This document shows, in pieces, positions 1 through 64,000 of a stretch of 64,000 nucleotides of DNA. The notes under the pieces were generated by a model. It was given only the letters and a program-made list of their open reading frames with translations. It was not told where the DNA came from and did no database searches. The position numbers and the translations under genes were made by a program. Source of the DNA: Desulfoplanes formicivorans (lineage in GTDB: Bacteria > Desulfobacterota > Desulfovibrionia > Desulfovibrionales > Desulfomicrobiaceae). The first letter of the stretch is position 1; each line of letters begins with the position of its first letter. The DNA lies in contig NZ_BDFE01000004.1 of assembly GCF_001748225.1 (NCBI RefSeq), positions 1-64,000 of the forward strand, given 5' to 3'.

Positions 1-769
1 TAGCCGGGAATAATTTTGTGCTCACATCATGAAATTATCCGTTTAAGTCTTTCCGTTTACTGTGAGCGACATTTTTACTTTTTGCAGGCAAATCATAATT
101 GACAATTTTAAACTACGTTAACTTCCTTGTCTGATACATCTTTTCTAAATCTTCTATACCATCCAGTCCACATTAAAATTATTAGAATCCAAAACAATGC
201 TCAGGGATAAGAATCCGCAAAAGCACAAGTGATAGGTGGTGGGACAAGATCGAATGCTTCAGCGGACGTAGCAATTGTGATCCTGCGCTGCTCGCCCGTA
301 AGGGCTGATTTCCTTTACTTGGAAAGACGAGATGATTTTAATTCCTCAGTCCCGCCACCAATGACATATAATCGGCACCTACTCCCAGACTTTCGACAAC
401 AGCTGGAACCACCACCGGGTTCGTCGGCCACCATCACGGCATCCGTTTTAAATTCAGCATCATAGATCATAAGTCCTGCAAATATTGATCATCCACTCCT
501 CCTGGTTGATTGTCAGGATAGAGACTTAACTCCGACTTCTCAAGTCTGGCCCTTGGAGCAGGACCCTCCTCCTTCCTTCCCGGCCTTCAATCACTCCACA
601 ATTGCATCCGCAACAAATCGTGATCTGCGCATGCAAAGCTCCCTGGGCGTTTTCCTAAAACCAAATTCACAAGCCTCGTTTTTCCACTTGCTCATCAAGG
701 AGAGTTTTGCTAGCAACGTTTGCACGTTAGCGCTAATGAAATAACATTCAAAAGGAAGGAACTAAAAAT
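1..769. other. Long gene-poor stretch with decayed frames
   Basis: No intact gene is supported. On the minus strand, short open pieces in different frames look like remnants of real protein sequence: one around 345-460 reads in part DAVMVADEP, followed after a frame change by a piece ending in GADYMSLVAGLRN, and one around 545-640 contains the cysteine-dense piece ICCGCNCGVIEG. They are broken by stops and frame changes. I could not name the parent gene. Just before the permease is a perfect 10-bp palindrome, TTAGCGCTAA, at 727-736. Confidence 0.5.
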
Positions 770-1732
770 ATGCAGGAAAATAAGTGGGTAATAGCGATAA
801 ACGAATTCTTGCACGTTGGCCTGGCCCTGGTAGCCATCATAGCGATCGTGTCCATCATCACAGGAATCATCCGGGAATATATCCCGCAGGAGAAGTTGCA
901 AAAAAAGCTGTCCAAGCATGAAAAATGCGGTCCGATAATAGGAGCCCTTTTGGGCATACTGACCCCCTTTTGCAGCGCATCAATGGTGCCCGTTGTTATG
1001 GGCATGGTCGAAGTGGGTGCATCCATGGGGACAATCTTTGGATTTCTGATCTCCGCACCACTATGTAACTTTGCTGTTGTCGGGTTGATTCTCGCCACCT
1101 TTGGCGTAAAAGTGGCCACAATCTATCTCATACTAACCCTGGGAGGGGCCATTCTTGCTGGATACATCATCAGAATCACGCCTTTAAAACATGAAATTCG
1201 TCGCAATATCACCAACAAGACGACTTGTTGTAGTGCGAACATGAATACATGTTCCAACACGTCCATACAGCCATTATCATCATGTTCTTGTGGTCAACCA
1301 CAAAAAACATGCGCAACCCATTATAGTCGCGTTGTTGCTGCCATGCCTTTTGCGTGGACACTCTTTAAACGTATTATTCCTTATATACTGATTGGTGCAG
1401 TCATAAGCGCTTTGTCGGCTGCCTTCCTGCCTGCGGATGTGGTTGAAAGGTACGTTGGCAATGATAGCTGGTATGCCATTCCGGTAGCTGCGACCATTGG
1501 AGTTCCGCTCTATCTGAGAATAGAAATGGCGATTCCCCTTCTGCAGGTTTTGATTGCAAAAGGGATGAGCATGGGGGCAGCGATGTCACTACTCATAGGC
1601 GGAACTGGTGCAAGCCTGCCGGAAATCGCGATTATTTCATCGGTACTCAAACCCAAGGCGGTTATCGCTTTTGTTTGTACCGTTATCCTGATCGCCATGG
1701 CTGGGGGATGGTTTTTTATCACCGTAAGTTAA
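770..1732 (+). CDS. Permease of the ArsP_1/DUF318 family (metal or organoarsenical efflux type)
   Basis: A 320-residue multi-pass inner-membrane protein. The N-terminal half has the family hallmark TPFCSASMVPVV after a KxxKCGPIIGALLG stretch, and the C-terminal half has the matching LLIGGTGASLPE repeat, as expected for the two-bundle DUF318 permeases that export methylarsenicals or metal ions. Between the halves, at about residues 150-185, lies a hydrophilic loop with nine cysteines (CC, C, C, CSC, C), suggesting metal binding. The start has an AGGAAGGA ribosome site. The ArsR-type regulator at 2506-2913 and the small membrane protein between them fit a metal or metalloid resistance cassette. 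The substrate cannot be told from sequence. Confidence 0.85.
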   Translation: MQENKWVIAINEFLHVGLALVAIIAIVSIITGIIREYIPQEKLQKKLSKHEKCGPIIGALLGILTPFCSASMVPVVMGMVEVGASMGTIFGFLISAPLCNFAVVGLILATFGVKVATIYLILTLGGAILAGYIIRITPLKHEIRRNITNKTTCCSANMNTCSNTSIQPLSSCSCGQPQKTCATHYSRVVAAMPFAWTLFKRIIPYILIGAVISALSAAFLPADVVERYVGNDSWYAIPVAATIGVPLYLRIEMAIPLLQVLIAKGMSMGAAMSLLIGGTGASLPEIAIISSVLKPKAVIAFVCTVILIAMAGGWFFITVS

Positions 1733-2070
1733 CCCCTACGCAGCGTACCCCAATAGCAGAAAATCTTTCCTGAGCGTCTGTTATTGGGGTACGCCCCAGT
1801 TTCATGAAAATAACTTTCTGATTTTTTTGAATTTATATATCATGCTGCTGGAAACATAGACAACAAAAAGCCGCATGACACATATGCAACACCATCAAGA
1901 ATATATGATTATTACAGTTAAAAATATATTCAAAAACATACCGTATACTTTTAGATTGAACACATTATGATGCATGCGCTTTTGAATACATAAAATATGG
2001 CAATCACATTGCGCTATACAATATAAAATTGTCATAAAATGCTCATTTACAAACAAAAAAGACAAAACCA
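1733..2070. other. AT-rich intergenic region with a long hairpin
   Basis: Apart from the inverted repeat at 1743-1794 this stretch is AT-rich and holds no credible gene. It probably contains the promoter of the small membrane protein at 2071. Confidence 0.5.
1743..1794. terminator. 18-bp inverted repeat after the permease
   Basis: The arms 1743-1760 and 1777-1794 pair over 18 bp with a single G-U wobble and a 16-base loop. It lies ten bases after the permease stop codon. There is no T-run on either side, so it may act as an mRNA 3'-end stabiliser or a protein site rather than a classical intrinsic terminator. Confidence 0.55.
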
Positions 2071-2370
2071 ATGAAACTTGATTTTTTACGAAGTATTAAA
2101 TATTTGTGCCCGTACACTCATATCTGGCGAGCTGTGCGCTGTATGTTCGCTGAAAAGAAAATACCAGCAACAGCCAGACAGGGTGCTCTCATTGCGTTGC
2201 TGGGGTTGTCCTGCCCTCTGTTCTGGATTGCCTATTTTTCTGGTGCCAGCAGGGAGGAGTTGGTCTTTCATGGATTGCATTCTGCGATGGTTTTCGTTGT
2301 AGGCATTATTTTATTCCTGATCGGAATCATGAAAGACATCAAACGCAAAAACCAGAATAGAAATGAGTGA
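2071..2370 (+). CDS. Small two-span membrane protein
   Basis: A 99-residue protein with two predicted hydrophobic segments, about residues 36-54 and 68-88, and a basic tail (KDIKRKNQNRN). It has no motif I recognise. It lies between the DUF318 permease and the ArsR-type regulator in the same AT-rich block, so it may be part of the same resistance cassette. No good ribosome site precedes the ATG, which leaves the start uncertain. Confidence 0.55.
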   Translation: MKLDFLRSIKYLCPYTHIWRAVRCMFAEKKIPATARQGALIALLGLSCPLFWIAYFSGASREELVFHGLHSAMVFVVGIILFLIGIMKDIKRKNQNRNE

Positions 2371-2381
2371 ACACACAAGTC

Positions 2382-2413
2382 ATCAAATCGAACTATTGTT
2401 CGTTCGTTTTGAT
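2382..2413. promoter_or_regulatory. Possible ArsR-type operator
   Basis: An interrupted inverted repeat: outer arms ATCAAA (2382-2387) and TTTGAT (2408-2413), inner arms CGAAC (2389-2393) and GTTCG (2398-2402). It lies about 95 bp upstream of the ArsR-type gene, a usual place for autoregulation. Assignment is inference from symmetry and location. Confidence 0.4.
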
Positions 2414-2505
2414 TGATTCGCACAAACAGGATCTTATATTTTTATATATCGATCTATCCCTACCTTTTATAGTTGGTCAAACAATACATATTGGAGCATA
2501 AAAAA

Positions 2506-2913
2506 ATGTTATCAGACAACAACTTTTATGTGCGGGCATTAAAAGCATTATCAGAACCAAACAGATTACGTCTATTCTGGCTTCTTGTTCAGATAGACGA
2601 ACGCATCTGCGTAGCCGAAGCCATAGATGTACTTGGTGATTCATACTATAATGTTTCACGAAACTTAAAGACATTATTAATGGCGGATCTTGTTTTTGCA
2701 GAAAAGGAAGGAAAATGGGTTTTTTACACCCTCAAGAAAGGAAATCATCCGTTCAGAATCAACATATTAAATGCAGTACGAAGTATTCCCGAAGAAGAAT
2801 TCATGGATGAAATCAAAAAATGCAAATTGCGTCTTACCTTGCGCCAGAATGGCAGGTGCGTCATAGGGCCAGGCAGCAAGGAATGGGAAGAACTGAGCTC
2901 CTGCGGAGTATAG
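2506..2913 (+). CDS. ArsR/SmtB-family winged-helix regulator
   Basis: A 135-residue repressor-type protein. Near the N-terminus ALKALSEPNRLRLFWLL is the typical first helices of the ArsR fold; DSYYNVSRNLKTLLMADLV is the recognition-helix region and KEGKWVFYTL the wing. Cysteines follow the first helix (RICVAEA) and lie near the C-terminus (KKCK, GRCV, SSCGV), possible metal ligands. The ATG at 2506 is preferred over a TTG at 2473 because a GGAG ribosome site sits nine bases before it. It most likely represses its own gene and the permease cassette upstream when metal or metalloid is absent. Confidence 0.88.
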   Translation: MLSDNNFYVRALKALSEPNRLRLFWLLVQIDERICVAEAIDVLGDSYYNVSRNLKTLLMADLVFAEKEGKWVFYTLKKGNHPFRINILNAVRSIPEEEFMDEIKKCKLRLTLRQNGRCVIGPGSKEWEELSSCGV

Positions 2914-3486
2914 CCTGCCGGGATAGACGAATTACCCTCCACCACCGCCCTTTTTTCCTCACCCCCCTCTTTTGACACCAAAAACCGTGGTTCCGGATAA
3001 CACCCCTGGTACCGCAGGCGCTCATTGCCCAAAAATCTGTCTTATTGCTTCCACAACACACGCCCATCTGACCGTGCAAACAGGCCCAGCCCCAAGGTTC
3101 CGGCTTGAAAAAACGTGCCGGGAGCTTTGACCGGCAAGGCGAACAACGCATTGCATGTGTTTGCTATTATCGAAACAGTCCGGTCAGGCTCAACCTTGAG
3201 AACGCGTCCCTTCAGCTGACCCTGCCCCATACCCTGACCCGACGTCTCCCATTCTTGCGCACGATTTTCCACCTGATTCCGAGAGCGGGCATGGACCCGG
3301 TCCGGATGGAAACTGGACGAATTCCGCCACACAAACATGTCTGCGATTTTTCGATGAGCCTGTATGGTGCCCACGGCACATGGAACAGCATGCTCCTTCT
3401 TTCAGCTTTCCAGGCATGGCTCTGGCAATGTTTTTACTCTCGTGATATGCACAGGGGATGATAAACCTTCAAACCCGGAGGGTAGC
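2914..3486. other. Intergenic region with possible ABC-ATPase remnant
   Basis: No intact gene. The minus strand carries the remnant described at 3042-3374. The last bases, GGAGG at 3477-3481, are the ribosome site of the alcohol dehydrogenase. Confidence 0.5.
3042..3374 (-). pseudogene. Possible 3' remnant of an ABC transporter ATPase (TOBE-like tail)
   Basis: An open minus-strand frame of about 110 codons. Its end, from GRVLKVEPDRTVSI through FARSDGRVLW, resembles a TOBE domain, the small C-terminal beta domain of molybdate/tungstate or spermidine-type ABC ATPases, and the piece HRKIADMFVWRN resembles the linker just before it. No ATPase core (Walker A, signature motif) is present upstream because the alcohol dehydrogenase occupies that space. 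The resemblance is by eye and the frame may be chance. Confidence 0.3.
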
Positions 3487-4668
3487 ATGGCTGTTATCGA
3501 ACAGGTATACGGATTTTTTATTCCCAGCGTCACACTGATCGGCATTGGAGCTTCCAAGGAAATTCCCGCGCGCATCAAGGCGCTTGGGGCCCAAAACCCC
3601 CTTCTTGTCACGGACAAGGGCATCACTGCTGCAGGAATCACCAAAACCATTACCGATCTGCTGGATGCAGCCGGCCTGGCATACGCGATCTATGACGAAA
3701 CCGTACCCAATCCCACGGACACCAATGTTGCAGACGGAGTACAAGCATACAAGGACGCCCATTGCGATTCGCTTATTTCCCTGGGCGGAGGAAGCTCTCA
3801 CGACTGCGGCAAGGGTGTGGGGCTCGTCATTGCCAATGGCGGCACAATACATGATTTTGAGGGGCTGGATAAAGCAACCAATCCTCTGCCTCCGTATCTT
3901 GCCGTGAATACCACGGCAGGAACGGCCAGTGAAATGACCCGGTTCTGCATCATCACGGATACTTCCAGGAAGATCAAAATGGCCATTGTAGACTGGAGGG
4001 TCACGCCGGACATAGCCATTGATGACCCCAAGCTCATGATGGGGATGCCTCCTGGACTTACGGCAGCAACAGGCATGGATGCCCTGACCCATGCCATTGA
4101 AGCGTATGTCTCCACCATTGCCACCCCCATGACCGACTGCTGTGCCCAAAAAGCCATTGAACTGATCGCACAGTATCTGCCCAAGGCGGTTGCCAACGGG
4201 CAGGACATCAAGGCCCGGGATAAAATGTGTTATGCCCAGTATCTCGCCGGCATGGCCTTTAACAATGCCAGCCTCGGCCATGTCCATGCCATGGCTCACC
4301 AGCTGGGCGGTTTCTACGATCTGCCCCATGGGGAATGCAACGCCATCCTGCTGCCCCATGTGGAACGGTTCAACCTTATTTCCAACATTGATCGCTTTGC
4401 AGATATTGCCATGTTCATGGGGGTCAATATCGAAGGCCTCTCCCAACGGGATGCTGCGGAATTGGCTCTGGAGGCCATTGTCCAGCTGTCATCTGATGTG
4501 GGTATCCCCAAGGGGCTCATTGAACTGGGCAAGCGCTATGGCAAAGAGATTAAGGAAGAAGATATCCCCATTATGACTGCTAACGCCCAAAAAGATGCCT
4601 GTGGGCTGACCAACCCGCGCTGCATGAAGGCCGAAGATGTGGCTGCCATTTACAAAACGGCTTTGTAA
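3487..4668 (+). CDS. Iron-containing alcohol dehydrogenase (group III)
   Basis: A 393-residue NAD(P)-dependent alcohol/aldehyde dehydrogenase. Visible are the nucleotide-binding LGGGSSHDCGK at about residue 100, NTTAGTASEMTRF, and the iron-site region DALTHAIEAYVST followed by GHVHAMAHQLGG and DLPHGECNAILLPHV, which supply the metal histidines. This is the family of clostridial and Desulfovibrio ethanol and 1,3-propanediol dehydrogenases. The reading frame extends upstream, but the ATG at 3487 has a GGAGG site and matches the family start. It probably interconverts ethanol or other short alcohols with aldehydes in the cytoplasm. It stands alone with its own terminator. Confidence 0.95.
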   Translation: MAVIEQVYGFFIPSVTLIGIGASKEIPARIKALGAQNPLLVTDKGITAAGITKTITDLLDAAGLAYAIYDETVPNPTDTNVADGVQAYKDAHCDSLISLGGGSSHDCGKGVGLVIANGGTIHDFEGLDKATNPLPPYLAVNTTAGTASEMTRFCIITDTSRKIKMAIVDWRVTPDIAIDDPKLMMGMPPGLTAATGMDALTHAIEAYVSTIATPMTDCCAQKAIELIAQYLPKAVANGQDIKARDKMCYAQYLAGMAFNNASLGHVHAMAHQLGGFYDLPHGECNAILLPHVERFNLISNIDRFADIAMFMGVNIEGLSQRDAAELALEAIVQLSSDVGIPKGLIELGKRYGKEIKEEDIPIMTANAQKDACGLTNPRCMKAEDVAAIYKTAL

Positions 4669-5461
4669 CGCTTCGCTTGCACTGAAAGCCCTCATGTCGG
4701 AGCGATGCAAGTCAAACAACGATATAACGCCAACAAGCCGGACAGGACATACCTGCCCGGCTTGTTGGCCATCAGCCGGTCATAAGCAATTATCCTCTCC
4801 CCTTGTCCCGGCAATCACCTGGGCACATTCGTTCCCGGACCTCCAAAATCAAAGCAGGCTGCAACATGACCGCGCCTGCATGAACATCCTTCCCTCCTCC
4901 CTTGTATACCCTAAAGACGATTGAACCAGCATACAAAAGATTTCAGATTGCCAACCCCAAACAGCGCCAACGGATTTGATTGCCGTGCAACCGAACGTGA
5001 AAATGGCCATCGTCTTTGAAAAGGGCTTTGTGCACGGCCATGTCGCCCCGCAAGCAACGCCCATCGCACAGACACAATCCAGACTGGCATGGATGGTGCC
5101 GTTGGATGAAACGGTAATCCCTGTGTACAGACGTAAGCCCATCAACAACCATGGCCAAAATGTTGCAGAGTCTACCAGGGCCATCCACTGTTTATGGACA
5201 GTTGTTTCCCGCGTTACATAAACTTCCAGGTCAGGTTCTTTTCAACACCACAGAAAAATGATCTGCTGGCTACAGCGTACTGCACATGCAAATCCATGCG
5301 GCCCTATTGTGAAATATCTGAAAACACATCTGATGGCCTGGGACAGGCAATTCAAAAACCTATTTATACCAATATTTTTCATCAAACACGATTTACGACA
5401 AAAAAATACATGCAGATATATACAAATATTTGTATACCCATAAATCGCAGGCATAAAAAAA
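4669..5461. other. 793-bp intergenic region
   Basis: Besides the hairpin at 4729-4768 I see no gene. Short frames on the minus strand between 4849 and 5188 lack ribosome sites and recognisable motifs. From about 5237 the sequence becomes AT-rich and runs into the acyltransferase gene, for which it must hold the promoter. Confidence 0.45.
4729..4769 (+). terminator. Hairpin after the alcohol dehydrogenase
   Basis: The stem pairs CCAACAAGCCGG with CCGGCTTGTTGG and, after one A/C mismatch, CAGG with CCTG; the loop is ACATA. It lies 61 bp after the stop codon. No clear T-run follows. Confidence 0.6.
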
Positions 5462-7402
5462 ATGAGTTCCATCAAGTATCGCCCGGAAATAGACGGATTA
5501 CGAGCTGTGGCTGTTATACCAGTTATCCTGTTTCACATGGATATTCCGTGGATTCCTGGTGGATTCCTTGGTGTTGATGTTTTTTTCGTGATATCAGGGT
5601 ATCTCATTACCTCAATAATATTAAAAGAACATGAAAGAAATACCTTTTCCTTCAAGCAATTCTGGTTGCGGAGAGTACGAAGGATATTGCCGGTTTTGAT
5701 TGCAATGGTTTTTGCTTCCCTCACTGCCGGGTATATGATCCTCTACAAACCGGATATAAACGACCTGGGGCAGCAGGGCATGGCTTCTTTGTTGTCAGTG
5801 GCCAATATCAGCCACTGGTTGCTTGAGGGCAACTATTGGGGAGCCAATGCGGAAGCTTCTCCTTTTTTACACACATGGTCTTTGTCTGTTGAAGAGCAAT
5901 TTTATTTTTTCTTTCCGATTATACTTATATTTCTTTTAAAATATTATAGCAGATACATTGTTCATATTTTATGTTTCTGTGTTGCAGCCAGCTTATCATT
6001 ATTTATATATGGATCAAAATTTCATCCAGAAGCAACGTTTTATTTGCTTCCAACACGTGCATGGGAACTAGGAACAGGATGCCTGCTTGCCATTTTATAC
6101 ACAAAATACAATTCAAGAATATTTTTTAGCAATACTTTTTTTGCTTTTTCAGGACTTGCTTTTATTTTAACATCTTTTTTTATCATTTCCGGAGAATCCG
6201 AAATATCATATTTGTTTGCAGCACCTGTTTTTGGGTCTGCATGCGTTATTGCTTTTTCAAACCAAAAAAATAATTTTGTTTACAAGATACTATCAATTCC
6301 AATCATTGTTTACATTGGGAAAATATCATATTCGTTATACATATGGCATTGGCCTGTGCTAATATACTCAAAAAATATTTCTTTGAAAGAAGATATCCAG
6401 TTTTCATTTTTTACGAAACTATTCATAATGTTTTTACTGTCCATTTTTTCATATTCAGTCATTGAAAAATATACTCGGAAAAACATAAAAATAGTCCCGT
6501 ATATTTTTTTAATGCTTTTTTCTATTCTTTTCTATGCTTATGACCTGTCAGCTTCAAAGCATACAGAAGATATTTCTGGATTTACCAGAACCGAGTGGAA
6601 AGGAAATATGTACAACGTATCCCCGTATCAAGCATCTCCAAACACCATACCCAAAAGGATGCAGGGCATAACTGTTCGAAAAAAGATTCGTATGAACAAA
6701 GACCAATACCTGCGTGAGGGTATTAAAAAAATATATGGTTCAAAATTACCAGAAATTATGGTTTTTGGGGACTCACACGCACTCATGTGGTCAGGACTTC
6801 TGGATGAAGTTGCAAAAGATACACGAACTTCCATTTGCTTTTATGGTGCAGAAGGCACGCCAACATTCTTTTCAATTCCGGTACAAAAGGCCCAAGGTAC
6901 GCGCTATTTTACTGCCGATGAAAAATATGTATTTGATACGTCAAGGCTTCGATGCTTAAAAGAGTGGAAACCCAAAATTGTCATTATTGCAGCAAGATGG
7001 TCCAATAAGAACATTGAAAAAACCCAAGACCTGCTTGAGTATATCGGAACAATCGGATCGCAGGTTTTTTTGATTGAAGATCCGCCAGAACTGTTTTTTG
7101 GGGATAAAAATGCTCCCCAATACCTCTCATTTTTAGGCATCGTTCCCAAGAAGGGAACCATGCGATATATACAACATGTACATAATCCCGACTATGAGAA
7201 AGGACGATCCCTCATACGTACCATTTCAAAAAAATATTCTTATTGCCATATTATCCCTACAGCAGATCTGTATATAAACAATGACATGACACTTGTCGTG
7301 AAAGACAACGATTGTTTATATATAGATGATGATCATTTAAGCACACAGGGGTCTTTGATTGCCTACACAAGGATACTTAACTACCTGTCCCTTTTTATTT
7401 AA
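5462..7402 (+). CDS. Acyltransferase-3 / SGNH-hydrolase two-domain membrane protein (OafA type)
   Basis: A 646-residue protein. The N-terminal ~370 residues are the ten-span acyltransferase-3 domain, with the signature RPEIDGLRAVAV followed by FHMD, GGFLGVDVFFVISGYLI and SFLRRR-type positions (LRRVRR). The C-terminal part is a periplasmic SGNH domain: GDSHALMW supplies the catalytic Ser near residue 439 and DDDHLS near the end supplies Asp and His. Such proteins O-acetylate surface polysaccharide or lipopolysaccharide. It is a lone gene, clearly AT-richer than most of the window and with AT-biased codons, which suggests horizontal acquisition and variable surface chemistry. Confidence 0.93.
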   Translation: MSSIKYRPEIDGLRAVAVIPVILFHMDIPWIPGGFLGVDVFFVISGYLITSIILKEHERNTFSFKQFWLRRVRRILPVLIAMVFASLTAGYMILYKPDINDLGQQGMASLLSVANISHWLLEGNYWGANAEASPFLHTWSLSVEEQFYFFFPIILIFLLKYYSRYIVHILCFCVAASLSLFIYGSKFHPEATFYLLPTRAWELGTGCLLAILYTKYNSRIFFSNTFFAFSGLAFILTSFFIISGESEISYLFAAPVFGSACVIAFSNQKNNFVYKILSIPIIVYIGKISYSLYIWHWPVLIYSKNISLKEDIQFSFFTKLFIMFLLSIFSYSVIEKYTRKNIKIVPYIFLMLFSILFYAYDLSASKHTEDISGFTRTEWKGNMYNVSPYQASPNTIPKRMQGITVRKKIRMNKDQYLREGIKKIYGSKLPEIMVFGDSHALMWSGLLDEVAKDTRTSICFYGAEGTPTFFSIPVQKAQGTRYFTADEKYVFDTSRLRCLKEWKPKIVIIAARWSNKNIEKTQDLLEYIGTIGSQVFLIEDPPELFFGDKNAPQYLSFLGIVPKKGTMRYIQHVHNPDYEKGRSLIRTISKKYSYCHIIPTADLYINNDMTLVVKDNDCLYIDDDHLSTQGSLIAYTRILNYLSLFI

Positions 7403-7570
7403 TTTTAAAACATGTTAAATATATTCAAATAGTAACAAAAACGTATCCATGCACTCAGATGCACTCTCAAAAAAATCAGTTCAGCGATTGTGTGCACAAA
7501 CAGTCCATCCCCGGACCCCTTGTTGTTCACAATTGTTCATCATTGTCATCCAACCTTACAGGAGAACCCC

Positions 7571-8221
7571 ATGTCCCTCACTGAAAAGCTGGCAGAACTA
7601 AAGGCCCAGAATCTGGCAAAGATTCCTAAGGACGCCCAGAAGATCATGCTTGCCGATCTGGAAAAACTGGCCAAGTCGGACCTGGTGGAAAACGCACCCA
7701 AACAAGGCGACACCCTTAAGGACTTTACGCTGCCAAACCACAACGGCGAAACCCGCCATCTTGCGACTCTTCGACAAAACGGCCCAGTGGTCATCATCTT
7801 TTACCGCGGGGGATGGTGCCCCTACTGCAATATGGAACTGCACGCCTACCAGCAGGCCCTGCCAGACATCAAGGCAGCAGGAGCAACCCTGGTGGCAATC
7901 ACCCCGGAACTTCCTGATGCCTCTCTTACAACGGCTGAAAAACATGGACTGGAGTTTGAGGTTCTTACGGACCAAAACTCCACGTATGCCCGCGAAATCG
8001 GCATCGTCTTCACTCTGTCCCAGGAGTTGCGCCCCATCTATACAAGCTTTGGCATTGATATCGAAGGACACAACGGGAAAAATCAATTTGACCTGCCCCT
8101 TGCTGCAACCTTTGTGGTCGATACCAACGGCACCATTGCCTATGCTTTTGTTGCTGCAGACTATACCCTGCGCGCCGACCCGGCTGACGTTGTAAAGGCA
8201 CTGCGATCCCTTAAAAAATAA
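7571..8221 (+). CDS. Peroxiredoxin-like protein (AhpC/TSA family)
   Basis: A 216-residue thioredoxin-fold protein. The active-site segment IIFYRGGWCPYCNMEL, around residues 75-90, has a C-x2-C pair typical of the peroxiredoxin-like/redoxin group (rather than the single peroxidatic Cys of classical AhpC). DFTLPNHNGE is the usual start of the fold, and LAATFVVDTNGTI contains the late beta strand. The N-terminal ~45 residues are a charged helical extension. The ATG at 7571 follows an AGGAGA site and is preferred to upstream starts. It likely reduces peroxides or disulfides in the cytoplasm, part of oxygen defence in an anaerobe. Confidence 0.88.
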   Translation: MSLTEKLAELKAQNLAKIPKDAQKIMLADLEKLAKSDLVENAPKQGDTLKDFTLPNHNGETRHLATLRQNGPVVIIFYRGGWCPYCNMELHAYQQALPDIKAAGATLVAITPELPDASLTTAEKHGLEFEVLTDQNSTYAREIGIVFTLSQELRPIYTSFGIDIEGHNGKNQFDLPLAATFVVDTNGTIAYAFVAADYTLRADPADVVKALRSLKK

Positions 8222-8395
8222 TCCACCCGAAAACACAAAATCCCTGCATCTGGGTGTTGTTGCAAGCCCCTCTCACGGCATGGAAGACAACTCGTTGGGG
8301 TTCACGGCACAACGTGTTGCCCTGCCAGGAACAGCAGGCTGCCCGTTGGGAGATCAAAAAAGGTAATCCCATGTGACCAACAGGATGGAACACGG

Positions 8396-8746
8396 ATGAA
8401 TATCAAGATCCATCGTATATATGATGATGACGTGCCCCAGGGATATCGCGCTCTTGTGGATCGGTTGTGGCCACGCGGTATTTCAAAGGAAGCAGCCCAT
8501 CTTGACGGCCATTGGAAAGACCTGGCTCCAAGCAACGGACTGCGCATCTGGTTTGGTCATGATCCTGGGAAATGGAATGAATTCAGGAAACGCTACCTGG
8601 ACGAACTGCGCACCAACAAACACAGGGCCCAGGAACATCTTAAAGAGGTGGACAGGCAAAACCTTGTTCTCCTGTACGGTGCAAAAGACAGAAAACACAA
8701 CCACGCTCATGTTCTGAAAGACTTCCTGGCAAAGCTGACCTCATAA
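8396..8746 (+). CDS. DUF488 family protein
   Basis: A 116-residue protein covering a complete DUF488 domain. The start, NIKIHRIYDDDVPQGYRALVDRLWPRG, followed by HLDGHWKDLAPSNGLRIWFGHDP, and the end, LLYGAKDRKHNHAHVLKDFL, are the family's conserved blocks. The biochemical role of the family is unsettled. It is a single gene downstream of the peroxiredoxin with a 174-bp gap; no functional link is evident. Confidence 0.9.
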   Translation: MNIKIHRIYDDDVPQGYRALVDRLWPRGISKEAAHLDGHWKDLAPSNGLRIWFGHDPGKWNEFRKRYLDELRTNKHRAQEHLKEVDRQNLVLLYGAKDRKHNHAHVLKDFLAKLTS

Positions 8747-9045
8747 CCTGCCGCGATTGTGCTGGGTCACATGGTGTTCGGCTGGTCTTGGCACGGGGAA
8801 CGCGGTTGCGGGCATCCAAACCTTCATTGACGCGACAGATTCTCGTGGCAACAGAAAAAAGGGACTATGACCCGCAAACCGTGTCTTCGTGCCAGAGGTG
8901 CTGTTGCAGGCCAAGAGCGTGACAAGGATGCTGCCTTGAGGTCGTTTATTGAACGATTGCTCAAAAAGCATTGACACTACTTCCTCCTTTTTTTAACTTG
9001 ATCATTCATTCAAGAAAGCAACGTTCCTTTTACCCCGGAGAAACA
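8747..9045. pseudogene. Intergenic region with possible corrinoid-protein remnant
   Basis: No intact gene. In the plus frame around 8790-8937 the translation includes GTGNAVAGIQTFIDATDS, then a stop, then RVFVPEVLLQAKSVTRMLP before another stop. The second piece resembles the FVPEVLL segment at the end of the helical cap of B12-binding methyltransferase corrinoid proteins. This may be a decayed gene. The resemblance is short and judged by eye. Confidence 0.25.
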
Positions 9046-9702
9046 ATGCGTGCTCAAGTTATCGGCATTTCAGGAAGCCCGGTCAAAAATTCCAACACGG
9101 ATCGCCTTGTCCAGGCGGTCCTGAACAGCACAGGCCTTGCAACCGAATTCATCAAACTGTCCCAGCATACCATCCGGGGGTGTATGGCCTGCATGAGATG
9201 CGTCAACGACAATATCTGCAAAGTCAAAGACGATTTCCCGGAAGTGGCCCGAAAGGTAAGGCAGGCTCAGGCATTGGTTGTTGGCGGCTATCCACCCTAT
9301 GGATCACTGGACAGCTTTACCAAGGCGTTTTTGGAAAGGCTGTTCTCCCTGCGACACCGCCATGGCTGCAACCAGGGCAAGTTGGCCGTCACCGTGGTCA
9401 CAGGCAATGGTCGCGGCACCCCCGGGATAGATATGGCAAGCGCGCAGATCAAGACGGCATTGACCCATGAAGGCATGGAAGTGCTCGGCCAGCTCAAGGT
9501 GACCGGCAATCTGAAATGCGTACGTTGCAGTCATGGGCAAACCTGTTCCATGAGCGCCCTGCCCCGACTTTTTGGCGATGATATCAATACCCTCCCCCAA
9601 ACGTACTGCCGGGTTGAAGACCAGAAAGAGACGTGGGAACAGGCTCAAAAACTTGGCAGGGAAATCGCCACAAGGTTGGCCGGAAACCGTGAAACCACAT
9701 GA
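9046..9702 (+). CDS. NAD(P)H-dependent FMN reductase / iron-sulfur flavodoxin-like protein
   Basis: A 218-residue flavodoxin-fold protein. The phosphate-binding loop GISGSPVKNSNTDRL is at residues 6-20. It is followed by RGCMACMRCVNDNICKVKDD, a compact cysteine motif like the cluster site of iron-sulfur flavodoxins, and by the FMN loop GGYPPYGSLDSFTKAFLER. A second group, CVRCSHGQTC, lies near residue 165. An electron-transfer or reductase role is likely; the partner is unknown. The ATG at 9046 has a GGAG site. Spacing to the next gene is 260 bp, so it is probably a separate transcript. Confidence 0.88.
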   Translation: MRAQVIGISGSPVKNSNTDRLVQAVLNSTGLATEFIKLSQHTIRGCMACMRCVNDNICKVKDDFPEVARKVRQAQALVVGGYPPYGSLDSFTKAFLERLFSLRHRHGCNQGKLAVTVVTGNGRGTPGIDMASAQIKTALTHEGMEVLGQLKVTGNLKCVRCSHGQTCSMSALPRLFGDDINTLPQTYCRVEDQKETWEQAQKLGREIATRLAGNRETT

Positions 9703-9962
9703 AGAGTCAAACACGGCCAGGCATTGCGGTTGCTTTTGCAAGGGACCACGCAGCCCTTTTCCACCCGTTTTCTTCCATCCGGGCAGCAACCGTCCCCGAT
9801 TCCGGTAGGTGGTCAAGGCCAGAGGCTCCTCTATCTCGCGCCAAACATTGCACAATATCCCGGCCCCAAGCTGCTCCATTGTGTTAACGGCCCGGGCACG
9901 GTTTCCTTTCTCATCCAGCACCGTAAACAGAATCTTTTTCAGGACCACCAAGGAGTGCTCCC

Positions 9963-10313
9963 ATGTCCCCTTTGAGCCCCAAAAAACTCAATATCCTCTG
10001 GACCAACGACAATCCCGTCACCGCAGAATTGATGGTTTTCATGTACGCCATCACCGCCAAGGAGCGGAAGCTGTGGGATGAAATAACCCTCATCATCTGG
10101 GGGGCAACCGTGAAACTGGTCAAGGAAAATGAAGATATTCAGGCCCTTGTGCAGAAGGCCCAAAGGTCTGGAGTCCATGTTTCCGCCTGTCGGGCCTGTG
10201 CCGACGAACTGGATGCCGTCAAGACACTGGAAGCACTTCATGTTGAAGTTATTTACTGGGGCGCTCCCCTCACTGAAATCCTGCAGAACAATGGCAAACT
10301 GATCACCATCTAA
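9963..10313 (+). CDS. DsrE/DsrF-like family protein
   Basis: A 116-residue DsrE-fold protein. KLNILWTNDNPVTAELMVFMYA opens the fold, and a conserved cysteine pair in VSACRACADEL sits where sulfur-relay members carry their reactive Cys; the tail VEVIYWGAPLTEILQNNGKLITI is typical. Small stand-alone DsrE proteins may bind persulfides, but a function for this one is not established. An AAGGAG site precedes the start. It is followed by a strong intrinsic terminator. Confidence 0.85.
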   Translation: MSPLSPKKLNILWTNDNPVTAELMVFMYAITAKERKLWDEITLIIWGATVKLVKENEDIQALVQKAQRSGVHVSACRACADELDAVKTLEALHVEVIYWGAPLTEILQNNGKLITI

Positions 10314-10358
10314 AAGAAGCATATCTGACGGCAGACAAAGGGTTACGTGCAGTGCGCG

Positions 10359-10400
10359 GCCCGCATGACCGGAAACATTTCGGACCATGCGGGCTTTTTT
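10359..10400 (+). terminator. Intrinsic terminator after dsrE-like gene
   Basis: GCCCGCATG (10359-10367) pairs with CATGCGGGC (10386-10394), directly followed by six T. Confidence 0.9.
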
Positions 10401-10522
10401 GTATCCCAAAACGATTAGCATTGAATTAACATATCCCCCATGGTATCCTCATATATCAAAGGTGTTGTGCGCCCGGTTGTCCGTGGACAAAGAACAGCAC
10501 GCCGAAACATGGAGGGAACAAT

Positions 10523-11287
10523 ATGAAATCAATGACATCTATTGAGGGGCAGGTGGCTGTGGTCACCGGAGGTACAGCAGGCATGGGCAAAGCCGCATGT
10601 ATCCGCTTTGGCGCTGAGGGTGCAAAGGTTGCTGTTGTCGGCCGCACCCCCCAAAAAGGCGAGGCGGTCGTCAACCAGATCACCAACGCGGGTGGCGAGG
10701 CCATATTCGTCAAGGCGGAGTGCGCCCATGAGACCGAGGTCAAGGCTGCGGCAAAGACCATTTTGGATACCTGGGGCCGAGCCGACATTCTGGTCAATAC
10801 GGCGGGCGGATTTGTTAACGCTCCACCCCTTGAGGAGGTTACCCAGGAGGGAATGCATCAGAGTTTCGACTGGAATGTGATGGCAAAATTCCTCATCACC
10901 CGGGAGCTGGTCCCGGTCATGAAAGACAATCACTACGGCCGCATCGTCAATATATCCTCTGTGGCCGGACGCACGGCGCTACCCGTTGCCTCAATCGAAT
11001 ATTCCGCCAACAAGGCCGCAGTCATCGGCCTGACCCGCCGTCTGGCCAAGGAACTGGCGCCCTTTGGCATCACGGTCAACGCCATTGCCCCCGGGCTGGT
11101 GCGCACCCCACGGGTACTCCGCGTCAGTTCTCCGGAACTGCTGGCCGAACGTGAAAAAGCAATCCCCGTTGGCCGGGCCGGCAAACCCGAGGAACTGGCC
11201 CACGGCATCTGGTATCTGTGTACACCGGGTGCGGCATTCACCACGGGCGCGGTACTCGACATCAACGGAGGAATGTGGATGGGTTGA
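10523..11287 (+). CDS. SDR-family oxidoreductase (FabG-like)
   Basis: A 254-residue short-chain dehydrogenase. The nucleotide site TGGTAGMGK is at about residues 15-23, NTAGG near 93, the catalytic Ser in NISSVAG and the Tyr-Lys in YSANK; the C-terminus has the usual GAVLDINGG. The protein would oxidise or reduce a hydroxyl/keto substrate with NAD(P). Substrate cannot be deduced: the closest look is to 3-oxoacyl-ACP reductases, but no fatty-acid genes are nearby. A GGAGG site precedes the start. It converges on cooC. Confidence 0.92.
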   Translation: MKSMTSIEGQVAVVTGGTAGMGKAACIRFGAEGAKVAVVGRTPQKGEAVVNQITNAGGEAIFVKAECAHETEVKAAAKTILDTWGRADILVNTAGGFVNAPPLEEVTQEGMHQSFDWNVMAKFLITRELVPVMKDNHYGRIVNISSVAGRTALPVASIEYSANKAAVIGLTRRLAKELAPFGITVNAIAPGLVRTPRVLRVSSPELLAEREKAIPVGRAGKPEELAHGIWYLCTPGAAFTTGAVLDINGGMWMG

Positions 11288-11428
11288 ATCAGGGAGAGGT
11301 CATCGTGAACAGAGGGACTGTTACCCAACGTGCTTCCGCAGGGTGGGCAGAAAGATGGAAAGCATTCCTTGTCTGGCAGTATATTTCATGTACAAAGATA
11401 CAGGCGTCAGCCACCATACGCCACGCCA

Positions 11429-12205
11429 TCAGCCTGCAAGCCGATCCAGCAGCGTGGCCACCAGTTCGTCCAGCCGCTTACTCTCGGGCAATCCAAGGAC
11501 AGACGTATCCGTCATCTGGCGTTTGATCAGACCTTCCACCACCGGCACAGCCATCCACTTTTCGGGAAGGCCATCCAGCCTCGGCGGCTCCCCGCCCTTG
11601 TAGCGGTTGAGCACCAACAGCTGGTTGGTCACTCCCAGATCCAGGGCCAAACGTCCCACCTGGGCACCGGTCTGCAAACTGCGCATGCTGGGTTCCGAAA
11701 CCACCACCAGCCCATCCACATGGGTCGCTGTACCTCGACCCAGATGTTCCACGCCCGCCTCCAGATCCACCAGCACCCAGTCGTCGCGATCCATGACGAT
11801 ATGTGCCAGCAATGCCTTGAGCAAGGCATTGGCGTCACACGCGCACCCGCCGCCCGCATTGGTGACCGCGCCCATGACCAACAGCCGCTTGCGCCCGGGG
11901 GTTGTCCCGGACAATGGCGTGCCTCCCAGGGGCAGATCAACCGCCAATTCCTCGGGCAGATCGCCCACTTCAGGATTCAGGTTCAAAAACCCGCCTTCGT
12001 GAATGCGTTCGCGCACCAGATCACTGCGCCGGACCAGGGGCTCGGGAAGGGCATCAGCACTCAGGCCCGAGGCCTGGCCCAGGGACAACGCCGTGTCCGC
12101 ATCCACCAGCCATACATTTTTCCCGCTTCGGGCCAGCCAGTCCGCCACCCACGCACACAACGAGGTCTTGCCTACACCGCCTTTGCCTGCAAACGCTATC
12201 TTCAT
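11429..12205 (-). CDS. cooC: CO dehydrogenase maturation ATPase CooC
   Basis: A 258-residue MinD/ArsA-type P-loop ATPase. The deviant Walker A GKGGVGKTS is at residues 7-15, VDADTALSLG follows, and the C-x-C pair in GCACDAN, which binds nickel or zinc in CooC dimers, is near residue 125. CooC drives nickel insertion into the C-cluster of CooS, using ATP. A GGGAGG site precedes the ATG. It lies 175 bp downstream of cooS on the same strand and is probably cotranscribed with it. Confidence 0.95.
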   Translation of the reverse strand: MKIAFAGKGGVGKTSLCAWVADWLARSGKNVWLVDADTALSLGQASGLSADALPEPLVRRSDLVRERIHEGGFLNLNPEVGDLPEELAVDLPLGGTPLSGTTPGRKRLLVMGAVTNAGGGCACDANALLKALLAHIVMDRDDWVLVDLEAGVEHLGRGTATHVDGLVVVSEPSMRSLQTGAQVGRLALDLGVTNQLLVLNRYKGGEPPRLDGLPEKWMAVPVVEGLIKRQMTDTSVLGLPESKRLDELVATLLDRLAG

Positions 12206-12380
12206 GCAACATGCCTCCCAAGGCCTTTCCCGCTTTTTGCAAATGTATGGATGTCTTTTGCTCCAACAACCAACAGATCATTTAGGTATCTGATGACTCC
12301 GCATTACATGCCAATGCCCTAGCACCCCCTGCACGCAGATACACCTGCAAAATGGGGCAAAGGGATGCCAGGGCATGTTG

Positions 12381-14258
12381 TTACTCACTCAGGCCAAGGG
12401 CCTTGCGTTTGGTTCGGATGCGTTGGTCGAACATGTCGGCAGCCTTGACCATATCGGGTTCAATGAAAAAGGTCGCGCCAACCAGGTCTTCCAGGCCGGA
12501 TACGGCCAGATCCGTTACGGTCTTGGAACCCAGAATATTCGGCGGGTGGCCAAGGTGGGTATAGATGCCCGAGGCCACGGCATACAGGCCGATGGCAGCG
12601 GCCTTTTCCGAATACCATTCGGGCGAGGACGCGCCCACGGGCAAATCGGAAATGTCCACCTTCAGGGCGTTGGCCAGGGCCGCGCAAAGCTGCAGAATAC
12701 GAGCATTATCCACGCAGGAGCCGTAATGCAGAACAGGCGGAATACCCAGGGAGCCGCAGACCTTTTGCAAGCCGGGACCCGCCTTTTCAATGGCTCCGGG
12801 CACAAGAAGCCCGGCCTTGCCTGCGGCCGTGGTCACACAGCCGGTAACAAGTACCAGGATGTCCTTTTTGATCAGCTCTTCAGCGAGCTTCACATTCATG
12901 GAATCCTGCTTGATCTTGGGATTGTTGCAGCCGACAATGCCCACGGCGCCTCGAATGTCGCCTGCGGCAATGGCCTGGACCATGGGATCAAGGGAGCCGC
13001 CCAGGGCGGCAATGACCGCTTCATTGGAAAACCCGGTCATGATCTCGATGGGCTCACACGGGATGTCCACCCTTCCCGGATCGCGCTGGGCAAAGGCCTC
13101 CACGGCAATGGACACGATTTCACGGGCCTGCTTCATGGCCGTTCTGGGCTGGAAGTCGAAATGGATGGCCCCGGTAAAACGAGCCTTGTTGGCCGTGTCG
13201 ATGAACTTGGTGTGATAGCATCCAGAGATCTGAACCAGGGACGGCATGATGCACTGGTAGTCGACCACAATGGCTTCCACCGCACCCGTGATGATGGCCA
13301 GTTCGGTCATCAGATGGTTACCTGCCATGGGAATACCCTGGCGCATGAGCAACTCGTTGCCGGTACAACACAAACCGGCCACATTGATGCCGGTTGCGCC
13401 CAGCTCCTTGGCCCGGTTGACAAGTTCCGGCTCGCGAGAGGCAGCCAGAATCATCTCGGAGACCACGGGATTGTGTCCGTGAACCAGGATGTTGACCTTG
13501 TCCGCCTTGATGACCCCTAGGTTGGCCGTGGACATCTTGGGAGTGGGAACACCAAAGATGACGTCGGACAATTCCGTGCCGATCATGGAACCTCCCCAGC
13601 CATCAGCCAGGGCCGTGCGGGCCGCATGGATCATGGTATTGGGCGCGTCATTGTCGCAACCCATGTGGGTGCGGTGCATCATTTCCGCGATCTCCCGGTC
13701 CACTCCCCGCGGGGTCATTTTGAGCCCGGCCCATTTGTCCTTGCGCACCTGGGGTACCCGGGCCAGAAAGGACACCTCTTTCTTGCGCGAACCAAAATCA
13801 GCAAAAAAACAGTCCATGACGTCGCGGGCCACCTCCATGGTCGAGCGGCCTTCGGTCTGGATGCCGACTTCCCCGGCAATGGCGCGCAGCTTGTCTTCAG
13901 CGACGATCCTGTAGTCCTTGGTCTCACCTTCGACAATGGCCTCCAGAACCTCAATGAGGTCCCGTCCATGATCCGAATGCCCGGCCGCACCTCCGGTTAC
14001 GAACCGGCCAAAATTGCGGGCCACGATAACATCCGCATCAGCGCCGCACACGCCCAGGGGATTTTTCTCACTGACCCGGCACGGGCCCATGGTACAATTG
14101 CGGCAGGTGGTACCCAGCTCGCAGAATTTGCAATGCGGGGTCTGCCTGTCCAGCCGGTCGTGAACAGTCTGGATACCTTCGGCGCGGGCCTTCCTGAGCA
14201 TGGCCTTGGCGTCGTCCCAAATGGTCAATTCATCGATAGGTCTTGGTTCTTTAGCCAA
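12381..14258 (-). CDS. cooS: Anaerobic Ni-Fe carbon monoxide dehydrogenase, catalytic subunit
   Basis: A 625-residue monofunctional CO dehydrogenase that oxidises CO to CO2 in the cytoplasm. The N-terminal cluster ligands are Cys43, Cys46, Cys52, Cys55 and Cys60, in CKFCELGTTCRNCTMGPC. HGHNPVVSE, GLCCTGNE, GCNNPK, VTGCVTTAAGK and YGSCVDNAR supply the C-cluster region. The spacing of the first pair is C-x2-C rather than the C-x7-C of the Rhodospirillum and Carboxydothermus enzymes, as in the Desulfovibrio vulgaris enzyme with a [2Fe-2S] D-cluster. The start codon is TTG at 14258, fixed by an AGGAGG site. No cooF, cooA or hydrogenase genes are adjacent. Confidence 0.97.
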   Translation of the reverse strand: MAKEPRPIDELTIWDDAKAMLRKARAEGIQTVHDRLDRQTPHCKFCELGTTCRNCTMGPCRVSEKNPLGVCGADADVIVARNFGRFVTGGAAGHSDHGRDLIEVLEAIVEGETKDYRIVAEDKLRAIAGEVGIQTEGRSTMEVARDVMDCFFADFGSRKKEVSFLARVPQVRKDKWAGLKMTPRGVDREIAEMMHRTHMGCDNDAPNTMIHAARTALADGWGGSMIGTELSDVIFGVPTPKMSTANLGVIKADKVNILVHGHNPVVSEMILAASREPELVNRAKELGATGINVAGLCCTGNELLMRQGIPMAGNHLMTELAIITGAVEAIVVDYQCIMPSLVQISGCYHTKFIDTANKARFTGAIHFDFQPRTAMKQAREIVSIAVEAFAQRDPGRVDIPCEPIEIMTGFSNEAVIAALGGSLDPMVQAIAAGDIRGAVGIVGCNNPKIKQDSMNVKLAEELIKKDILVLVTGCVTTAAGKAGLLVPGAIEKAGPGLQKVCGSLGIPPVLHYGSCVDNARILQLCAALANALKVDISDLPVGASSPEWYSEKAAAIGLYAVASGIYTHLGHPPNILGSKTVTDLAVSGLEDLVGATFFIEPDMVKAADMFDQRIRTKRKALGLSE

Positions 14259-14781
14259 AATATGCCTCCTGTTCCATGTTTCGGGTCCGATCCAGGCACC
14301 CCCCGTTCATACAACGTCTCCACTGATACGCAATAATACCATACCAAATGAAAACGGTTTTGTACATCGGCTGGTGTCACCACAAACAAAACCTGGAGCC
14401 TCCCGGCACGTTCAGGTTCACAACAAACAGGGCCTGCTTGATGCGTATTCCCCCCCCTCTGCCAACAGGAAATCAACCAGGAATGGTGTTTCAGACCTGG
14501 GCATACTTGGTTCGGGTCGGTCACGAACCAAAGGGGGGCAAACCTTGCCATGACCGGCCTGAAAGAATCGGGAAGGTTTTGCCACGAGACCTGCCTTCCA
14601 CATGGTGAGGGCCTCTGCTTGGAGTGAATCACCGGGATATTCCTGCCCAACCCCCTGTTACTGGTGCTTGATATTCTGGGCCCTTGCATTTTACATATAG
14701 ACGTTTGGCAAACAGCGATACGGCATATGACGGGACGGGCATAGTTTGCAGGACCGTCCCGTAGAAAATCAGGAGGTTTGG
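14259..14781. other. Divergent intergenic region between cooS and mgtC
   Basis: 523 bp with no gene. It must hold the cooS promoter and that of the MgtC-like gene. I see an imperfect inverted repeat, GGCAAACCTT at 14537-14546 against AAGGTTTTGCC at 14573-14583, and a short AAAACGGTTTT palindrome at 14351-14361. No clear CooA/CRP-type site was found. Confidence 0.45.
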
Positions 14782-15471
14782 ATGGCTTATTTTTGGGATG
14801 CCATGAACGCGAACGGGATGTTCATTGTGCGACTCCTGGTAGCAATGATTCTTGGAGCATTTGTTGGCCTGGAACGTCAGACCCGAGGCCGGGAAGCAGG
14901 CTTGCGGACAAATATTCTGGTTTGTCTTGGCTCGGCCACAATAATCGTTGTCTTCCAGAAACTTTCCATGGAATTCAATGTGGGTGCAGAATCGGCCATC
15001 CGCATGGACCCGGCTCGCGCGGCTGCCGGCGTGATCACCGGCATTGGTTTTCTGGGCGCAGGTACCATTGTCAAAAGCAAGGATTTTGTCCGTGGCCTGA
15101 CAACGGCCGCCTCCATCTGGGTCGTGTCCGCAATTGGGGTAACGGTTGGCCTTGGTGAATTTGTCATTGCATATGTACTGACCATGCTGGTGCTGGTGGC
15201 CTTGTACGCCCTGCATCGTCTTCCCATTGTCCGCGATCACTATTTCTCCCTGCACATGAAGTGGGAAGGCGATTTGACCCTGCTTGACCAAATAATCGAT
15301 CAACTCCAGGAAAAAGGGATACAGATCAAAAATCGCAGCATAACCCGCCAGCCCAAAACCGGGAGTTGCCATGTGACCCTGGTGTTGCGCACGCGCCACG
15401 AGAAAACAGTGGCGCACCTTGTCAGCAAACTGCAAACAGATACACGATTTGACGAGGTTGGATGGCATTGA
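14782..15471 (+). CDS. MgtC/SapB-family membrane protein
   Basis: A 229-residue inner-membrane protein. The N-terminal ~140 residues carry the MgtC fold with its signatures LGAFVGLERQ, REAGLRTNILVCLGSA, RAAAGVITGIGFLGAGTIVK and GLTTAASIWV; the rest is a cytoplasmic ACT-like tail. Family members help cells cope with low magnesium and alter membrane energetics. The ATG at 14782 has a perfect AGGAGG site. It is a single gene; the upstream 36-base in-frame extension is not needed. Confidence 0.9.
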   Translation: MAYFWDAMNANGMFIVRLLVAMILGAFVGLERQTRGREAGLRTNILVCLGSATIIVVFQKLSMEFNVGAESAIRMDPARAAAGVITGIGFLGAGTIVKSKDFVRGLTTAASIWVVSAIGVTVGLGEFVIAYVLTMLVLVALYALHRLPIVRDHYFSLHMKWEGDLTLLDQIIDQLQEKGIQIKNRSITRQPKTGSCHVTLVLRTRHEKTVAHLVSKLQTDTRFDEVGWH

Positions 15472-15761
15472 TTTTCGGATTGACCCACGCGGCCTGCCTC
15501 CCCATGGACATGGCCCGTTGTCCCACCAGGAGCCGTCAGCAAACGTTCCCCACCGGTTGACACGCGGATCATGTTCTTGCTGATCACAAAGAATCAAGGT
15601 AATTTTTCCAGGTCATGCATGGCACACGGTTCGGTCATGGGGACAGGCACCATCCTGGCCGGTTGACCAGCCAGCAGGTGTGCTCATCGCATCGCGGGTT
15701 CAATAAAATGGATTGCACAATGTTTCAGGACTCAACCAATACATGAAAAAGAGGGGTTTCA
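15472..15761. other. Intergenic region before hemerythrin
   Basis: 290 bp with no recognisable gene or repeat. The hemerythrin promoter is presumably here. Confidence 0.4.
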
Positions 15762-16169
15762 ATGTCTTTGATCAAGTGGAATGACAGCTTCAGCGTCAAG
15801 GTTGCAGAAATCGACAAACAACATCAAAAACTGATCGTCATGATTAACGATCTCAATGACGCCATGAAGCAGGGCAAGGGCAAGGATGTTCTGGGCAAGA
15901 TCATCAATGGTCTGGTTGAGTATACAGCAACGCATTTCAAGACCGAAGAGAACTACTTCAAACAATTCAACTACCCCCAGGCCCTGGCCCACAAAAAGGA
16001 ACATGATGCCTTTGTCCAAAAGGTCTCTGAATTCAAAGACGAATTCGAGAAAGGCAAGATTTCCCTTACCCTTGAAGTCATGAAATTCCTGAGCGACTGG
16101 CTCCGCAATCATATCAAGGGCACCGATAAACACTATTCCCAGTTCTTTAATGAACATGGTCTGAAATAA
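15762..16169 (+). CDS. Bacteriohemerythrin
   Basis: A 135-residue four-helix oxygen-binding protein. All seven di-iron ligands are in place: His21, His58, Glu62, His77, His81, His117 and Asp122 (motifs IDKQH, HFKTEE, HKKEH, HIKGTD). Length and start are standard for the single-domain family. In anaerobes it is thought to bind or store O2 or deliver it to detoxifying enzymes. A flavodiiron oxygen reductase is encoded 590 bp downstream on the same strand, which fits an oxygen-defence grouping, although they are too far apart to be an operon. Confidence 0.95.
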   Translation: MSLIKWNDSFSVKVAEIDKQHQKLIVMINDLNDAMKQGKGKDVLGKIINGLVEYTATHFKTEENYFKQFNYPQALAHKKEHDAFVQKVSEFKDEFEKGKISLTLEVMKFLSDWLRNHIKGTDKHYSQFFNEHGLK

Positions 16170-16758
16170 GCCCCAGGCAGAACTCATATCCCGAACAGCA
16201 ATGAGCAAACCGACAAGAAAGCTCATTGCTGCCCGGGATGCAGCCTATCAAAAGCGCCCTCCCTGAGTATCATGGCTCGTGGTTCCCGGACGTGATCTGA
16301 CCGATCTCCTTTCTGACACGCCAGCCCCATACAGCCTTACCGTCTGATTCTCGCACCCCAGCAGCTATCCATCCGATTTTCCCTCCAGAGCACCCATCCG
16401 TTGGCAGCCAGGACATGGACAGGCACACCTCCCAGGAACCCCTCGCCTCCTGACATGCGCATACGAACCACAGACGGCCAGTCTCCCTGCCTGTGCAAAA
16501 TCGGGATGTCTTTTCCCAAAAAACCTTTGAATGGCATGTGCAAATCAGGTAGGGTTGAACCTACCTTGTCTCCTCTCCGGGCAACCCATAACCCATGGGA
16601 AACGGCCGGGGCACAAGGTCAATGCAATACATCCCAATTGACAGTCTGTCCGGCACACATCGTGGCTGGCAGGTGGTTGCGGATTGTTCCTGCATAACGG
16701 ATTCCACGGGATCCTTTGGAACATCAAAGCGTACATTCAAGGCCAAGGGAGGCACGAC
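16170..16758. other. 589-bp intergenic region
   Basis: An 11-bp hairpin, CAGCAATGAGC (16196-16206) against GCTCATTGCTG (16221-16231), follows the hemerythrin gene without a T-run. The rest, to 16744, has no gene I can support. GGGAGG at 16748-16753 is the ribosome site of the flavodiiron gene. Confidence 0.5.
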
Positions 16759-17928
16759 ATGCAAAAAAGGCAGATTCGCAAGGGCGTTCATTGGATGGGA
16801 GCCATAGACTGGAACCGAAGATTGTTCGACTCGCTGGTACCTTTACCCGATGGCACCAGCTATAACGCCTATCTGGTTCAAGGATCGCACAAAACAGCTC
16901 TTATTGATACGGTTGACCCGATGATGGAAGAGGTATTGGTTCGCCAGCTGGCACAGGTGCCCGAAATCGACTACATCGTGTCCCAGCACGCCGAACAGGA
17001 CCATTCGGGCACCATTCCCCTTGTGTTGGAAATATATCCGCAGTCCACGGTCGTGTGTTCTCCAAAAGCAAAAAAACTTCTTCTGGAACATCTGGAAATC
17101 CCGGACCAGCGCATTCAAACCGTTGAGGATGGCGACTCCCTTTCCCTGGGCGACAAGACCCTTCGGTTCGTTCATACGCCCTGGGTCCACTGGCCCGAGA
17201 CCATGATCACCCACCTCCCCGAGGACCGCATCCTGTTCACCGGTGATTTCCTGGGTTCACACATTGCCACAACCGATCTTTATGCCGGAGAAGATCCCTA
17301 TGTCATTGAAGCGGCAAACCGTTACTACGCTGCCATCATGATGCCTTTTCGCACAATGATTCAAAAAAACCTCAAAAAAGTGCGCAACCTTGACTTTGAC
17401 CTGATAGCACCCAGTCACGGGCCCATGTACGACCACCCTGAACAGATTCTGGCGGCCTATGAGGAGTGGAGTTCTGACAAGGTATCCAATCATGTGGTCA
17501 TCCCGTATATCTCCATGCATGGCAGCACGGAAATCATGGTGGATCATCTGGTAGCAGCCCTGGCGGACAGAGGCGTCAAGGCCCACAAATTCGACTTGAC
17601 GGTTACGGACCTGGCCAAACTGGCCTCTGCCCTGGTTGATGCGGCAACAATCGTCATCGGCACTCCCACGGTACACGTCGGACCGCACCCCCTTGTCTTT
17701 TCCACTGTCAATCTGGCAAACGCCTTGCGGCCCAAAGTGAAGTACGCTGCCATCATCGGCTCCTATGGCTGGGCAACCAAGGCGGTTGAGCAGATATCGG
17801 GCCTGATACCCAACCTGAAGGTGGAGATCCTCGGCACCATCATGAGCAAGGGACGCCCCCAAGACGAAACCTTTGCCCAACTGGATGCCCTGGCTGACGC
17901 CATCCAGGCAAAACATCAGACCATCTGA
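16759..17928 (+). CDS. Flavodiiron protein (rubredoxin:oxygen oxidoreductase type)
   Basis: A 389-residue soluble enzyme that reduces O2 to water, and in some family members NO to N2O. The N-terminal metallo-beta-lactamase domain has the di-iron ligands His77, Glu79, Asp81 and His82 in HAEQDH, a further His in TPWVHWPET, Asp in FTGDFLGSH and His in APSHGP. The C-terminal ~145 residues are a flavodoxin domain with the FMN loop SMHGSTEIM (Tyr and Asn of the usual SMYGNT are His and Ser here). The ATG at 16759 with its GGGAGG site is chosen over a longer frame. No rubredoxin gene is adjacent. Confidence 0.95.
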   Translation: MQKRQIRKGVHWMGAIDWNRRLFDSLVPLPDGTSYNAYLVQGSHKTALIDTVDPMMEEVLVRQLAQVPEIDYIVSQHAEQDHSGTIPLVLEIYPQSTVVCSPKAKKLLLEHLEIPDQRIQTVEDGDSLSLGDKTLRFVHTPWVHWPETMITHLPEDRILFTGDFLGSHIATTDLYAGEDPYVIEAANRYYAAIMMPFRTMIQKNLKKVRNLDFDLIAPSHGPMYDHPEQILAAYEEWSSDKVSNHVVIPYISMHGSTEIMVDHLVAALADRGVKAHKFDLTVTDLAKLASALVDAATIVIGTPTVHVGPHPLVFSTVNLANALRPKVKYAAIIGSYGWATKAVEQISGLIPNLKVEILGTIMSKGRPQDETFAQLDALADAIQAKHQTI

Positions 17929-18059
17929 CCTCCCACAGGGAAGGGCATGTCATGGCTCTGGTGCACCACGGGACATCTGCCCGCAATGATGTTTCAAAAC
18001 CGCTTGTTATCTCCATGAAAAGACATCTCTGACTCCTGTTCACAAGGGGCTTCAATCAC

Positions 18060-18096
18060 AAAGGCCACGCGCACTTGGCATGCACGTGGCCTTTTG
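18060..18096. terminator. Bidirectional terminator between convergent genes
   Basis: AAGGCCACGCGC (18061-18072) pairs with GCACGTGGCCTT (18082-18093) with one mismatch; the end runs into TTTT on the plus strand. It separates the flavodiiron gene from the minus-strand isochorismatase-like gene. Confidence 0.75.
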
Positions 18097-18123
18097 TCTG
18101 TTTCCTTCCGGATGGCTACCGCC

Positions 18124-18750
18124 CTATTTGATGGTGATCCTGTCACTGCGGGTCAAGGAGATCCTCTTGCTGGTTCCCGGTCCGGTCTTGAGAAGGATAA
18201 TCGTGGCCTGCTCAACATAGGGGTCTGCTGCCGAAAGGCAGTCAACAGGCAACACCACATGCATCCCCCGGAATCCGGCAGCTGTTGCCGTGTGCAGGAC
18301 AGCTCCGTGAGCCGCAGTGCCCGTAACAATGACCGAAGTGATGCCCTTGCTTTTGAGAATATCTTCAAGATCGGTATTCCAGAATTTATCCACGCTGGAA
18401 TGCACAACAGGTTCGCCTGGTTCGGGAGTGACCGGTGGCAGCATGGTGTCCAATGTGCCCCGGGGGGTCATGCTGTAAACCACGGGAAGCCCGGCAGCAC
18501 GGGCCCGTTTGATCAAGGCGGCGATGCGGGGAACGGTTTCCAGGCATCGAGGCCGACGAGCCTGGTTGCAGGTCAGCTCCTCGATGTCCAGGACGAGCAG
18601 GGCCGTGGTTGCCGGAGCCACTGTAACCGTTCGGATTTCCGGGAGATCAGGAGGTGAAACCTCATCCCAGATCTCGTCAATGGATGCGGCCATGGCCGCA
18701 CAGGGCAACAGGCAGAAAAGCAGGAGAAGCACATGTGGTACGCGTCGCAT
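18124..18750 (-). CDS. Exported isochorismatase-like hydrolase
   Basis: A 208-residue protein with a signal peptide (RRVPHVLLLLFCLLPCAAMA, residues 2-21), so it acts in the periplasm. The isochorismatase-fold landmarks are present: LLVLDIEE with the conserved Asp, and SSVDKFWNTDLE with the Lys. The loop that normally carries the nucleophilic Cys of the cysteine-hydrolase members instead reads VTGTAAHGAVLHTA and has no Cys, resembling EntB-type isochorismatase in having His but no thiol. A nicotinamidase-like cysteine mechanism is therefore unlikely; the substrate is unknown. The ATG at 18750 has a GAGGAGG site. Confidence 0.8.
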   Translation of the reverse strand: MRRVPHVLLLLFCLLPCAAMAASIDEIWDEVSPPDLPEIRTVTVAPATTALLVLDIEELTCNQARRPRCLETVPRIAALIKRARAAGLPVVYSMTPRGTLDTMLPPVTPEPGEPVVHSSVDKFWNTDLEDILKSKGITSVIVTGTAAHGAVLHTATAAGFRGMHVVLPVDCLSAADPYVEQATIILLKTGPGTSKRISLTRSDRITIK

Positions 18751-18920
18751 AAAGACCTCCTCGGTGCTGCATGGTGGATGATCCCTGGTCCGGGAGCCTG
18801 ACACAACAGAATCCGGGCAGGGACTTTTCAATGTAACCAGTATTGATACCAATGCACCATATTTTCAGATTTGAAAACACTACCCAGCAAAAAAACGACA
18901 GCCCTTCATGTGCCCGGCAC

Positions 18921-19946
18921 CTATTTCTCCCGGTCAAACAGAATGTCCGGCTCCACGGCACGTGCCCGGGCCGTGCCCGTAAGTACCATGGCCTGGACCA
19001 GTTCGGACCTGACCTGATCCAGATAGGCCTCTACCCCTTCCTTGAGCCCACCCACAGCAGCCACGGCAATGGGCCGACCGATCATGACGGCATCAGCCCC
19101 CAGGGCAAGCATCTTGAGCACGTCCGTGCCCGTGCGCACCCCGCCGTCGACCAAAACGGCCATGTCTCCCCTGACAGCCTGGGCCACCCGGGGAAGGACC
19201 CGGGCCGTGCCCGGAGTGTGATCCAGAACCCGCCCGCCATGGTTGGAGACCACAATGCCGGCAGCCCCGGCATCCCGGACCCGTTTGGCATCGTCCGGGG
19301 TCATGATCCCCTTGACAAGGAATGGAACCGGACAGCGTTTGATGATCTCGGCGAGTTTGGTCACGGGCTTGGGACTGACAGGTCGACCCATTTTTCTCAG
19401 GGTAATCAGACCGGCCGCATCAATATCCATGCCCACGATCCTGGCACCACTGGCCAGGGCCTTGTCCAGTTTGTCAAAAAGTTCGGCATCTTCCCATGGT
19501 TTGACAAACGGAATACCTGCACCGCCCAGCCGGGAGATGGCCGCAAACCCGGCTTCGGAAATAAACGCAGGAACCCCGTCCCCGGTGCATCCCAGCGTAC
19601 CATGTTCCACACACCCTTCCAGCACCCCGTGAATATATGCCTCTTCCGTGACCTTTCCGCCCATGTTGAAGGACACCCCGCCAATGGGTGCGGCAAGCAC
19701 GGGCATGTCCAGGGTTCTGCCGCAGATTTCCACTGACGTGTCCGGGTCGATCACATGGTGCACCAACCGCATGTTCAGCTTGCGTTCGGCAAGAGCGCTC
19801 ACATTGTCCCGGAAGGATGCGGCCGTACCCAGCCCGCCCATGCCAGGCACCTCGCCCACACAGGCCCGACCATCACACACCGGACAAACCCTGCAATATC
19901 CCTTCATCCGCTCCCTGGCGGTTTGCCGTATCTCCTGCAAATCCAT
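18921..19946 (-). CDS. FMN-dependent alpha-hydroxy-acid oxidising protein
   Basis: A 341-residue TIM-barrel flavoprotein of the lactate dehydrogenase/glycolate oxidase family. IVVSNHGGRVLDHTPGTARVLP contains the catalytic His-Gly-Gly-Arg, and VDGGVRTGTDVLKMLALGADAVMIGRP the phosphate-binding end of the barrel. The N-terminus carries CRVCPVCDGRACVGEVPGMGG, a cysteine cluster seen in the anaerobe branch of the family, absent from classical oxidases. It probably oxidises lactate or a related hydroxyacid, a usual electron donor in sulfate reducers. It is 170 bp upstream of the isochorismatase-like gene on the same strand. Confidence 0.9.
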   Translation of the reverse strand: MDLQEIRQTARERMKGYCRVCPVCDGRACVGEVPGMGGLGTAASFRDNVSALAERKLNMRLVHHVIDPDTSVEICGRTLDMPVLAAPIGGVSFNMGGKVTEEAYIHGVLEGCVEHGTLGCTGDGVPAFISEAGFAAISRLGGAGIPFVKPWEDAELFDKLDKALASGARIVGMDIDAAGLITLRKMGRPVSPKPVTKLAEIIKRCPVPFLVKGIMTPDDAKRVRDAGAAGIVVSNHGGRVLDHTPGTARVLPRVAQAVRGDMAVLVDGGVRTGTDVLKMLALGADAVMIGRPIAVAAVGGLKEGVEAYLDQVRSELVQAMVLTGTARARAVEPDILFDREK

Positions 19947-20065
19947 AATGCTCCCGAGTTGAACTGTTTATACTGTATACATCAGACCAGTTCCCAAACC
20001 ATGATTCAACATGCTTGCAGACCCCATGGCAACCCGTATGGGATCTGCAAAATCACCTGACCACC

Positions 20066-20410
20066 CTATGGTTTGATATAGGCAAACCCGTTGTTTTGCA
20101 GATCAATCAATGCAACAATGCCGGCGGCCACAACCTCGCATTGGGGAAGAAGTTCCTCCTCCTTGATGGAAAAAGCGTGCAAGGCGTTGTTGCAGACCTG
20201 AAAACCCACCCCACGTTCTCCCAGTTCACGCACTCTGGAAGCCACCTCGTCGGCACTTCCCTGCCTGAACAGATTCACAGCAGGACCGTTGACCACAACA
20301 ACGGATTTACCCTCGGGCTTGGCATTCAGAAAATTGGCCACATTGTTCAGGGCCAGCTGCAACCTGTTGGGATCGTTCAGATCTACGTGAAAACATGCTT
20401 TGTATGTCAT
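20066..20410 (-). CDS. DsrE family protein
   Basis: A 114-residue small DsrE-fold protein. KACFHVDLNDPNRLQLALNNVANFL is the typical opening, SVVVVNGPAVNLF the second strand, and the reactive-type Cys lies in GVGFQVCNNALHAF. These single-domain proteins are widespread in sulfate reducers and are thought to handle sulfur or persulfide, but no function is established for this type. It is a lone gene, divergent from the TonB-system operon, and is not close in sequence to the DsrE-like protein at 9963. Confidence 0.87.
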   Translation of the reverse strand: MTYKACFHVDLNDPNRLQLALNNVANFLNAKPEGKSVVVVNGPAVNLFRQGSADEVASRVRELGERGVGFQVCNNALHAFSIKEEELLPQCEVVAAGIVALIDLQNNGFAYIKP

Positions 20411-20766
20411 CTTTTTTTCCTCCTTGTGGATGTTTGAAATATTTTTTGCGCATGACGCACATTCCCGGGCAAATACCCAACTCCCCTTGACCGGGCAATC
20501 AAAAAACAGGCTCCAAACTCGTTCACTCAGCCGAATATCCGGCCAAGATCACGCTGTTTTTCTCCAAAAATGAAAACCAGTTATGTTTTTTTCAACCCCT
20601 TTAACACAATCAGGACCAAACATTTTTTCTTGTGACACGAAGCACAGATTGTGCGTCCCACAACCGGCTTCCATGATGCACGCATGGGGTTTCGTTGACT
20701 CTATGGTTGATATGACATAAATGATCTGCTATCATACAGCATCGTACATTTTCCAAGGAGGACAGC
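20411..20766. other. Divergent promoter region of the TonB-system operon
   Basis: 356 bp with no gene. It holds the plus-strand promoter candidate at 20707-20735 and the AAGGAGG ribosome site (20755-20761) of the first operon gene, and on the minus strand a GGAGGAAAAAAAG stretch (20411-20423) serving the dsrE gene. Confidence 0.5.
20707..20735 (+). promoter_or_regulatory. Candidate sigma70-type promoter of the TonB-system operon
   Basis: TTGATA at 20707-20712 and TATCAT at 20730-20735 with a 17-base spacer. A second, weaker pair with TTGACT at 20695 overlaps it. The start codon is 31 bases downstream. Confidence 0.45.
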
Positions 20767-21531
20767 GTGTTACGCATCCTGTTCACAATTCAGTTCCTAC
20801 TGCTGATACTTGGGGGTTCCATCCCGTGCACAGCATCGAACCTCGCCAAGGCTGAAAAACAGGTCCAACAGAATCTGGCCAGGGAGGCCCAGGCCCAAAA
20901 AAGTCTGGAAGCCTGGGAAAATCAGAAGGCCTCCATTGAGGCCCGCATCCGTGATCTGATCCTGGAAAAAACCTGGCTTGAATACCAAAACCAAAAATAC
21001 CAGGGGTACATCCAAAGGGAATTGGCCGAGCTGGACGAGCTGGAAACCCGAAAAAAGGAAATGGAACACATCAACATGCGCCTGGAACCGTTTCTGGACG
21101 AGACGGTTGCCAACCTGAAGGCTCTTGTGGCCACTGATCTTCCCTTTCTGCCCGAAGAACGAGCCAGGCGGATCGCCTTTCTCGAGGAAAGCCTCGGGGA
21201 TTATCACCTGAGCCTAAGCGAAAAACTTCGCCGGGTTCTGGAGGCATTGCAGGTGGAAGCGGATTACGGCCGAACCCTGGAGGCCACGGACGCGTCCATT
21301 ACCCTGGACGACACGACCATCCAGGGCCGCATCTTTCGGCTGGGCCGGATCGGACTTTTCTTCCAGTCCATTGACAAGCGTGTTATCTCCCGGTTTGACG
21401 CCTCAACGCGAACCTGGGTTCCTCTTTCCACTGATTATGAACGGGATCTGGACCAGGCCCTGCAGATGGTGGATCGCAAACGGGCCGCATCCCTCCTGGT
21501 ACTGCCCGTACAGGGAGGAAGCCGTGAATAA
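20767..21531 (+). CDS. DUF3450 periplasmic coiled-coil protein (first gene of TonB2-type operon)
   Basis: A 254-residue protein with a signal peptide (residues 2-23, ending PCTAS) and then long charged helices (about 25-140) that should form a coiled coil, followed by a DUF3450 C-terminal domain (GRIFRLGRIGLFFQSIDKR). DUF3450 genes regularly open TonB2-type clusters ahead of the TtpC-like gene. The start is GTG, supported by AAGGAGG six bases before it. The stop overlaps the next start by eight bases, so the two are translationally coupled. Its molecular job within the complex is not known. Confidence 0.85.
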   Translation: MLRILFTIQFLLLILGGSIPCTASNLAKAEKQVQQNLAREAQAQKSLEAWENQKASIEARIRDLILEKTWLEYQNQKYQGYIQRELAELDELETRKKEMEHINMRLEPFLDETVANLKALVATDLPFLPEERARRIAFLEESLGDYHLSLSEKLRRVLEALQVEADYGRTLEATDASITLDDTTIQGRIFRLGRIGLFFQSIDKRVISRFDASTRTWVPLSTDYERDLDQALQMVDRKRAASLLVLPVQGGSRE

Positions 21532-22957
21532 CAGCATTCATGGACTGATCCGCCTGCCAATGGTCATCCTCACCCTCTTCCTTGTCTGGACGTGTCCCGC
21601 ATGGGCAACGGACGAGGCCACCCCGACATGGCAGGCCATTCACAAGGATCTGGCCAGGGAAGCCCGAACCGTTGCCAGGGAAGCCCAAACCACCCGGGCC
21701 ATCATTGCCAAAGAAAAAAAAGAACTCCAGGCCCAGGCAGCCCGACTCGAAGCAGACATTGCCCGGGAAAAACAACGCCTGTCCACACATAAAAAGGAAT
21801 TCGAACGCCTTCTGGCCAGGGAACAAAAGGCCCGCCTTGCCCTTGAGGAGCATCTCGAAGACATCAAAACCATGGAAACCGTTGTCAAAAGCGCTGCACG
21901 GGACGCAGACGCCATGATCCACGACAGTCTGGTGTCCCCGGCCTTTGACAACCGCCTGGCCCAGATCTCCCCCCTGCTTGACGCCAACCGTTTTCCCGGG
22001 TTTGAGGATATTGCCCATCTCATCGGCCTGTTCTTTCAGGAAGCCCAGGAGACCGGAAACATAGCCTTGATCACCCGTGAAATCATTGGGCCCGATGGCA
22101 GCAGAACTCCGGCTGAAATCCTGCGCGTTGGCGCATTCACGGCCCTGTACCGCCTCAAGGATGGAAATGTGGGATATCTGCGCACAGCCAAGGACGGCAA
22201 AACCTGGATCGCGGTTCCCGCTGCCCTGGGAAGGAGCATACGCCATCACATACAAGCTGCCTTTGAGGGACAATCACCAGACATTCCCTTGGATATTTCC
22301 CGAGGTGCAGCATTACAGGGTCTGGATCGCCAGAAAGATCTTCTACAATGGTTGCGCTCCGGCGGCGTGCTCGTCTGGCCCATCCTGTTTGTCGGAGGCA
22401 TCGCCCTGCTCCTGACGGTTGAGCGCATGGTTGTTTTGTTGCGACAAAAAACCACGCCAGGCGAGACCATGGCCCAGATCCTCTCCCTGGTGAAATCACG
22501 CAACTGGGAAGGCTGCAAAACAATCTGCTCGACCATGCCCCGCTTTCCGGCCATACGGGTCATGGCCCGCAGCGTTGAAGCGGCCGAATCTTCCAAGGAT
22601 GTTCTGGAAGCCGCCCTGGAAGAGGCCATTCTCAAGGAAATTCCGTCCATGGAACGTTTTCTGGCCACCTTGAACATCCTGGCCGCCATCGCTCCCCTGC
22701 TCGGCCTTCTGGGCACGGTCACGGGAATGATCAGCACCTTTCAGGTGATCACCCTGTACGGAACCGGTGACCCCCGCATGATGTCCGGCGGCATTTCCGA
22801 AGCCCTGATTACCACCCAACTGGGCCTGGCCGTGGCTATCCCCATCATGATTGTGCACCATTTTCTCCAACGCAGGGTGGAGACCCTTCTCAGTGATATG
22901 GAAGAAAAGGGAACCGCTTTTGCCGCGGCCGTTCTGGAGGGGAAAGGGAAACAATGA
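21524..22957 (+). CDS. TtpC-like MotA/TolQ/ExbB proton-channel protein with periplasmic coiled coil
   Basis: A 477-residue protein. It begins with a signal-like hydrophobic segment (to about residue 29, ending PAWA), then a periplasmic coiled coil (about 35-150) and a DUF3450-like region, then the ExbB/TolQ membrane domain in the last ~200 residues (APLLGLLGTVTGMISTF and LITTQLGLAVAIPIMIVHHF). This architecture is that of TtpC, required for TonB2 function in Vibrio. The GTG at 21524 is chosen because of an AGGGAGGA site and because the signal segment then starts properly. Its stop overlaps exbB by four bases (ATGA). Confidence 0.9.
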   Translation: MNNSIHGLIRLPMVILTLFLVWTCPAWATDEATPTWQAIHKDLAREARTVAREAQTTRAIIAKEKKELQAQAARLEADIAREKQRLSTHKKEFERLLAREQKARLALEEHLEDIKTMETVVKSAARDADAMIHDSLVSPAFDNRLAQISPLLDANRFPGFEDIAHLIGLFFQEAQETGNIALITREIIGPDGSRTPAEILRVGAFTALYRLKDGNVGYLRTAKDGKTWIAVPAALGRSIRHHIQAAFEGQSPDIPLDISRGAALQGLDRQKDLLQWLRSGGVLVWPILFVGGIALLLTVERMVVLLRQKTTPGETMAQILSLVKSRNWEGCKTICSTMPRFPAIRVMARSVEAAESSKDVLEAALEEAILKEIPSMERFLATLNILAAIAPLLGLLGTVTGMISTFQVITLYGTGDPRMMSGGISEALITTQLGLAVAIPIMIVHHFLQRRVETLLSDMEEKGTAFAAAVLEGKGKQ

Positions 22958-23598
22958 GCCTTGCCCATATCGCCCGGGAGTCCCTGAACTATCTGTACAG
23001 CGGAGGCATGATCATGATCCCTTTGCTTCTGGTCTCCGTGTGCATGTGGGCACTCATCTTCCGAAAACTGGTTACCTTCAGTACAATGTTCAAAAAGGAG
23101 GTCCCGTTTAGGGAATGTCTGGACGCACGTTCCAGGCCGAATCCGTCCGGAGCGCCCTGGCAGCAGCGCCTTGTTGCTCTTTTTTTTGACCAGCGGACCG
23201 GAGACCCCTCCTTTGACATGACCCTGGCCGTTTCCCTGGCCAAAACCCAGTCGGCCCAGGCCAGACGGTACATCGGAACCATCCTCGTACTGGCTGCAGC
23301 AGCACCGCTTTTGGGGCTCCTGGGCACGGTCACGGGAATGATCAGCACCTTTGATGTCATGGCCCAATTTGGTACAGGCAACGCAAAGGCCATGGCCTCG
23401 GGTATCTCCCAGGCCCTGATCACCACCCAGACGGGACTCTTCATTGCCGTACCAGGGCTGTTCATGGGTAACTTTTTACGCCGCAGGGCCGAAAACCTCG
23501 CCGACAAAATGCAACGCTTTGCCATCAGACTGGTGGGGGAAGGGGGAAGTGCGCACTTGAGTACACAGTGCACAGTTAGCGGTGAGTCAGGTCGTTAA
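22954..23598 (+). CDS. exbB: ExbB-type biopolymer transport proton channel
   Basis: A 214-residue inner-membrane protein of three spans: about residues 17-35, 110-135 and 145-172. The family motif AAAAPLLGLLGTVTGMISTFDVM and the following ALITTQTGLFIAVPG are complete. With ExbD it forms the proton channel that powers TonB. The last ~16 residues (SAHLSTQCTVSGESGR) do not look like ExbB: they are encoded by the left end of the inserted repeat element that starts at 23548, so the natural C-terminus has probably been replaced. Confidence 0.92.
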   Translation: MSLAHIARESLNYLYSGGMIMIPLLLVSVCMWALIFRKLVTFSTMFKKEVPFRECLDARSRPNPSGAPWQQRLVALFFDQRTGDPSFDMTLAVSLAKTQSAQARRYIGTILVLAAAAPLLGLLGTVTGMISTFDVMAQFGTGNAKAMASGISQALITTQTGLFIAVPGLFMGNFLRRRAENLADKMQRFAIRLVGEGGSAHLSTQCTVSGESGR

Positions 23599-23791
23599 TA
23601 ATCGTTGTTATAAATGAAAAAATATATTTTTTCTGATGTTATTCGTTTTTTATGTTCGGTTGATAGTGGCATCGCTTATCCTCAAAATCCTGCATAGTGC
23701 GCAGTTGTGAGATGTTGGGATCTTAACATTTCGCCAATAACTCCGCGCACTGAGTACTGTGTACTGAGCCCTGTGCACTTAAGTGCACACT
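23548..23791. mobile_element. MITE-like element with 29-bp imperfect terminal inverted repeats
   Basis: The left arm 23548-23576 and the right arm 23763-23791 are inverted repeats, matching at 24 of 29 positions. Between them are ~186 bp of AT-rich, non-coding sequence, unlike the GC-rich operon around it. The element begins inside the end of exbB and ends 20 bp before exbD, whose ATG has no recognisable ribosome site. In an operon whose other junctions overlap or are tight, this gap is conspicuous. It carries no transposase and would need one in trans. Confidence 0.6.
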
Positions 23792-23811
23792 CAAGTATAA
23801 CTTAAATTACC

Positions 23812-24225
23812 ATGAAATCACTCCGTCATATCCGTGCAAACCGATCCAGGGGGGCTGAAATCAATATGGCTCCCTTGCTGGACATGGTTTTTATTTTACT
23901 CATTTTCTTTGTGGTCACCACGAGCTTTGTCAAAGAATCAGGGGTGGACGTGCACCGTCCCGTGGCCAAGACAGCCGTGACCAAGGAAAAGGCCAACATG
24001 ATCATCGGTGTCACAGCCCAGGGGCATATCTTTATCGAGGGCAAAAGTATCGATATCAGGTCCGTGCGCACACGCATGGAACGCTTCCTGGCCGAGACCC
24101 CCGAAGGCTCGGTTGTGGTGGTGGCGGACAAAAAAAGTGAAACAGGGGTTGTGGTGCAGATCCTGGATGCCTGCCGCCTGGCAGGCGTGACCAACATCAG
24201 CGTTGCAGCCAAACGACCGGCATGA
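23812..24225 (+). CDS. exbD: ExbD-type biopolymer transport protein
   Basis: A 137-residue protein with one N-terminal membrane helix and a periplasmic domain. EINMAPLLDMVFILLIFFVVTTSF has the conserved membrane Asp (Asp24 region) through which protons pass. It works with ExbB and the TtpC-like protein to energise TonB. No ribosome site is visible before the ATG, likely because the repeat element ends 20 bp upstream. Its stop overlaps tonB by four bases (ATGA). Confidence 0.93.
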   Translation: MKSLRHIRANRSRGAEINMAPLLDMVFILLIFFVVTTSFVKESGVDVHRPVAKTAVTKEKANMIIGVTAQGHIFIEGKSIDIRSVRTRMERFLAETPEGSVVVVADKKSETGVVVQILDACRLAGVTNISVAAKRPA

Positions 24226-24920
24226 AACTCGTCTACAATCTGACCTTCTGGTGCGTGCTTCTTGCCGCAGCCATCCTTGTCAACATTTTCATATGCATGG
24301 TGGCGCCCATTCTTTCGGACAATGAGGTACACCAACAGCACGACCTGTCCTCTATGCCCGTTCTCCTGACTCCGCCCCCGCCCCTGCCAGAACAAACCAA
24401 GCGCGAAATCATCAAAAAGCCCACGCCCACACCCCGCAAACCGGTCAAAACGCCGACCCTGTCAATGCAGCAGCCGCTCCAGCACAAATCCCGGCCCAAA
24501 CTGACATTCAAAACACCTTCCTTTGAAATGGCCATGACCAATCAGATCTCTCCAGGCCTGGAAGTGGCACCGCCTTTGCCGGATGCATCCACGGATTTCA
24601 CCAGATCCGGCCCTCCTCAATCGGCAACCATCGGTTTTGAACTGGGCGAGCTGGACACCCCGCCCATACCCATACGCCGAGTCCCGCCGGTTTATCCATT
24701 CCAGGCCAGACGCAAGGGAATCACCGGCAAGGTCACGGCCCGCTTTCTGGTCAATATGACCGGTATGGTGGAAAAGATTTCCATTGTCACCTCGGAACCC
24801 AAGGGCGTCTTTGATCAGGCCGTCAAGGAGTGCATTGCCAAATGGCGCTTCAAGCCCGGCATCTACAAAGGGAAACCCGTGGCCACTTGGATGATGATAC
24901 CTATTTCCTTCAAACTTTGA
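24222..24920 (+). CDS. tonB: Energy transducer TonB (TonB2 type)
   Basis: A 232-residue protein. A membrane anchor lies at about residues 6-28, a Pro/Lys-rich periplasmic spacer at about 45-100 (PPPPLPEQTK, KPTPTPRKPVKTP), and the TonB C-terminal domain from about 150, with PPVYPFQARRKGITGKVTARFLV and a final KWRFKPG. It spans the periplasm and pulls on the TonB box of outer-membrane receptors; the receptor gene at 26318 is its obvious partner. Confidence 0.93.
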   Translation: MKLVYNLTFWCVLLAAAILVNIFICMVAPILSDNEVHQQHDLSSMPVLLTPPPPLPEQTKREIIKKPTPTPRKPVKTPTLSMQQPLQHKSRPKLTFKTPSFEMAMTNQISPGLEVAPPLPDASTDFTRSGPPQSATIGFELGELDTPPIPIRRVPPVYPFQARRKGITGKVTARFLVNMTGMVEKISIVTSEPKGVFDQAVKECIAKWRFKPGIYKGKPVATWMMIPISFKL

Positions 24921-24995
24921 TCGCGTTGTTACATGTCAGGTGTTTTCGTGGATCGCAGAAACATTGTTACCATCTGCTGCACGTTCAGGAATAAC

Positions 24996-26174
24996 ATGAA
25001 ATTTTCAACAGGCATCTTCCTCTTCTTTCTGATTGTTCTCAGCACGGCCAGCCATACCCATGCCGAGAACAACCTCTCTGTGCCCGAACAGCGCATCCTC
25101 TACCGGGCCCAGCAGGCCATGGACAGGGAAGACTACCCCGAGGTTCGAAAAACACTTTCTTCGTATCTCAAACGGCATCCGGACACGGAGCCCGCCTTGT
25201 TCTTTCTTGTTCTGGGAAATGCCTGCTACCAACAAGGGGATCTTGCTGCGGCCAACAAATGGTACCAGCAGGGTCTGAACAAACACCCGGGCAACCTTGC
25301 CCTATGTCGCAACCTGGCCGCAGCCAGATACGGACTGGAACAATTTGCCCAAGCAGGCAAACTCTTTGAAAAAGCATTCAAGCTCTCCCAACCCGGGGAA
25401 CCCCAACTCCTCTACCAGGCGGGCATTGCCTTTTATCAGGCGGAACAACTTGATGACAGCCGCAGGGTCCTGGAACAACTCCTTGAGACGGCTCCAACCA
25501 CACGCAGGGAATGGCTCGCCCTCTTGATTCAGGTCTGTTATGCGCAACAAAACCTCACGCGTACCACACGCCTTCTCACATCATTTCTGGAAACCTATCC
25601 GTCGGAACGGGCCTATTGGAAACTCCTGGCCGGTATCCGCACGGAGCAGGAACGTTATGCCCAGGCCGCTGCTGCCCTGCGTACGGCATTGAGCCTGGGC
25701 AACGCAACAGCCAGAGAATGGAAGGAACTGAGTTCCCTGTATTTTTATCTCAACGCCCCCTTGCAGGGAGCCATGTGTCTGGAAAGGGCGGCAGCACTGG
25801 CGCCTGACGCCAGAGATAACGATGCCCTGGCCAAAGGATTTCTGCGCGCCCATCGGATCGACAAGGGCTTGCACTACCTTGACCAGGCCATTGCCCGTCA
25901 GGCAACGCCCCAGCGCTTGATGACCAGGGCCAGGACCCTGATGACAACCCGCCGTTTCAAGGAAGCTATAACCACCTTGCAGCAGATCGTGAACATGCAA
26001 TCGAATACACGCGATGAGGCCTACCTGCTCATGGGTTACTGCGCCATGGAAACCCAGAATTGGCACCAGGCCGCAACCTGGTTTTCACATGTCAAAAATG
26101 ACAGATTTGCATCTCACGCAGCATCTGCCCTACAAGCCCTAGCTCCCCTTCTTGAAATCGATGTTGACCAATAA
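24996..26174 (+). CDS. Exported TPR protein of the TonB2 operon
   Basis: A 392-residue periplasmic protein. A signal peptide (about residues 1-23, ending ASHTHA) precedes a chain of about ten tetratricopeptide repeats running almost to the end (for example ALFFLVLGNACYQQGDLAAANKWYQQG). A TPR gene commonly ends TonB2-type operons and the protein is presumed to scaffold the complex. The ATG at 24996 is chosen over an upstream in-frame start at 24933 because it gives a proper signal peptide and has an AGGA site. It is 75 bp downstream of tonB. Confidence 0.85.
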   Translation: MKFSTGIFLFFLIVLSTASHTHAENNLSVPEQRILYRAQQAMDREDYPEVRKTLSSYLKRHPDTEPALFFLVLGNACYQQGDLAAANKWYQQGLNKHPGNLALCRNLAAARYGLEQFAQAGKLFEKAFKLSQPGEPQLLYQAGIAFYQAEQLDDSRRVLEQLLETAPTTRREWLALLIQVCYAQQNLTRTTRLLTSFLETYPSERAYWKLLAGIRTEQERYAQAAAALRTALSLGNATAREWKELSSLYFYLNAPLQGAMCLERAAALAPDARDNDALAKGFLRAHRIDKGLHYLDQAIARQATPQRLMTRARTLMTTRRFKEAITTLQQIVNMQSNTRDEAYLLMGYCAMETQNWHQAATWFSHVKNDRFASHAASALQALAPLLEIDVDQ

Positions 26175-26225
26175 AACCATAATTCTTCCAATACCTCCAG
26201 GCATTTCGCTTTATTTCAAAACCCA

Positions 26226-26254
26226 TTGACATGAAATCATTTCATACCTTACAA
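26226..26254 (+). promoter_or_regulatory. Promoter with Fur-like palindrome before the receptor gene
   Basis: TTGACA at 26226-26231 and TTACAA at 26249-26254 are spaced by 17 bases. The spacer contains a perfect 7-1-7 palindrome, ATGAAATCATTTCAT, at 26231-26245, of the size and TGAAA/TTTCA type expected for a Fur-family repressor. This suggests the receptor and transporter genes are switched on by metal limitation. Confidence 0.5.
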
Positions 26255-26317
26255 GTATATCATTTTAGACCTACATGCTTTCTTCAACACAACTCATTTT
26301 GGCTGGGAGGTAGAAGA

Positions 26318-28393
26318 ATGAAACAAACATGGTCGTGCATCATCCTCGCCCTGATCATTGGACTCATGGGTCAAACAGCTTGGGCAGAGGACGGATCCCA
26401 AGCAGCTGTCTACAATTTGGGAGAAATGGTGGTCACCGGAGACAAACCCGGGGTCAAGGATATGGCCATCACCAACGACATCACGTCCGAGGAAATCAAG
26501 GCCACCAATGCCAAGACAGTTGCCGAGGCCTTGCAATACGTGCCCGGGATTACCGTGACGACCGGAGTGAAAAACCAACCCAATATTTCAATGCATGGGT
26601 TTGATTCAAGCAAAATCCTTATTCTTATTGATGGTATCCCCTACTACGAAACCAATTATGGCAAACTGGACCTGAACAAGATCCCGGCAAGCGTTGTTTC
26701 CAAAATCGAGGTTATCAAGGGAGCCCCTTCGGTTCTTTATGGTGCCAATGCCGAAGCCGGTGTCATCAACATCATCACCAAACAGGGAACTGAAAAACCC
26801 TGGGCCGAGGCCAATGTGGGGTTTGGAGAAAACAACACCTATATTGCCGAAGCATCCCATGGCGCTCAAATCGGCGTGGTCAACTACTGGCTGAGTTACA
26901 GCAGGCAGCATACCGACGGATGGCGGATGTCCGATGATTACGATGTCCATGATGGTGAAGTCTACCACAAGCCTGGAAATGATCCCGCTGACAAAATTGA
27001 AATTGAAGACGGCGGGTTCCGGGACAATTCCGCGTACACAACCGACGCCCTTTGGACACGTGTCGGCCTGGTACCCGACGAGGAAACCCAGTACTTTGCC
27101 ACGTTCCACTATATAAGCAGCGAGTATGACATGCCCGCAAACGTGGATTCAGTTACAATTCGCAATTTCGGCGATGAGGATCCGGAAAACTTCTCCAAGG
27201 GCTTTGGCAAAAGCGACGACAATATTGACTGGGGAATTGATCTGAGCGGCAAGCAAAAGGTAAACGACATTCTGACGGTACGGGGCAAACTGTTCTACCA
27301 TAACCATCAGGACGTCTATGTATCCTACGATGATCCTGTCGACTATGACGATACCATCGCCCATAGTAAATACAAGGACTACATGGCAGGTGGTTCTCTG
27401 ATCACCGACCTTGACCTTCTGGAATGGTATACGACTCGCTTCTCCCTTCATTATCGCGGAGACTCTCACAAAGAACGTACATCAGAAAAAGCGGATTATT
27501 ACGATGCCTTCTCTTATACGGGATCTGTTGGCATGGAAAACGAGTTCAGGCCAATAGAGGGATTAACCTGTATTTTGGGTGCCAGTTATGATTGGTTTGA
27601 AGTAACCAAATCAGACTTCCTGAATGATGATGGCGATGAAATTGACAAACCAGATACCATGGACGAATTCAATCCCATGGTGGGACTGAGTTATGAATTC
27701 AAAGACACAACAAAACTCTATGGATCAATAGCACGGAAAACAAGATTCCCCACACTGCAATATCTTTATTCCGGAAGTTCATACAACCCTGATCTTGAAG
27801 CCGAGCACAGCGTCAATTATACAATCGGGATTTCACGATCATTATTTGACTGGCTGGACGCAAGTATTGAAGGCTTTTACAGTGACATTTCAAATTGGAT
27901 TTCACGCGATTACAACGAAGACGGGCTTGATGGTGACGGACAGTATCAAAATGAAGCAGAAGTTGTCTTCAGTGGTGCTGAAATCAACTTCAAAGCGTAC
28001 CCCATGGAAAACCTGACTCTTTCTCTTGGATACACATACACCATTGCCAAAAATAAAAGCGATGAAGCCGTTACCGAACATATGGTAAACATCCCCAAAC
28101 ACAAAGTGGATATGGGCATTGATTACCTCATCCCGGTCGTCACAACCAAACTCCATCTCCAAGGGATTTACTTTGGCGAGAGTTATGCCGAAGTCCCCAT
28201 AGAGGAAGGTGACGACCCCGAAGAGAAACTGCACGACTACTTCATCCTCAACGGTCGTGTTTCCAAACAATTCCTGGAACACTTTGAAGGATACGTTGAA
28301 GTGAACAACATCTTCGACAAGGACTACTATTCCGAAGAAAGCTTCCCCGGTCGCGGAAGGAGCTTTCTGGTTGGTCTGTCCGCCAAGATCTAA
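26318..28393 (+). CDS. TonB-dependent outer-membrane receptor
   Basis: A 691-residue protein. It has a signal peptide (to about residue 23, QTAWA), a TonB-box-like segment (YNLGEMVVTG), a plug domain (NAKTVAEALQYVPGITVT, IDGIPYYE, IEVIKGAPSVLYGANAEAGVINIITK) and a 22-strand barrel ending with the outer-membrane signature GRSFLVGLSAKI. The plug and the KGA-SVLYG motif place it with siderophore, haem and cobalamin receptors; the cargo is not evident. The ATG at 26318 has a GGGAGG site. The binding protein, permease and ATPase genes that follow would carry the same cargo through the inner membrane. Confidence 0.93.
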   Translation: MKQTWSCIILALIIGLMGQTAWAEDGSQAAVYNLGEMVVTGDKPGVKDMAITNDITSEEIKATNAKTVAEALQYVPGITVTTGVKNQPNISMHGFDSSKILILIDGIPYYETNYGKLDLNKIPASVVSKIEVIKGAPSVLYGANAEAGVINIITKQGTEKPWAEANVGFGENNTYIAEASHGAQIGVVNYWLSYSRQHTDGWRMSDDYDVHDGEVYHKPGNDPADKIEIEDGGFRDNSAYTTDALWTRVGLVPDEETQYFATFHYISSEYDMPANVDSVTIRNFGDEDPENFSKGFGKSDDNIDWGIDLSGKQKVNDILTVRGKLFYHNHQDVYVSYDDPVDYDDTIAHSKYKDYMAGGSLITDLDLLEWYTTRFSLHYRGDSHKERTSEKADYYDAFSYTGSVGMENEFRPIEGLTCILGASYDWFEVTKSDFLNDDGDEIDKPDTMDEFNPMVGLSYEFKDTTKLYGSIARKTRFPTLQYLYSGSSYNPDLEAEHSVNYTIGISRSLFDWLDASIEGFYSDISNWISRDYNEDGLDGDGQYQNEAEVVFSGAEINFKAYPMENLTLSLGYTYTIAKNKSDEAVTEHMVNIPKHKVDMGIDYLIPVVTTKLHLQGIYFGESYAEVPIEEGDDPEEKLHDYFILNGRVSKQFLEHFEGYVEVNNIFDKDYYSEESFPGRGRSFLVGLSAKI

Positions 28394-28401
28394 ATTCCCT
28401 G

Positions 28402-28444
28402 GCACCATTCCTTCCCTCAGGCTTCTTGAGGGAAGGAATGGTGC
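28402..28444. terminator. 18-bp perfect hairpin after the receptor gene
   Basis: GCACCATTCCTTCCCTCA (28402-28419) pairs perfectly with 28427-28444; the loop is seven bases. No T-run follows, so it may mainly stabilise the receptor mRNA and reduce read-through into the transport genes. Confidence 0.65.
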
Positions 28445-28504
28445 ACCCTGTAATCGCCACATGGCTGCCCCAATGTTTCGCAATCTTATCCCGAGGATAT
28501 CGAT

Positions 28505-29536
28505 GTGAACACCTCTTTTCGCCCACCGGCCCTGTTTTTCTCCTTTTTTTTCCTTTTTATCCTCGCCTCCCCGGCCCTGGCCGGATGGACCGTAACCGAC
28601 ATGGTGGGGCGCAAGGTGTTCATACCCCAAAAGGCCCAGCGCATCGTGACCACGTTCAAGCCATCCACCCTGTCCGTGTACTGTCTTGGTCTGGCCGACC
28701 GGTTGGTGGGTGTGGACAACGAGTGCCGGTATGAACCCTTTACCACCGGGGTGTATCCGCCCATTGCCAGGGCAGCAGGTGTGGGGAGCAAGAGCTCGGG
28801 GCTGAATCTTGAGACCATTGTGGATCTGAAACCGGACCTAGTCATTCTCTTTTCCCAAAAGGACGGCATTGCTCTGGCCGACCGCCTGGTAGGTCTTGGC
28901 ATTCCTGCCATTGTCATTGTTCCTGAAGATTTTGCCAAATTGGACCAGACCCTGCTGCTCATCGGCAGGGCAGCCGGAGTGGAAGATCATGCCCGCAAGA
29001 TGGTTGACCTGTGTCACGAGATCCTAAGCAGCGTACAGCAAAAAGTAGCATCCATCCCCTTAAGTGAGCGCAAACGCTGCTATTATGGGGGCTCCCGAGG
29101 ATTCTTCTCCACAGCATCAGGCGACATGCTCCAGAGCGAGATCTTTGCCAAAGCAGGCGGGATCAATGTTTCACAATCCTTTACCGGTTATTTCAAACGC
29201 ATCTCCCCGGAACAGTTCATCACCTGGGACCCGGATTTCGTGGCCGTGACCAGAAATACCCGCAAAGGACTGACCGGTGTACTGGCCCGCAAGGAACTCC
29301 AGGGGGTCAAGGCCATTGCCCACAAACAGGTCTATGTGTTTCCCGCGGATATTGCGCCATGGGACTTCCCTTCGCCCCTGTCCACACTGGGAGTGGTTTG
29401 GTGCGCCACACGCCTTTACCCTGACCTCTTTTCCGAAGCCGAGCTTGAACAACGCATCGACCATTTTTTCCTGACCCTCTTCGGGAAGACACTCACTGAC
29501 CTCGGAGGCTCGCTTGGCGACAGAGTCTTCCCGTAA
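28505..29536 (+). CDS. Periplasmic metal-chelate-binding protein (BtuF/FhuD class)
   Basis: A 343-residue substrate-binding protein with a signal peptide (about residues 1-26, ASPALA) and two lobes joined by a long helix. VTDMVGRKVFIPQKAQRIVTTFKP is the usual first strand and LNLETIVDLKPDLVILF the family hallmark. It hands a siderophore, haem, corrinoid or metal chelate to the FecCD-type permease encoded next. The start is GTG at 28505. Its end overlaps the permease gene by 23 bases. Confidence 0.88.
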   Translation: MNTSFRPPALFFSFFFLFILASPALAGWTVTDMVGRKVFIPQKAQRIVTTFKPSTLSVYCLGLADRLVGVDNECRYEPFTTGVYPPIARAAGVGSKSSGLNLETIVDLKPDLVILFSQKDGIALADRLVGLGIPAIVIVPEDFAKLDQTLLLIGRAAGVEDHARKMVDLCHEILSSVQQKVASIPLSERKRCYYGGSRGFFSTASGDMLQSEIFAKAGGINVSQSFTGYFKRISPEQFITWDPDFVAVTRNTRKGLTGVLARKELQGVKAIAHKQVYVFPADIAPWDFPSPLSTLGVVWCATRLYPDLFSEAELEQRIDHFFLTLFGKTLTDLGGSLGDRVFP

Positions 29537-30626
29537 TCATCTTGTACAACGCCTCACCACGCGTTTCCGCAAGCCCAGGGTCTTCGACCCCCACAAGACC
29601 ACCCTGGGGGATACGGGATATCGGACACTCCAGTACGCCACCCTAGGGGGGCTCATGCTTCTGACGATCATATCCCTGCACACAGGCAGACTGGATATCT
29701 CATCAAGCGAAATCAGAACCATTGTCTGGGCAGCGCTCACCGGTACCCCCGTTGACAATGCGCTTCTCTCCAAATCCCTGGTCTTTTTTCAGGTCCGCCT
29801 CCCCAGGTGCATTTTGGCCATCCTCGTGGGTATGGGGCTTTCCGCTTCTGGTGCGGTATACCAGGCCCTTTTCCGCAACCCCCTGGTCTCACCCGATATC
29901 CTGGGCGTGGCAGCAGGCTGCACCTTTGGAGCGGCCCTTGCCCTGATCCTGCCGGGCAGTTCCTTTGCCCTGGTCCGGGTACTTGCCTTTATTTTTGGCC
30001 TGACTGCTGTCTTTTCAGCTCTGGGCATTGCCCGGGCCGTTGGAGTCAAGCCCATTCTCATTCTGGTTCTGGCAGGGCTTGTGGTCACCTCGTTTTTCAA
30101 CGCCTTTGTCATGATCCTCAAATACATGGCCGACCCGTACAACCAACTTCCGGCCATTGTCTTCTGGACCATGGGCAGCTTCAGCCGGGCTGCATGGAAG
30201 GACGTGAACACCCTCATTCCCCTTGTGGGCCTGGGGCTCATACTCATTACCCTTCTCAGATATCGGTTAAATGTTCTTTCACTAGGCGATGTTCAGGCCA
30301 AATCTCTGGGGCTCAACCCCAAAGCATACCGAATCCTGCTTATTGTCATCAGTTCGCTCATTGTGGCTCTGGCCGTGGCCACCTGCGGTCAGGTTTGCTG
30401 GGTCGGCCTGGTCATCCCCCATATTGCCCGCACTCTGGTTGGTCCCAACCACAAAAAAATGCTCCCCGTGACTATTACCCTGGGGGGCCTGTTCATGCTT
30501 CTGGCCGATGATATTGCCAGGTCCGTCACAACGGCCGAATTGCCCATCAGTATAGTCACATCCCTCATCGGGGCCCCGTTGTTCGCCTTTCTTTTATACA
30601 AAAACCGCGGGAGCGGATGGATATGA
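29514..30626 (+). CDS. FecCD-family ABC transporter permease
   Basis: A 370-residue protein of about ten spans. RLPRCILAILVGMGLSASGAVYQALFRNPLVSPDILGV is the family signature (here split over residues 98-134), and CWVGLVIPHIARTLVGPNHK contains the conserved coupling helix. The start is TTG at 29514, with a GGAGG-like site, lying inside the end of the binding-protein gene. The N-terminal ~40 residues are a cytoplasmic extension longer than usual. Confidence 0.92.
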   Translation: MATESSRNHLVQRLTTRFRKPRVFDPHKTTLGDTGYRTLQYATLGGLMLLTIISLHTGRLDISSSEIRTIVWAALTGTPVDNALLSKSLVFFQVRLPRCILAILVGMGLSASGAVYQALFRNPLVSPDILGVAAGCTFGAALALILPGSSFALVRVLAFIFGLTAVFSALGIARAVGVKPILILVLAGLVVTSFFNAFVMILKYMADPYNQLPAIVFWTMGSFSRAAWKDVNTLIPLVGLGLILITLLRYRLNVLSLGDVQAKSLGLNPKAYRILLIVISSLIVALAVATCGQVCWVGLVIPHIARTLVGPNHKKMLPVTITLGGLFMLLADDIARSVTTAELPISIVTSLIGAPLFAFLLYKNRGSGWI

Positions 30627-31402
30627 GTCTTTCCTGCCATTCTCTCAATTATTATTACGGCCCCCACCATGCCTTGAAGAATATTGATTTCGAAATCAAA
30701 GACGCCTGCTTCTGCGCTCTGCTGGGACGAAACGGGTCAGGCAAGACCACGCTCTTGCACTGCATGAACGGCATTCTCAAACCCTCGTCAGGCAGCCTCG
30801 TGCTGGATGGGATGGACATGACCAGGGCCACGGCCAGGGAGATCGCCCGGCAGGTGAGCATGGTACCCCAAGAACGGACCGAAATGTTTCCCTTTAACGT
30901 CCTGGATGTGGTTGTCATGGGTCGGACCCCGTTTCTCAAGATGTACCAGTCCCCTTCAGATCTGGATTACGCCATGGCCAAGAAGGTCCTGGCCATGCTG
31001 GGCGCCCGGAAATTGGCCCCCAGAAATTTCAATCGCATTTCAGGTGGAGAACGCCAACTTGCCCTGATGGCCAGGGCTCTGGTGCAGGACCCCACAACCC
31101 TGCTTCTGGACGAACCCACCAATCACCTTGACTTTAAAAATCAGTACCTTCTCCTGGAGCGCATCAAAGCCCTGTGCCGGGAGCGGAAAACCCGGGTGGT
31201 CACATCCATGCACGATCCCAACATGGCCACCCTGTTTGCCGACTGGGTGGTACTTCTCAAATACGGCCGCATTGTTGCCCAGGGGCCGACCCAGGAAATC
31301 ATGACTGAAACCAACCTGAGCGATCTCTATGAGACCGAACTCAGAAAAATCAATATAGGCACGGACCGACCCGTGTTCCTCCCTGCCAGCGTGACCGCAT
31401 GA
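30617..31402 (+). CDS. FecE/BtuD-type ABC transporter ATPase
   Basis: A 261-residue ATPase. Walker A is LLGRNGSGKTTLL at about residues 38-50, the Q-loop is in SMVPQERTE, the signature is RISGGERQLALMARAL and Walker B is TLLLDEPTNHLD; the switch His is in TSMHDPNMA. It powers the permease encoded just upstream (ten-base overlap), and its stop overlaps the NTPase gene by four bases, so the whole block is translationally coupled. Confidence 0.93.
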   Translation: MDMSLSCHSLNYYYGPHHALKNIDFEIKDACFCALLGRNGSGKTTLLHCMNGILKPSSGSLVLDGMDMTRATAREIARQVSMVPQERTEMFPFNVLDVVVMGRTPFLKMYQSPSDLDYAMAKKVLAMLGARKLAPRNFNRISGGERQLALMARALVQDPTTLLLDEPTNHLDFKNQYLLLERIKALCRERKTRVVTSMHDPNMATLFADWVVLLKYGRIVAQGPTQEIMTETNLSDLYETELRKINIGTDRPVFLPASVTA

Positions 31403-31923
31403 AACCCACAACCATCATCCTCACCGGCGCACCCCAATCGGGCAAATCAACCCTGCTGGCCCGGGCCCTGGACAGGCTTTCCGACCTGAAGACGACGGGC
31501 TTCCTGGCCAAAGGGTTGTGGAAAAACAATCTGCGTGAAGGATTCGACCTCGTGGACCTGACAACCGGCAAGACAACCCCTCTGGCCAGGCGTAATCCTC
31601 TGGCCCCCCCGAAGACCATTCCGTTCACCTTTTTCCGGGAAGGCATGGAGGCCGGAAACAAAGCCCTTGATCCTGCAAAGTGCAAACATGCCGACCTTGT
31701 GTGCGTGGACGAAGTAGGCAAGCTGGAAATGCAGGGCAGGGGATGGGCCCGACTCCTTGGCCCCCTGCTTCAACTGGAACACCCCGTCCATCTATGGGTG
31801 GTTCGACAGGAACTGGTGCACCCGGTATCGTGCATCTGGAGTCTTCAAAACCCGGTTATTGTGGACGTCCACGACCCGACGGCCCTGGAACTCCTTGTAA
31901 CCCATATCAGGACACAACCATGA
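31399..31923 (+). CDS. P-loop NTPase of the THEP1/NTPase_1 type
   Basis: A 174-residue protein with Walker A GAPQSGKSTLL at residues 10-20 and Walker B ADLVCVDEVGKLEM at about 98-111. The Asp-Glu-Val-Gly-Lys-Leu-Glu pattern is characteristic of the NTPase_1 family (THEP1-like nucleoside triphosphatases). Its place, translationally coupled between a transport ATPase and a CcsA-like gene, is unusual and suggests a role tied to cargo handling, but no substrate can be assigned. Confidence 0.8.
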   Translation: MKPTTIILTGAPQSGKSTLLARALDRLSDLKTTGFLAKGLWKNNLREGFDLVDLTTGKTTPLARRNPLAPPKTIPFTFFREGMEAGNKALDPAKCKHADLVCVDEVGKLEMQGRGWARLLGPLLQLEHPVHLWVVRQELVHPVSCIWSLQNPVIVDVHDPTALELLVTHIRTQP

Positions 31924-32675
31924 TCCAAGCCCTGTACCCCACCCTGGTTTTTGTGGCACTTACCTGTTTTGTTCTGACCACTCTTCTGGCCCGGTTTGTC
32001 TCGCCCCAAACCGCTCGCCTGGCCCTGGGATTGGGTACGGGAGTTTGCGGACTGATCGTTGGTCTCCTTGTGGGGATCATGGAACGTCTTCCCCTGTTTG
32101 GTGCCTATGAAGCATTGACGTACACGGCATTTGTGGTCGGATTCCTGGAACTGTGGGCCGGCTCCTCCCACCAGGGATTGAAACGGCAAACCCTGCTCAC
32201 CGGCATCATGACAAGCCTGCTGCTTTTCCCCCTGGTTTTCCGCTCCGATGTCATGCCCAGGCCAAGTTTCTTCTTGTATTCCCACCCCCTGGTGGCCTGT
32301 TTTTTCTTTTGCAGACTCACGGCCCTGGGATTTTTCGCCCATGCGGGCATTGCCTATCTCGCCGGAGCCATCCCATCTGACAATCCCAACATCCGACTGA
32401 CCAGCGAGACACGGGGCCGCAATTTTCTTTTGCTGGGAACAGTGGTGTTCCTCCTGAGCGAATTTGCCGGGTCCCTCTGGTGCTATGCGGGTTGGGGTGA
32501 TTCCTGGCGGTGGAGCGGAAACTTTTTCCGGTCCACCATGTTCTTTCTTTTGATCATGCTTGGACTGCATCTCCCTGCCCGCTGGAAAACGCAGCCCCGG
32601 ATGACCTGTTGTATCGGTTCCTTTGCCTGTTTGTTCATTGTTGTCTGCGTGCTTGGTCGTCAGCTTCTGGAATAG
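31920..32675 (+). CDS. CcsA/CcmF-like haem-handling membrane protein
   Basis: A 251-residue protein of seven or eight spans. Its C-terminal half contains a WWD-like motif (GSLWCYAGWGDSWRW) followed at a helix distance by LGLHLPARW, and upstream LYSHPLVACFFFCRLTALGFFAHAGIAYL supplies the two flanking His. This is the layout of cytochrome c assembly proteins CcsA/ResC, although the canonical WDPKE end of the motif is missing. The ATG at 31920 overlaps the NTPase stop (ATGA). Together with the ResB-like gene it could be a reduced system-II haem lyase or a haem transporter serving this locus. Confidence 0.78.
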   Translation: MIQALYPTLVFVALTCFVLTTLLARFVSPQTARLALGLGTGVCGLIVGLLVGIMERLPLFGAYEALTYTAFVVGFLELWAGSSHQGLKRQTLLTGIMTSLLLFPLVFRSDVMPRPSFFLYSHPLVACFFFCRLTALGFFAHAGIAYLAGAIPSDNPNIRLTSETRGRNFLLLGTVVFLLSEFAGSLWCYAGWGDSWRWSGNFFRSTMFFLLIMLGLHLPARWKTQPRMTCCIGSFACLFIVVCVLGRQLLE

Positions 32676-32728
32676 TCTGCCAACCCCATCGGATCTTTCC
32701 TGCCAATCTTCATCACCTCGGAACAATC

Positions 32729-33559
32729 ATGCTCAAACGACTTTCTTCCATGTACTTTGCTTTCTGGGCCATTACCGCCCTGGTCCTCTGGATGGGTCTT
32801 GGAGCCCTTCTGGCCAGCAAGGGCGGCCCCTATTACGACCTATTCAAGGAACTCAACGAGCAAATGATCGCCACCTGGTTGGTCCGGGATGCGCAGGATC
32901 AACCAATCATTGCCGGCTGGTTCGCGGGCTTGTGCCTGATTGCTGGTGCCCTGCTCCTCAATACCGGATTGTGCATCTGGCAGCGCATCGTGCCCATGTT
33001 CCATGCTGGCAGGATGTCCAGAAATCTTCTCGCCGTGATGCACATTCTGGTGATTCTGGTCATGCTCGGCCACGGCCTGAGCATGATTGTGGGGGACAAA
33101 TACGCCAACAAGGTCATGTTTCCGGGCCAGACCATTGCCTTTGGAGACGGCTACACCCTGCGCATGGATTCATTGGTCTTTGTGGATGATCCGACCCTGC
33201 TCCGTCTTCCCCAGCACGACAAGCACATGAAGATGACCAGGGATGCCGTCCATATGCAGGACAATCAGGTAACCCTGACCCTTTCCAAAAACAATCAGGT
33301 CATTGCCCGCCCCCAAGTCAAGATCATGGAACCCTTTGATCACGGCTCCCTGCACGTTGTTCTCAAAACCTTTGTCTGGCCCAAAAACAAGAACCATGTG
33401 GGAGCGGTCATGATCATTGTTCGCAATCCATTGGCCACCTTGTTTTTCATTATCTATGCATTGATGATCGCAACCCTTGGATGGTACGTGATCATCACCT
33501 GGAAAAAGCCGCTCTCCAGACGGCATGCCAACCAGCTAACCCAGACGGCCGCCACCTGA
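32729..33559 (+). CDS. ResB/Ccs1-like membrane protein
   Basis: A 276-residue protein. It has two N-terminal spans (about 8-30 and 66-85), the ResB-like third span with LAVMHILVILVMLGHGLSMIVGDKY and then VMFPGQTIAFGDGYTLRM, a periplasmic domain of about 120 residues, and a last span near 240-262. It is about half the usual ResB length. The ATG at 32729 is chosen because the first span then starts naturally. It follows the CcsA-like gene by 53 bp, and the pair mirrors the ResB-ResC partnership of cytochrome c assembly system II. Confidence 0.72.
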   Translation: MLKRLSSMYFAFWAITALVLWMGLGALLASKGGPYYDLFKELNEQMIATWLVRDAQDQPIIAGWFAGLCLIAGALLLNTGLCIWQRIVPMFHAGRMSRNLLAVMHILVILVMLGHGLSMIVGDKYANKVMFPGQTIAFGDGYTLRMDSLVFVDDPTLLRLPQHDKHMKMTRDAVHMQDNQVTLTLSKNNQVIARPQVKIMEPFDHGSLHVVLKTFVWPKNKNHVGAVMIIVRNPLATLFFIIYALMIATLGWYVIITWKKPLSRRHANQLTQTAAT

Positions 33560-33610
33560 TCACGACCATCACCAATTTCGACGAGACGTCCCAACAACAA
33601 GGAAGATATC

Positions 33611-34366
33611 ATGTCACCAACCATCAGAACACGACTCAAGGAAAACGCACTTTCCCTGGCTCAGGACCGTACCGTGGCGGATGTGCGTATCGGACTCGGT
33701 TACACGGCCGTCCAATTGGACAACGGACAAACAGGCGTTGCCTGCACCTTTCACAAGGATGCCAAGGGCGGATGCACCGTGTTCCAGGGTCTGCGCCCCC
33801 TCAAGGGCACACCCGCAGCCAAGGTCCTGACCATGCTGGATGCCACCGATCCCATTGCATCGGCCGTGGCCATTGCCACAAGTAACGCCCTGACCAACAC
33901 CCCTTCCCCGGACATGACCACCGGAGATATCCTGGAAAACATTACCCTCTACCCCGACGATCATGTGGGCATGGTGGGTTTTTTCGCACCGGTCATTCCC
34001 AAACTCAAAGAACGCACAGGTCGGCTGGACATTTTCGAGAAACAGGACCGCGGTCCAGGCACCCTGCCTGCGGACGCAGCCAGGGACATCCTGCCCTCAT
34101 GCCAGGTGGCCGTCATCACTTCCACATCCATTATCAATCATACGGTTGACGATCTCCTCAACGCCTGCACCAACTGCCGGGAGGTGATCATGCTCGGGGC
34201 ATCCACACCGCTTCTTCCGACTGTTTTTGCCCGGACACCGGTCACCGTGCTTTCGGGAATCATTGTCACCCAGCCGGAGAATATCCTGCAAATCGTCAGT
34301 GAAGGAGGCGGAATGCAGCTGTTCAAAAAAAACATCCACAAGGTGAATTGCCGCGTGCAAAAGTAA
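33611..34366 (+). CDS. DUF4213/DUF364 protein (putative heavy-metal chelation family)
   Basis: A 251-residue cytoplasmic protein. The N-terminal DUF4213 part (RTVADVRIGLGYTAVQLDNG) is followed by DUF364 (DHVGMVGFFAPVIPKLKER, VITSTSIINHTVDDLL, IMLGASTPLLPTVF). The DUF364 family has been proposed to bind heavy metals and is often found beside metal transporters and molybdoenzymes. A single Cys pair (ACTNC) lies near residue 192. AAGGAAG precedes the start. It closes the transport locus and is followed by a terminator. Confidence 0.87.
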   Translation: MSPTIRTRLKENALSLAQDRTVADVRIGLGYTAVQLDNGQTGVACTFHKDAKGGCTVFQGLRPLKGTPAAKVLTMLDATDPIASAVAIATSNALTNTPSPDMTTGDILENITLYPDDHVGMVGFFAPVIPKLKERTGRLDIFEKQDRGPGTLPADAARDILPSCQVAVITSTSIINHTVDDLLNACTNCREVIMLGASTPLLPTVFARTPVTVLSGIIVTQPENILQIVSEGGGMQLFKKNIHKVNCRVQK

Positions 34367-34450
34367 GAGGAAAAGGATTTGCCGCCAAGGTTCCGGTCAA
34401 GGCCTGCCCATCATCCGGACATGCACGTGAGCCTTTTTGGCAAAAAAGAT

Positions 34451-34500
34451 CCCCCAACCGGCCATCCATGCGGACGACTGGTTGGGGGACGTTTTCCTTT
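34451..34500. terminator. Intrinsic terminator, probably bidirectional
   Basis: CCCCCAACC (34451-34459) pairs with GGTTGGGGG (34480-34488), followed by a T-rich run (GTTTTCCTTTT). It lies between the DUF364 gene and the convergent aldehyde oxidoreductase gene. Confidence 0.8.
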
Positions 34501-34515
34501 TGACAACAACTGCCG

Positions 34516-37233
34516 TTAGAGGGCCTGCAATCCCTTGAGCACCTTTTCGGGCCGGGCGGGAAGATGGGTGATGCGCACACCGCAGGCGTTATAAATACCA
34601 TTGATGATGGCCGCATGGGGAGAGGCCAGGGGCAACTCGCCTGTTCCCGAGGCACCAAACGGACCGTCGGGCCGAGGGCTTTCCACATAAATGAGTTCTA
34701 TATCGTCGGGAATATCCCTGATTTCGGGAATACCCGCCCCCTTCATGGTGGAATGTCGCTTGATGTCCTCATAATCCTCGCTCAAGGCAAGACCGATTCC
34801 CTGGGCAAGACCGCCATAGAGCTGCCCGTCAACAACAAGTTTGTTGTTGATCTTGCCCACATCAGCCACCATGGTCATCTTCTCCACGGTTGTCTTGCCG
34901 GTTGTGGTATCCACGGCCACCTGGGCCATGAACAATCCGTACATGTAGCAGCAAAAGGGACTGCCCTGGCTGTTCTCATCACAGGCCTTGCACGGCGCCA
35001 CCCATTTGCCCTCGTACCGCAGGGGCAGTCCTTCAGCCTTCATCTCTTCATAGGTCCTGAAGGAACCATCTTCCTTGGTCATCCCCTTGATCAGATTCTC
35101 ACAGGCCACGCGAATGGCATTGCCCGTGAGCACCTGGGAACGTGATCCTCCGGCAGGACCGCTGTTGGGAGTCATGCTGGTATCACAGGACACACGATCA
35201 ATGTCCTCCAGGGCGATTCCCAAAGGACGCAATGCCTCGTGGGCAGTTCCCAAAGCTCCGATATCCGCTCCCTGACCGTGATCTTCCCAGGAATCACCAA
35301 GCAGCACCTTGCCCTCACCCGTGAGTTCAATCCAGGCCTCGGAAGAATCCGGACCGTCCAGACCGCAGCCATAGACGCCAACAGAAACCCCCACACCCCG
35401 TTTGACCGTATCCGTGGAAGCTGCCTTGGCCTGTTTCAGGGCCTCTTTGTAACGGGGCCGCAATATATCGATCATCTCGGGCAGGCTGTACACCTCGGGA
35501 TCCTGACCCGTAGGGGTGGTATCCCCCTTTCTGTACACATTGCGAAACCTGAACTCCAGGGGATCCATGCCCAGTTTTTCCGCCATTTCGTCCATAAGGA
35601 CTTCCCAGGGAAATTCTACCTCAGGAGCGCCGTAACCGCGAAAGGCCGAACCCCAGGCATGGTTGGTACAGACGGTACGCCCTTCCCCCCGGATACTGGG
35701 AATGGCATATCCGGCTCCGATGAACTGGGAACCGCGAAGGGTCAAAAGATCGCCAAATTCCGAATAGGGGCCATGATCCACGGTCCAGTCGCTTTCCAGG
35801 GCAAGGATCTTGCCTTCCTTGGTGGCGGCCATGCGCAGATGGGTGAAAAAGGGAGAACGTTTTCCAGTGTAGGTCATCTGCTGATAATAGGAATAGCGCA
35901 GAAAAACCGGACGTCCCGTGGCCATGGCCGCGGCGCCCAGAAGACCCTCGTTAGTGGGACTGAACTTGTACCCAAAGGTCCCCCCTGTATTGTTCTGCAC
36001 CAGAACGAGATCGCCCGCATCTATGCCCAGGCCTTCGGCAATCATGAAATGGTGGGCATGGATGGCAATGGACTTGGAGTGAATGACCAGCTTGCCCTCG
36101 TCATTGGTGTAGGCAAACCCCACATCCGGTTCAATGGGCATATGGGGCTGGCGGCCCACATAAAAATCATCTTCCACCACGGCGTCGGCCTTGTGGAAAA
36201 TGGGACCGGTATCCTCGCCTTTAACCGCCTTGGTAACATAATACACATTGGGGGTACCCGGATGGATCTCCATGGCATCATCTGCCATGGCCTCGGGCGC
36301 GCTCATGTATTCGGGCAGGGGTTTGAGGTCCACTTTCACGGCTTTGGCCGCGGCCTTGGCCTGTTCCTCGGTATCGGCACAGACAATGGCTATGGCATCG
36401 CCAAACTGAAAAACCTTTTCATCACACAAAATGGGCCGGTCAAACCCGTCTCCTTTGTTCTCGGGAAAGGCCAGGCCGTTGATGCGGTTTTTGCCCTTGA
36501 TATCCTTGTGGGTGATCACCTTGAACACCCCTTCCATGGCCTCGGCCTCGCTGGTGTCAATGGACAGGATTTCCGCATGGGATACATTTGCCTGGACCAG
36601 AGCCAGTTGCAGCGTCCCATCGGGCAGGGACAAGCCCACATCAGCACCAAAATTCCAGGTTCCCGTCACCTTGGGCAGGGCACTGGGCCGGGGAATGGAA
36701 GTGCCCCAGACGCTACCGTCCTCGGGTATCTTGTAAGTCAACTCTTCCCGGGTCATCTCGCCGCGGATAACCCGGGCCGCGTCCATGACCGCGTCAACCA
36801 GGGGTTTGTACCCGGTGCATCGGCAAATGTTGTGGTGTTTTTGGAACCAATCGCGAACATCCTGCCTGGAAGGATGGTCATTCTCGTCCAGCAGGGCCTT
36901 GGCCGAAACAATGAATCCGGAAGTACAGAATCCGCACTGGGCCGCTCCATGGACCATCCAGGCCAGCTGAAGAGGATGCAGATGCTCGGCACTGCCAATG
37001 CCCTCAATGGTCACGATATTTGCCCCATCCTTGACGCGGCTCATTTTGGTAATGCACGAACGGATCACCTTGCCATCCATGATCACGCTGCAAGCACCGC
37101 ATTGTCCGCTTTCACACCCCAGCTTGAGTCCCAAAAGACACAACTGGTTCCGAAGCACCTTGGCCAGAGAATCCTTGGCATTGACATAGAGTTTGCGGGG
37201 AATCCCATTCACAATGAGTTCTTTTTGGATCAT
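34516..37233 (-). CDS. mop: Molybdenum aldehyde oxidoreductase (Mop type)
   Basis: A 905-residue single-chain enzyme of the xanthine-oxidase family that oxidises aldehydes to acids. It is colinear with the Desulfovibrio gigas aldehyde oxidoreductase. The N-terminal [2Fe-2S] domain has Cys40, Cys45, Cys48 and Cys60; the second [2Fe-2S] domain has QCGFC near 100 and CRCTGYKP near 137. The molybdenum part shows GTFGYKFSPTNEG, AFRGYGAPE, PNSGPAGGSRSQV and the catalytic-Glu segment GPFGASGTGELPL. No FAD domain is present, as expected. The cofactor should be molybdopterin cytosine dinucleotide. The ATG at 37233 has an AGGAGGAAG site; a longer frame begins at 37308. Confidence 0.97.
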   Translation of the reverse strand: MIQKELIVNGIPRKLYVNAKDSLAKVLRNQLCLLGLKLGCESGQCGACSVIMDGKVIRSCITKMSRVKDGANIVTIEGIGSAEHLHPLQLAWMVHGAAQCGFCTSGFIVSAKALLDENDHPSRQDVRDWFQKHHNICRCTGYKPLVDAVMDAARVIRGEMTREELTYKIPEDGSVWGTSIPRPSALPKVTGTWNFGADVGLSLPDGTLQLALVQANVSHAEILSIDTSEAEAMEGVFKVITHKDIKGKNRINGLAFPENKGDGFDRPILCDEKVFQFGDAIAIVCADTEEQAKAAAKAVKVDLKPLPEYMSAPEAMADDAMEIHPGTPNVYYVTKAVKGEDTGPIFHKADAVVEDDFYVGRQPHMPIEPDVGFAYTNDEGKLVIHSKSIAIHAHHFMIAEGLGIDAGDLVLVQNNTGGTFGYKFSPTNEGLLGAAAMATGRPVFLRYSYYQQMTYTGKRSPFFTHLRMAATKEGKILALESDWTVDHGPYSEFGDLLTLRGSQFIGAGYAIPSIRGEGRTVCTNHAWGSAFRGYGAPEVEFPWEVLMDEMAEKLGMDPLEFRFRNVYRKGDTTPTGQDPEVYSLPEMIDILRPRYKEALKQAKAASTDTVKRGVGVSVGVYGCGLDGPDSSEAWIELTGEGKVLLGDSWEDHGQGADIGALGTAHEALRPLGIALEDIDRVSCDTSMTPNSGPAGGSRSQVLTGNAIRVACENLIKGMTKEDGSFRTYEEMKAEGLPLRYEGKWVAPCKACDENSQGSPFCCYMYGLFMAQVAVDTTTGKTTVEKMTMVADVGKINNKLVVDGQLYGGLAQGIGLALSEDYEDIKRHSTMKGAGIPEIRDIPDDIELIYVESPRPDGPFGASGTGELPLASPHAAIINGIYNACGVRITHLPARPEKVLKGLQAL

Positions 37234-37348
37234 AAGCCTTCCTCCTGTGCGTGGCCGAGGAAATGTCAGGTCGCGCGGGTAAAGTATGCTCGTGTCGTTT
37301 GACCACATGCCCGGTTGCTACCGGAAACCGGGACATACACAACCAGAA

Positions 37349-37395
37349 ATTGGCGAACCTTGTTGTCCCGTGCGGTCCAACCAATTTTCGCCAAT
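37349..37395. promoter_or_regulatory. Possible operator upstream of mop
   Basis: ATTGGCGAA at 37349-37357 is exactly inverted as TTCGCCAAT at 37387-37395, 116-162 bp upstream of the mop start. The arms are about four helical turns apart centre to centre. It may bind a regulator of mop; nothing more can be said from sequence. Confidence 0.35.
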
Positions 37396-37562
37396 AAATA
37401 TGTCTTTGTTCCCATAAAAACAACACATGGTCAACAGGGGAAATGCAATTTTTCCATCTGCTTGATCTCCCTGATCTGCTTGGGATAAGACATTTCCATG
37501 AAGTGGCCGTACCCACTCTCATCCCCCTGTATCCACAGCTCATCTCAACCCCGGGAGCCAAT

Positions 37563-37922
37563 ATGCCCAGACGTCCCTTTCCGGTAACACCCCGATTCGA
37601 TCCCACTGCCCAAAAAAAGATCCTGCAGTTCTGCTACATCATGTACGGCCTGGTCTTTCTCGCCGGTGTCACAGCCATCGTGGCCATTGTTGTCGATTAC
37701 ATCAAAAAGGACGACGCACGCCAGGACCCAGTCCTGTCCAGCCATTACCGCTGGCAGATCCGCACCTTCTGGTTCAGCCTGCTCTGGGCCTGTGTGGCCG
37801 CGCCCCTGGTTGTTCTCCTGGGTCTTGGCGTGGTTCTGGGCTTTGCCGTGACCGTCTGGTACATTTACAGGCTGGTCAAGGGATGGATCAGACTCATGGA
37901 ATACCGGCCCATGTATGAATAG
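37563..37922 (+). CDS. Small DUF4870-like membrane protein
   Basis: A 119-residue protein with three hydrophobic segments, about residues 24-45, 66-90 and 92-108. The pattern SSHYRWQIRTFWFSLLW followed by VVLGFAVTVWYIYRLVKGW and YRPMYE resembles small uncharacterised membrane proteins widespread in proteobacteria. The ATG at 37563 has a GGGAG site and gives a compact protein; an upstream in-frame start at 37443 is less likely. It diverges from mop. Confidence 0.75.
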   Translation: MPRRPFPVTPRFDPTAQKKILQFCYIMYGLVFLAGVTAIVAIVVDYIKKDDARQDPVLSSHYRWQIRTFWFSLLWACVAAPLVVLLGLGVVLGFAVTVWYIYRLVKGWIRLMEYRPMYE

Positions 37923-37933
37923 CACACGCGTTC

Positions 37934-37970
37934 AGTGACCGCCTTTGGTCAGATACGCAAGGCGGTCACT
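37934..37970 (+). terminator. Hairpin after the small membrane protein
   Basis: AGTGACCGCCTT (37934-37945) pairs perfectly with AAGGCGGTCACT (37959-37970), followed by GTTTCC. It lies 12 bp after the stop codon. Confidence 0.75.
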
Positions 37971-38038
37971 GTTTCCAGACCCCTGAAGGAGACCAGGACC
38001 AAACGCTTTCCAACCAGCGCAACCGCATGGGCCTGGTC

Positions 38039-38114
38039 CGTTACACGGATGCTGGAAATGCAAGGAGTTGCAGATCAGTTGGGCGGGTTGCACCTCCCGT
38101 AACGTGATTTTTTT
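38039..38114 (+). ncRNA. Possible structured leader RNA ending in a T-run
   Basis: CGTTAC (38039-38044) can pair with GTAACG (38099-38104) to close a domain. Inside, CTG and TGCAA (38052-38063) pair with TTGCA and CAG (38068-38078) around a GGAG loop. CGGG (38084-38087) can pair with CCCG (38096-38099), which competes with the closing stem. Seven T follow at 38108-38114. The arrangement resembles a riboswitch or attenuator, but it matches no family that I can name with confidence, and it lies 300 bp upstream of the molybdoenzyme gene. Confidence 0.3.
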
Positions 38115-38412
38115 CCCGATCAAGGCGAGACAGTCCCGGAGAATAACGCTTTCTGCTGTTCTCTGGCGCCTGTTTTTTCACGAATACAGACTTTTTCATC
38201 CCAATGATTACCTTGGAAGAGAAACCACGTATTGGTTGAGGAATTCCAAGGACACGGACCTCCCCTTCGCCCCCCTGTGTTGTGACTTCAGGAGAATCGG
38301 CAACCTCCAGGCACCCCAAGGGCACCCCGCAAACGACCTGCCGTCCTCAACCCGCACGCGGAAAAACAACCCGGGTTTTCCGTACCCCTTACCATTCACG
38401 GGAGGAGCATCC

Positions 38413-41199
38413 ATGAACGTCACGGCACTCAACCATCGGGCCACCATCTACCGGTTTCTGGCAACCCTGTTCCGGGATGAACCTTGCCTGGAACACGTTA
38501 CATCCTTTGCTCCGGGAGGTATTGCGGACACAATCGCTTCTGCAATGTCCACCCAGCCTCCTCTTGCCTCCTGGTTACAGCAATTGACAGCATTTCTGGA
38601 CACCGCTTCCCCCCAGGACCTCCTCAGGGAACTGCGTTACGAATACGCCGATCTGTTCCTCAACGCCGGACCTTCCCCGGTTTTTCCCTATGCATCCGTA
38701 CATGTTTCCAACATTCCCGTGGTTCAGCAGGAACCCCTGTTTCAGATGCGCCAAACCCTGCGAACCCTTGAGCTGCATGTTGATCCGGAGTTCAGGGATC
38801 TGGACGAACATGTCAGTGTGACGTTCGAGATATGCGCGATCCTGCTCGAACGGGAAGAGCTGGAATCCTACGACCATTTTCTCTCCTCAAACATCATGAA
38901 ATGGGTGCCCGCGTTTTGCGACCAATTGGCCACTAACGCCCAGTCTCCCTTCTACCGCGTATGGGCCGAAATCTGTCGCTGGTTCCTTGAAAAGGGTGCC
39001 CGACTCAACACCGAGGCCGGCATTGAACCCATCCTTGCGACCCTGGCTCAAGGACTGGCCGGGGCAGATCTTCTCGGACCAGGCCCCCTGCTGCTCCCCG
39101 GAGCCCAAGCCCCCCTGCCCGATCAGGACATCCCCACCCACTGCTATACCTGCGGGGCCCTGTGCGGCATGACCGCCAAGGTCAGGGACGGGGTTCTGAT
39201 CAAGGTGGCCGGGCTCAAGGGTGATCCCAAGGGAGATGGGAGGCTCTGCCCCAAGGGAGGGGCCGCCACCAAACACGTCAACAGCGCCTATCGTCTCAAG
39301 GCCCCGCTGATCAGGGAAAACAACCGTTTTCGCAAGGCCAGCTGGGACGAGGCCCTGGACCTGGTCGCGGCCAGGCTGGCAACCATTCCCCAAGGCAAGC
39401 TGGCCTATTTCCGGGGCAATGATTTTGCCGGATTCGTGCACGAGACCTTTTTCGATCACCTGGGCTGCCCCAAGGGAACACACCGGACCATGTGCGACAA
39501 CTCCAACCGCATGGCCAACGAACACAACCTGAACGACAAGCGCCCATGGATCAATTACCAGCAGTCCGATTACATCATTCTCTTTGGCAACAATGAACTG
39601 GCCACCTCCTATGGCCAGCGCAAGACCGCCCAACTCAAGGCAGCCCTCAAACGGGGCGCCAAACTGGTTGTTTTTGATCCCCGCAAGTCGGAAACAGCCG
39701 CCAAGGCAACCACCTGGATTCCCATCAAGCCGGGAACCGACGGTGCAGCCGCCATGGCCATGGCCTATGTGATCATCACCGAAGATCTGTACGACAAGGA
39801 TTTTGTCCGGAACTGGACAACGGGTTTCAACGCCTTTCGGGACCGCATTCTGGGCAGGGAAGACGGGGTGGCCAGGACACCACAGTGGGCCGAGGCCATC
39901 TGCGAGGTTCCGGCCAAAACCCTGCAGACCATTGCCCGGGAATTTGCAGGGGCCACGGCCAAGGGCGTCATGTCCTGGTCGGGACTGGCCCAGACACCCA
40001 ACGGACACTGGGCAACCGCCGCCATTCAGGCATTGAACGGATTGTGCGGAACCTTTGACGCGCCTGGCGGCCCGTGTCTGCCCTGGAAACGCAAGCTGGG
40101 CTCAGCTTGGAGGGACGGACAGGTCAAACCGGAAAAACGGCCCTCACCCAAGATGGACCATTTTCAGCTCTGGTCGGGCTGGTCCCCGGCCAAATTCGAA
40201 GAACACGTGGCTGACGGCCGCATCAAGGGGCTTGTCTCCTACTGGGCCGATCCCGTTCTCACGTGGGGGAATACCGAATCCGTGACCCGCGGGATCAGGG
40301 GACTTGACTTCTGCGTGACCATTGATGCTTTCATGTGCAATACCGCCCTTGAAAGCGACGTGGTCTTGCCCGATGCCACCTGGCTGGAGCAGAGTCAGAT
40401 CAAATCCGACTGGCTGTACGAGGCGTTCCTGAGTTATTTTGCCCAGGTGGTCAAACCCATGTACGACAGTCGTCCCATGTACCGCATTGTTCAGGGGCTG
40501 GCCGAGCGCATGGGGGTCAAGGACGCCGTGCCCTGGAAAACCATGGACGAGGCCTTTGCAAACCAGATGCGCGACCTCCCCTGGGATTTTCAGGATCTCA
40601 AAAAGCAGGGCTTTCTCATCACCAACCCGGCCTCCTATTACAAATACAAGGAGTGGGGATCCATCAATCCCCCCAAGGGATACGGCAGTTCAGGAACAAG
40701 CCGCACCGGCAAGTACAATTTCCTTAATCCGGTGAGCCTTGAAAAGGGAGTGGATGCCCTGCCCGATCACAAGGAAATCGACCCCCGGTTTGCCCCGGAC
40801 ACGGAGTTTCCCTTTATCTTCGGCAATTTCAGGATTCTGCAGCATGAACATTGCTCCACCTTCAACAACTACCAATTGATGAAGCTCAGGAAAACCAACA
40901 CCCTGATCATGAACAACGAGGATGCCCTGCGCCTGGGCATTGCACCCGGCGAAACCGTCACCATTGCCTCGCCCTGGGGAAAGATCAACATCAGGGTTGA
41001 ACCCACGCCGGACATGAAACCGGGAGTTTTGGGGGCGGCAGGAGGCTACGGCCATGTGCGGGGCCTTGAGGGCGATGCCGCGTTTCCGGATTTTGGCGGA
41101 GTCAACGTGCCCGGAGCGCTCATGCCTCCCAATGTCACCGAACCCACGGGCGGCACCCCCTTGCTCAAATACATCAAAGCCAAAGTGATCAAGGCATGA
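38413..41199 (+). CDS. TorD-type chaperone fused to molybdopterin oxidoreductase
   Basis: A 928-residue protein with two parts normally made by separate genes. Residues 1 to about 205 are a TorD/DmsD-type redox-enzyme maturation chaperone (helical, with ELRYEYADLFLNAGPSPVFPYASVHVS). From Cys244 a bis-MGD molybdoenzyme follows: the [4Fe-4S] motif CYTCGALCGM with GRLCPKGG, a probable Mo-ligand Cys361 in RTMCDNSNRMANEHN, FGNNELATSYGQR, and a C-terminal cofactor-binding domain (NNEDALRLGIAPGETV). There is no Tat signal, so the enzyme should stay in the cytoplasm. The ATG at 38413 has a GGAGGAG site. No electron-transfer subunit is adjacent; the substrate is unknown. Confidence 0.9.
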   Translation: MNVTALNHRATIYRFLATLFRDEPCLEHVTSFAPGGIADTIASAMSTQPPLASWLQQLTAFLDTASPQDLLRELRYEYADLFLNAGPSPVFPYASVHVSNIPVVQQEPLFQMRQTLRTLELHVDPEFRDLDEHVSVTFEICAILLEREELESYDHFLSSNIMKWVPAFCDQLATNAQSPFYRVWAEICRWFLEKGARLNTEAGIEPILATLAQGLAGADLLGPGPLLLPGAQAPLPDQDIPTHCYTCGALCGMTAKVRDGVLIKVAGLKGDPKGDGRLCPKGGAATKHVNSAYRLKAPLIRENNRFRKASWDEALDLVAARLATIPQGKLAYFRGNDFAGFVHETFFDHLGCPKGTHRTMCDNSNRMANEHNLNDKRPWINYQQSDYIILFGNNELATSYGQRKTAQLKAALKRGAKLVVFDPRKSETAAKATTWIPIKPGTDGAAAMAMAYVIITEDLYDKDFVRNWTTGFNAFRDRILGREDGVARTPQWAEAICEVPAKTLQTIAREFAGATAKGVMSWSGLAQTPNGHWATAAIQALNGLCGTFDAPGGPCLPWKRKLGSAWRDGQVKPEKRPSPKMDHFQLWSGWSPAKFEEHVADGRIKGLVSYWADPVLTWGNTESVTRGIRGLDFCVTIDAFMCNTALESDVVLPDATWLEQSQIKSDWLYEAFLSYFAQVVKPMYDSRPMYRIVQGLAERMGVKDAVPWKTMDEAFANQMRDLPWDFQDLKKQGFLITNPASYYKYKEWGSINPPKGYGSSGTSRTGKYNFLNPVSLEKGVDALPDHKEIDPRFAPDTEFPFIFGNFRILQHEHCSTFNNYQLMKLRKTNTLIMNNEDALRLGIAPGETVTIASPWGKINIRVEPTPDMKPGVLGAAGGYGHVRGLEGDAAFPDFGGVNVPGALMPPNVTEPTGGTPLLKYIKAKVIKA

Positions 41200-41228
41200 A
41201 GCCCCGGGGATACTCCTGCACATGCACC

Positions 41229-41260
41229 CCACAAGCGGCCCGCTTACGGGCCGCTTGTGG
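41229..41260. terminator. Bidirectional terminator hairpin
   Basis: CCACAAGCGGCCCG (41229-41242) pairs perfectly with CGGGCCGCTTGTGG (41247-41260); the loop is CTTA. It separates the fusion oxidoreductase from the convergent selenoprotein gene. Confidence 0.75.
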
Positions 41261-41292
41261 ATCCGGGGCCCAATGCAACCATCTTCCCGCAA

Positions 41293-41916
41293 TCACCCCT
41301 TGCCCCGTACCGTGCCCTGGACAAAATCACGCAGCACTTCAAGGGGATGCGCACCAACCAGCCGTTGGCCGTGGGCCACAAAAGTGGGGGCGGCCATGAT
41401 CCCCAATGTACTGGCCCTGGCCAGATCCTGATCCACAAGGTGTTGAAAGGTGCGGGCCTCAAGCACCTCTTGCGCCTCTTTCCGGGGAAGACCCAGCTCC
41501 CGGACCAGGTCCAGAAGCACTCTGGTGCGTCCCAGATTTCTGCCTTCCACAAAATAGGCCGCAAAGACACGCTTCCCAAATGGCGTGCCCAGGCCGTACC
41601 GTTCCCCTGCCCAGGCCCTGAGTTCATGGGCCCACCTGGTGTTGCAGATCATATCAACAGGCTCGAACTCCAGCCCCCTTTCCTTGGCGAGGGTCCTCAA
41701 TGAGGCCAGCATGGCGGGGACATCGGCGTGGGGATCACCCATAAATTCCTGAAGAGTCATACCCTCTTCAGGGATCTCCTCATGCAGTGGAAGGGCCCGC
41801 CAGACGATTTCAATGCCATATATATCATGCAGTTGTTCAATACACCCGGTACTGAAATAGCACCATGGTCAGGTAAAATCGGAAAACACTTCCAGACGGT
41901 GGGGTACATGTTTCAT
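41293..41916 (-). CDS. DsbA/FrnE-family thiol oxidoreductase, predicted selenoprotein (UPWC)
   Basis: A 207-residue DsbA-fold protein if the in-frame TGA at 41871-41869 is read as selenocysteine. The N-terminus reads LEVFSDFT, then TGA, then PWCYFSTG: Sec16 sits where FrnE relatives have the first Cys of CPWC, and Cys19 is the second. After it come IEIVWRALPLHEEIPEEG, FGKRVFAAYFVEGRNL and the cis-Pro segment MAAPTFVAHGQRLVGAHP, all family-typical and uninterrupted. A possible bacterial SECIS hairpin lies just downstream of the codon. Ordinary gene calling starts at Met 41760 and loses the active site. The ribosome site is weak, and ATG 41928 is an alternative start. A true nonsense mutation is the main rival. 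Confidence 0.8.
41836..41856 (-). promoter_or_regulatory. Candidate bacterial SECIS element
   Basis: On the minus strand, 12 bases after the TGA, TTCAGTAC (41856-41849) pairs with GTATTGAA (41843-41836) in eight pairs, one a G-U, with the five-base apical loop CGGGU. Position (loop about 21 bases after the UGA) and a short G/U-containing loop agree with the hairpin that SelB recognises in bacteria. Confidence 0.55.
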
Positions 41917-42198
41917 ACAAACGTCCATGACAGGTTTGATGGTTTGCCAAATGGTCTGCCACATGGAATATGCTCACACCTGCTGTTGTTTCTCCGGCAG
42001 ATTGCGACCATGAAAAACAGCCGTTGCTAATAAAAACGAATGGTTGATCGCTGCACCAACGCCAACTCTCTGACTTTCCGTTGATTTTTTGTCCTTTCAA
42101 TGGCAATATCGAACACTTCATGACGAATGGTTCGTGCGGACCATCTCCCATGCGCCTGAAACCGATAGGTTTACTCCTGGCGCAACAAGGAATCCTCC
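41917..42198. other. Divergent intergenic region
   Basis: 282 bp between the selenoprotein gene and the first hybrid kinase. No gene is supported; both promoters should be here. Confidence 0.4.
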
Positions 42199-44802
42199 AT
42201 GGGCACATCCCCACATATCATCCTTATCGATATAGACTACCAAATCCCTTCAGATACGACATCCATCCTGCAAAACGCGGGATATGCCGTCAGTGTCGTA
42301 AAAAATGGCACCGAAGCCATGGCCAAAATGCGCGCGATGGCTGCCGACATGATCCTGACCCCCTATAGGCTTCCGGACATGAATGGGGACCAGCTCTGTC
42401 AGAAGATCAGAACCGCTACGGATATGGACCCCATTGCCGTGGTCATGTTCGCCCCTCGCGAGGGTTCCCCCCTGGAGCATGCCCAACTTCTGGCTGCCGG
42501 GGCCGATGGATACATCCCCTTTCCCCTTGATCAGGAAGATTTTGTCCTGCGCATCAGATCCATTCTGAAAGTCGGTAAACTCCAATCTTCTCCCGAAAAC
42601 GCCAATGAAGATTATCGGGAGATGCTCGAGACGACACCGCTACCCTACCAGAGCCTCAACGCCAACGGTTGTCTCGTCCAGGTGAACAGAGCCTGGCTCA
42701 CCACCCTGGGCTACGAGCACGAAAAGGAAGTGCTTGATCGTCCATTCAGCGATTTTCTGCCCTCAGGAGAGGCAAAGCTTTTTCCCCAGCGATTCCAGCA
42801 TTTCAAGCAATCCGGCCAGCTCTGCTGTGTACAGTTCGAAATGCGCAAAAAGGACGGCTCAATCATCCGGGTCAGCTTTGACGGTCGTATCGCTAGAGAC
42901 ACAAACGGTGAGTTCATCAGAACCCACTGCATCTTCCAGGAGATCAAGGCAAGGCAGCACCTCCAGGAACATGCCCTTTTCGAGCCCAAACCTCTGCAAG
43001 CGTCCTTTTGGAAAACCCTGGCCGGATCGGTCTTCTTCTTCATGACGGGAGTGACCCTTCTTGCCCTGATGTTTGCCCCCATTTCCAGCAGAGAATGGCA
43101 GATCAGCCTTGCCCTGATCGGTCTGATCATGGTTGTGGCCGTAGTCGGCTCCTTCTACTTTGTACGGAAAATGCTGGCCATCATTGAGTATTACCACAAC
43201 GAGGTCGACCAACGCGAACACTCCCTCAAACTCATCAGCGAAAATCTTGAATCCCAGGTGAAACAACGGACTCAGGAACTGACTCAAAGTGAACGCAGAT
43301 ACCGTACCTATGTATCTTCATCGCCACTGGCCATCCTGGTTACCGACGCAACAGGCCGGTTCGTGGATGTCAATCCAACCGCTTGCAGCCTGCTGGGGTA
43401 CTCCCAGGACGAATTCCTGCACATGGCTGTTCCGGATATTCTCGATCCCGACCACAAACAGCGGTGTCGGGAAGGGCTCAACACCCTGATGCACCACTCC
43501 AGGCTGAGTGACGAATATGTCTTTCTCCACAAAAAGGGGACCAAAATCCCTGTCAGCATGGAAGGCGTCACCCTTGAAAACGACAGCTATCTGTTTTTTT
43601 GCCAGGACATATCCCAACGCAATGCCATGCAGGAAAAACTCCGGCACACCGAAAAACTCCGGCTGGAAGAATCCATGAAAATGCAGAAGCTGGAAAGCGT
43701 GGGCACCCTGGCAGGTGGTATTGCCCATGACTTCAACAACATTCTCATGGGCATCTTCGGAAACATCGAACTGGCCAAACACAGCCTCCCTTCGGCCCAT
43801 CCATCCCGCGACTTCCTGCACAAGGCGGAACGCTCATTGGACAGGGCGGTCCACCTGAGCAAGCAGCTTTTGACATTTTCCAAAGGAGGAGAACCCATCA
43901 AGGAAACCACGGGATTGGCAGACCTGCTCAAGGATGTGGCCCGGTTCGACCTTTCGGGAAGCCCGGTCAAGCCCATGTTCACCATAGATCCGGATCTCTG
44001 GGACGCCTCTGTGGACAAAGGCCAGATCCAGCAGGTCTTCTCCAACCTGACCATCAATGCCAAACAGGCCATGCCTGACGGAGGCAATCTGTACTTCAGG
44101 CTGGAAAACCGTGTCCTTGCTGCCGACGAGATTCCCTCACTCGCCCCGGGAAAATACATCCGCATCACGGTCAAAGATGAAGGGACCGGTATTCCTTCCA
44201 GACACCTTTCAAGGATTTTCGATCCCTACTTCAGCACCAAGCAGACAGGAAGCGGCCTGGGCCTGGCCACCGTGTATGCCATCATTTCCAAACACAAGGG
44301 GCATATTGCGGTTGAGACCGAACCGGACAAGGGCACGGCCTTCACCATCCATTTGCCCGCCTCCACAAGAAATGCGGCCGAACAGGCTCATCCACCATCA
44401 CTCCAGGACATCACCCCAACGGGCCAGGGACGCATCCTGATCATGGATGACGAAGAACTGATTCGCGGAGTCATGAAAGAGATGCTCTCAACCCTGGGAT
44501 ATGACGTAGACACAGCATCAGATGGACAGAAAGCGCTGTACCTGTACAGGCAGGCCATGGAAGCGCGCACCCCCTACGACGCGGTAATCATGGATCTGAC
44601 CATTCCTGGAGGAATGGGTGGCAAGGAAGCCATCTCGCATCTTCTGGACATGGATCCCGAAGCCCGGGCCATTGTTTCCAGCGGATTCGTTGCCGATTCG
44701 ACCATGTCCCAGGCCAAACAGTACGGGTTCAAGGCCGTGATATCGAAACCGTACACTTTGAAAACCCTTCATTCTGTTTTGAGCAAGGTTATCGCCGCAT
44801 GA
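42199..44802 (+). CDS. Hybrid sensor histidine kinase, REC-PAS-TM-PAS-HisKA-HATPase-REC
   Basis: An 867-residue kinase. A receiver-like domain (1 to about 125) has lost its phospho-acceptor: the site reads MILTPYRLPDMNG, with Pro where Asp belongs. A PAS domain (about 135-255) follows, then two membrane spans (about 275-295 and 302-322), a coiled coil, a second PAS (about 372-480), the phospho-acceptor His510 in GGIAHDFNN, an ATPase domain (KDEGTGIPSRHLSRIFDPYF, GSGLGLATVYAI) and a C-terminal receiver with Asp799. The signal is unknown. The C-terminal half closely resembles that of the next kinase. Confidence 0.92.
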   Translation: MGTSPHIILIDIDYQIPSDTTSILQNAGYAVSVVKNGTEAMAKMRAMAADMILTPYRLPDMNGDQLCQKIRTATDMDPIAVVMFAPREGSPLEHAQLLAAGADGYIPFPLDQEDFVLRIRSILKVGKLQSSPENANEDYREMLETTPLPYQSLNANGCLVQVNRAWLTTLGYEHEKEVLDRPFSDFLPSGEAKLFPQRFQHFKQSGQLCCVQFEMRKKDGSIIRVSFDGRIARDTNGEFIRTHCIFQEIKARQHLQEHALFEPKPLQASFWKTLAGSVFFFMTGVTLLALMFAPISSREWQISLALIGLIMVVAVVGSFYFVRKMLAIIEYYHNEVDQREHSLKLISENLESQVKQRTQELTQSERRYRTYVSSSPLAILVTDATGRFVDVNPTACSLLGYSQDEFLHMAVPDILDPDHKQRCREGLNTLMHHSRLSDEYVFLHKKGTKIPVSMEGVTLENDSYLFFCQDISQRNAMQEKLRHTEKLRLEESMKMQKLESVGTLAGGIAHDFNNILMGIFGNIELAKHSLPSAHPSRDFLHKAERSLDRAVHLSKQLLTFSKGGEPIKETTGLADLLKDVARFDLSGSPVKPMFTIDPDLWDASVDKGQIQQVFSNLTINAKQAMPDGGNLYFRLENRVLAADEIPSLAPGKYIRITVKDEGTGIPSRHLSRIFDPYFSTKQTGSGLGLATVYAIISKHKGHIAVETEPDKGTAFTIHLPASTRNAAEQAHPPSLQDITPTGQGRILIMDDEELIRGVMKEMLSTLGYDVDTASDGQKALYLYRQAMEARTPYDAVIMDLTIPGGMGGKEAISHLLDMDPEARAIVSSGFVADSTMSQAKQYGFKAVISKPYTLKTLHSVLSKVIAA

Positions 44803-44924
44803 TTGACCAGAATGTGCATCGGCGCTGTCTGCCTGCAGCACCGTGTAAACACGAATGATCACAACCGTCCGAGGTACGGTTGTCAGATTCATAAAACGAC
44901 CACCCTTGCCCTTTCGGAGCACCC

Positions 44925-47900
44925 ATGCCCTCATTACCCCCGCTCTCGCAAGCTTCTCGCCTTGTCTTCTTGCGCATGGTTCTTGCTGTTGCCTTCGGAC
45001 TGACCGGATTTGCCGTCAGTTTTCTCGACTTCCAACTTCCCCAGACGACAACGTTCTCCATAAGTATTTTCATGGGCCTTTTCTTCCCCCTGGTCATTGC
45101 CCTGGCCTGGGGATGGCGGTACGGCCTGCTCAGTGCCCTGGCCGGCGGGTGCCAGTCCATGTGGTGGATCTGGCATGCAGACGGCTGGGGCCTGTTATAT
45201 ACGGTGCCAATCTTTTTCCTCTGGATCGGTTGGCATGGCTGGTGGACTACCATGAGAAGCAGGGGCAACGGCCACTATCCATGGTATCAATCCGTTTTCA
45301 TCATTGAAATTCCCTTCCGCATAATCAGCGAAGCGGGCTTTCTCACCCTGTTCACCTGGCTGGTCTCCCTCAATCCCCCGCCGTGGGCACCAACCCTCGC
45401 GTCCAACGAAGTGTCTCCTGGCACAATGCTCGGAGCGGCCTTTGATCACACGATCGCCGGGTACATGCTTCTTCTCCTCGCCCATACCGTGCTCCATCTC
45501 ACCAGGGTACGCCAGGCTCTGGGACTTACGGACAAGACAGTCCAGAACGACATATCCACCCTATATGCCAGCTCCATCTTCATCGGATTGACAGTCTGGG
45601 CCGTGGACTCCATGCTCCATCTCAAGTTCGGGAATACGGATCATGCCACATTCTGGCAGGTGGCCCTGTTCGATCCGGGTCCCCATCTCTTCATACGCAT
45701 CGCATTCATCTTTTTCGCCCTGTGCGGCGCCATTGCCGTGACCCCAATGCTCCGCAACCGGGAACGGCTCCAAAAACGCGTCATGCATCTCAACCATGTT
45801 CTGGACGGCCTGCACAAAGTCAACAGGATTATTGACCGGGTCAAGGATCCCCACGATCTGATCAATGCCATTTGCGACCAGCTTGTCCAGGTGGAAGGCT
45901 ACCTCTCGGTATGCATCTTTCGACTGGATGCCCAGGGTGAATACATGGATTACGGCCTTGCAGGGGCCCCAATGCACCAGCGCCCACCCGTACTGTGTAC
46001 TCATGGTCGCAACGCCATAACCTCCCAGAATCTTCTTGTGGCGCAACACCATGTGGACACATGCACCGATTGCCCCTTCCGGAACAACCAGACGCCCATA
46101 GACACACCTCTGGGCTGCCTTGCCCATCCCATAACGTACAGGGGCACGACCTATGGAGCGCTGGTGGCGTCCCTTCCCCTGGACCGCGCGCTGGACGTGC
46201 AGGAACAATATCTTTTCAAGGAGATTGCAGCGGACATTGCCTTTGCCCTGCACAGCCTGGAAGAAGAGGCCGAACGGCGCCTGGCCGAAATAGCTCTGCG
46301 CGAGAGCGAGCAACGATTCAGCCAGCTCCTCGACAGCGTACCCGAGGTAGCGGTTCAGGGATATGGAGCCGATGGAACCATCCGTTACTGGAACAAGGCC
46401 AGTGAAATGATCTACGGATATACGCGGGACGAGGCCATTGGCCGCAAATTCCACACAGTCATCCCCGCATCCATGCACGAACAGATCTCAGACATCATGG
46501 CCGCGGGAACCCAGAACCATCACATGCCTCCACCTCAGGAACGGACATTCACAAACAACCACGGCGAGACCATCACCGTCCTGACAAGCCACACCATGGT
46601 CGTTCGCACGGGACAGGACTCCGAGCTGTACTGCATTGATATCGACCTCAGGCAACGCAAGCAGACGGAATCACGTCTCATGGACAGCAAGGCCGAGATC
46701 CAGAGCATTTTCCGATCGTCTCCCGTGGGTATCGGGCTGGTCCAAAACAGGATTTTCACCCGTGTCAATCAACGTTTTTGTGAAATGCTCGGATACACGG
46801 AAGAGGAACTCCTGGGGAAACCTTCCTCCATGATCTATCCTTCCCGGGAAGAATTCCATCGTGTTGGCCAGGAAAAATACGCCTTGATCCGAAAAACAGG
46901 CACAGGAACCGTCGAGACCCGTTTTCTGCATAAAGACGGCTCCATCCTCCACGTCCTTTTGAGCTCGACGCCCCTGGATATGGACGACCATGCCAAGGGG
47001 GTCACGTTCACGGCCCTGGACATCACCGACAGGAAACAGGCTGTGGACGCCCTGCGTCAGAGCCAGGAACACCTCAAGACAACCCTGCAATCCATTGGCG
47101 ACGCCGTTGTGACCACGGACCATCAGACCCGGGTGATGACCATGAACCCGGTGGCCGAGGCCCTGACGGGATGGACGCAGGACGAGGCCAGGGGTCTTCC
47201 CCTTCGGAAGGTTTTTCCCATTATCAGCGCCATGGACCGCAAGGAATGCGAAAACCCGGCAGCCAGGGCCATGAGCCAGGGCACCATTGTCGGACTGGCC
47301 AATCATACCCTGCTCATTGCCAAAGATGGCAGGGAACGTCATATTGCAGATTCTGCCGCTCCCATCCGCAATCTTGACGGACAGATCACCGGAGCGGTTC
47401 TGGTCTTTCGGGATGTCACCCAAGAATACCGCATGCGCAGGGAACTGCAAAAAATGGATAAGCTCGAAAGCCTGGGCAAACTGGCTGGCGGGCTGGCCCA
47501 TGATTTCAACAACATTCTCATGGCCATTTACGGAAACATTGAACTGGCATCGAGCCATTTCGCACCCGACCATCCCGCGCGCACCTTCTTGGACCACGCC
47601 GGACAATCCATTGACCGGGCAACCAAGATCACCAACAAGCTGCTCACCTTTTCCAAGGGGGGCAGCCCGGTCAAGGAGCGTCTTGCAGTGGCCTCCCTGG
47701 TCCGGGAAATCGTTGGCTTCGACCTTTCCGGAAGCGGTGTGAAAGCCGTTTTCGACATCCCGGACAATCTCAGGGACATAGAGGGAGACAGGGGGCAGCT
47801 GGAACAGGTCTTTACCAACCTGACCGACAATGCCAGGCAGGCCATGGGGGATGAAGGTACCCTGTACGTGACCATAGCCAACCAACAGGTCGCAGAGCAT

Positions 47901-48590
47901 GAAGTAGCAGGACTGCAGTCCGGCCCCTATGTCACCCTGGTGTTCGAGGATACGGGTCCAGGTATCGCTCCCGAACATGTGGGCAAGGTGTTTGATCCCT
48001 ATTTCACCACCCATCAGACCAGATCGGGCCTGGGCCTGGCCACGGTCTATTCCATTATCTCCAAACACGACGGCATCATCACGGCCGAATCCCGGAAGGG
48101 ACAGGGCGCGCGGTTCACCATCTATCTTCCGGCCCTGGACGCGCCCCAAGACCAGGTTCATGCCCCATCCACCCGGGCTGTCACGGAGGCACCACGCCCC
48201 ACGCATTCCCCAACCCCACGACGCATACTGATCATGGACGACGAGCCCATGATCCGGGATGTTCTCACCGCGCTGCTTGAGGCCCTGGATTACGAAGTCG
48301 AAAGCACCGTTGACGGCGACCAGGCCGTGACCGCCTACAAGGACGCCATGGAAGCGGGTTCACCCTTTGATGCAGTCATCCTTGACCTGACCATTCCCGG
48401 AGGCATGGGTGGTGCCAAGACGATCCAGCAGCTCTTGCGGATTGATTCCAACGTCAGGGGCATTGTCTCCAGCGGATATGCCGATGATCCGATCATTGCC
48501 AGGTTCCAGGACTATGGATTCAAGGGAGTGGCCATCAAGCCCTACACCCTGGAGGAACTCGGCAACACGCTGGACACGGTGCTGGGATAA
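44925..48590 (+). CDS. Hybrid sensor histidine kinase with membrane sensor, GAF and three PAS domains
   Basis: A 1221-residue kinase. About seven membrane spans occupy residues 15-275 (MASE-like sensor), then a GAF-type domain (about 290-445) that contains a cysteine group (CTHGRN, DTCTDCPF), three PAS domains (about 455-580, 590-705, 712-835), phospho-acceptor His859 in GGLAHDFNN, the ATPase domain (EDTGPGIAPEHVGKVFDPYF, SGLGLATVYSII) and a receiver with Asp1154. The signal is unknown; the cysteines could sense redox state or bind a metal. It lies 122 bp after the first kinase on the same strand, and no separate response regulator is nearby. Confidence 0.92.
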   Translation: MPSLPPLSQASRLVFLRMVLAVAFGLTGFAVSFLDFQLPQTTTFSISIFMGLFFPLVIALAWGWRYGLLSALAGGCQSMWWIWHADGWGLLYTVPIFFLWIGWHGWWTTMRSRGNGHYPWYQSVFIIEIPFRIISEAGFLTLFTWLVSLNPPPWAPTLASNEVSPGTMLGAAFDHTIAGYMLLLLAHTVLHLTRVRQALGLTDKTVQNDISTLYASSIFIGLTVWAVDSMLHLKFGNTDHATFWQVALFDPGPHLFIRIAFIFFALCGAIAVTPMLRNRERLQKRVMHLNHVLDGLHKVNRIIDRVKDPHDLINAICDQLVQVEGYLSVCIFRLDAQGEYMDYGLAGAPMHQRPPVLCTHGRNAITSQNLLVAQHHVDTCTDCPFRNNQTPIDTPLGCLAHPITYRGTTYGALVASLPLDRALDVQEQYLFKEIAADIAFALHSLEEEAERRLAEIALRESEQRFSQLLDSVPEVAVQGYGADGTIRYWNKASEMIYGYTRDEAIGRKFHTVIPASMHEQISDIMAAGTQNHHMPPPQERTFTNNHGETITVLTSHTMVVRTGQDSELYCIDIDLRQRKQTESRLMDSKAEIQSIFRSSPVGIGLVQNRIFTRVNQRFCEMLGYTEEELLGKPSSMIYPSREEFHRVGQEKYALIRKTGTGTVETRFLHKDGSILHVLLSSTPLDMDDHAKGVTFTALDITDRKQAVDALRQSQEHLKTTLQSIGDAVVTTDHQTRVMTMNPVAEALTGWTQDEARGLPLRKVFPIISAMDRKECENPAARAMSQGTIVGLANHTLLIAKDGRERHIADSAAPIRNLDGQITGAVLVFRDVTQEYRMRRELQKMDKLESLGKLAGGLAHDFNNILMAIYGNIELASSHFAPDHPARTFLDHAGQSIDRATKITNKLLTFSKGGSPVKERLAVASLVREIVGFDLSGSGVKAVFDIPDNLRDIEGDRGQLEQVFTNLTDNARQAMGDEGTLYVTIANQQVAEHEVAGLQSGPYVTLVFEDTGPGIAPEHVGKVFDPYFTTHQTRSGLGLATVYSIISKHDGIITAESRKGQGARFTIYLPALDAPQDQVHAPSTRAVTEAPRPTHSPTPRRILIMDDEPMIRDVLTALLEALDYEVESTVDGDQAVTAYKDAMEAGSPFDAVILDLTIPGGMGGAKTIQQLLRIDSNVRGIVSSGYADDPIIARFQDYGFKGVAIKPYTLEELGNTLDTVLG

Positions 48591-48695
48591 GGGCATGAAA
48601 GGCAGATACACCGCATCATTGGAAGATGCCCTCAAGGGCACAAACGCAGCACCCGGTTCCGGTGCCTGCCTCATTTTATCCCGGCCTATCCCATC

Positions 48696-49115
48696 ATGCT
48701 TCGCATATCCAATACCGTCATTCTCCCGGACAACGAGATCGAGCTCATTCCCATCCGTGCCCAAGGGGCCGGAGGACAGAACGTCAACAAGGTTTCCTCG
48801 GCCGTGCACCTGCGTTTTGATATCCAGGCATCATCCCTGCCCCAGGTGTACAAAGAGCGCCTCATGGCCTTGCGGGACAACAGAATCACCCGGGACGGGG
48901 TCATCCTCATCAAGGCCCAGAACCATCGGACCCAGGAAAAGAACCGGGAGGAGGCCCTCAAACGGCTTTGCCAACTCATCCGCTCCGTGACCGTGGTTCC
49001 CAAAAAACGCAGGCCCACCCAACCCAGCAAGGCTGCCCGCAAACGACGCGTTGCCAGCAAGATCAAACGCGGCCAAATCAAAACCCTGCGCCGGAAGGTC
49101 AACGATACGGAATAA
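48696..49115 (+). CDS. arfB: Peptidyl-tRNA hydrolase / ribosome rescue factor ArfB
   Basis: A 139-residue release-factor-like protein. The catalytic GGQ lies in RAQGAGGQNVNKVSSAVHLRFD at about residues 21-42, and the basic tail (KKRRPTQPSKAARKRRVASKIKRG) fits the empty mRNA channel of stalled ribosomes. It hydrolyses peptidyl-tRNA on ribosomes without a stop codon. It lacks the stop-codon-recognition domain of RF1/RF2, as expected. No strong ribosome site precedes the ATG. It follows the second kinase by 105 bp. Confidence 0.93.
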   Translation: MLRISNTVILPDNEIELIPIRAQGAGGQNVNKVSSAVHLRFDIQASSLPQVYKERLMALRDNRITRDGVILIKAQNHRTQEKNREEALKRLCQLIRSVTVVPKKRRPTQPSKAARKRRVASKIKRGQIKTLRRKVNDTE

Positions 49116-49261
49116 TCCTGCCCAAACCCACACCTTTCATCTTTTCCTCTCCCCTTGACGCACCACATTCTTTTGTATAGGCAGCATGCGTATTACGAAT
49201 TTTCATTGCGTGACATCATTGCAACTGCATTGCTGCGTCAGGCCATATCCGAGGAGATCAC

Positions 49262-50368
49262 ATGGGTCGCGCCCCTTTCCTGCTTCTTGCTCTGTATCTC
49301 TCTGTCCTGGTTCCCTTCACGGTTCTTGCCGCACCCACAAGATCCATAGTCGATGTGACCGGAGCCACGCGCACCATTCCTGCAGATGTCAGGCATGTCA
49401 TCTGCTCGGGTTCCGGGTGTCTGCGCCTTTTGACCTATCTTCAGGCCCAATCCATGGTCACGGGAGTGGATGACATGGAAACCCGCCGAAGCCAATTCGA
49501 GGCCAGGCCCTATGCTCTGGCCCATCCCCACTTCAAACTGCTCCCCACTTTTGGCGAATTCAGGGGACACGACAATCCCGAGCATATCCTGAACCTTTCT
49601 CCCCAGCCCGATGTCATTTTCAAGACCTTTGCCTCCAGGGGCACCGATCCGGATGAACTGGCCCGAAAAACAGGCATCCCGGTGGTCGTACTTGAAGTGG
49701 GCGATCTGGGAGACTATCGCCAGAATCTGTACCATTCCCTGCGCATCATGGGAGAGGTCATTGGCAAAAAAGACCGGGCCCAGGAGGTCATTGATTTTTT
49801 CGAAAAAAATATCCGGGAAATCGGGTTGCGCAGCAGGGACGCCCGTGGCGAACACCCATTGAAGGTGTACATCGGCGGCGTGGCCTCAAGAGGGCCCCAC
49901 GGGTTCCAGTCAACAGAACCCGATTATCCCCCCTTTCGTTTTGTCGGCCTCAGAAACGTGGCCTATACCCGGGGACTGACTGGCAAGGGATTGCGGCATT
50001 CGGACGTGGCCAAGGAGAAAATTCTTGAATGGGATCCGGATGTGCTTTTTCTGGATCTAAGTACCCTGCTCTTTGGCAAACAGGGGGGAGGACTGTATGA
50101 ACTCAGAACCGATCCCGCCTACCGGGCCCTGACCGCAGTCCTCCAGGGCAAGGTTTATGGGGTACTCCCGTATAACCTGTATTCCCAGAATTACGGCTCC
50201 ATCCTGGCCAATGCCTGGTTCATCGGCAAAACCCTGTTCCCCGATGGGTTCAGGGACATCGACCCCAAGGTCAAGGCCGACGCCATCTATACCTTTCTGG
50301 TGGGCAGTCCGGTATTTGACACCATGAACCAGGCCTTTGACAACCTGGTTTTCACCCAAATACGCTAA
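49262..50368 (+). CDS. Periplasmic binding protein of a metal/metal-chelate ABC transporter
   Basis: A 368-residue protein with a signal peptide (to about residue 23, VLAAP). The first strand SIVDVTGATRTIPADVRHVICSG and ILNLSPQPDVIFKTF are the BtuF/FhuD-class hallmarks. The longer form with an aromatic-rich loop (FQSTEPDYPPFRFVGLRN) resembles binding proteins annotated for iron, molybdate or tungstate in anaerobes. A GAGGAG site precedes the start. The permease and ATPase follow. No TonB receptor is adjacent, so it may rely on one elsewhere or on porin entry. Confidence 0.87.
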   Translation: MGRAPFLLLALYLSVLVPFTVLAAPTRSIVDVTGATRTIPADVRHVICSGSGCLRLLTYLQAQSMVTGVDDMETRRSQFEARPYALAHPHFKLLPTFGEFRGHDNPEHILNLSPQPDVIFKTFASRGTDPDELARKTGIPVVVLEVGDLGDYRQNLYHSLRIMGEVIGKKDRAQEVIDFFEKNIREIGLRSRDARGEHPLKVYIGGVASRGPHGFQSTEPDYPPFRFVGLRNVAYTRGLTGKGLRHSDVAKEKILEWDPDVLFLDLSTLLFGKQGGGLYELRTDPAYRALTAVLQGKVYGVLPYNLYSQNYGSILANAWFIGKTLFPDGFRDIDPKVKADAIYTFLVGSPVFDTMNQAFDNLVFTQIR

Positions 50369-50484
50369 GATCCCCTATCCCCGGACCATGAAAAGACCAG
50401 GTATTTTCCCCGTGCACACACCAGGAACCAGCGCAAGGATGTTGTCCCATCTGCCCCCTGCCAACCTGCAACCCCCAACTGTCC

Positions 50485-51552
50485 ATGCATCTTGAAGACG
50501 GCCATATTCCTGCAGAATACTCCCGGTATATCGGGCGCAAGGTTCTTCTCATCTCGGCAACCGGTCTGCTTTTGGCAGGTGCCCTGCTCACGGCCATTTC
50601 CCTGGGAGCGGCCCATGTGCCCATGGGTGATGTAGCCAAAAGCCTTTTGTCCCTGGATGTTTCCCGACGAATCCAGATCATTGTCTGGGAGATACGTCTG
50701 CCCCAGGCCCTGTCAGCCATCATCGCCGGAGGAGGACTGGCCATATCCGGCGCGGTCATGCAATCCATTTTGCGCAACCCTCTGGGCTCCCCGTTCACTC
50801 TGGGCATCTCCCATGCAGCGGCCTTTGGAGCCGCCTTTTCCGTCATGCTCTTGGGATCAGGCGTCATGGGCAGTTCCCAAGTGGGGTCCATCAACATCAC
50901 CAATCCCTATCTGACCACCACGGCCGCCTTTGTGTGCAGCCTGGCGGCCACGGCCATGATCATTGCTGTTTCCAGACTCAGGGGAGCAACCCCGGAAACC
51001 ATGATCCTTACAGGGGTTGCCCTGGGAGCGTTGTTCACTGCCGGAACCATGTTTCTGCAGTTCTTTGCCGATGACGTGCAGCTTGCAGCCATGGTCTTCT
51101 GGACCTTTGGAGACACGGCCAGGGCATCCTGGAACGAAATCGCTCTGCTTGCGGGTGTGACCGGAGTGGCTTCCGTGTATTTTTTGGCCAACGGATGGAA
51201 CTACAACGCCATTGACGCTGGTGATGAAACCGCACGGGGGCTGGGCGTCCGGGTGGACAGACTCCGGGTCACGGGCATGCTCATGGCATCCCTGGTCACC
51301 TCGGTGATCATTGCCTATCTGGGAATCATCGGCTTTGTGGGCCTGGTTGTTCCCCACATGGCTCGCCGCATCCTGGGCGGGGATCACCGCTTCCTGCTTC
51401 CGGCCACCCTGTTTCTGGGGGCGCTCTTACTCCTTGTCTCGGACACGGCGGCCCGCCTCATGCTGGCCCCGCATGTCCTTCCCGTTTCAGTGCTCACCGC
51501 GTTCATGGGAGCACCCCTGTTCATGTATCTCATTCTTCGAGGGTACAAATAA
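50485..51552 (+). CDS. FecCD-family ABC transporter permease
   Basis: A 355-residue protein of about ten spans. RLPQALSAIIAGGGLAISGAVMQSILRNPLGSPFTLGI is the family signature (about residues 71-108), and IGFVGLVVPHMARRILGGDHR the coupling region. It is about 115 bp downstream of the binding-protein gene and overlaps the ATPase start by one base. The start is uncertain because no clear ribosome site precedes the ATG. It is not a close copy of the permease at 29514. Confidence 0.92.
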   Translation: MHLEDGHIPAEYSRYIGRKVLLISATGLLLAGALLTAISLGAAHVPMGDVAKSLLSLDVSRRIQIIVWEIRLPQALSAIIAGGGLAISGAVMQSILRNPLGSPFTLGISHAAAFGAAFSVMLLGSGVMGSSQVGSINITNPYLTTTAAFVCSLAATAMIIAVSRLRGATPETMILTGVALGALFTAGTMFLQFFADDVQLAAMVFWTFGDTARASWNEIALLAGVTGVASVYFLANGWNYNAIDAGDETARGLGVRVDRLRVTGMLMASLVTSVIIAYLGIIGFVGLVVPHMARRILGGDHRFLLPATLFLGALLLLVSDTAARLMLAPHVLPVSVLTAFMGAPLFMYLILRGYK

Positions 51553-52310
51553 TGATCCTGGACGTATGCGGCGTTTCCTTCACCTATAACTCCCATCCGG
51601 TTCTTGATGACATCTCCTTTACCCTGAACCCGGGAGAGCTTCTGGCCATTCTCGGTCCCAACGGCGTGGGCAAGACCACCCTGCTCAAGTGCATCGACGC
51701 CATCCTCTCCCCGTCCAAAGGATCGGTCCTGGTCAAGGGAACCGACGTGCTGCAACTAAGAAGTCACGACATTGCCAAAACCATCGGCTACGTTGCCCAG
51801 CAATGTGAAAGCTCTTGCATGACCGTATTCGACGCCGTACTCATGGGGCGCAAACCCTACATCCACTGGCGTGTGGGACAAAAGGACCTGAACATGGTGG
51901 ATGCGGCCCTCAAACGCCTGAACATGGAACACATGGCTCTGCGCCCCATCGACCAGATGAGCGGGGGCGAACTCCAGAAGGTGGCCATTGCCCGGGCCCT
52001 GGTCCAGGAACCGGACATCCTTTTGCTGGACGAGCCCACCAGTTCCCTGGATCTCAAGAACCAGATGGAAATCCTGTCCATGATCCACCACATTGTTGTG
52101 GAACACGGCATGGCCGGCGTCATGACCATGCATGATTTGAACACCGCCCTCAGATTCGCCAGCACCTACCTTTTTCTGAAAGACGGCAGAATCTACGACA
52201 TAGGCCGGGTGGACCAGATTTCCCCGGAAATGATCGAAAGCGTGTACGGTTTGCCCGTGGAGATCCATTCCATCAACGGCTATCCCACGGTGGTTCCCCT
52301 GGCCTGCTGA
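51552..52310 (+). CDS. ABC transporter ATPase of the FecE/BtuD class
   Basis: A 252-residue ATPase with Walker A LGPNGVGKTTLLK at about residues 35-47, signature QMSGGELQKVAIARAL, Walker B ILLLDEPTSSLD and switch His in MTMHDLNTA. GAGG lies before the ATG, and the preceding stop and this start share one base. It powers the permease at 50485. Confidence 0.93.
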   Translation: MILDVCGVSFTYNSHPVLDDISFTLNPGELLAILGPNGVGKTTLLKCIDAILSPSKGSVLVKGTDVLQLRSHDIAKTIGYVAQQCESSCMTVFDAVLMGRKPYIHWRVGQKDLNMVDAALKRLNMEHMALRPIDQMSGGELQKVAIARALVQEPDILLLDEPTSSLDLKNQMEILSMIHHIVVEHGMAGVMTMHDLNTALRFASTYLFLKDGRIYDIGRVDQISPEMIESVYGLPVEIHSINGYPTVVPLAC

Positions 52311-52342
52311 CCCCGTTTTTTCCCGGAAACCACAGCGATTCA

Positions 52343-52380
52343 AAAAATACGACCCGCATGCAATAATGCATGCGGGTCGC
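52343..52380 (-). terminator. Intrinsic terminator of the histidine-phosphatase gene
   Basis: CGACCCGCATGCA (52350-52362) pairs perfectly with TGCATGCGGGTCG (52367-52379). Read on the minus strand the stem is followed by TATTTTTTG. Confidence 0.88.
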
Positions 52381-52422
52381 GGCTTGTAAACTCTTTCCAA
52401 TCGGTCTGATGACATCACGAAT

Positions 52423-53028
52423 TCAGACGGAAGGGGCCGGGACATTCATCCACCTGACCACCCATCCCTTCCTGCCCGCCTCCAGATGGGTCATCCTAGC
52501 ATAATCAACTCCAAGGGAAAACATCTGCCCCAATCGAATGCCCAGGATATGACAGAGCAAAACCCTGATCACCCCGGCATGGGTGACCACGAGAACAACT
52601 GCGTCCGGGTCAAGGTTGCTGCACAGGGCCTTGAATGCTGCAACCACCCTTTTTTGCAGATCAAGAAAACTCTCCCCTTCCGGGGGCCTGAATCCCGCAA
52701 GGTCCTTGCCGCGCTGGGCATAGGCCCCGGGAAACCTTGTCCTGACCTCCTGCCTGCTCACGCCCTCCCATGCTCCCAGGGATATTTCCCGAAAGCCCGG
52801 CTCACGTTCAATGCGCACACCAACAGAACCAACAGCATTTTCCGCGGTCTGTATGGTACGTGTCAGATCGCTGCAGACAACACGGTCTGGGACATGAGCC
52901 GCAAAAAATCCCCGCCAGGCCCGGGCCTGCTGGATACCCAGCTCGCTCAGGGGATAGTCGATCTGCCCCACATAGCGCTTCACTCCGTCGGTTGTGCAAT
53001 CTCCATGGCGTAACAGATAAATGTTCAT
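52423..53028 (-). CDS. Histidine phosphatase family protein (CobC/phosphoglycerate mutase-like)
   Basis: A 201-residue phosphatase. The catalytic LLRHGDC is at residues 5-11, the second Arg lies in SDLTRTIQTAE, Glu in FREISLGAWEG and the second His in VVTHAGVIRVLL. The short length and the ISLGAWEG block resemble alpha-ribazole phosphatase, which acts late in cobalamin synthesis, but no other cobalamin genes are nearby, so the substrate is open. The ATG at 53028 has a GGAGG site; an in-frame ATG lies seven codons upstream. It lies 148 bp downstream of the mocA-like gene. Confidence 0.87.
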   Translation of the reverse strand: MNIYLLRHGDCTTDGVKRYVGQIDYPLSELGIQQARAWRGFFAAHVPDRVVCSDLTRTIQTAENAVGSVGVRIEREPGFREISLGAWEGVSRQEVRTRFPGAYAQRGKDLAGFRPPEGESFLDLQKRVVAAFKALCSNLDPDAVVLVVTHAGVIRVLLCHILGIRLGQMFSLGVDYARMTHLEAGRKGWVVRWMNVPAPSV

Positions 53029-53176
53029 CAGGCCGTCCTCCAGGAGCACATGCTGATCAACCGGAGACTCGCATGGGAAGAAGGTGCAAAACCGGACACA
53101 CCCCTGCGCTCAAACCCGCACAAGGCAGATATGCACAAGCCATTGATCCATGTTGTATTCTGCAAGACCATGCTCA

Positions 53177-54319
53177 TCACTCCGGACACAGGCTGTTTCC
53201 ACTCACCTGGTTGGCCAATGCCTCCAGCACGATTCCTGTACGCTCCTGAAAACGGGCTTCGGCATGCAGAGCATGATCCAAGCGCTCTTTGACATGGGCT
53301 CGGGCTTTGGCATTGATCCCGTACTGCTCCATTTTGGCACCGTATCTGACGGCAAGCGATACGGGCCGGTCTCCCTTGAAATACTTGTCGGCCAAAAAAA
53401 TGATCTCCTGATGGGTGATGGGTGCGCCATCCGGGACATGCATATCCGAGTGAGGAGCTATCACACGTGCCACTTGGCTTAACCCCATGGCATCAAGGAT
53501 CTCGGCTCCCCGTGGTCCATGATGCCGTTCAAGGCGCGCGATATCGTGGAGCAGGCCAGCCGCCTCCAAAAGGTCCGGATCAAAGGCTCCGCCATGTTGG
53601 TTCAAATGCTCGCCCATGGCCCGGGCCAATGCTGCCACCATAATGGAATGGGCCCTGATATGCTCGGGAATGGGGTGCACATCCTCCATCACAACCAGAC
53701 ATTCCTTGCGGGAGGGAACACCAAACCTCTGCCATGCCGCAAGGATACGCTCATAGGCATCGGGAGTATTCATATCCATGAGCATGTGCTCATCCGGCAC
53801 CTGGACCGGAATGATCCCATGGGCAACCGATCGAAACAATCCGTGCAGGCCTTTGTCTCCTGTCCAGCCAAGGATGTCCGCTGCCCATGAGGAAGGAACA
53901 AGAGGGGGGTGCCCGCTTTGTTTTCCGCAATAGGGTATGACAACAGACGTATCATTCTCCCGCCATGTCTGCGCTGCAAGCCGCAAGGTACACGACCGGA
54001 CAAGGGGGATATCCACGGGCAGAAGAAACATGCCCGCGCATTCTTTGGCCAGGGCCCTGATCCCCGTGCAGACAGAGGCAAACATGCCCTCTTCAGGATG
54101 AGGATTGCAGGCCTCGACCACTCCGAGGCCATCCAGCAAAGGGCGGATGCATTCTCCGTGAAATCCCGTGACCACGCAGATGCGTTCGATCCCGACCTCC
54201 CGGAACAAGGCGACCTCATGTTCCAGCACGGTTCGCCCCCCCAGGGGAAGCAGGGCCTTGCATCGGCCCATGCGGGAAGATTCTCCGGCGGCCAGAATAA
54301 TTGCACCCAGATCCTTCAT
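53177..54319 (-). CDS. MocA-like molybdenum cofactor cytidylyltransferase fused to HD domain
   Basis: A 380-residue two-domain protein. Residues 1 to about 200 are a MobA/MocA-type nucleotidyltransferase (IILAAGESSRMGRCKALLPLGG, with PVDIP at 101-105 and the MocA-like SGHPPLVP). Residues about 205-375 are an HD phosphohydrolase-like domain with His258-Asp259 in LLHDIARLERHHGPRGAEIL. MocA adds CMP to molybdopterin to make the cofactor of xanthine-oxidase-family enzymes such as the Mop protein of this window. The start overlaps the xdhC stop by four bases. The HD partner is unusual and its substrate is unknown. Confidence 0.88.
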   Translation of the reverse strand: MKDLGAIILAAGESSRMGRCKALLPLGGRTVLEHEVALFREVGIERICVVTGFHGECIRPLLDGLGVVEACNPHPEEGMFASVCTGIRALAKECAGMFLLPVDIPLVRSCTLRLAAQTWRENDTSVVIPYCGKQSGHPPLVPSSWAADILGWTGDKGLHGLFRSVAHGIIPVQVPDEHMLMDMNTPDAYERILAAWQRFGVPSRKECLVVMEDVHPIPEHIRAHSIMVAALARAMGEHLNQHGGAFDPDLLEAAGLLHDIARLERHHGPRGAEILDAMGLSQVARVIAPHSDMHVPDGAPITHQEIIFLADKYFKGDRPVSLAVRYGAKMEQYGINAKARAHVKERLDHALHAEARFQERTGIVLEALANQVSGNSLCPE

Positions 54320-55341
54320 AATCCGGCCCGTCGTGCCTGAATGAGTTGGGCCACGATACTCACCCCTATTTCCTGGGGTGTCCTGGCTCCAATGGACACG
54401 CCCAGGGGGCAGTGCACCCGGTCCAAATCCTTTTGAGTCAGACCCTTGTCCAGAAGATCGGCAAAAATGGCCTCCCGCTTTCTGACACTGCCAAGCATTC
54501 CCACGAACCCGGCCGAGGTGGCCAGGACCTGTTCCAGCAACACCTTGTCCAGCTGGGGAACCCGCGAGGCAATGACCACCAGATCCCTGCGGGTCAGGGA
54601 AAAGGACGACACGCAGTCGTAAAAGGACGAAGGACAATGGATGGATGTGGCCCGCGGGAAGAACTCGGCCGTAGCCAAAGAAGTGCGATCATCCACCACA
54701 ATGGGCGCGAAACCGGCCAGGGCGGCAATTTCCACTGTGGCCCGACTCACATGCCCGGCCCCGAAAAAATACACCTTGGGAGGGCCCATGACCGGACAGA
54801 CAAACCATGTTCTGCCATGTTCGGAAAAGGTCATGGGACGGGGAAACGTCCCGGCCCGGCTCTGAAGCATTGTCCTGTCCATGTCCACCAACCCGTGCTC
54901 GGCATCCACAAGAACCACCTGATCTTGATGGTATTCCTCCTCCCCAAGGGGAAAAGCCAGAAAACAGGATTTTTCATGATCAATATGTTCCACAACCCGG
55001 GAAAAAAGAGCGCGATCCCCTGGTTTGAGCAGGTTCACGAGAATCTCCACCTGGCCCCCGCACACCATGCCCATGCTGCTGGCCGACCGGGGATCGGTCA
55101 TGGCAAAATGCCGACTCACACGTCGCAATGTTCCCTGTTTCATAAGCTCCCGGGCAGCTTCCATGACCTCGGCCTCGGCAAATCCGCCGCCAATGGTTCC
55201 CGCAATCGCCCCGTCGGCAAACACGGCCATCATGGTCCCGGCATCCCTGGGGGTCGAGCCTTTCTGGTGCACAATGATCGCAAGACCAACCGGCTCGCCC
55301 TTGGCCAAGCGTTCCTCAATCTGTTGAAAAAAATGCTGCAT
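54316..55341 (-). CDS. xdhC: XdhC/CoxI-family molybdoenzyme maturation protein
   Basis: A 341-residue cytoplasmic protein. The N-terminal XdhC domain has HQKGSTPRDAGTMMAVFADGAIAGTIGGG and SMGMVCGGQVEIL; the C-terminal Rossmann part has VYFFGAGHVSRATVEIAALAGF and SRVPQLDKVLLEQVLA. XdhC proteins bind the Mo cofactor, promote its sulfuration and insert it into xanthine-oxidase-family enzymes; the likely client here is the Mop protein. The ATG at 55341 has a GGGAG site. It starts 25 bp after the yhaN-like gene and couples to mocA by ATGA. Confidence 0.92.
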   Translation of the reverse strand: MQHFFQQIEERLAKGEPVGLAIIVHQKGSTPRDAGTMMAVFADGAIAGTIGGGFAEAEVMEAARELMKQGTLRRVSRHFAMTDPRSASSMGMVCGGQVEILVNLLKPGDRALFSRVVEHIDHEKSCFLAFPLGEEEYHQDQVVLVDAEHGLVDMDRTMLQSRAGTFPRPMTFSEHGRTWFVCPVMGPPKVYFFGAGHVSRATVEIAALAGFAPIVVDDRTSLATAEFFPRATSIHCPSSFYDCVSSFSLTRRDLVVIASRVPQLDKVLLEQVLATSAGFVGMLGSVRKREAIFADLLDKGLTQKDLDRVHCPLGVSIGARTPQEIGVSIVAQLIQARRAGL

Positions 55342-55366
55342 ATCATCTCCCTGGTGCAGCCCGTCC

Positions 55367-58300
55367 TTACAAACGGTGCACAAACAGCCCGGCAGGCACG
55401 TCGATCTTCCGGGACAATTCCAGCACCCGACTGTGGTGGGTAAACAGCAGAACCTGGGTTTGAGCTGCCAGATCCGCAAGAACTTCAAGGCCGACCTGTG
55501 TGCGACTGTCGTCAAACCCCACAAGAATGTCGTCCACCACAAAGGGCATGGGTTCGCCCTTGCCGAAATGTTTCTCCAACGTGGCCAGACGCAGGGCCAG
55601 GTAAAGCTGATCCCTGGTTCCCTCGCTCATCCCGTCGATCGGCACCTCGTCGTCGTTGGGACGGATGCCCAAAAGCACCGGCGCGCCCGAACTGTCCAGT
55701 TCATCACGAAGGCCTGCGTAGGATCCCAGGGTCAAGCGGGCAAAAAGTTCACCAGCCCGTCCCAAAAGGGGTCCTTGATTTTCCTTGCGATAGGCCTCGA
55801 TCTGCTGCTCAAGCATACGCTCGGCAATCCGAAGCCGCAGGTATTCCTCGACTCCGGAAGTGATCACGGCCAATTGTTCCTGGGCATCCTGCATGGCCCC
55901 GGCCGCAAAGGAGCTGCCGTCATTGGCATGCATTTTTGTATGCAGGGCCTGGCGCGCATCACGCAGCTCATCCCGCTTTTGCTGATACTCCTCAAGGGTC
56001 AGACATATTTTATCCAACTCCGCGTCCAAGGCATCCACCCGGGCCTGTGCATACTCGGCTTCCAAAGCCTCAATGCTCAGCCCATCCCCGTTGCGGGCCA
56101 ATTCCTGTTCCAGATGCTCGAGGCGTGCAACAAGGTTCCGCTTGCGGGAGATCTCGCCAACCTGTTCCAGGTCCTCATCCCGGCTGACGTTGGCACGCTC
56201 TCGGAGCTCTGCCAATTTCTTTTGGGCAGCGCGTATGCTGATCTCGGCATCTTGAAGCTCTTGGCGGAGCTCCTGCTGCTGGTTGGTGATTTTTTTGAGA
56301 GCACCCCGGGCATCACGCGCCTGGGCCACGTCCTTGCTGAGCTGGGCAACAAAGGTTGTTGCCTTCTGACCGCTTATATCCCATCCGGCACGTTGGGCCA
56401 GAGCGCGCACACTGTCTTCGAATTCCTGTTCCACCTGGTCCATGCCAAAGAGCCGCCTGCCAAGGGTCTTAGATTCGTCAAACGCCTTGAAAAAAGATTC
56501 CAGCCGATCAAGGGTGTTCAGGGCGACCTGAGGATGGACATCAGGGGTCACGCCCAACCCCTGAACAGCCTGGGTCCATTCTTCCTGCCACCGGGCCTGC
56601 TCCGCCTCCACAGCCTTCAGAGCTTCCCGGGCCCGGGACATGCGGCGATCTATCTTGTCCAGGGACGCTTCCACTTGCTTTCTCCGGGCCATATCCGTTT
56701 CCACACCCTGAATCCGCTGTTCACACCAGGCGATCATGGCGGCCAGCCCCATATCCCGGGGGGAACAACTCGGATCAAGCAGGAGCATCTGCCGGGAGAC
56801 CGCTTCCTTGTGCCGCTTCAGTTCCTCCTTGAGCCGTTGGGCCTCCAGGGACACGACACGTGCCGATTTCATGTCGGCGATCATTTTTTCCACTCTAAGG
56901 AGCCATTGCTTCATCTCGCGGGGCGTGCCCGCCTCAATGCCAAGGGGGTGCCAGAGCCCTTGCCAGGCAGCTGCCAGTTGTGTCTCGGCCTCCTGAAGGA
57001 GATTCTTTTCTCCGCTCAGATCGTCAATGCGAGTCGTCAGCTCCTTTTTTCTCATTTCCAGATTCGCCCGCTTGGCAACCAGATCCGAACCGGCACGCAG
57101 GGCATCGGCAACCGTGTCCGCCTGCAAAACATACGTTTCATAGGTTTGGGGAAGATCACCCGAGGACGCGAATGCGCTGACGGCCTGGGCCATATCCTGG
57201 CGGCGTTCAATGTACAGGCCCTTGACCAGATCCCAGCCCTGGTCCCTGACAGCCCGTGCTGTATTCAGATCCTCCATGGTCGGAACATGGTCCTGCAGCA
57301 GCAGGGCCCCCAGTTCCTGTTCCACACCCCTGAGTTCTTTTTGGGCATCCCCAAGCCGGGTCTGCACGTCTTTGCGGGTCTCGTGCAGGTCTTCAAACCT
57401 CTTTTCATACATATCAAGGGTTTCACTGACAGGCAGAGGAACAGCTGCCAATTCGTCCATGGTTCCGGCAAACCGACCCAGCGAGGCAAAAAGGGTTTCC
57501 AATGCCTGCTGTGCTTCGTGTACCCGCTGCTCCGTATCGTCCAGACGCGGTTCAAGATCCCCGGCCTTGCTGGCAGCGGCAATAACAGCCTTTACTTCCC
57601 GCACATCCAGGTGGACCGTTGGAATATCTGCCAGTTCCCTGGAAAGGGCGTCCCGTTCATCAACAATTTCCTGCACAAGATTCCTGGCGCTCTCCTCTTT
57701 CTGGACCAGCGCCTCGTGCTTGCTGGCCAGGGTCGCCACCCATTTCTTGTTCCCCACAAGGGGGCGCAACTCCTGATCAGCAGCATCCAGGGACATATCT
57801 GGACGAACGCTCTTGAGATGCGCTCTGGCCTCATTGCGCAAAAGCCGTTGCTGGGCGGCCAGACCAGGTCGGTCTTCATGAATTTTTTCCACGGCACCCA
57901 TGGCCTTGAACAGGCGGACAATCTCGGCTTCATGATCCAGCAGATCCTGCCGGACATGAAACGACCTGACCTCCTGTTCAAGCTGATCCAGTTTGGCCAG
58001 GGCCTTGTTGCGATCCTTTTCTCCGGTGCTCAGATCTTTTCTGGCCAGGGCGCAGTCTTCTTCAAAATGTTCCGGCAACAGGGGAACATCCCTGAGCTCT
58101 TGAAGACGTTGCATAACGGTTCGACGTTCGGCCAGGGCCCCCTTGACCCGGAGAAGACGTTCCAGTCGGCTCTTTTCCTCGCTCAAACCGCGGATAACCT
58201 CTTCAACCTCCCGGATCTGCCCAAGGGTTTCATCCCATTGCGCATGCAGCCGTTTCCACTCGGCCACAGGAAACGTGGCCTCCCTGAGCTGCTTTCGAGC

Positions 58301-58879
58301 CTCCTTGTAGCGGATCAGGGCCTGGTTGATCACCTTGGTCGAAGCCCTGGGCTTGAACAGGTCTTCAGCTTCGGCCCGCAGGTCGGCAACCACCTTTTTG
58401 AGTCCTGCCGTGCCTGCAGCAGCACTGAAAAGCGCCTGGCCCACATCCCCCGACTGATCCAAAAGTTCCCGACCTCCGGCAACGAGCCGATCATGATCAA
58501 TGCCATACAGGTTCTTGAACAGGGTCTCATCAATGCCCTGGGGCAAAAAAGAGGCAAGAAGGCCCTCATCCAGGGCCTCACCACTTGCGGGATCGAGCAT
58601 GGTTCCCTTGTTGCCCTTCCTGCGCACGAATTCCAGAATCCGGCCATTGGTCAACCGAAGCCGGCCCCCGATACGCAATTGGGCGTTGGAATGGTTAAAA
58701 TTATCCCTGGTGCGGGCAGGGATACCAAACAACCAGGCAACCAGGGCCCGAAGAGAGGTGCTTTTTCCCGCCTCGTTGTCCCCGTAGATAAGATGGAGTC
58801 CCTGCTCGCCCCCGGAGAGATCCAGGGAGGTATCCGAGAATCTGCCAAAGGCGATCAGGTCCAGCCGATCGATCCTCAT
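55367..58879 (-). CDS. YhaN/Rad50-like coiled-coil AAA ATPase
   Basis: A 1170-residue SMC-like ATPase. The N-terminal Walker A is YGDNEAGKSTSLRAL at about residues 32-46. It is followed by two very long coiled-coil arms (about 190-960) and the C-terminal signature and Walker B region (DGMSEGTRDQLYLALRLA, PFVVDDILVGFDD, LLFTHHSRVLELS). With the phosphoesterase encoded upstream it forms a YhaM-YhaN/SbcDC-type pair for processing DNA ends or hairpins. Its ATG overlaps the phosphoesterase stop by four bases. Confidence 0.92.
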   Translation of the reverse strand: MRIDRLDLIAFGRFSDTSLDLSGGEQGLHLIYGDNEAGKSTSLRALVAWLFGIPARTRDNFNHSNAQLRIGGRLRLTNGRILEFVRRKGNKGTMLDPASGEALDEGLLASFLPQGIDETLFKNLYGIDHDRLVAGGRELLDQSGDVGQALFSAAAGTAGLKKVVADLRAEAEDLFKPRASTKVINQALIRYKEARKQLREATFPVAEWKRLHAQWDETLGQIREVEEVIRGLSEEKSRLERLLRVKGALAERRTVMQRLQELRDVPLLPEHFEEDCALARKDLSTGEKDRNKALAKLDQLEQEVRSFHVRQDLLDHEAEIVRLFKAMGAVEKIHEDRPGLAAQQRLLRNEARAHLKSVRPDMSLDAADQELRPLVGNKKWVATLASKHEALVQKEESARNLVQEIVDERDALSRELADIPTVHLDVREVKAVIAAASKAGDLEPRLDDTEQRVHEAQQALETLFASLGRFAGTMDELAAVPLPVSETLDMYEKRFEDLHETRKDVQTRLGDAQKELRGVEQELGALLLQDHVPTMEDLNTARAVRDQGWDLVKGLYIERRQDMAQAVSAFASSGDLPQTYETYVLQADTVADALRAGSDLVAKRANLEMRKKELTTRIDDLSGEKNLLQEAETQLAAAWQGLWHPLGIEAGTPREMKQWLLRVEKMIADMKSARVVSLEAQRLKEELKRHKEAVSRQMLLLDPSCSPRDMGLAAMIAWCEQRIQGVETDMARRKQVEASLDKIDRRMSRAREALKAVEAEQARWQEEWTQAVQGLGVTPDVHPQVALNTLDRLESFFKAFDESKTLGRRLFGMDQVEQEFEDSVRALAQRAGWDISGQKATTFVAQLSKDVAQARDARGALKKITNQQQELRQELQDAEISIRAAQKKLAELRERANVSRDEDLEQVGEISRKRNLVARLEHLEQELARNGDGLSIEALEAEYAQARVDALDAELDKICLTLEEYQQKRDELRDARQALHTKMHANDGSSFAAGAMQDAQEQLAVITSGVEEYLRLRIAERMLEQQIEAYRKENQGPLLGRAGELFARLTLGSYAGLRDELDSSGAPVLLGIRPNDDEVPIDGMSEGTRDQLYLALRLATLEKHFGKGEPMPFVVDDILVGFDDSRTQVGLEVLADLAAQTQVLLFTHHSRVLELSRKIDVPAGLFVHRL

Positions 58880-60141
58880 CCTTTTCCTCCCATGTTCATC
58901 AATCGTCCCACAAGGAGCTGCTTGGCCTCATCCACCAGCCGGTGCACGGTTTCGGGATCATGAACATCACATCCCGAATCAGGGTCAACAGCCTCCACGG
59001 GAAGTTTCTGCACCAATTCGTCTACAACAGCAGCCACCCCGGGAATGGCTTCAAAATCACAGGGCGTGGCTTCGATTTCATTGAGCATATGCGCGAAACC
59101 GGAATCTTCGTCCCGGCGGGTCTCCCGATCGGGTTGCTCAGAAGTTGCCAGTTGCATCCGCTCCACCCAGATATCGCCGTCTCCGATCTCCGCCCCGAGC
59201 ATCCGGATCCGCTGCAGCCACGTATGGGATCGCGCGGCCAGTTCCTCGGCCATCCGGGTAGCGCCCTGCAAGCAAACCCGCACGGCCAGGGGTCGTCCTT
59301 GGGCATGGCGCTGTTCTTCCTGAAGGGCCGTACGAATGCGCTGGCTTATCTCGTTTGCATCATGGGCCTCGTTTAAATCAACAGGGCATACCGCCCAGCG
59401 AAAGACGTCCAGGGCAACAGGTTCAACCCCGATAACGGTTGTATCTTCCACCGTGACCAGCATGCACCCCTTGTCGCCGGTTTCCCGTATATGCCGTCCC
59501 TGAATGCATCCGGAAAACACCACCCAGGGATCATTGCTCACTATTTCCCGCTTGTGCACGTGTCCCAGTGCCCAGTATTGGTACCCCCTGGCCCGCAGGT
59601 CATCCAGGGAACAGGGCGCATACACGCCATGCCCTTCACGCCCATCCAGGCTGGTATGCACAAGGCCGATGTTGAACATGCCGGGCCGGGCAGCGGGATA
59701 GTCGCGCACCAGATTGTCCTGAACATGCCGGTCCTTGAAACTCTGGCCGTGGATGGCCACATTGCACTCATCCAACACAACCGTTTGGGGTTTGCGGGAA
59801 GCAAGCAGGGTCATGTTGGCCGGAGCGGCCAGGGCCCTGGTCATGGTATTGGCCGCATCATGATTGCCGGCCACACCAATGACCCGGATACCCTTCCGGT
59901 CAAGACGCCCCATCTGACGGCTGAAAAAAATGCCCGTGCTGTAGTCCTTCCAATCCCCATCATACAGATCCCCGGCCAGAAGCACGAAAGCAACCTGTTC
60001 CTCAATGGCCAGATCAACCAGATTTTCCAATGCCCTTCGACAGGCATTGCGAATGGAGGCAACAGGAGCCGACTCATATCTGGACAGACCTCGAAGAGGG
60101 CTGTCCAGATGGATGTCTGCGGCATGAATGAATTTCAACAT
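58876..60141 (-). CDS. YhaM/SbcD-like metallophosphoesterase (DNA repair exonuclease)
   Basis: A 421-residue calcineurin-like phosphoesterase. The metal motifs are complete: HAADIHLDSPL (residues 6-16), LLAGDLYDGDW, VAGNHDAAN, LVHTSL and WALGHVHKRE. The C-terminal ~150 residues cap the active site. It is the nuclease partner of the YhaN-like ATPase and is translationally coupled to it. It is the first gene of a run that continues into xdhC and mocA. Confidence 0.92.
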   Translation of the reverse strand: MLKFIHAADIHLDSPLRGLSRYESAPVASIRNACRRALENLVDLAIEEQVAFVLLAGDLYDGDWKDYSTGIFFSRQMGRLDRKGIRVIGVAGNHDAANTMTRALAAPANMTLLASRKPQTVVLDECNVAIHGQSFKDRHVQDNLVRDYPAARPGMFNIGLVHTSLDGREGHGVYAPCSLDDLRARGYQYWALGHVHKREIVSNDPWVVFSGCIQGRHIRETGDKGCMLVTVEDTTVIGVEPVALDVFRWAVCPVDLNEAHDANEISQRIRTALQEEQRHAQGRPLAVRVCLQGATRMAEELAARSHTWLQRIRMLGAEIGDGDIWVERMQLATSEQPDRETRRDEDSGFAHMLNEIEATPCDFEAIPGVAAVVDELVQKLPVEAVDPDSGCDVHDPETVHRLVDEAKQLLVGRLMNMGGKG

Positions 60142-60464
60142 GATGACCTCATCACCTGCATACTGTTTTCAGGACATGGGGGTTCTTTTCCCTTCAGGCA
60201 GCCGTATCGCCACTCGGTGCAACTTGGTCCCAAAAGGATTTTTTTGCAAGACATGCCAGGATGATCCCCTGCACCATTCATGAAGAGCACCTCCCGACCA
60301 TGACCCGAAAATGCTCCGGAAAGTCAGTGCTCATCTGATTGTGTACGGTCTGTTTGACAAAAGGCGGCCTTTTCGGAGAACCTCTCTTCATGTAATGAGG
60401 CACATTCATTGTCCAACAACGGGCCTCACAGATTTTTTGGCATGAAACCAGCTTGGAGCTGCCC
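60142..60464. other. Divergent intergenic region before fliJ
   Basis: 323 bp without a gene. No convincing sigma28 or sigma54 flagellar promoter was found. GGAG at 60455-60458 serves fliJ. Confidence 0.4.
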
Positions 60465-60917
60465 ATGAGTCGGTCTTTTGTCTTCAAACTCGCATCCATC
60501 CTGCAGTATCGTCTCCAGCAGGAAGAGCAGGCCCAGCTGGCCTTTTCCCAAGCCAAGACTCGCTATGAACATCAGGGCCGACTGGTCAGGCAGCTTATGG
60601 CCCAACAGCAGACCTGTGATGCCCAGTTCATGCAGCAGCAAAGCATGACCCAGGCCGAATTGTGGCTGTGGGGCAACTACAAGAAACGCATTGAGCAAGA
60701 CCGTGCACAGGCAGAGACACTTCTGGGGGAATATGCCCGGGACGTGGAAAAAAAACGATCGCACCTCATCGCCTGCGCCAGAGACCGCAAGCTTCTTGAA
60801 AAACTCAAAACAAACCAGGCCAGAGAACATGCAAACAAGGAACGAGCCCTTGAACAAAAGGAATTCGACGAAACAGCCACCCTCCGCTTCGACAAAGCGG
60901 GTCCCCAGACTGTTTGA
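60465..60917 (+). CDS. fliJ: Flagellar export protein FliJ
   Basis: A 150-residue, almost entirely helical coiled-coil protein. FVFKLASILQYRLQQEEQAQLAFSQA is the typical FliJ start, where the first helices contact the export ATPase FliI. FliJ joins FliI to the export gate in flagellar assembly. The ATG at 60465 has a GGAG site seven bases upstream; a TTG four codons earlier is the alternative. FliH and FliI are not adjacent, so the gene stands apart from the main flagellar clusters. It overlaps the next gene by about 89 bases. Confidence 0.83.
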   Translation: MSRSFVFKLASILQYRLQQEEQAQLAFSQAKTRYEHQGRLVRQLMAQQQTCDAQFMQQQSMTQAELWLWGNYKKRIEQDRAQAETLLGEYARDVEKKRSHLIACARDRKLLEKLKTNQAREHANKERALEQKEFDETATLRFDKAGPQTV

Positions 60918-61545
60918 AGCGTTGATTGCCGTAGGCCTGATCAAGCTTTTCCTGTTGGGTTGTTACGGGATGAACCACTGGTTCGCCCCCAGCGGATCGT
61001 TTCTGCCCCGGATCCAGGCGACCCGGGTGGTGGAGGCCCAGGCGGCCCAGCCCCCCCAGACAACCCAACCGGGCAGCACGGCTTCGTCCAGCAACACGGA
61101 TTCCAAGTCCGGCAGCCAGCCTGAGACCACCAAGCCAGGCTCAGCCCAGCAGGAAGATCTTGGCAGTGCCCTGCAGAAATGGACGGAACTGCGTGAAAAA
61201 CAACAGGCCCTCGACCGCAAGGAAGAAGAATTGCGCCGTCTGGAAAAAATCCTGGACGCCAAACTGCGCAAGGCCCAGGAGATTCAGGACAGTATTCGCA
61301 AGATGCTTGACGAGGCTGACGTCATGAAAAACAAGAAAATCAAGCACTTGATAGATGTCTATTCCAACATGAAAGCCAAGCAGGCCGCTTTGGTCCTGGA
61401 ATCCCTTGAAGAAGACATTGCCGTCAAAATTTTGTCGGGCATGCGCGGCCGCAAGGCTGGCGAAATCCTTTCCTATGTCACTCCCAAAAAAGCGGCATTG
61501 CTCTCGGAACGGTTGACGGATCTGCGGATTCCCTTTGCCGAGTAG
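60829..61545 (+). CDS. MotE-like flagellar protein (MgtE intracellular N domain family)
   Basis: A 238-residue protein. A basic N-terminus is followed by one membrane span (about residues 28-46), a Gln/Thr/Ser-rich periplasmic linker (about 60-105), a coiled coil (about 110-165) and an MgtE-N-like helical domain (MKAKQAALVLESLEEDIAVKILSGM), the arrangement of MotE, which stabilises the motor protein MotC in other bacteria. Such genes commonly follow fliJ. The start is the least certain part: ATG 60829 lies inside fliJ with only a weak ribosome site. Confidence 0.78.
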   Translation: MQTRNEPLNKRNSTKQPPSASTKRVPRLFEALIAVGLIKLFLLGCYGMNHWFAPSGSFLPRIQATRVVEAQAAQPPQTTQPGSTASSSNTDSKSGSQPETTKPGSAQQEDLGSALQKWTELREKQQALDRKEEELRRLEKILDAKLRKAQEIQDSIRKMLDEADVMKNKKIKHLIDVYSNMKAKQAALVLESLEEDIAVKILSGMRGRKAGEILSYVTPKKAALLSERLTDLRIPFAE

Positions 61546-61576
61546 TCAACCTGCCGTACTGGCAGACCAGCACAAA

Positions 61577-61618
61577 CGCCGGGTTGAATGCACACAACAG
61601 CATTCAACCCGGCGTTTT
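61577..61618 (+). terminator. Intrinsic terminator of the fliJ-motE pair
   Basis: CGCCGGGTTGAATGC (61577-61591) pairs perfectly with GCATTCAACCCGGCG (61600-61614), followed by TTTT. Confidence 0.9.
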
Positions 61619-61654
61619 CACTGGCACCGGTCACCAAGGTACAAATAAAAGGGG

Positions 61655-62710
61655 TTATTCCTTTTCCAGAACAAACCCCTTTTGCCGAAAAAGTCGCAAA
61701 CACGCGGCTGCTGCGTCACGATCATATAACCGCCCTGCATTGGCCTCGATCTCTCCCAGGGCGATATCAAGGCCCAACCCCGCCCGATAGGGCCTGTGGG
61801 AGGACATGGCCTCCACCACATCGGCAACAGCTATGATCCTGGCCTCAAGGAGAATCTCATCCCCCTTCAGGCCGTTGGGATACCCGCCGCCATCAAGGCG
61901 CTCATGATGCTGCAACACGATGTTGGCAACCGGTTTCAGAAAATCCACCGTTGAAATAATATCATATCCAAGCTGGGGATGATCCTTGATCAGGGCAAAT
62001 TCAGTGGGCCGCAACCGTGTTGGCTTGGCCAGGATATCCGAAGGAATGGCGATCTTGCCAAGATCATGGATCATTCCGGCAAGACGGATGGTCTCCACCT
62101 TTTCATAGGGCAGACCCATTTCCCGGCCAATGGCTGTGGCCAATTCCGACACCCGCTGCTGATGGCCGGCCGTATAGGCATCCTTCATCTCCCCGGTGAG
62201 GGAGATGACATGAACGATGTCGTCAAAGGCCCGCCTGAGATCGCTTAGGGTCTTGTTGAGCTTGCGCGTGCGCTCGGCAACCTGGTCCTGCAAGATTTTC
62301 TGATGACGCAGGCTTTGCTGCTCAAGGCTTCTTCGCCGCAAGGCATTGCTTACGTTGATCAGCACCTCGTTGACCCGCACCGGCTTGACCAGATATCCAT
62401 AGGCTCCAAAATCAAGGGCAGTCTCGGCCAAACCGGAATCATCAAGACCCGTGACCATGATAATGGCCGTGTCCGGATAGCTGCTCCGCAGGCTTCTCGC
62501 CAACTCCATGCCATTGTCGCCCTTGAGATCAATGTCACACAGAACCAGATCAAAGGCCCTGTGATCACATGCGGCCACGGCTTCATCGGCATTGCTTGCA
62601 GCAACGCAGTTATAATGGAATGACTCGAGCAAATCCTTCATGAATGTGCGGATTTGCGGATCATCATCCACCACGAGGATATGCACCAGGGACGGATCCG
62701 TTGGCTTCAT
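61655..62710 (-). CDS. HD-GYP response regulator (cyclic-di-GMP phosphodiesterase type)
   Basis: A 351-residue protein. A receiver domain (about residues 8-125) has the acidic pocket in VVDDDPQ and the phospho-acceptor Asp in VLCDIDLKGDNG. After a coiled linker, the HD-GYP domain has HQQRVSELA, MIHDLGKIAIP, and HHERLDGGGYPNGLKGDEI. Most members hydrolyse cyclic di-GMP, linking a phosphorelay to motility or biofilm control. The ATG at 62710 follows AAAGGAGC. No partner kinase is adjacent; the hybrid kinases at 42199 and 44925 are possible but unproven partners. Confidence 0.93.
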   Translation of the reverse strand: MKPTDPSLVHILVVDDDPQIRTFMKDLLESFHYNCVAASNADEAVAACDHRAFDLVLCDIDLKGDNGMELARSLRSSYPDTAIIMVTGLDDSGLAETALDFGAYGYLVKPVRVNEVLINVSNALRRRSLEQQSLRHQKILQDQVAERTRKLNKTLSDLRRAFDDIVHVISLTGEMKDAYTAGHQQRVSELATAIGREMGLPYEKVETIRLAGMIHDLGKIAIPSDILAKPTRLRPTEFALIKDHPQLGYDIISTVDFLKPVANIVLQHHERLDGGGYPNGLKGDEILLEARIIAVADVVEAMSSHRPYRAGLGLDIALGEIEANAGRLYDRDAAAACLRLFRQKGFVLEKE

Positions 62711-62951
62711 GTCTAGCTCCTTTTGATTCAATAAACACCGGCTTGGAACACGAGAAGTCAAGGCGGGCCATGAAAATGGCGACCATGCCTGCCAGACATG
62801 ATGCACTGCCGGGCAGGCACCTCCGACCGGGAAAGCCAGCGCTGATCCTGCCCTGATTGCGTGCTTCCGCCCTTCATCGCGAAAGCCCCTGGAGGTCACG
62901 TTCTGCTATCTCTAAGGGGATCACGCAACGCGCTATCATCCCCGCCGTACG

Positions 62952-63851
62952 TTACGACGTATAGACCCACTCAAGAATGGCCTTTTGCATGTGCAACCGG
63001 TTCTCGGCCTGATCCCAGACAAGGGACTGCGGACCTTCGAGAACCTCTTCGATGATCTCTTCCCCGCGATGGGCAGGCAGACAGTGAAGGACCTTGCATG
63101 ACGCATCTGCCAGGGCAAGCATGTCCCCATTGACCTGAAAACCGGCAAAGGCCTTTTCCCGTTTTTTCTGCTCCTCTTCCTGTCCCATGGACGCCCAGAC
63201 ATCGGTGTTGATGTAATGGGCTCCCTCAACGGCTTCCCTGGGATCATGGGTGATCCAGATCTTGGCTCCCATTTCCGAGGCCCGTTCAAAAATCGCCTGA
63301 TCGGGCTCGTATCCCTTGGGCACGGCAATGTTCAGCTGAAAGGGAAAGTACACGGCTGCGTTGATCCAGGAATGAGCCATGTTGTTGCCATCTCCCACCC
63401 AGGCAACCACCAGGTCGGCAAAATCAGGAGTCCGCTCGTACATGGTCAGCAGATCACTCATGATCTGGCAGGGATGATATTCGTCGGTCAGGGCATTGAT
63501 CACCGGAATGGAGCCGTATTGCACAAACTCCTCCAGTTTTTCCTGACCAAAGGTCCGGATGACCAGGCCGTCCACAAAACGGGAAAGGACCCGGGCCGTA
63601 TCCTTGAGAGGTTCGCTGCGACCAAGCTGACTGTCGCGCGGCGTCATGAACATGGTCTGCCCGCCAAGATGGCGGATGGCCACTTCAAAGGAGGTGCGGG
63701 TTCGGGTGGAGGCCTTTTCAAAAATGAGGGCCAGGGTCTTGCCGGCCAAAAGATCGCTCCGGAATCCGGATGTTTTCATCTCATGGGCACGGCGAACCAA
63801 TGCCACAGCCTCGGACTGTTTGAGGTCCCTGATACTTAAAAAATGATTCAT
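62952..63851 (-). CDS. argF: Ornithine carbamoyltransferase
   Basis: A 299-residue enzyme that makes citrulline from ornithine and carbamoyl phosphate in arginine synthesis. The carbamoyl-phosphate loop FEKASTRTRTSFE is at about residues 44-56, HPCQIMSDLLT near 125, ornithine-side WVGDGNNMAHSW near 147, and the catalytic-Cys motif VLHCLPAHRGEE near 258. The ATG at 63851 gives the normal family length; a longer frame upstream is less likely. No clear ribosome site is visible. Confidence 0.96.
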   Translation of the reverse strand: MNHFLSIRDLKQSEAVALVRRAHEMKTSGFRSDLLAGKTLALIFEKASTRTRTSFEVAIRHLGGQTMFMTPRDSQLGRSEPLKDTARVLSRFVDGLVIRTFGQEKLEEFVQYGSIPVINALTDEYHPCQIMSDLLTMYERTPDFADLVVAWVGDGNNMAHSWINAAVYFPFQLNIAVPKGYEPDQAIFERASEMGAKIWITHDPREAVEGAHYINTDVWASMGQEEEQKKREKAFAGFQVNGDMLALADASCKVLHCLPAHRGEEIIEEVLEGPQSLVWDQAENRLHMQKAILEWVYTS

Positions 63852-64000
63852 AATTAATGGGGTAGACGTAGAAATGTTGAAAAAACAGAAACATGCACAA
63901 CGACAAAAAGCCAAGAAATGGCCATATACGAGAGCATGGGATATTGTAAAGCAAAGAACTCCTGGTTTCCTGACTCGCCCGGGAACGCACCGGCAAGCAC
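63852..64000 (-). promoter_or_regulatory. Upstream region of argF with a possible promoter
   Basis: On the minus strand TTTACA (63950-63945) and TATATG (63928-63923) are spaced by 16 bases, a possible sigma70-type promoter about 70 bp before the start. The rest to the window edge shows no gene. Confidence 0.3.

Follow-up and report, generated by a model that had tools for sequence, protein, structure and literature searches.

An FrnE-type gene of Desulfoplanes formicivorans that very probably encodes an active-site selenocysteine

A gene on the reverse strand of a 64,000-nucleotide stretch of Desulfoplanes formicivorans DNA (contig NZ_BDFE01000004.1, positions 1 to 64,000; below referred to as the window) is, with a probability of about 0.97 as judged from sequence comparison, a genuine selenoprotein gene in which the UGA at codon 16 is read as selenocysteine (Sec). 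The encoded protein belongs to the FrnE group of the DsbA family, carries the active-site motif U-P-W-C and is rather likely to be a stand-alone disulfide reductase or isomerase.

DsbA-like selenoproteins with a UxxC motif (COG2761) were found in Sargasso Sea data in 2005 (PMC1088965) and listed for Desulfovibrio desulfuricans and other organisms in 2006 (PMC1794560), three DsbA groups of selenoproteins were given in 2008 (PMC2398784), and a "DsbA-like protein form 1" is found in the table of a 2026 review (PMC13188914). The window protein shares with this family (COG2761/PF01323) the Pfam assignment, Sec as the first residue of UxxC, a predicted SECIS element with guanosines in the apical loop and widespread Cys homologues, where the likeness is to the published descriptions and does not imply membership of a particular clade (U-P-W-C, U-P-F-C or neither). 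Literature searches on "UPWC" selenoproteins and on FrnE selenoproteins yielded no dedicated paper. DsbA-like UxxC selenoproteins being already known, the novelty of the window gene is modest; what is added here is a U-P-W-C clade that is spread through the phylum and falls below every NCBIfam cut-off.

Reading frame and active-site codon

The full coding sequence (41293-41916, reverse strand) extends from an ATG at 41916 to the stop codon TGA at 41295-41293, i.e., 207 codons and a stop, and its sole interruption is an in-frame TGA at 41871-41869. This TGA is codon 16 and provides the U of U-P-W-C, in which Cys19 (41860-41862, reverse strand) is the presumed resolving cysteine; the other cysteines of the protein are residues 25 and 91. 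A second in-frame ATG is located at 41928, and the start of a relative from the same genus corresponds to 41916.

Without readthrough, the called open reading frame covers 41293-41760 and encodes 155 residues that start at Met 41760. Against the Pfam DSBA profile (PF01323) this shorter frame scores 60.3 bits and covers the profile only from position 59, whereas the frame read through the TGA scores 102.6 bits (curated cut-off 25.6) and covers positions 2-190 of 191, i.e., reading the TGA as a residue regains a complete DSBA domain. The original prediction, in which the called frame lacked the N-terminal strand and the active site of its family, and in which a start at 41916 restored a 207-residue product with U16, agrees with these matches and coordinates. 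A product consisting solely of the 155 residues, for which the ATG at 41760 offers a start, is highly improbable, because it would miss strands 1 and 2 of the thioredoxin fold along with helix 1 and the active site, all of which are conserved across homologues.

The selenocysteine column in homologues

Homologues were found in 37 of the 297 genomes of the class (E 1e-15) and in 83 of the 395 genomes of the phylum (E 1e-12), the latter being about a fifth. The active site was read in 81 homologues, from which one with Ser (L003) and a remote one with Cys (L005) were left out, leaving 79 for comparison. At the exact column of U16, 59 of these genes have TGA and 20 have Cys, and the TGA is found at this column across the class and the phylum, in many families; the TGA-bearing genes that were tabulated each have one in-frame TGA and no second. 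Most homologues inspected in the phylum use Sec. The original prediction had placed the TGA at the position of the first active-site Cys and had named U/C pairs at this column as a check, and such pairs are indeed abundant in the relatives.

The sole relative found within the same genus (G677) has kept U-P-W-C and is 61% identical to the window protein over 100 residues of a gene that is cut by a contig end. The identity includes 10 of the 14 residues before the TGA and 26 of the 36 residues between the TGA and Met52. In the other 20 genomes of the same family that were searched the gene is absent.

A lone in-frame stop that shortens the frame found by a standard gene caller is also what would be expected of a pseudogene, or of a Cys gene in which the TGA is a sequencing error. 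Such an origin is, however, exceedingly unlikely for the window gene, because the same TGA is shared by 59 homologues that span many families and include the one from the same genus, the rest have Cys, and the residues that flank the TGA on both sides are conserved. That close relatives have TGA rather than Cys, and that the gene is otherwise undamaged, upholds the earlier proposal of a selenoenzyme rather than a pseudogene.

A predicted SECIS hairpin downstream of the UGA

The hairpin UUCAGUAC-CGGGU-GUAUUGAA (41836-41856, reverse strand) is predicted to be the bacterial SECIS element for UGA codon 16. It comprises eight base pairs and the G-rich apical loop CGGGU, and its stem starts 12 nt downstream of the UGA. 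When the window strand is folded, the energy of the hairpin is in itself unremarkable (z -1.39 for the core and -0.22 for 60 nt); because this single-window energy is not significant, the assignment rests on covariation in register.

The covariation was scored for 23 distinct Sec genes, hand-picked for variety, against 500 shuffles. In the register of the window gene 90.2% of the cells are paired compared to 75.8% after shuffling, and the covariation score is 0.433 compared to 0.183, where the scores are inflated by the relatedness of the sequences; none of the 500 shuffles reaches either the score or the paired fraction. When the register is slid, at most 51% of the cells are paired and the covariation is at most 0.231. 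Six of the eight pairs change on both sides among the 23 genes. For example, pairs 1, 4 and 6 are U-A, A-U and U-A in the window and G-C, G-C and C-G in many U-P-F-C genes, while pair 1 is C-G in the same-genus relative. The 11 Cys genes, in the same register, are paired no better than their shuffled versions (62.5% vs 62.7%). A poorer fit to the register is seen for one gene (L081) and for a small sub-clade (L114, L115, L119-L121). An Rfam scan of the window returned nothing.

Selenocysteine machinery

A complete machinery for Sec insertion, i.e., selA, selB, selC and selD, had been named as a further check on the assignment. In the genome of D. formicivorans selA, selB and selD are all found together with a tRNA-Sec (82.4 bits, anticodon UCA), which accounts for selC. 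The SelD of this genome (L053, C17:78963-79883) has an in-frame TGA at AAG-U-AAK and is itself a candidate selenoprotein; UxxK is the site listed for Sec-containing SelD (PMC13188914). With this TGA in SelD, the genome must already decode one UGA as Sec.

Of the 75 homologue-bearing genomes tested, 73 have SelA. One of the two exceptions (G210) has a TGA homologue as well as tRNA-Sec and SelB, and its selA is perhaps inside an assembly gap. In the other (G330), which has a Cys homologue, none of tRNA-Sec, SelB and SelA was found above the cut-offs. Most Cys-bearing genomes retain SelA, and a switch between Sec and Cys therefore needs no loss of the machinery.

On the basis of these components, the UGA at codon 16 would be translated by means of the genome's own SelA, SelB, SelD and tRNA-Sec, where SelB would bind the hairpin just 3' of the UGA and bring Sec-tRNA to the ribosome, such that Sec would be inserted at residue 16.

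Phylogeny and switching between Sec and Cys

A tree was constructed from 77 homologues, with two near-duplicates left out and the Sec/Cys column masked. It contains a U-P-W-C clade (SH-aLRT 99) of 40 rows, 38 of which have Sec, and a U/C-P-F-C clade (SH-aLRT 95) of 30 rows, mostly from the order of the window's own organism, with Sec in 19. Well-supported branches force at least seven changes between Sec and Cys, and this repeated switching makes the family good material for studies of why selenium is retained or lost. In one case the Cys gene of G330 (L110) is the sister of a Sec gene (L122, from G651), i.e., here Cys accompanies the absence of the Sec trait. In another, a Cys gene (L030, from G099) that lies among Sec sisters (L033, L035) has kept the same hairpin with 7 of 8 pairs, which is likely the fossil of a recent change from Sec to Cys.

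The window gene and that of its genus-mate are grouped together (99) within the U-P-W-C clade, of which the remaining members come almost entirely from other families of the phylum. This placement, together with the absence of the gene from the rest of its own family, makes horizontal transfer or repeated loss likely in the history of the gene. A tentative and rather speculative extension is that proteins with U-P-W-C make up a selenoprotein subfamily of their own across the phylum, separate from both the U-P-F-C proteins and classical FrnE, in which Sec might be retained for a specific task, e.g., the handling of selenium compounds or persulfides in a sulfidic environment.

Fold and relation to known families

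An AlphaFold2 model of the full protein, calculated with a 51-row alignment, has a mean pLDDT of 95.2 and a pTM of 0.90. In the model a strand (residues 7-12) is followed by residue 16, located immediately before a helix (17-33), and by a second strand (36-41). The redox motif [U/C]-P-x-C is present in all 51 aligned rows, where site 16 is U or C and sites 19 (Cys) and 177 (Pro) are invariant. Pro177 (41386-41388, reverse strand) is found in an A-P-T-F loop and is expected to face the active site; it is presumably the cis-proline that positions substrates in this family.

A profile search of solved structures gave FrnE of Deinococcus radiodurans as the top match (E 1.5e-47), a search with the single sequence also gave FrnE (E 1.2e-18), and in a fold search FrnE was first (TM 0.80), followed by SCO1869, DsbM, HCCA isomerase (2-hydroxychromene-2-carboxylate isomerase) and kappa GST. 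The assignment to the FrnE/DsbA family in the original prediction is thus borne out by both the sequence and the predicted fold; COG2761 is what we take to be the FrnE group.

The best match in sequence and fold, D. radiodurans FrnE (DR_0659; PDB 5co3, 5cnw), has CP(W/F)C at the same place, but with Cys rather than Sec. It also has a C-terminal CX4C motif of its own, which contributes to the regeneration of the Deinococcus enzyme; the motif was looked for in the window protein and is absent. CX4C occurs in many but not all members of the FrnE subfamily and is not defining for it, because the FrnE proteins of S. roseofulvus and D. maricopensis are also devoid of CX4C.

In an NCBIfam scan the window protein stayed below the cut-off of every model, and just two models, both of other families, matched any of the 51 homologues. 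As no model reaches its cut-off, gene callers that stop at UGA yield a fragment without the active site. The DsbG-like (seleno)lipoprotein of the Rcas_1661 type (NF041057) is also a thioredoxin-fold selenoprotein with UxxC, but it matches the window protein weakly, over the C-terminal part (26.8 bits, cut-off 190), and is a lipoprotein, whereas the window protein has no visible signal sequence.

Probable function

Because no signal peptide is visible, with the first strand beginning at residue 7, the window protein is probably cytoplasmic. For D. radiodurans FrnE a role as a disulfide reductase of the cytoplasm has been proposed; in vitro the protein displays isomerase activity and reduces insulin, and its mutant shows sensitivity to both diamide and cadmium (PMC8945050). 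A similar activity of the window protein, operating in the direction of reduction or isomerization, would involve attack of the Sec16 selenolate on a disulfide or another oxidized sulfur or selenium species. The resulting mixed selenenyl-sulfide could then be resolved by Cys19 with formation of an internal Se-S bond, after which the enzyme would be regenerated by some cellular reductant. In the absence of CX4C from the window protein, this regeneration must differ from that of Deinococcus FrnE.

The same overall fold is found in HCCA isomerase and kappa-class GST, and the gene stands alone, with no adjoining thioredoxin or Dsb partner. Both observations would also fit a selenoprotein in which the selenol acts on small molecules, such as selenium or metal compounds or glutathione conjugates, in a manner similar to these two enzymes. 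This reading appears unlikely, yet it deserves some weight. HCCA isomerase and kappa-class GST score lower than FrnE in both sequence and fold, FrnE being the closest family by either measure, and [U/C]-P-x-C is retained in every aligned row, whereas in an HCCA-type homologue the redox pair is replaced by S-P-Y-S. A disulfide reductase or isomerase is therefore the preferred assignment.

Gene neighborhood and other features of the window

Among 20 loci that were compared, no conserved neighbor that would hint at a substrate or a reductant was found, and the gene appears to stand on its own. In the window its neighbors are a hybrid histidine kinase gene, in divergent orientation, and a molybdopterin oxidoreductase gene, in convergent orientation. 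A molybdopterin oxidoreductase adjoins the gene both in the window and at one other locus (L094); a shared operon was considered and rejected, the identity being merely 25%.

A perfect 14-bp G+C-rich inverted repeat with a 4-nt loop, read from the sequence at 41229-41260, lies between the two convergent genes and is possibly a bidirectional transcription terminator or a repeat element. It has no T run and was not reported by a terminator scan that demands one.

TorD/NarJ-type chaperones are usually separate proteins. In the frame at 38068-41199 (forward strand) such a domain (residues ~117-311) is fused in-frame to the molybdopterin oxidoreductase (355-1035), and the ATG at MNVTALNHRATIYRF is probably where this frame truly starts. 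Two hybrid sensor histidine kinases with tandem receiver domains are encoded at 42199-44802 and 44925-48590 (forward strand), the second of which also has multiple PAS domains and one GAF domain.
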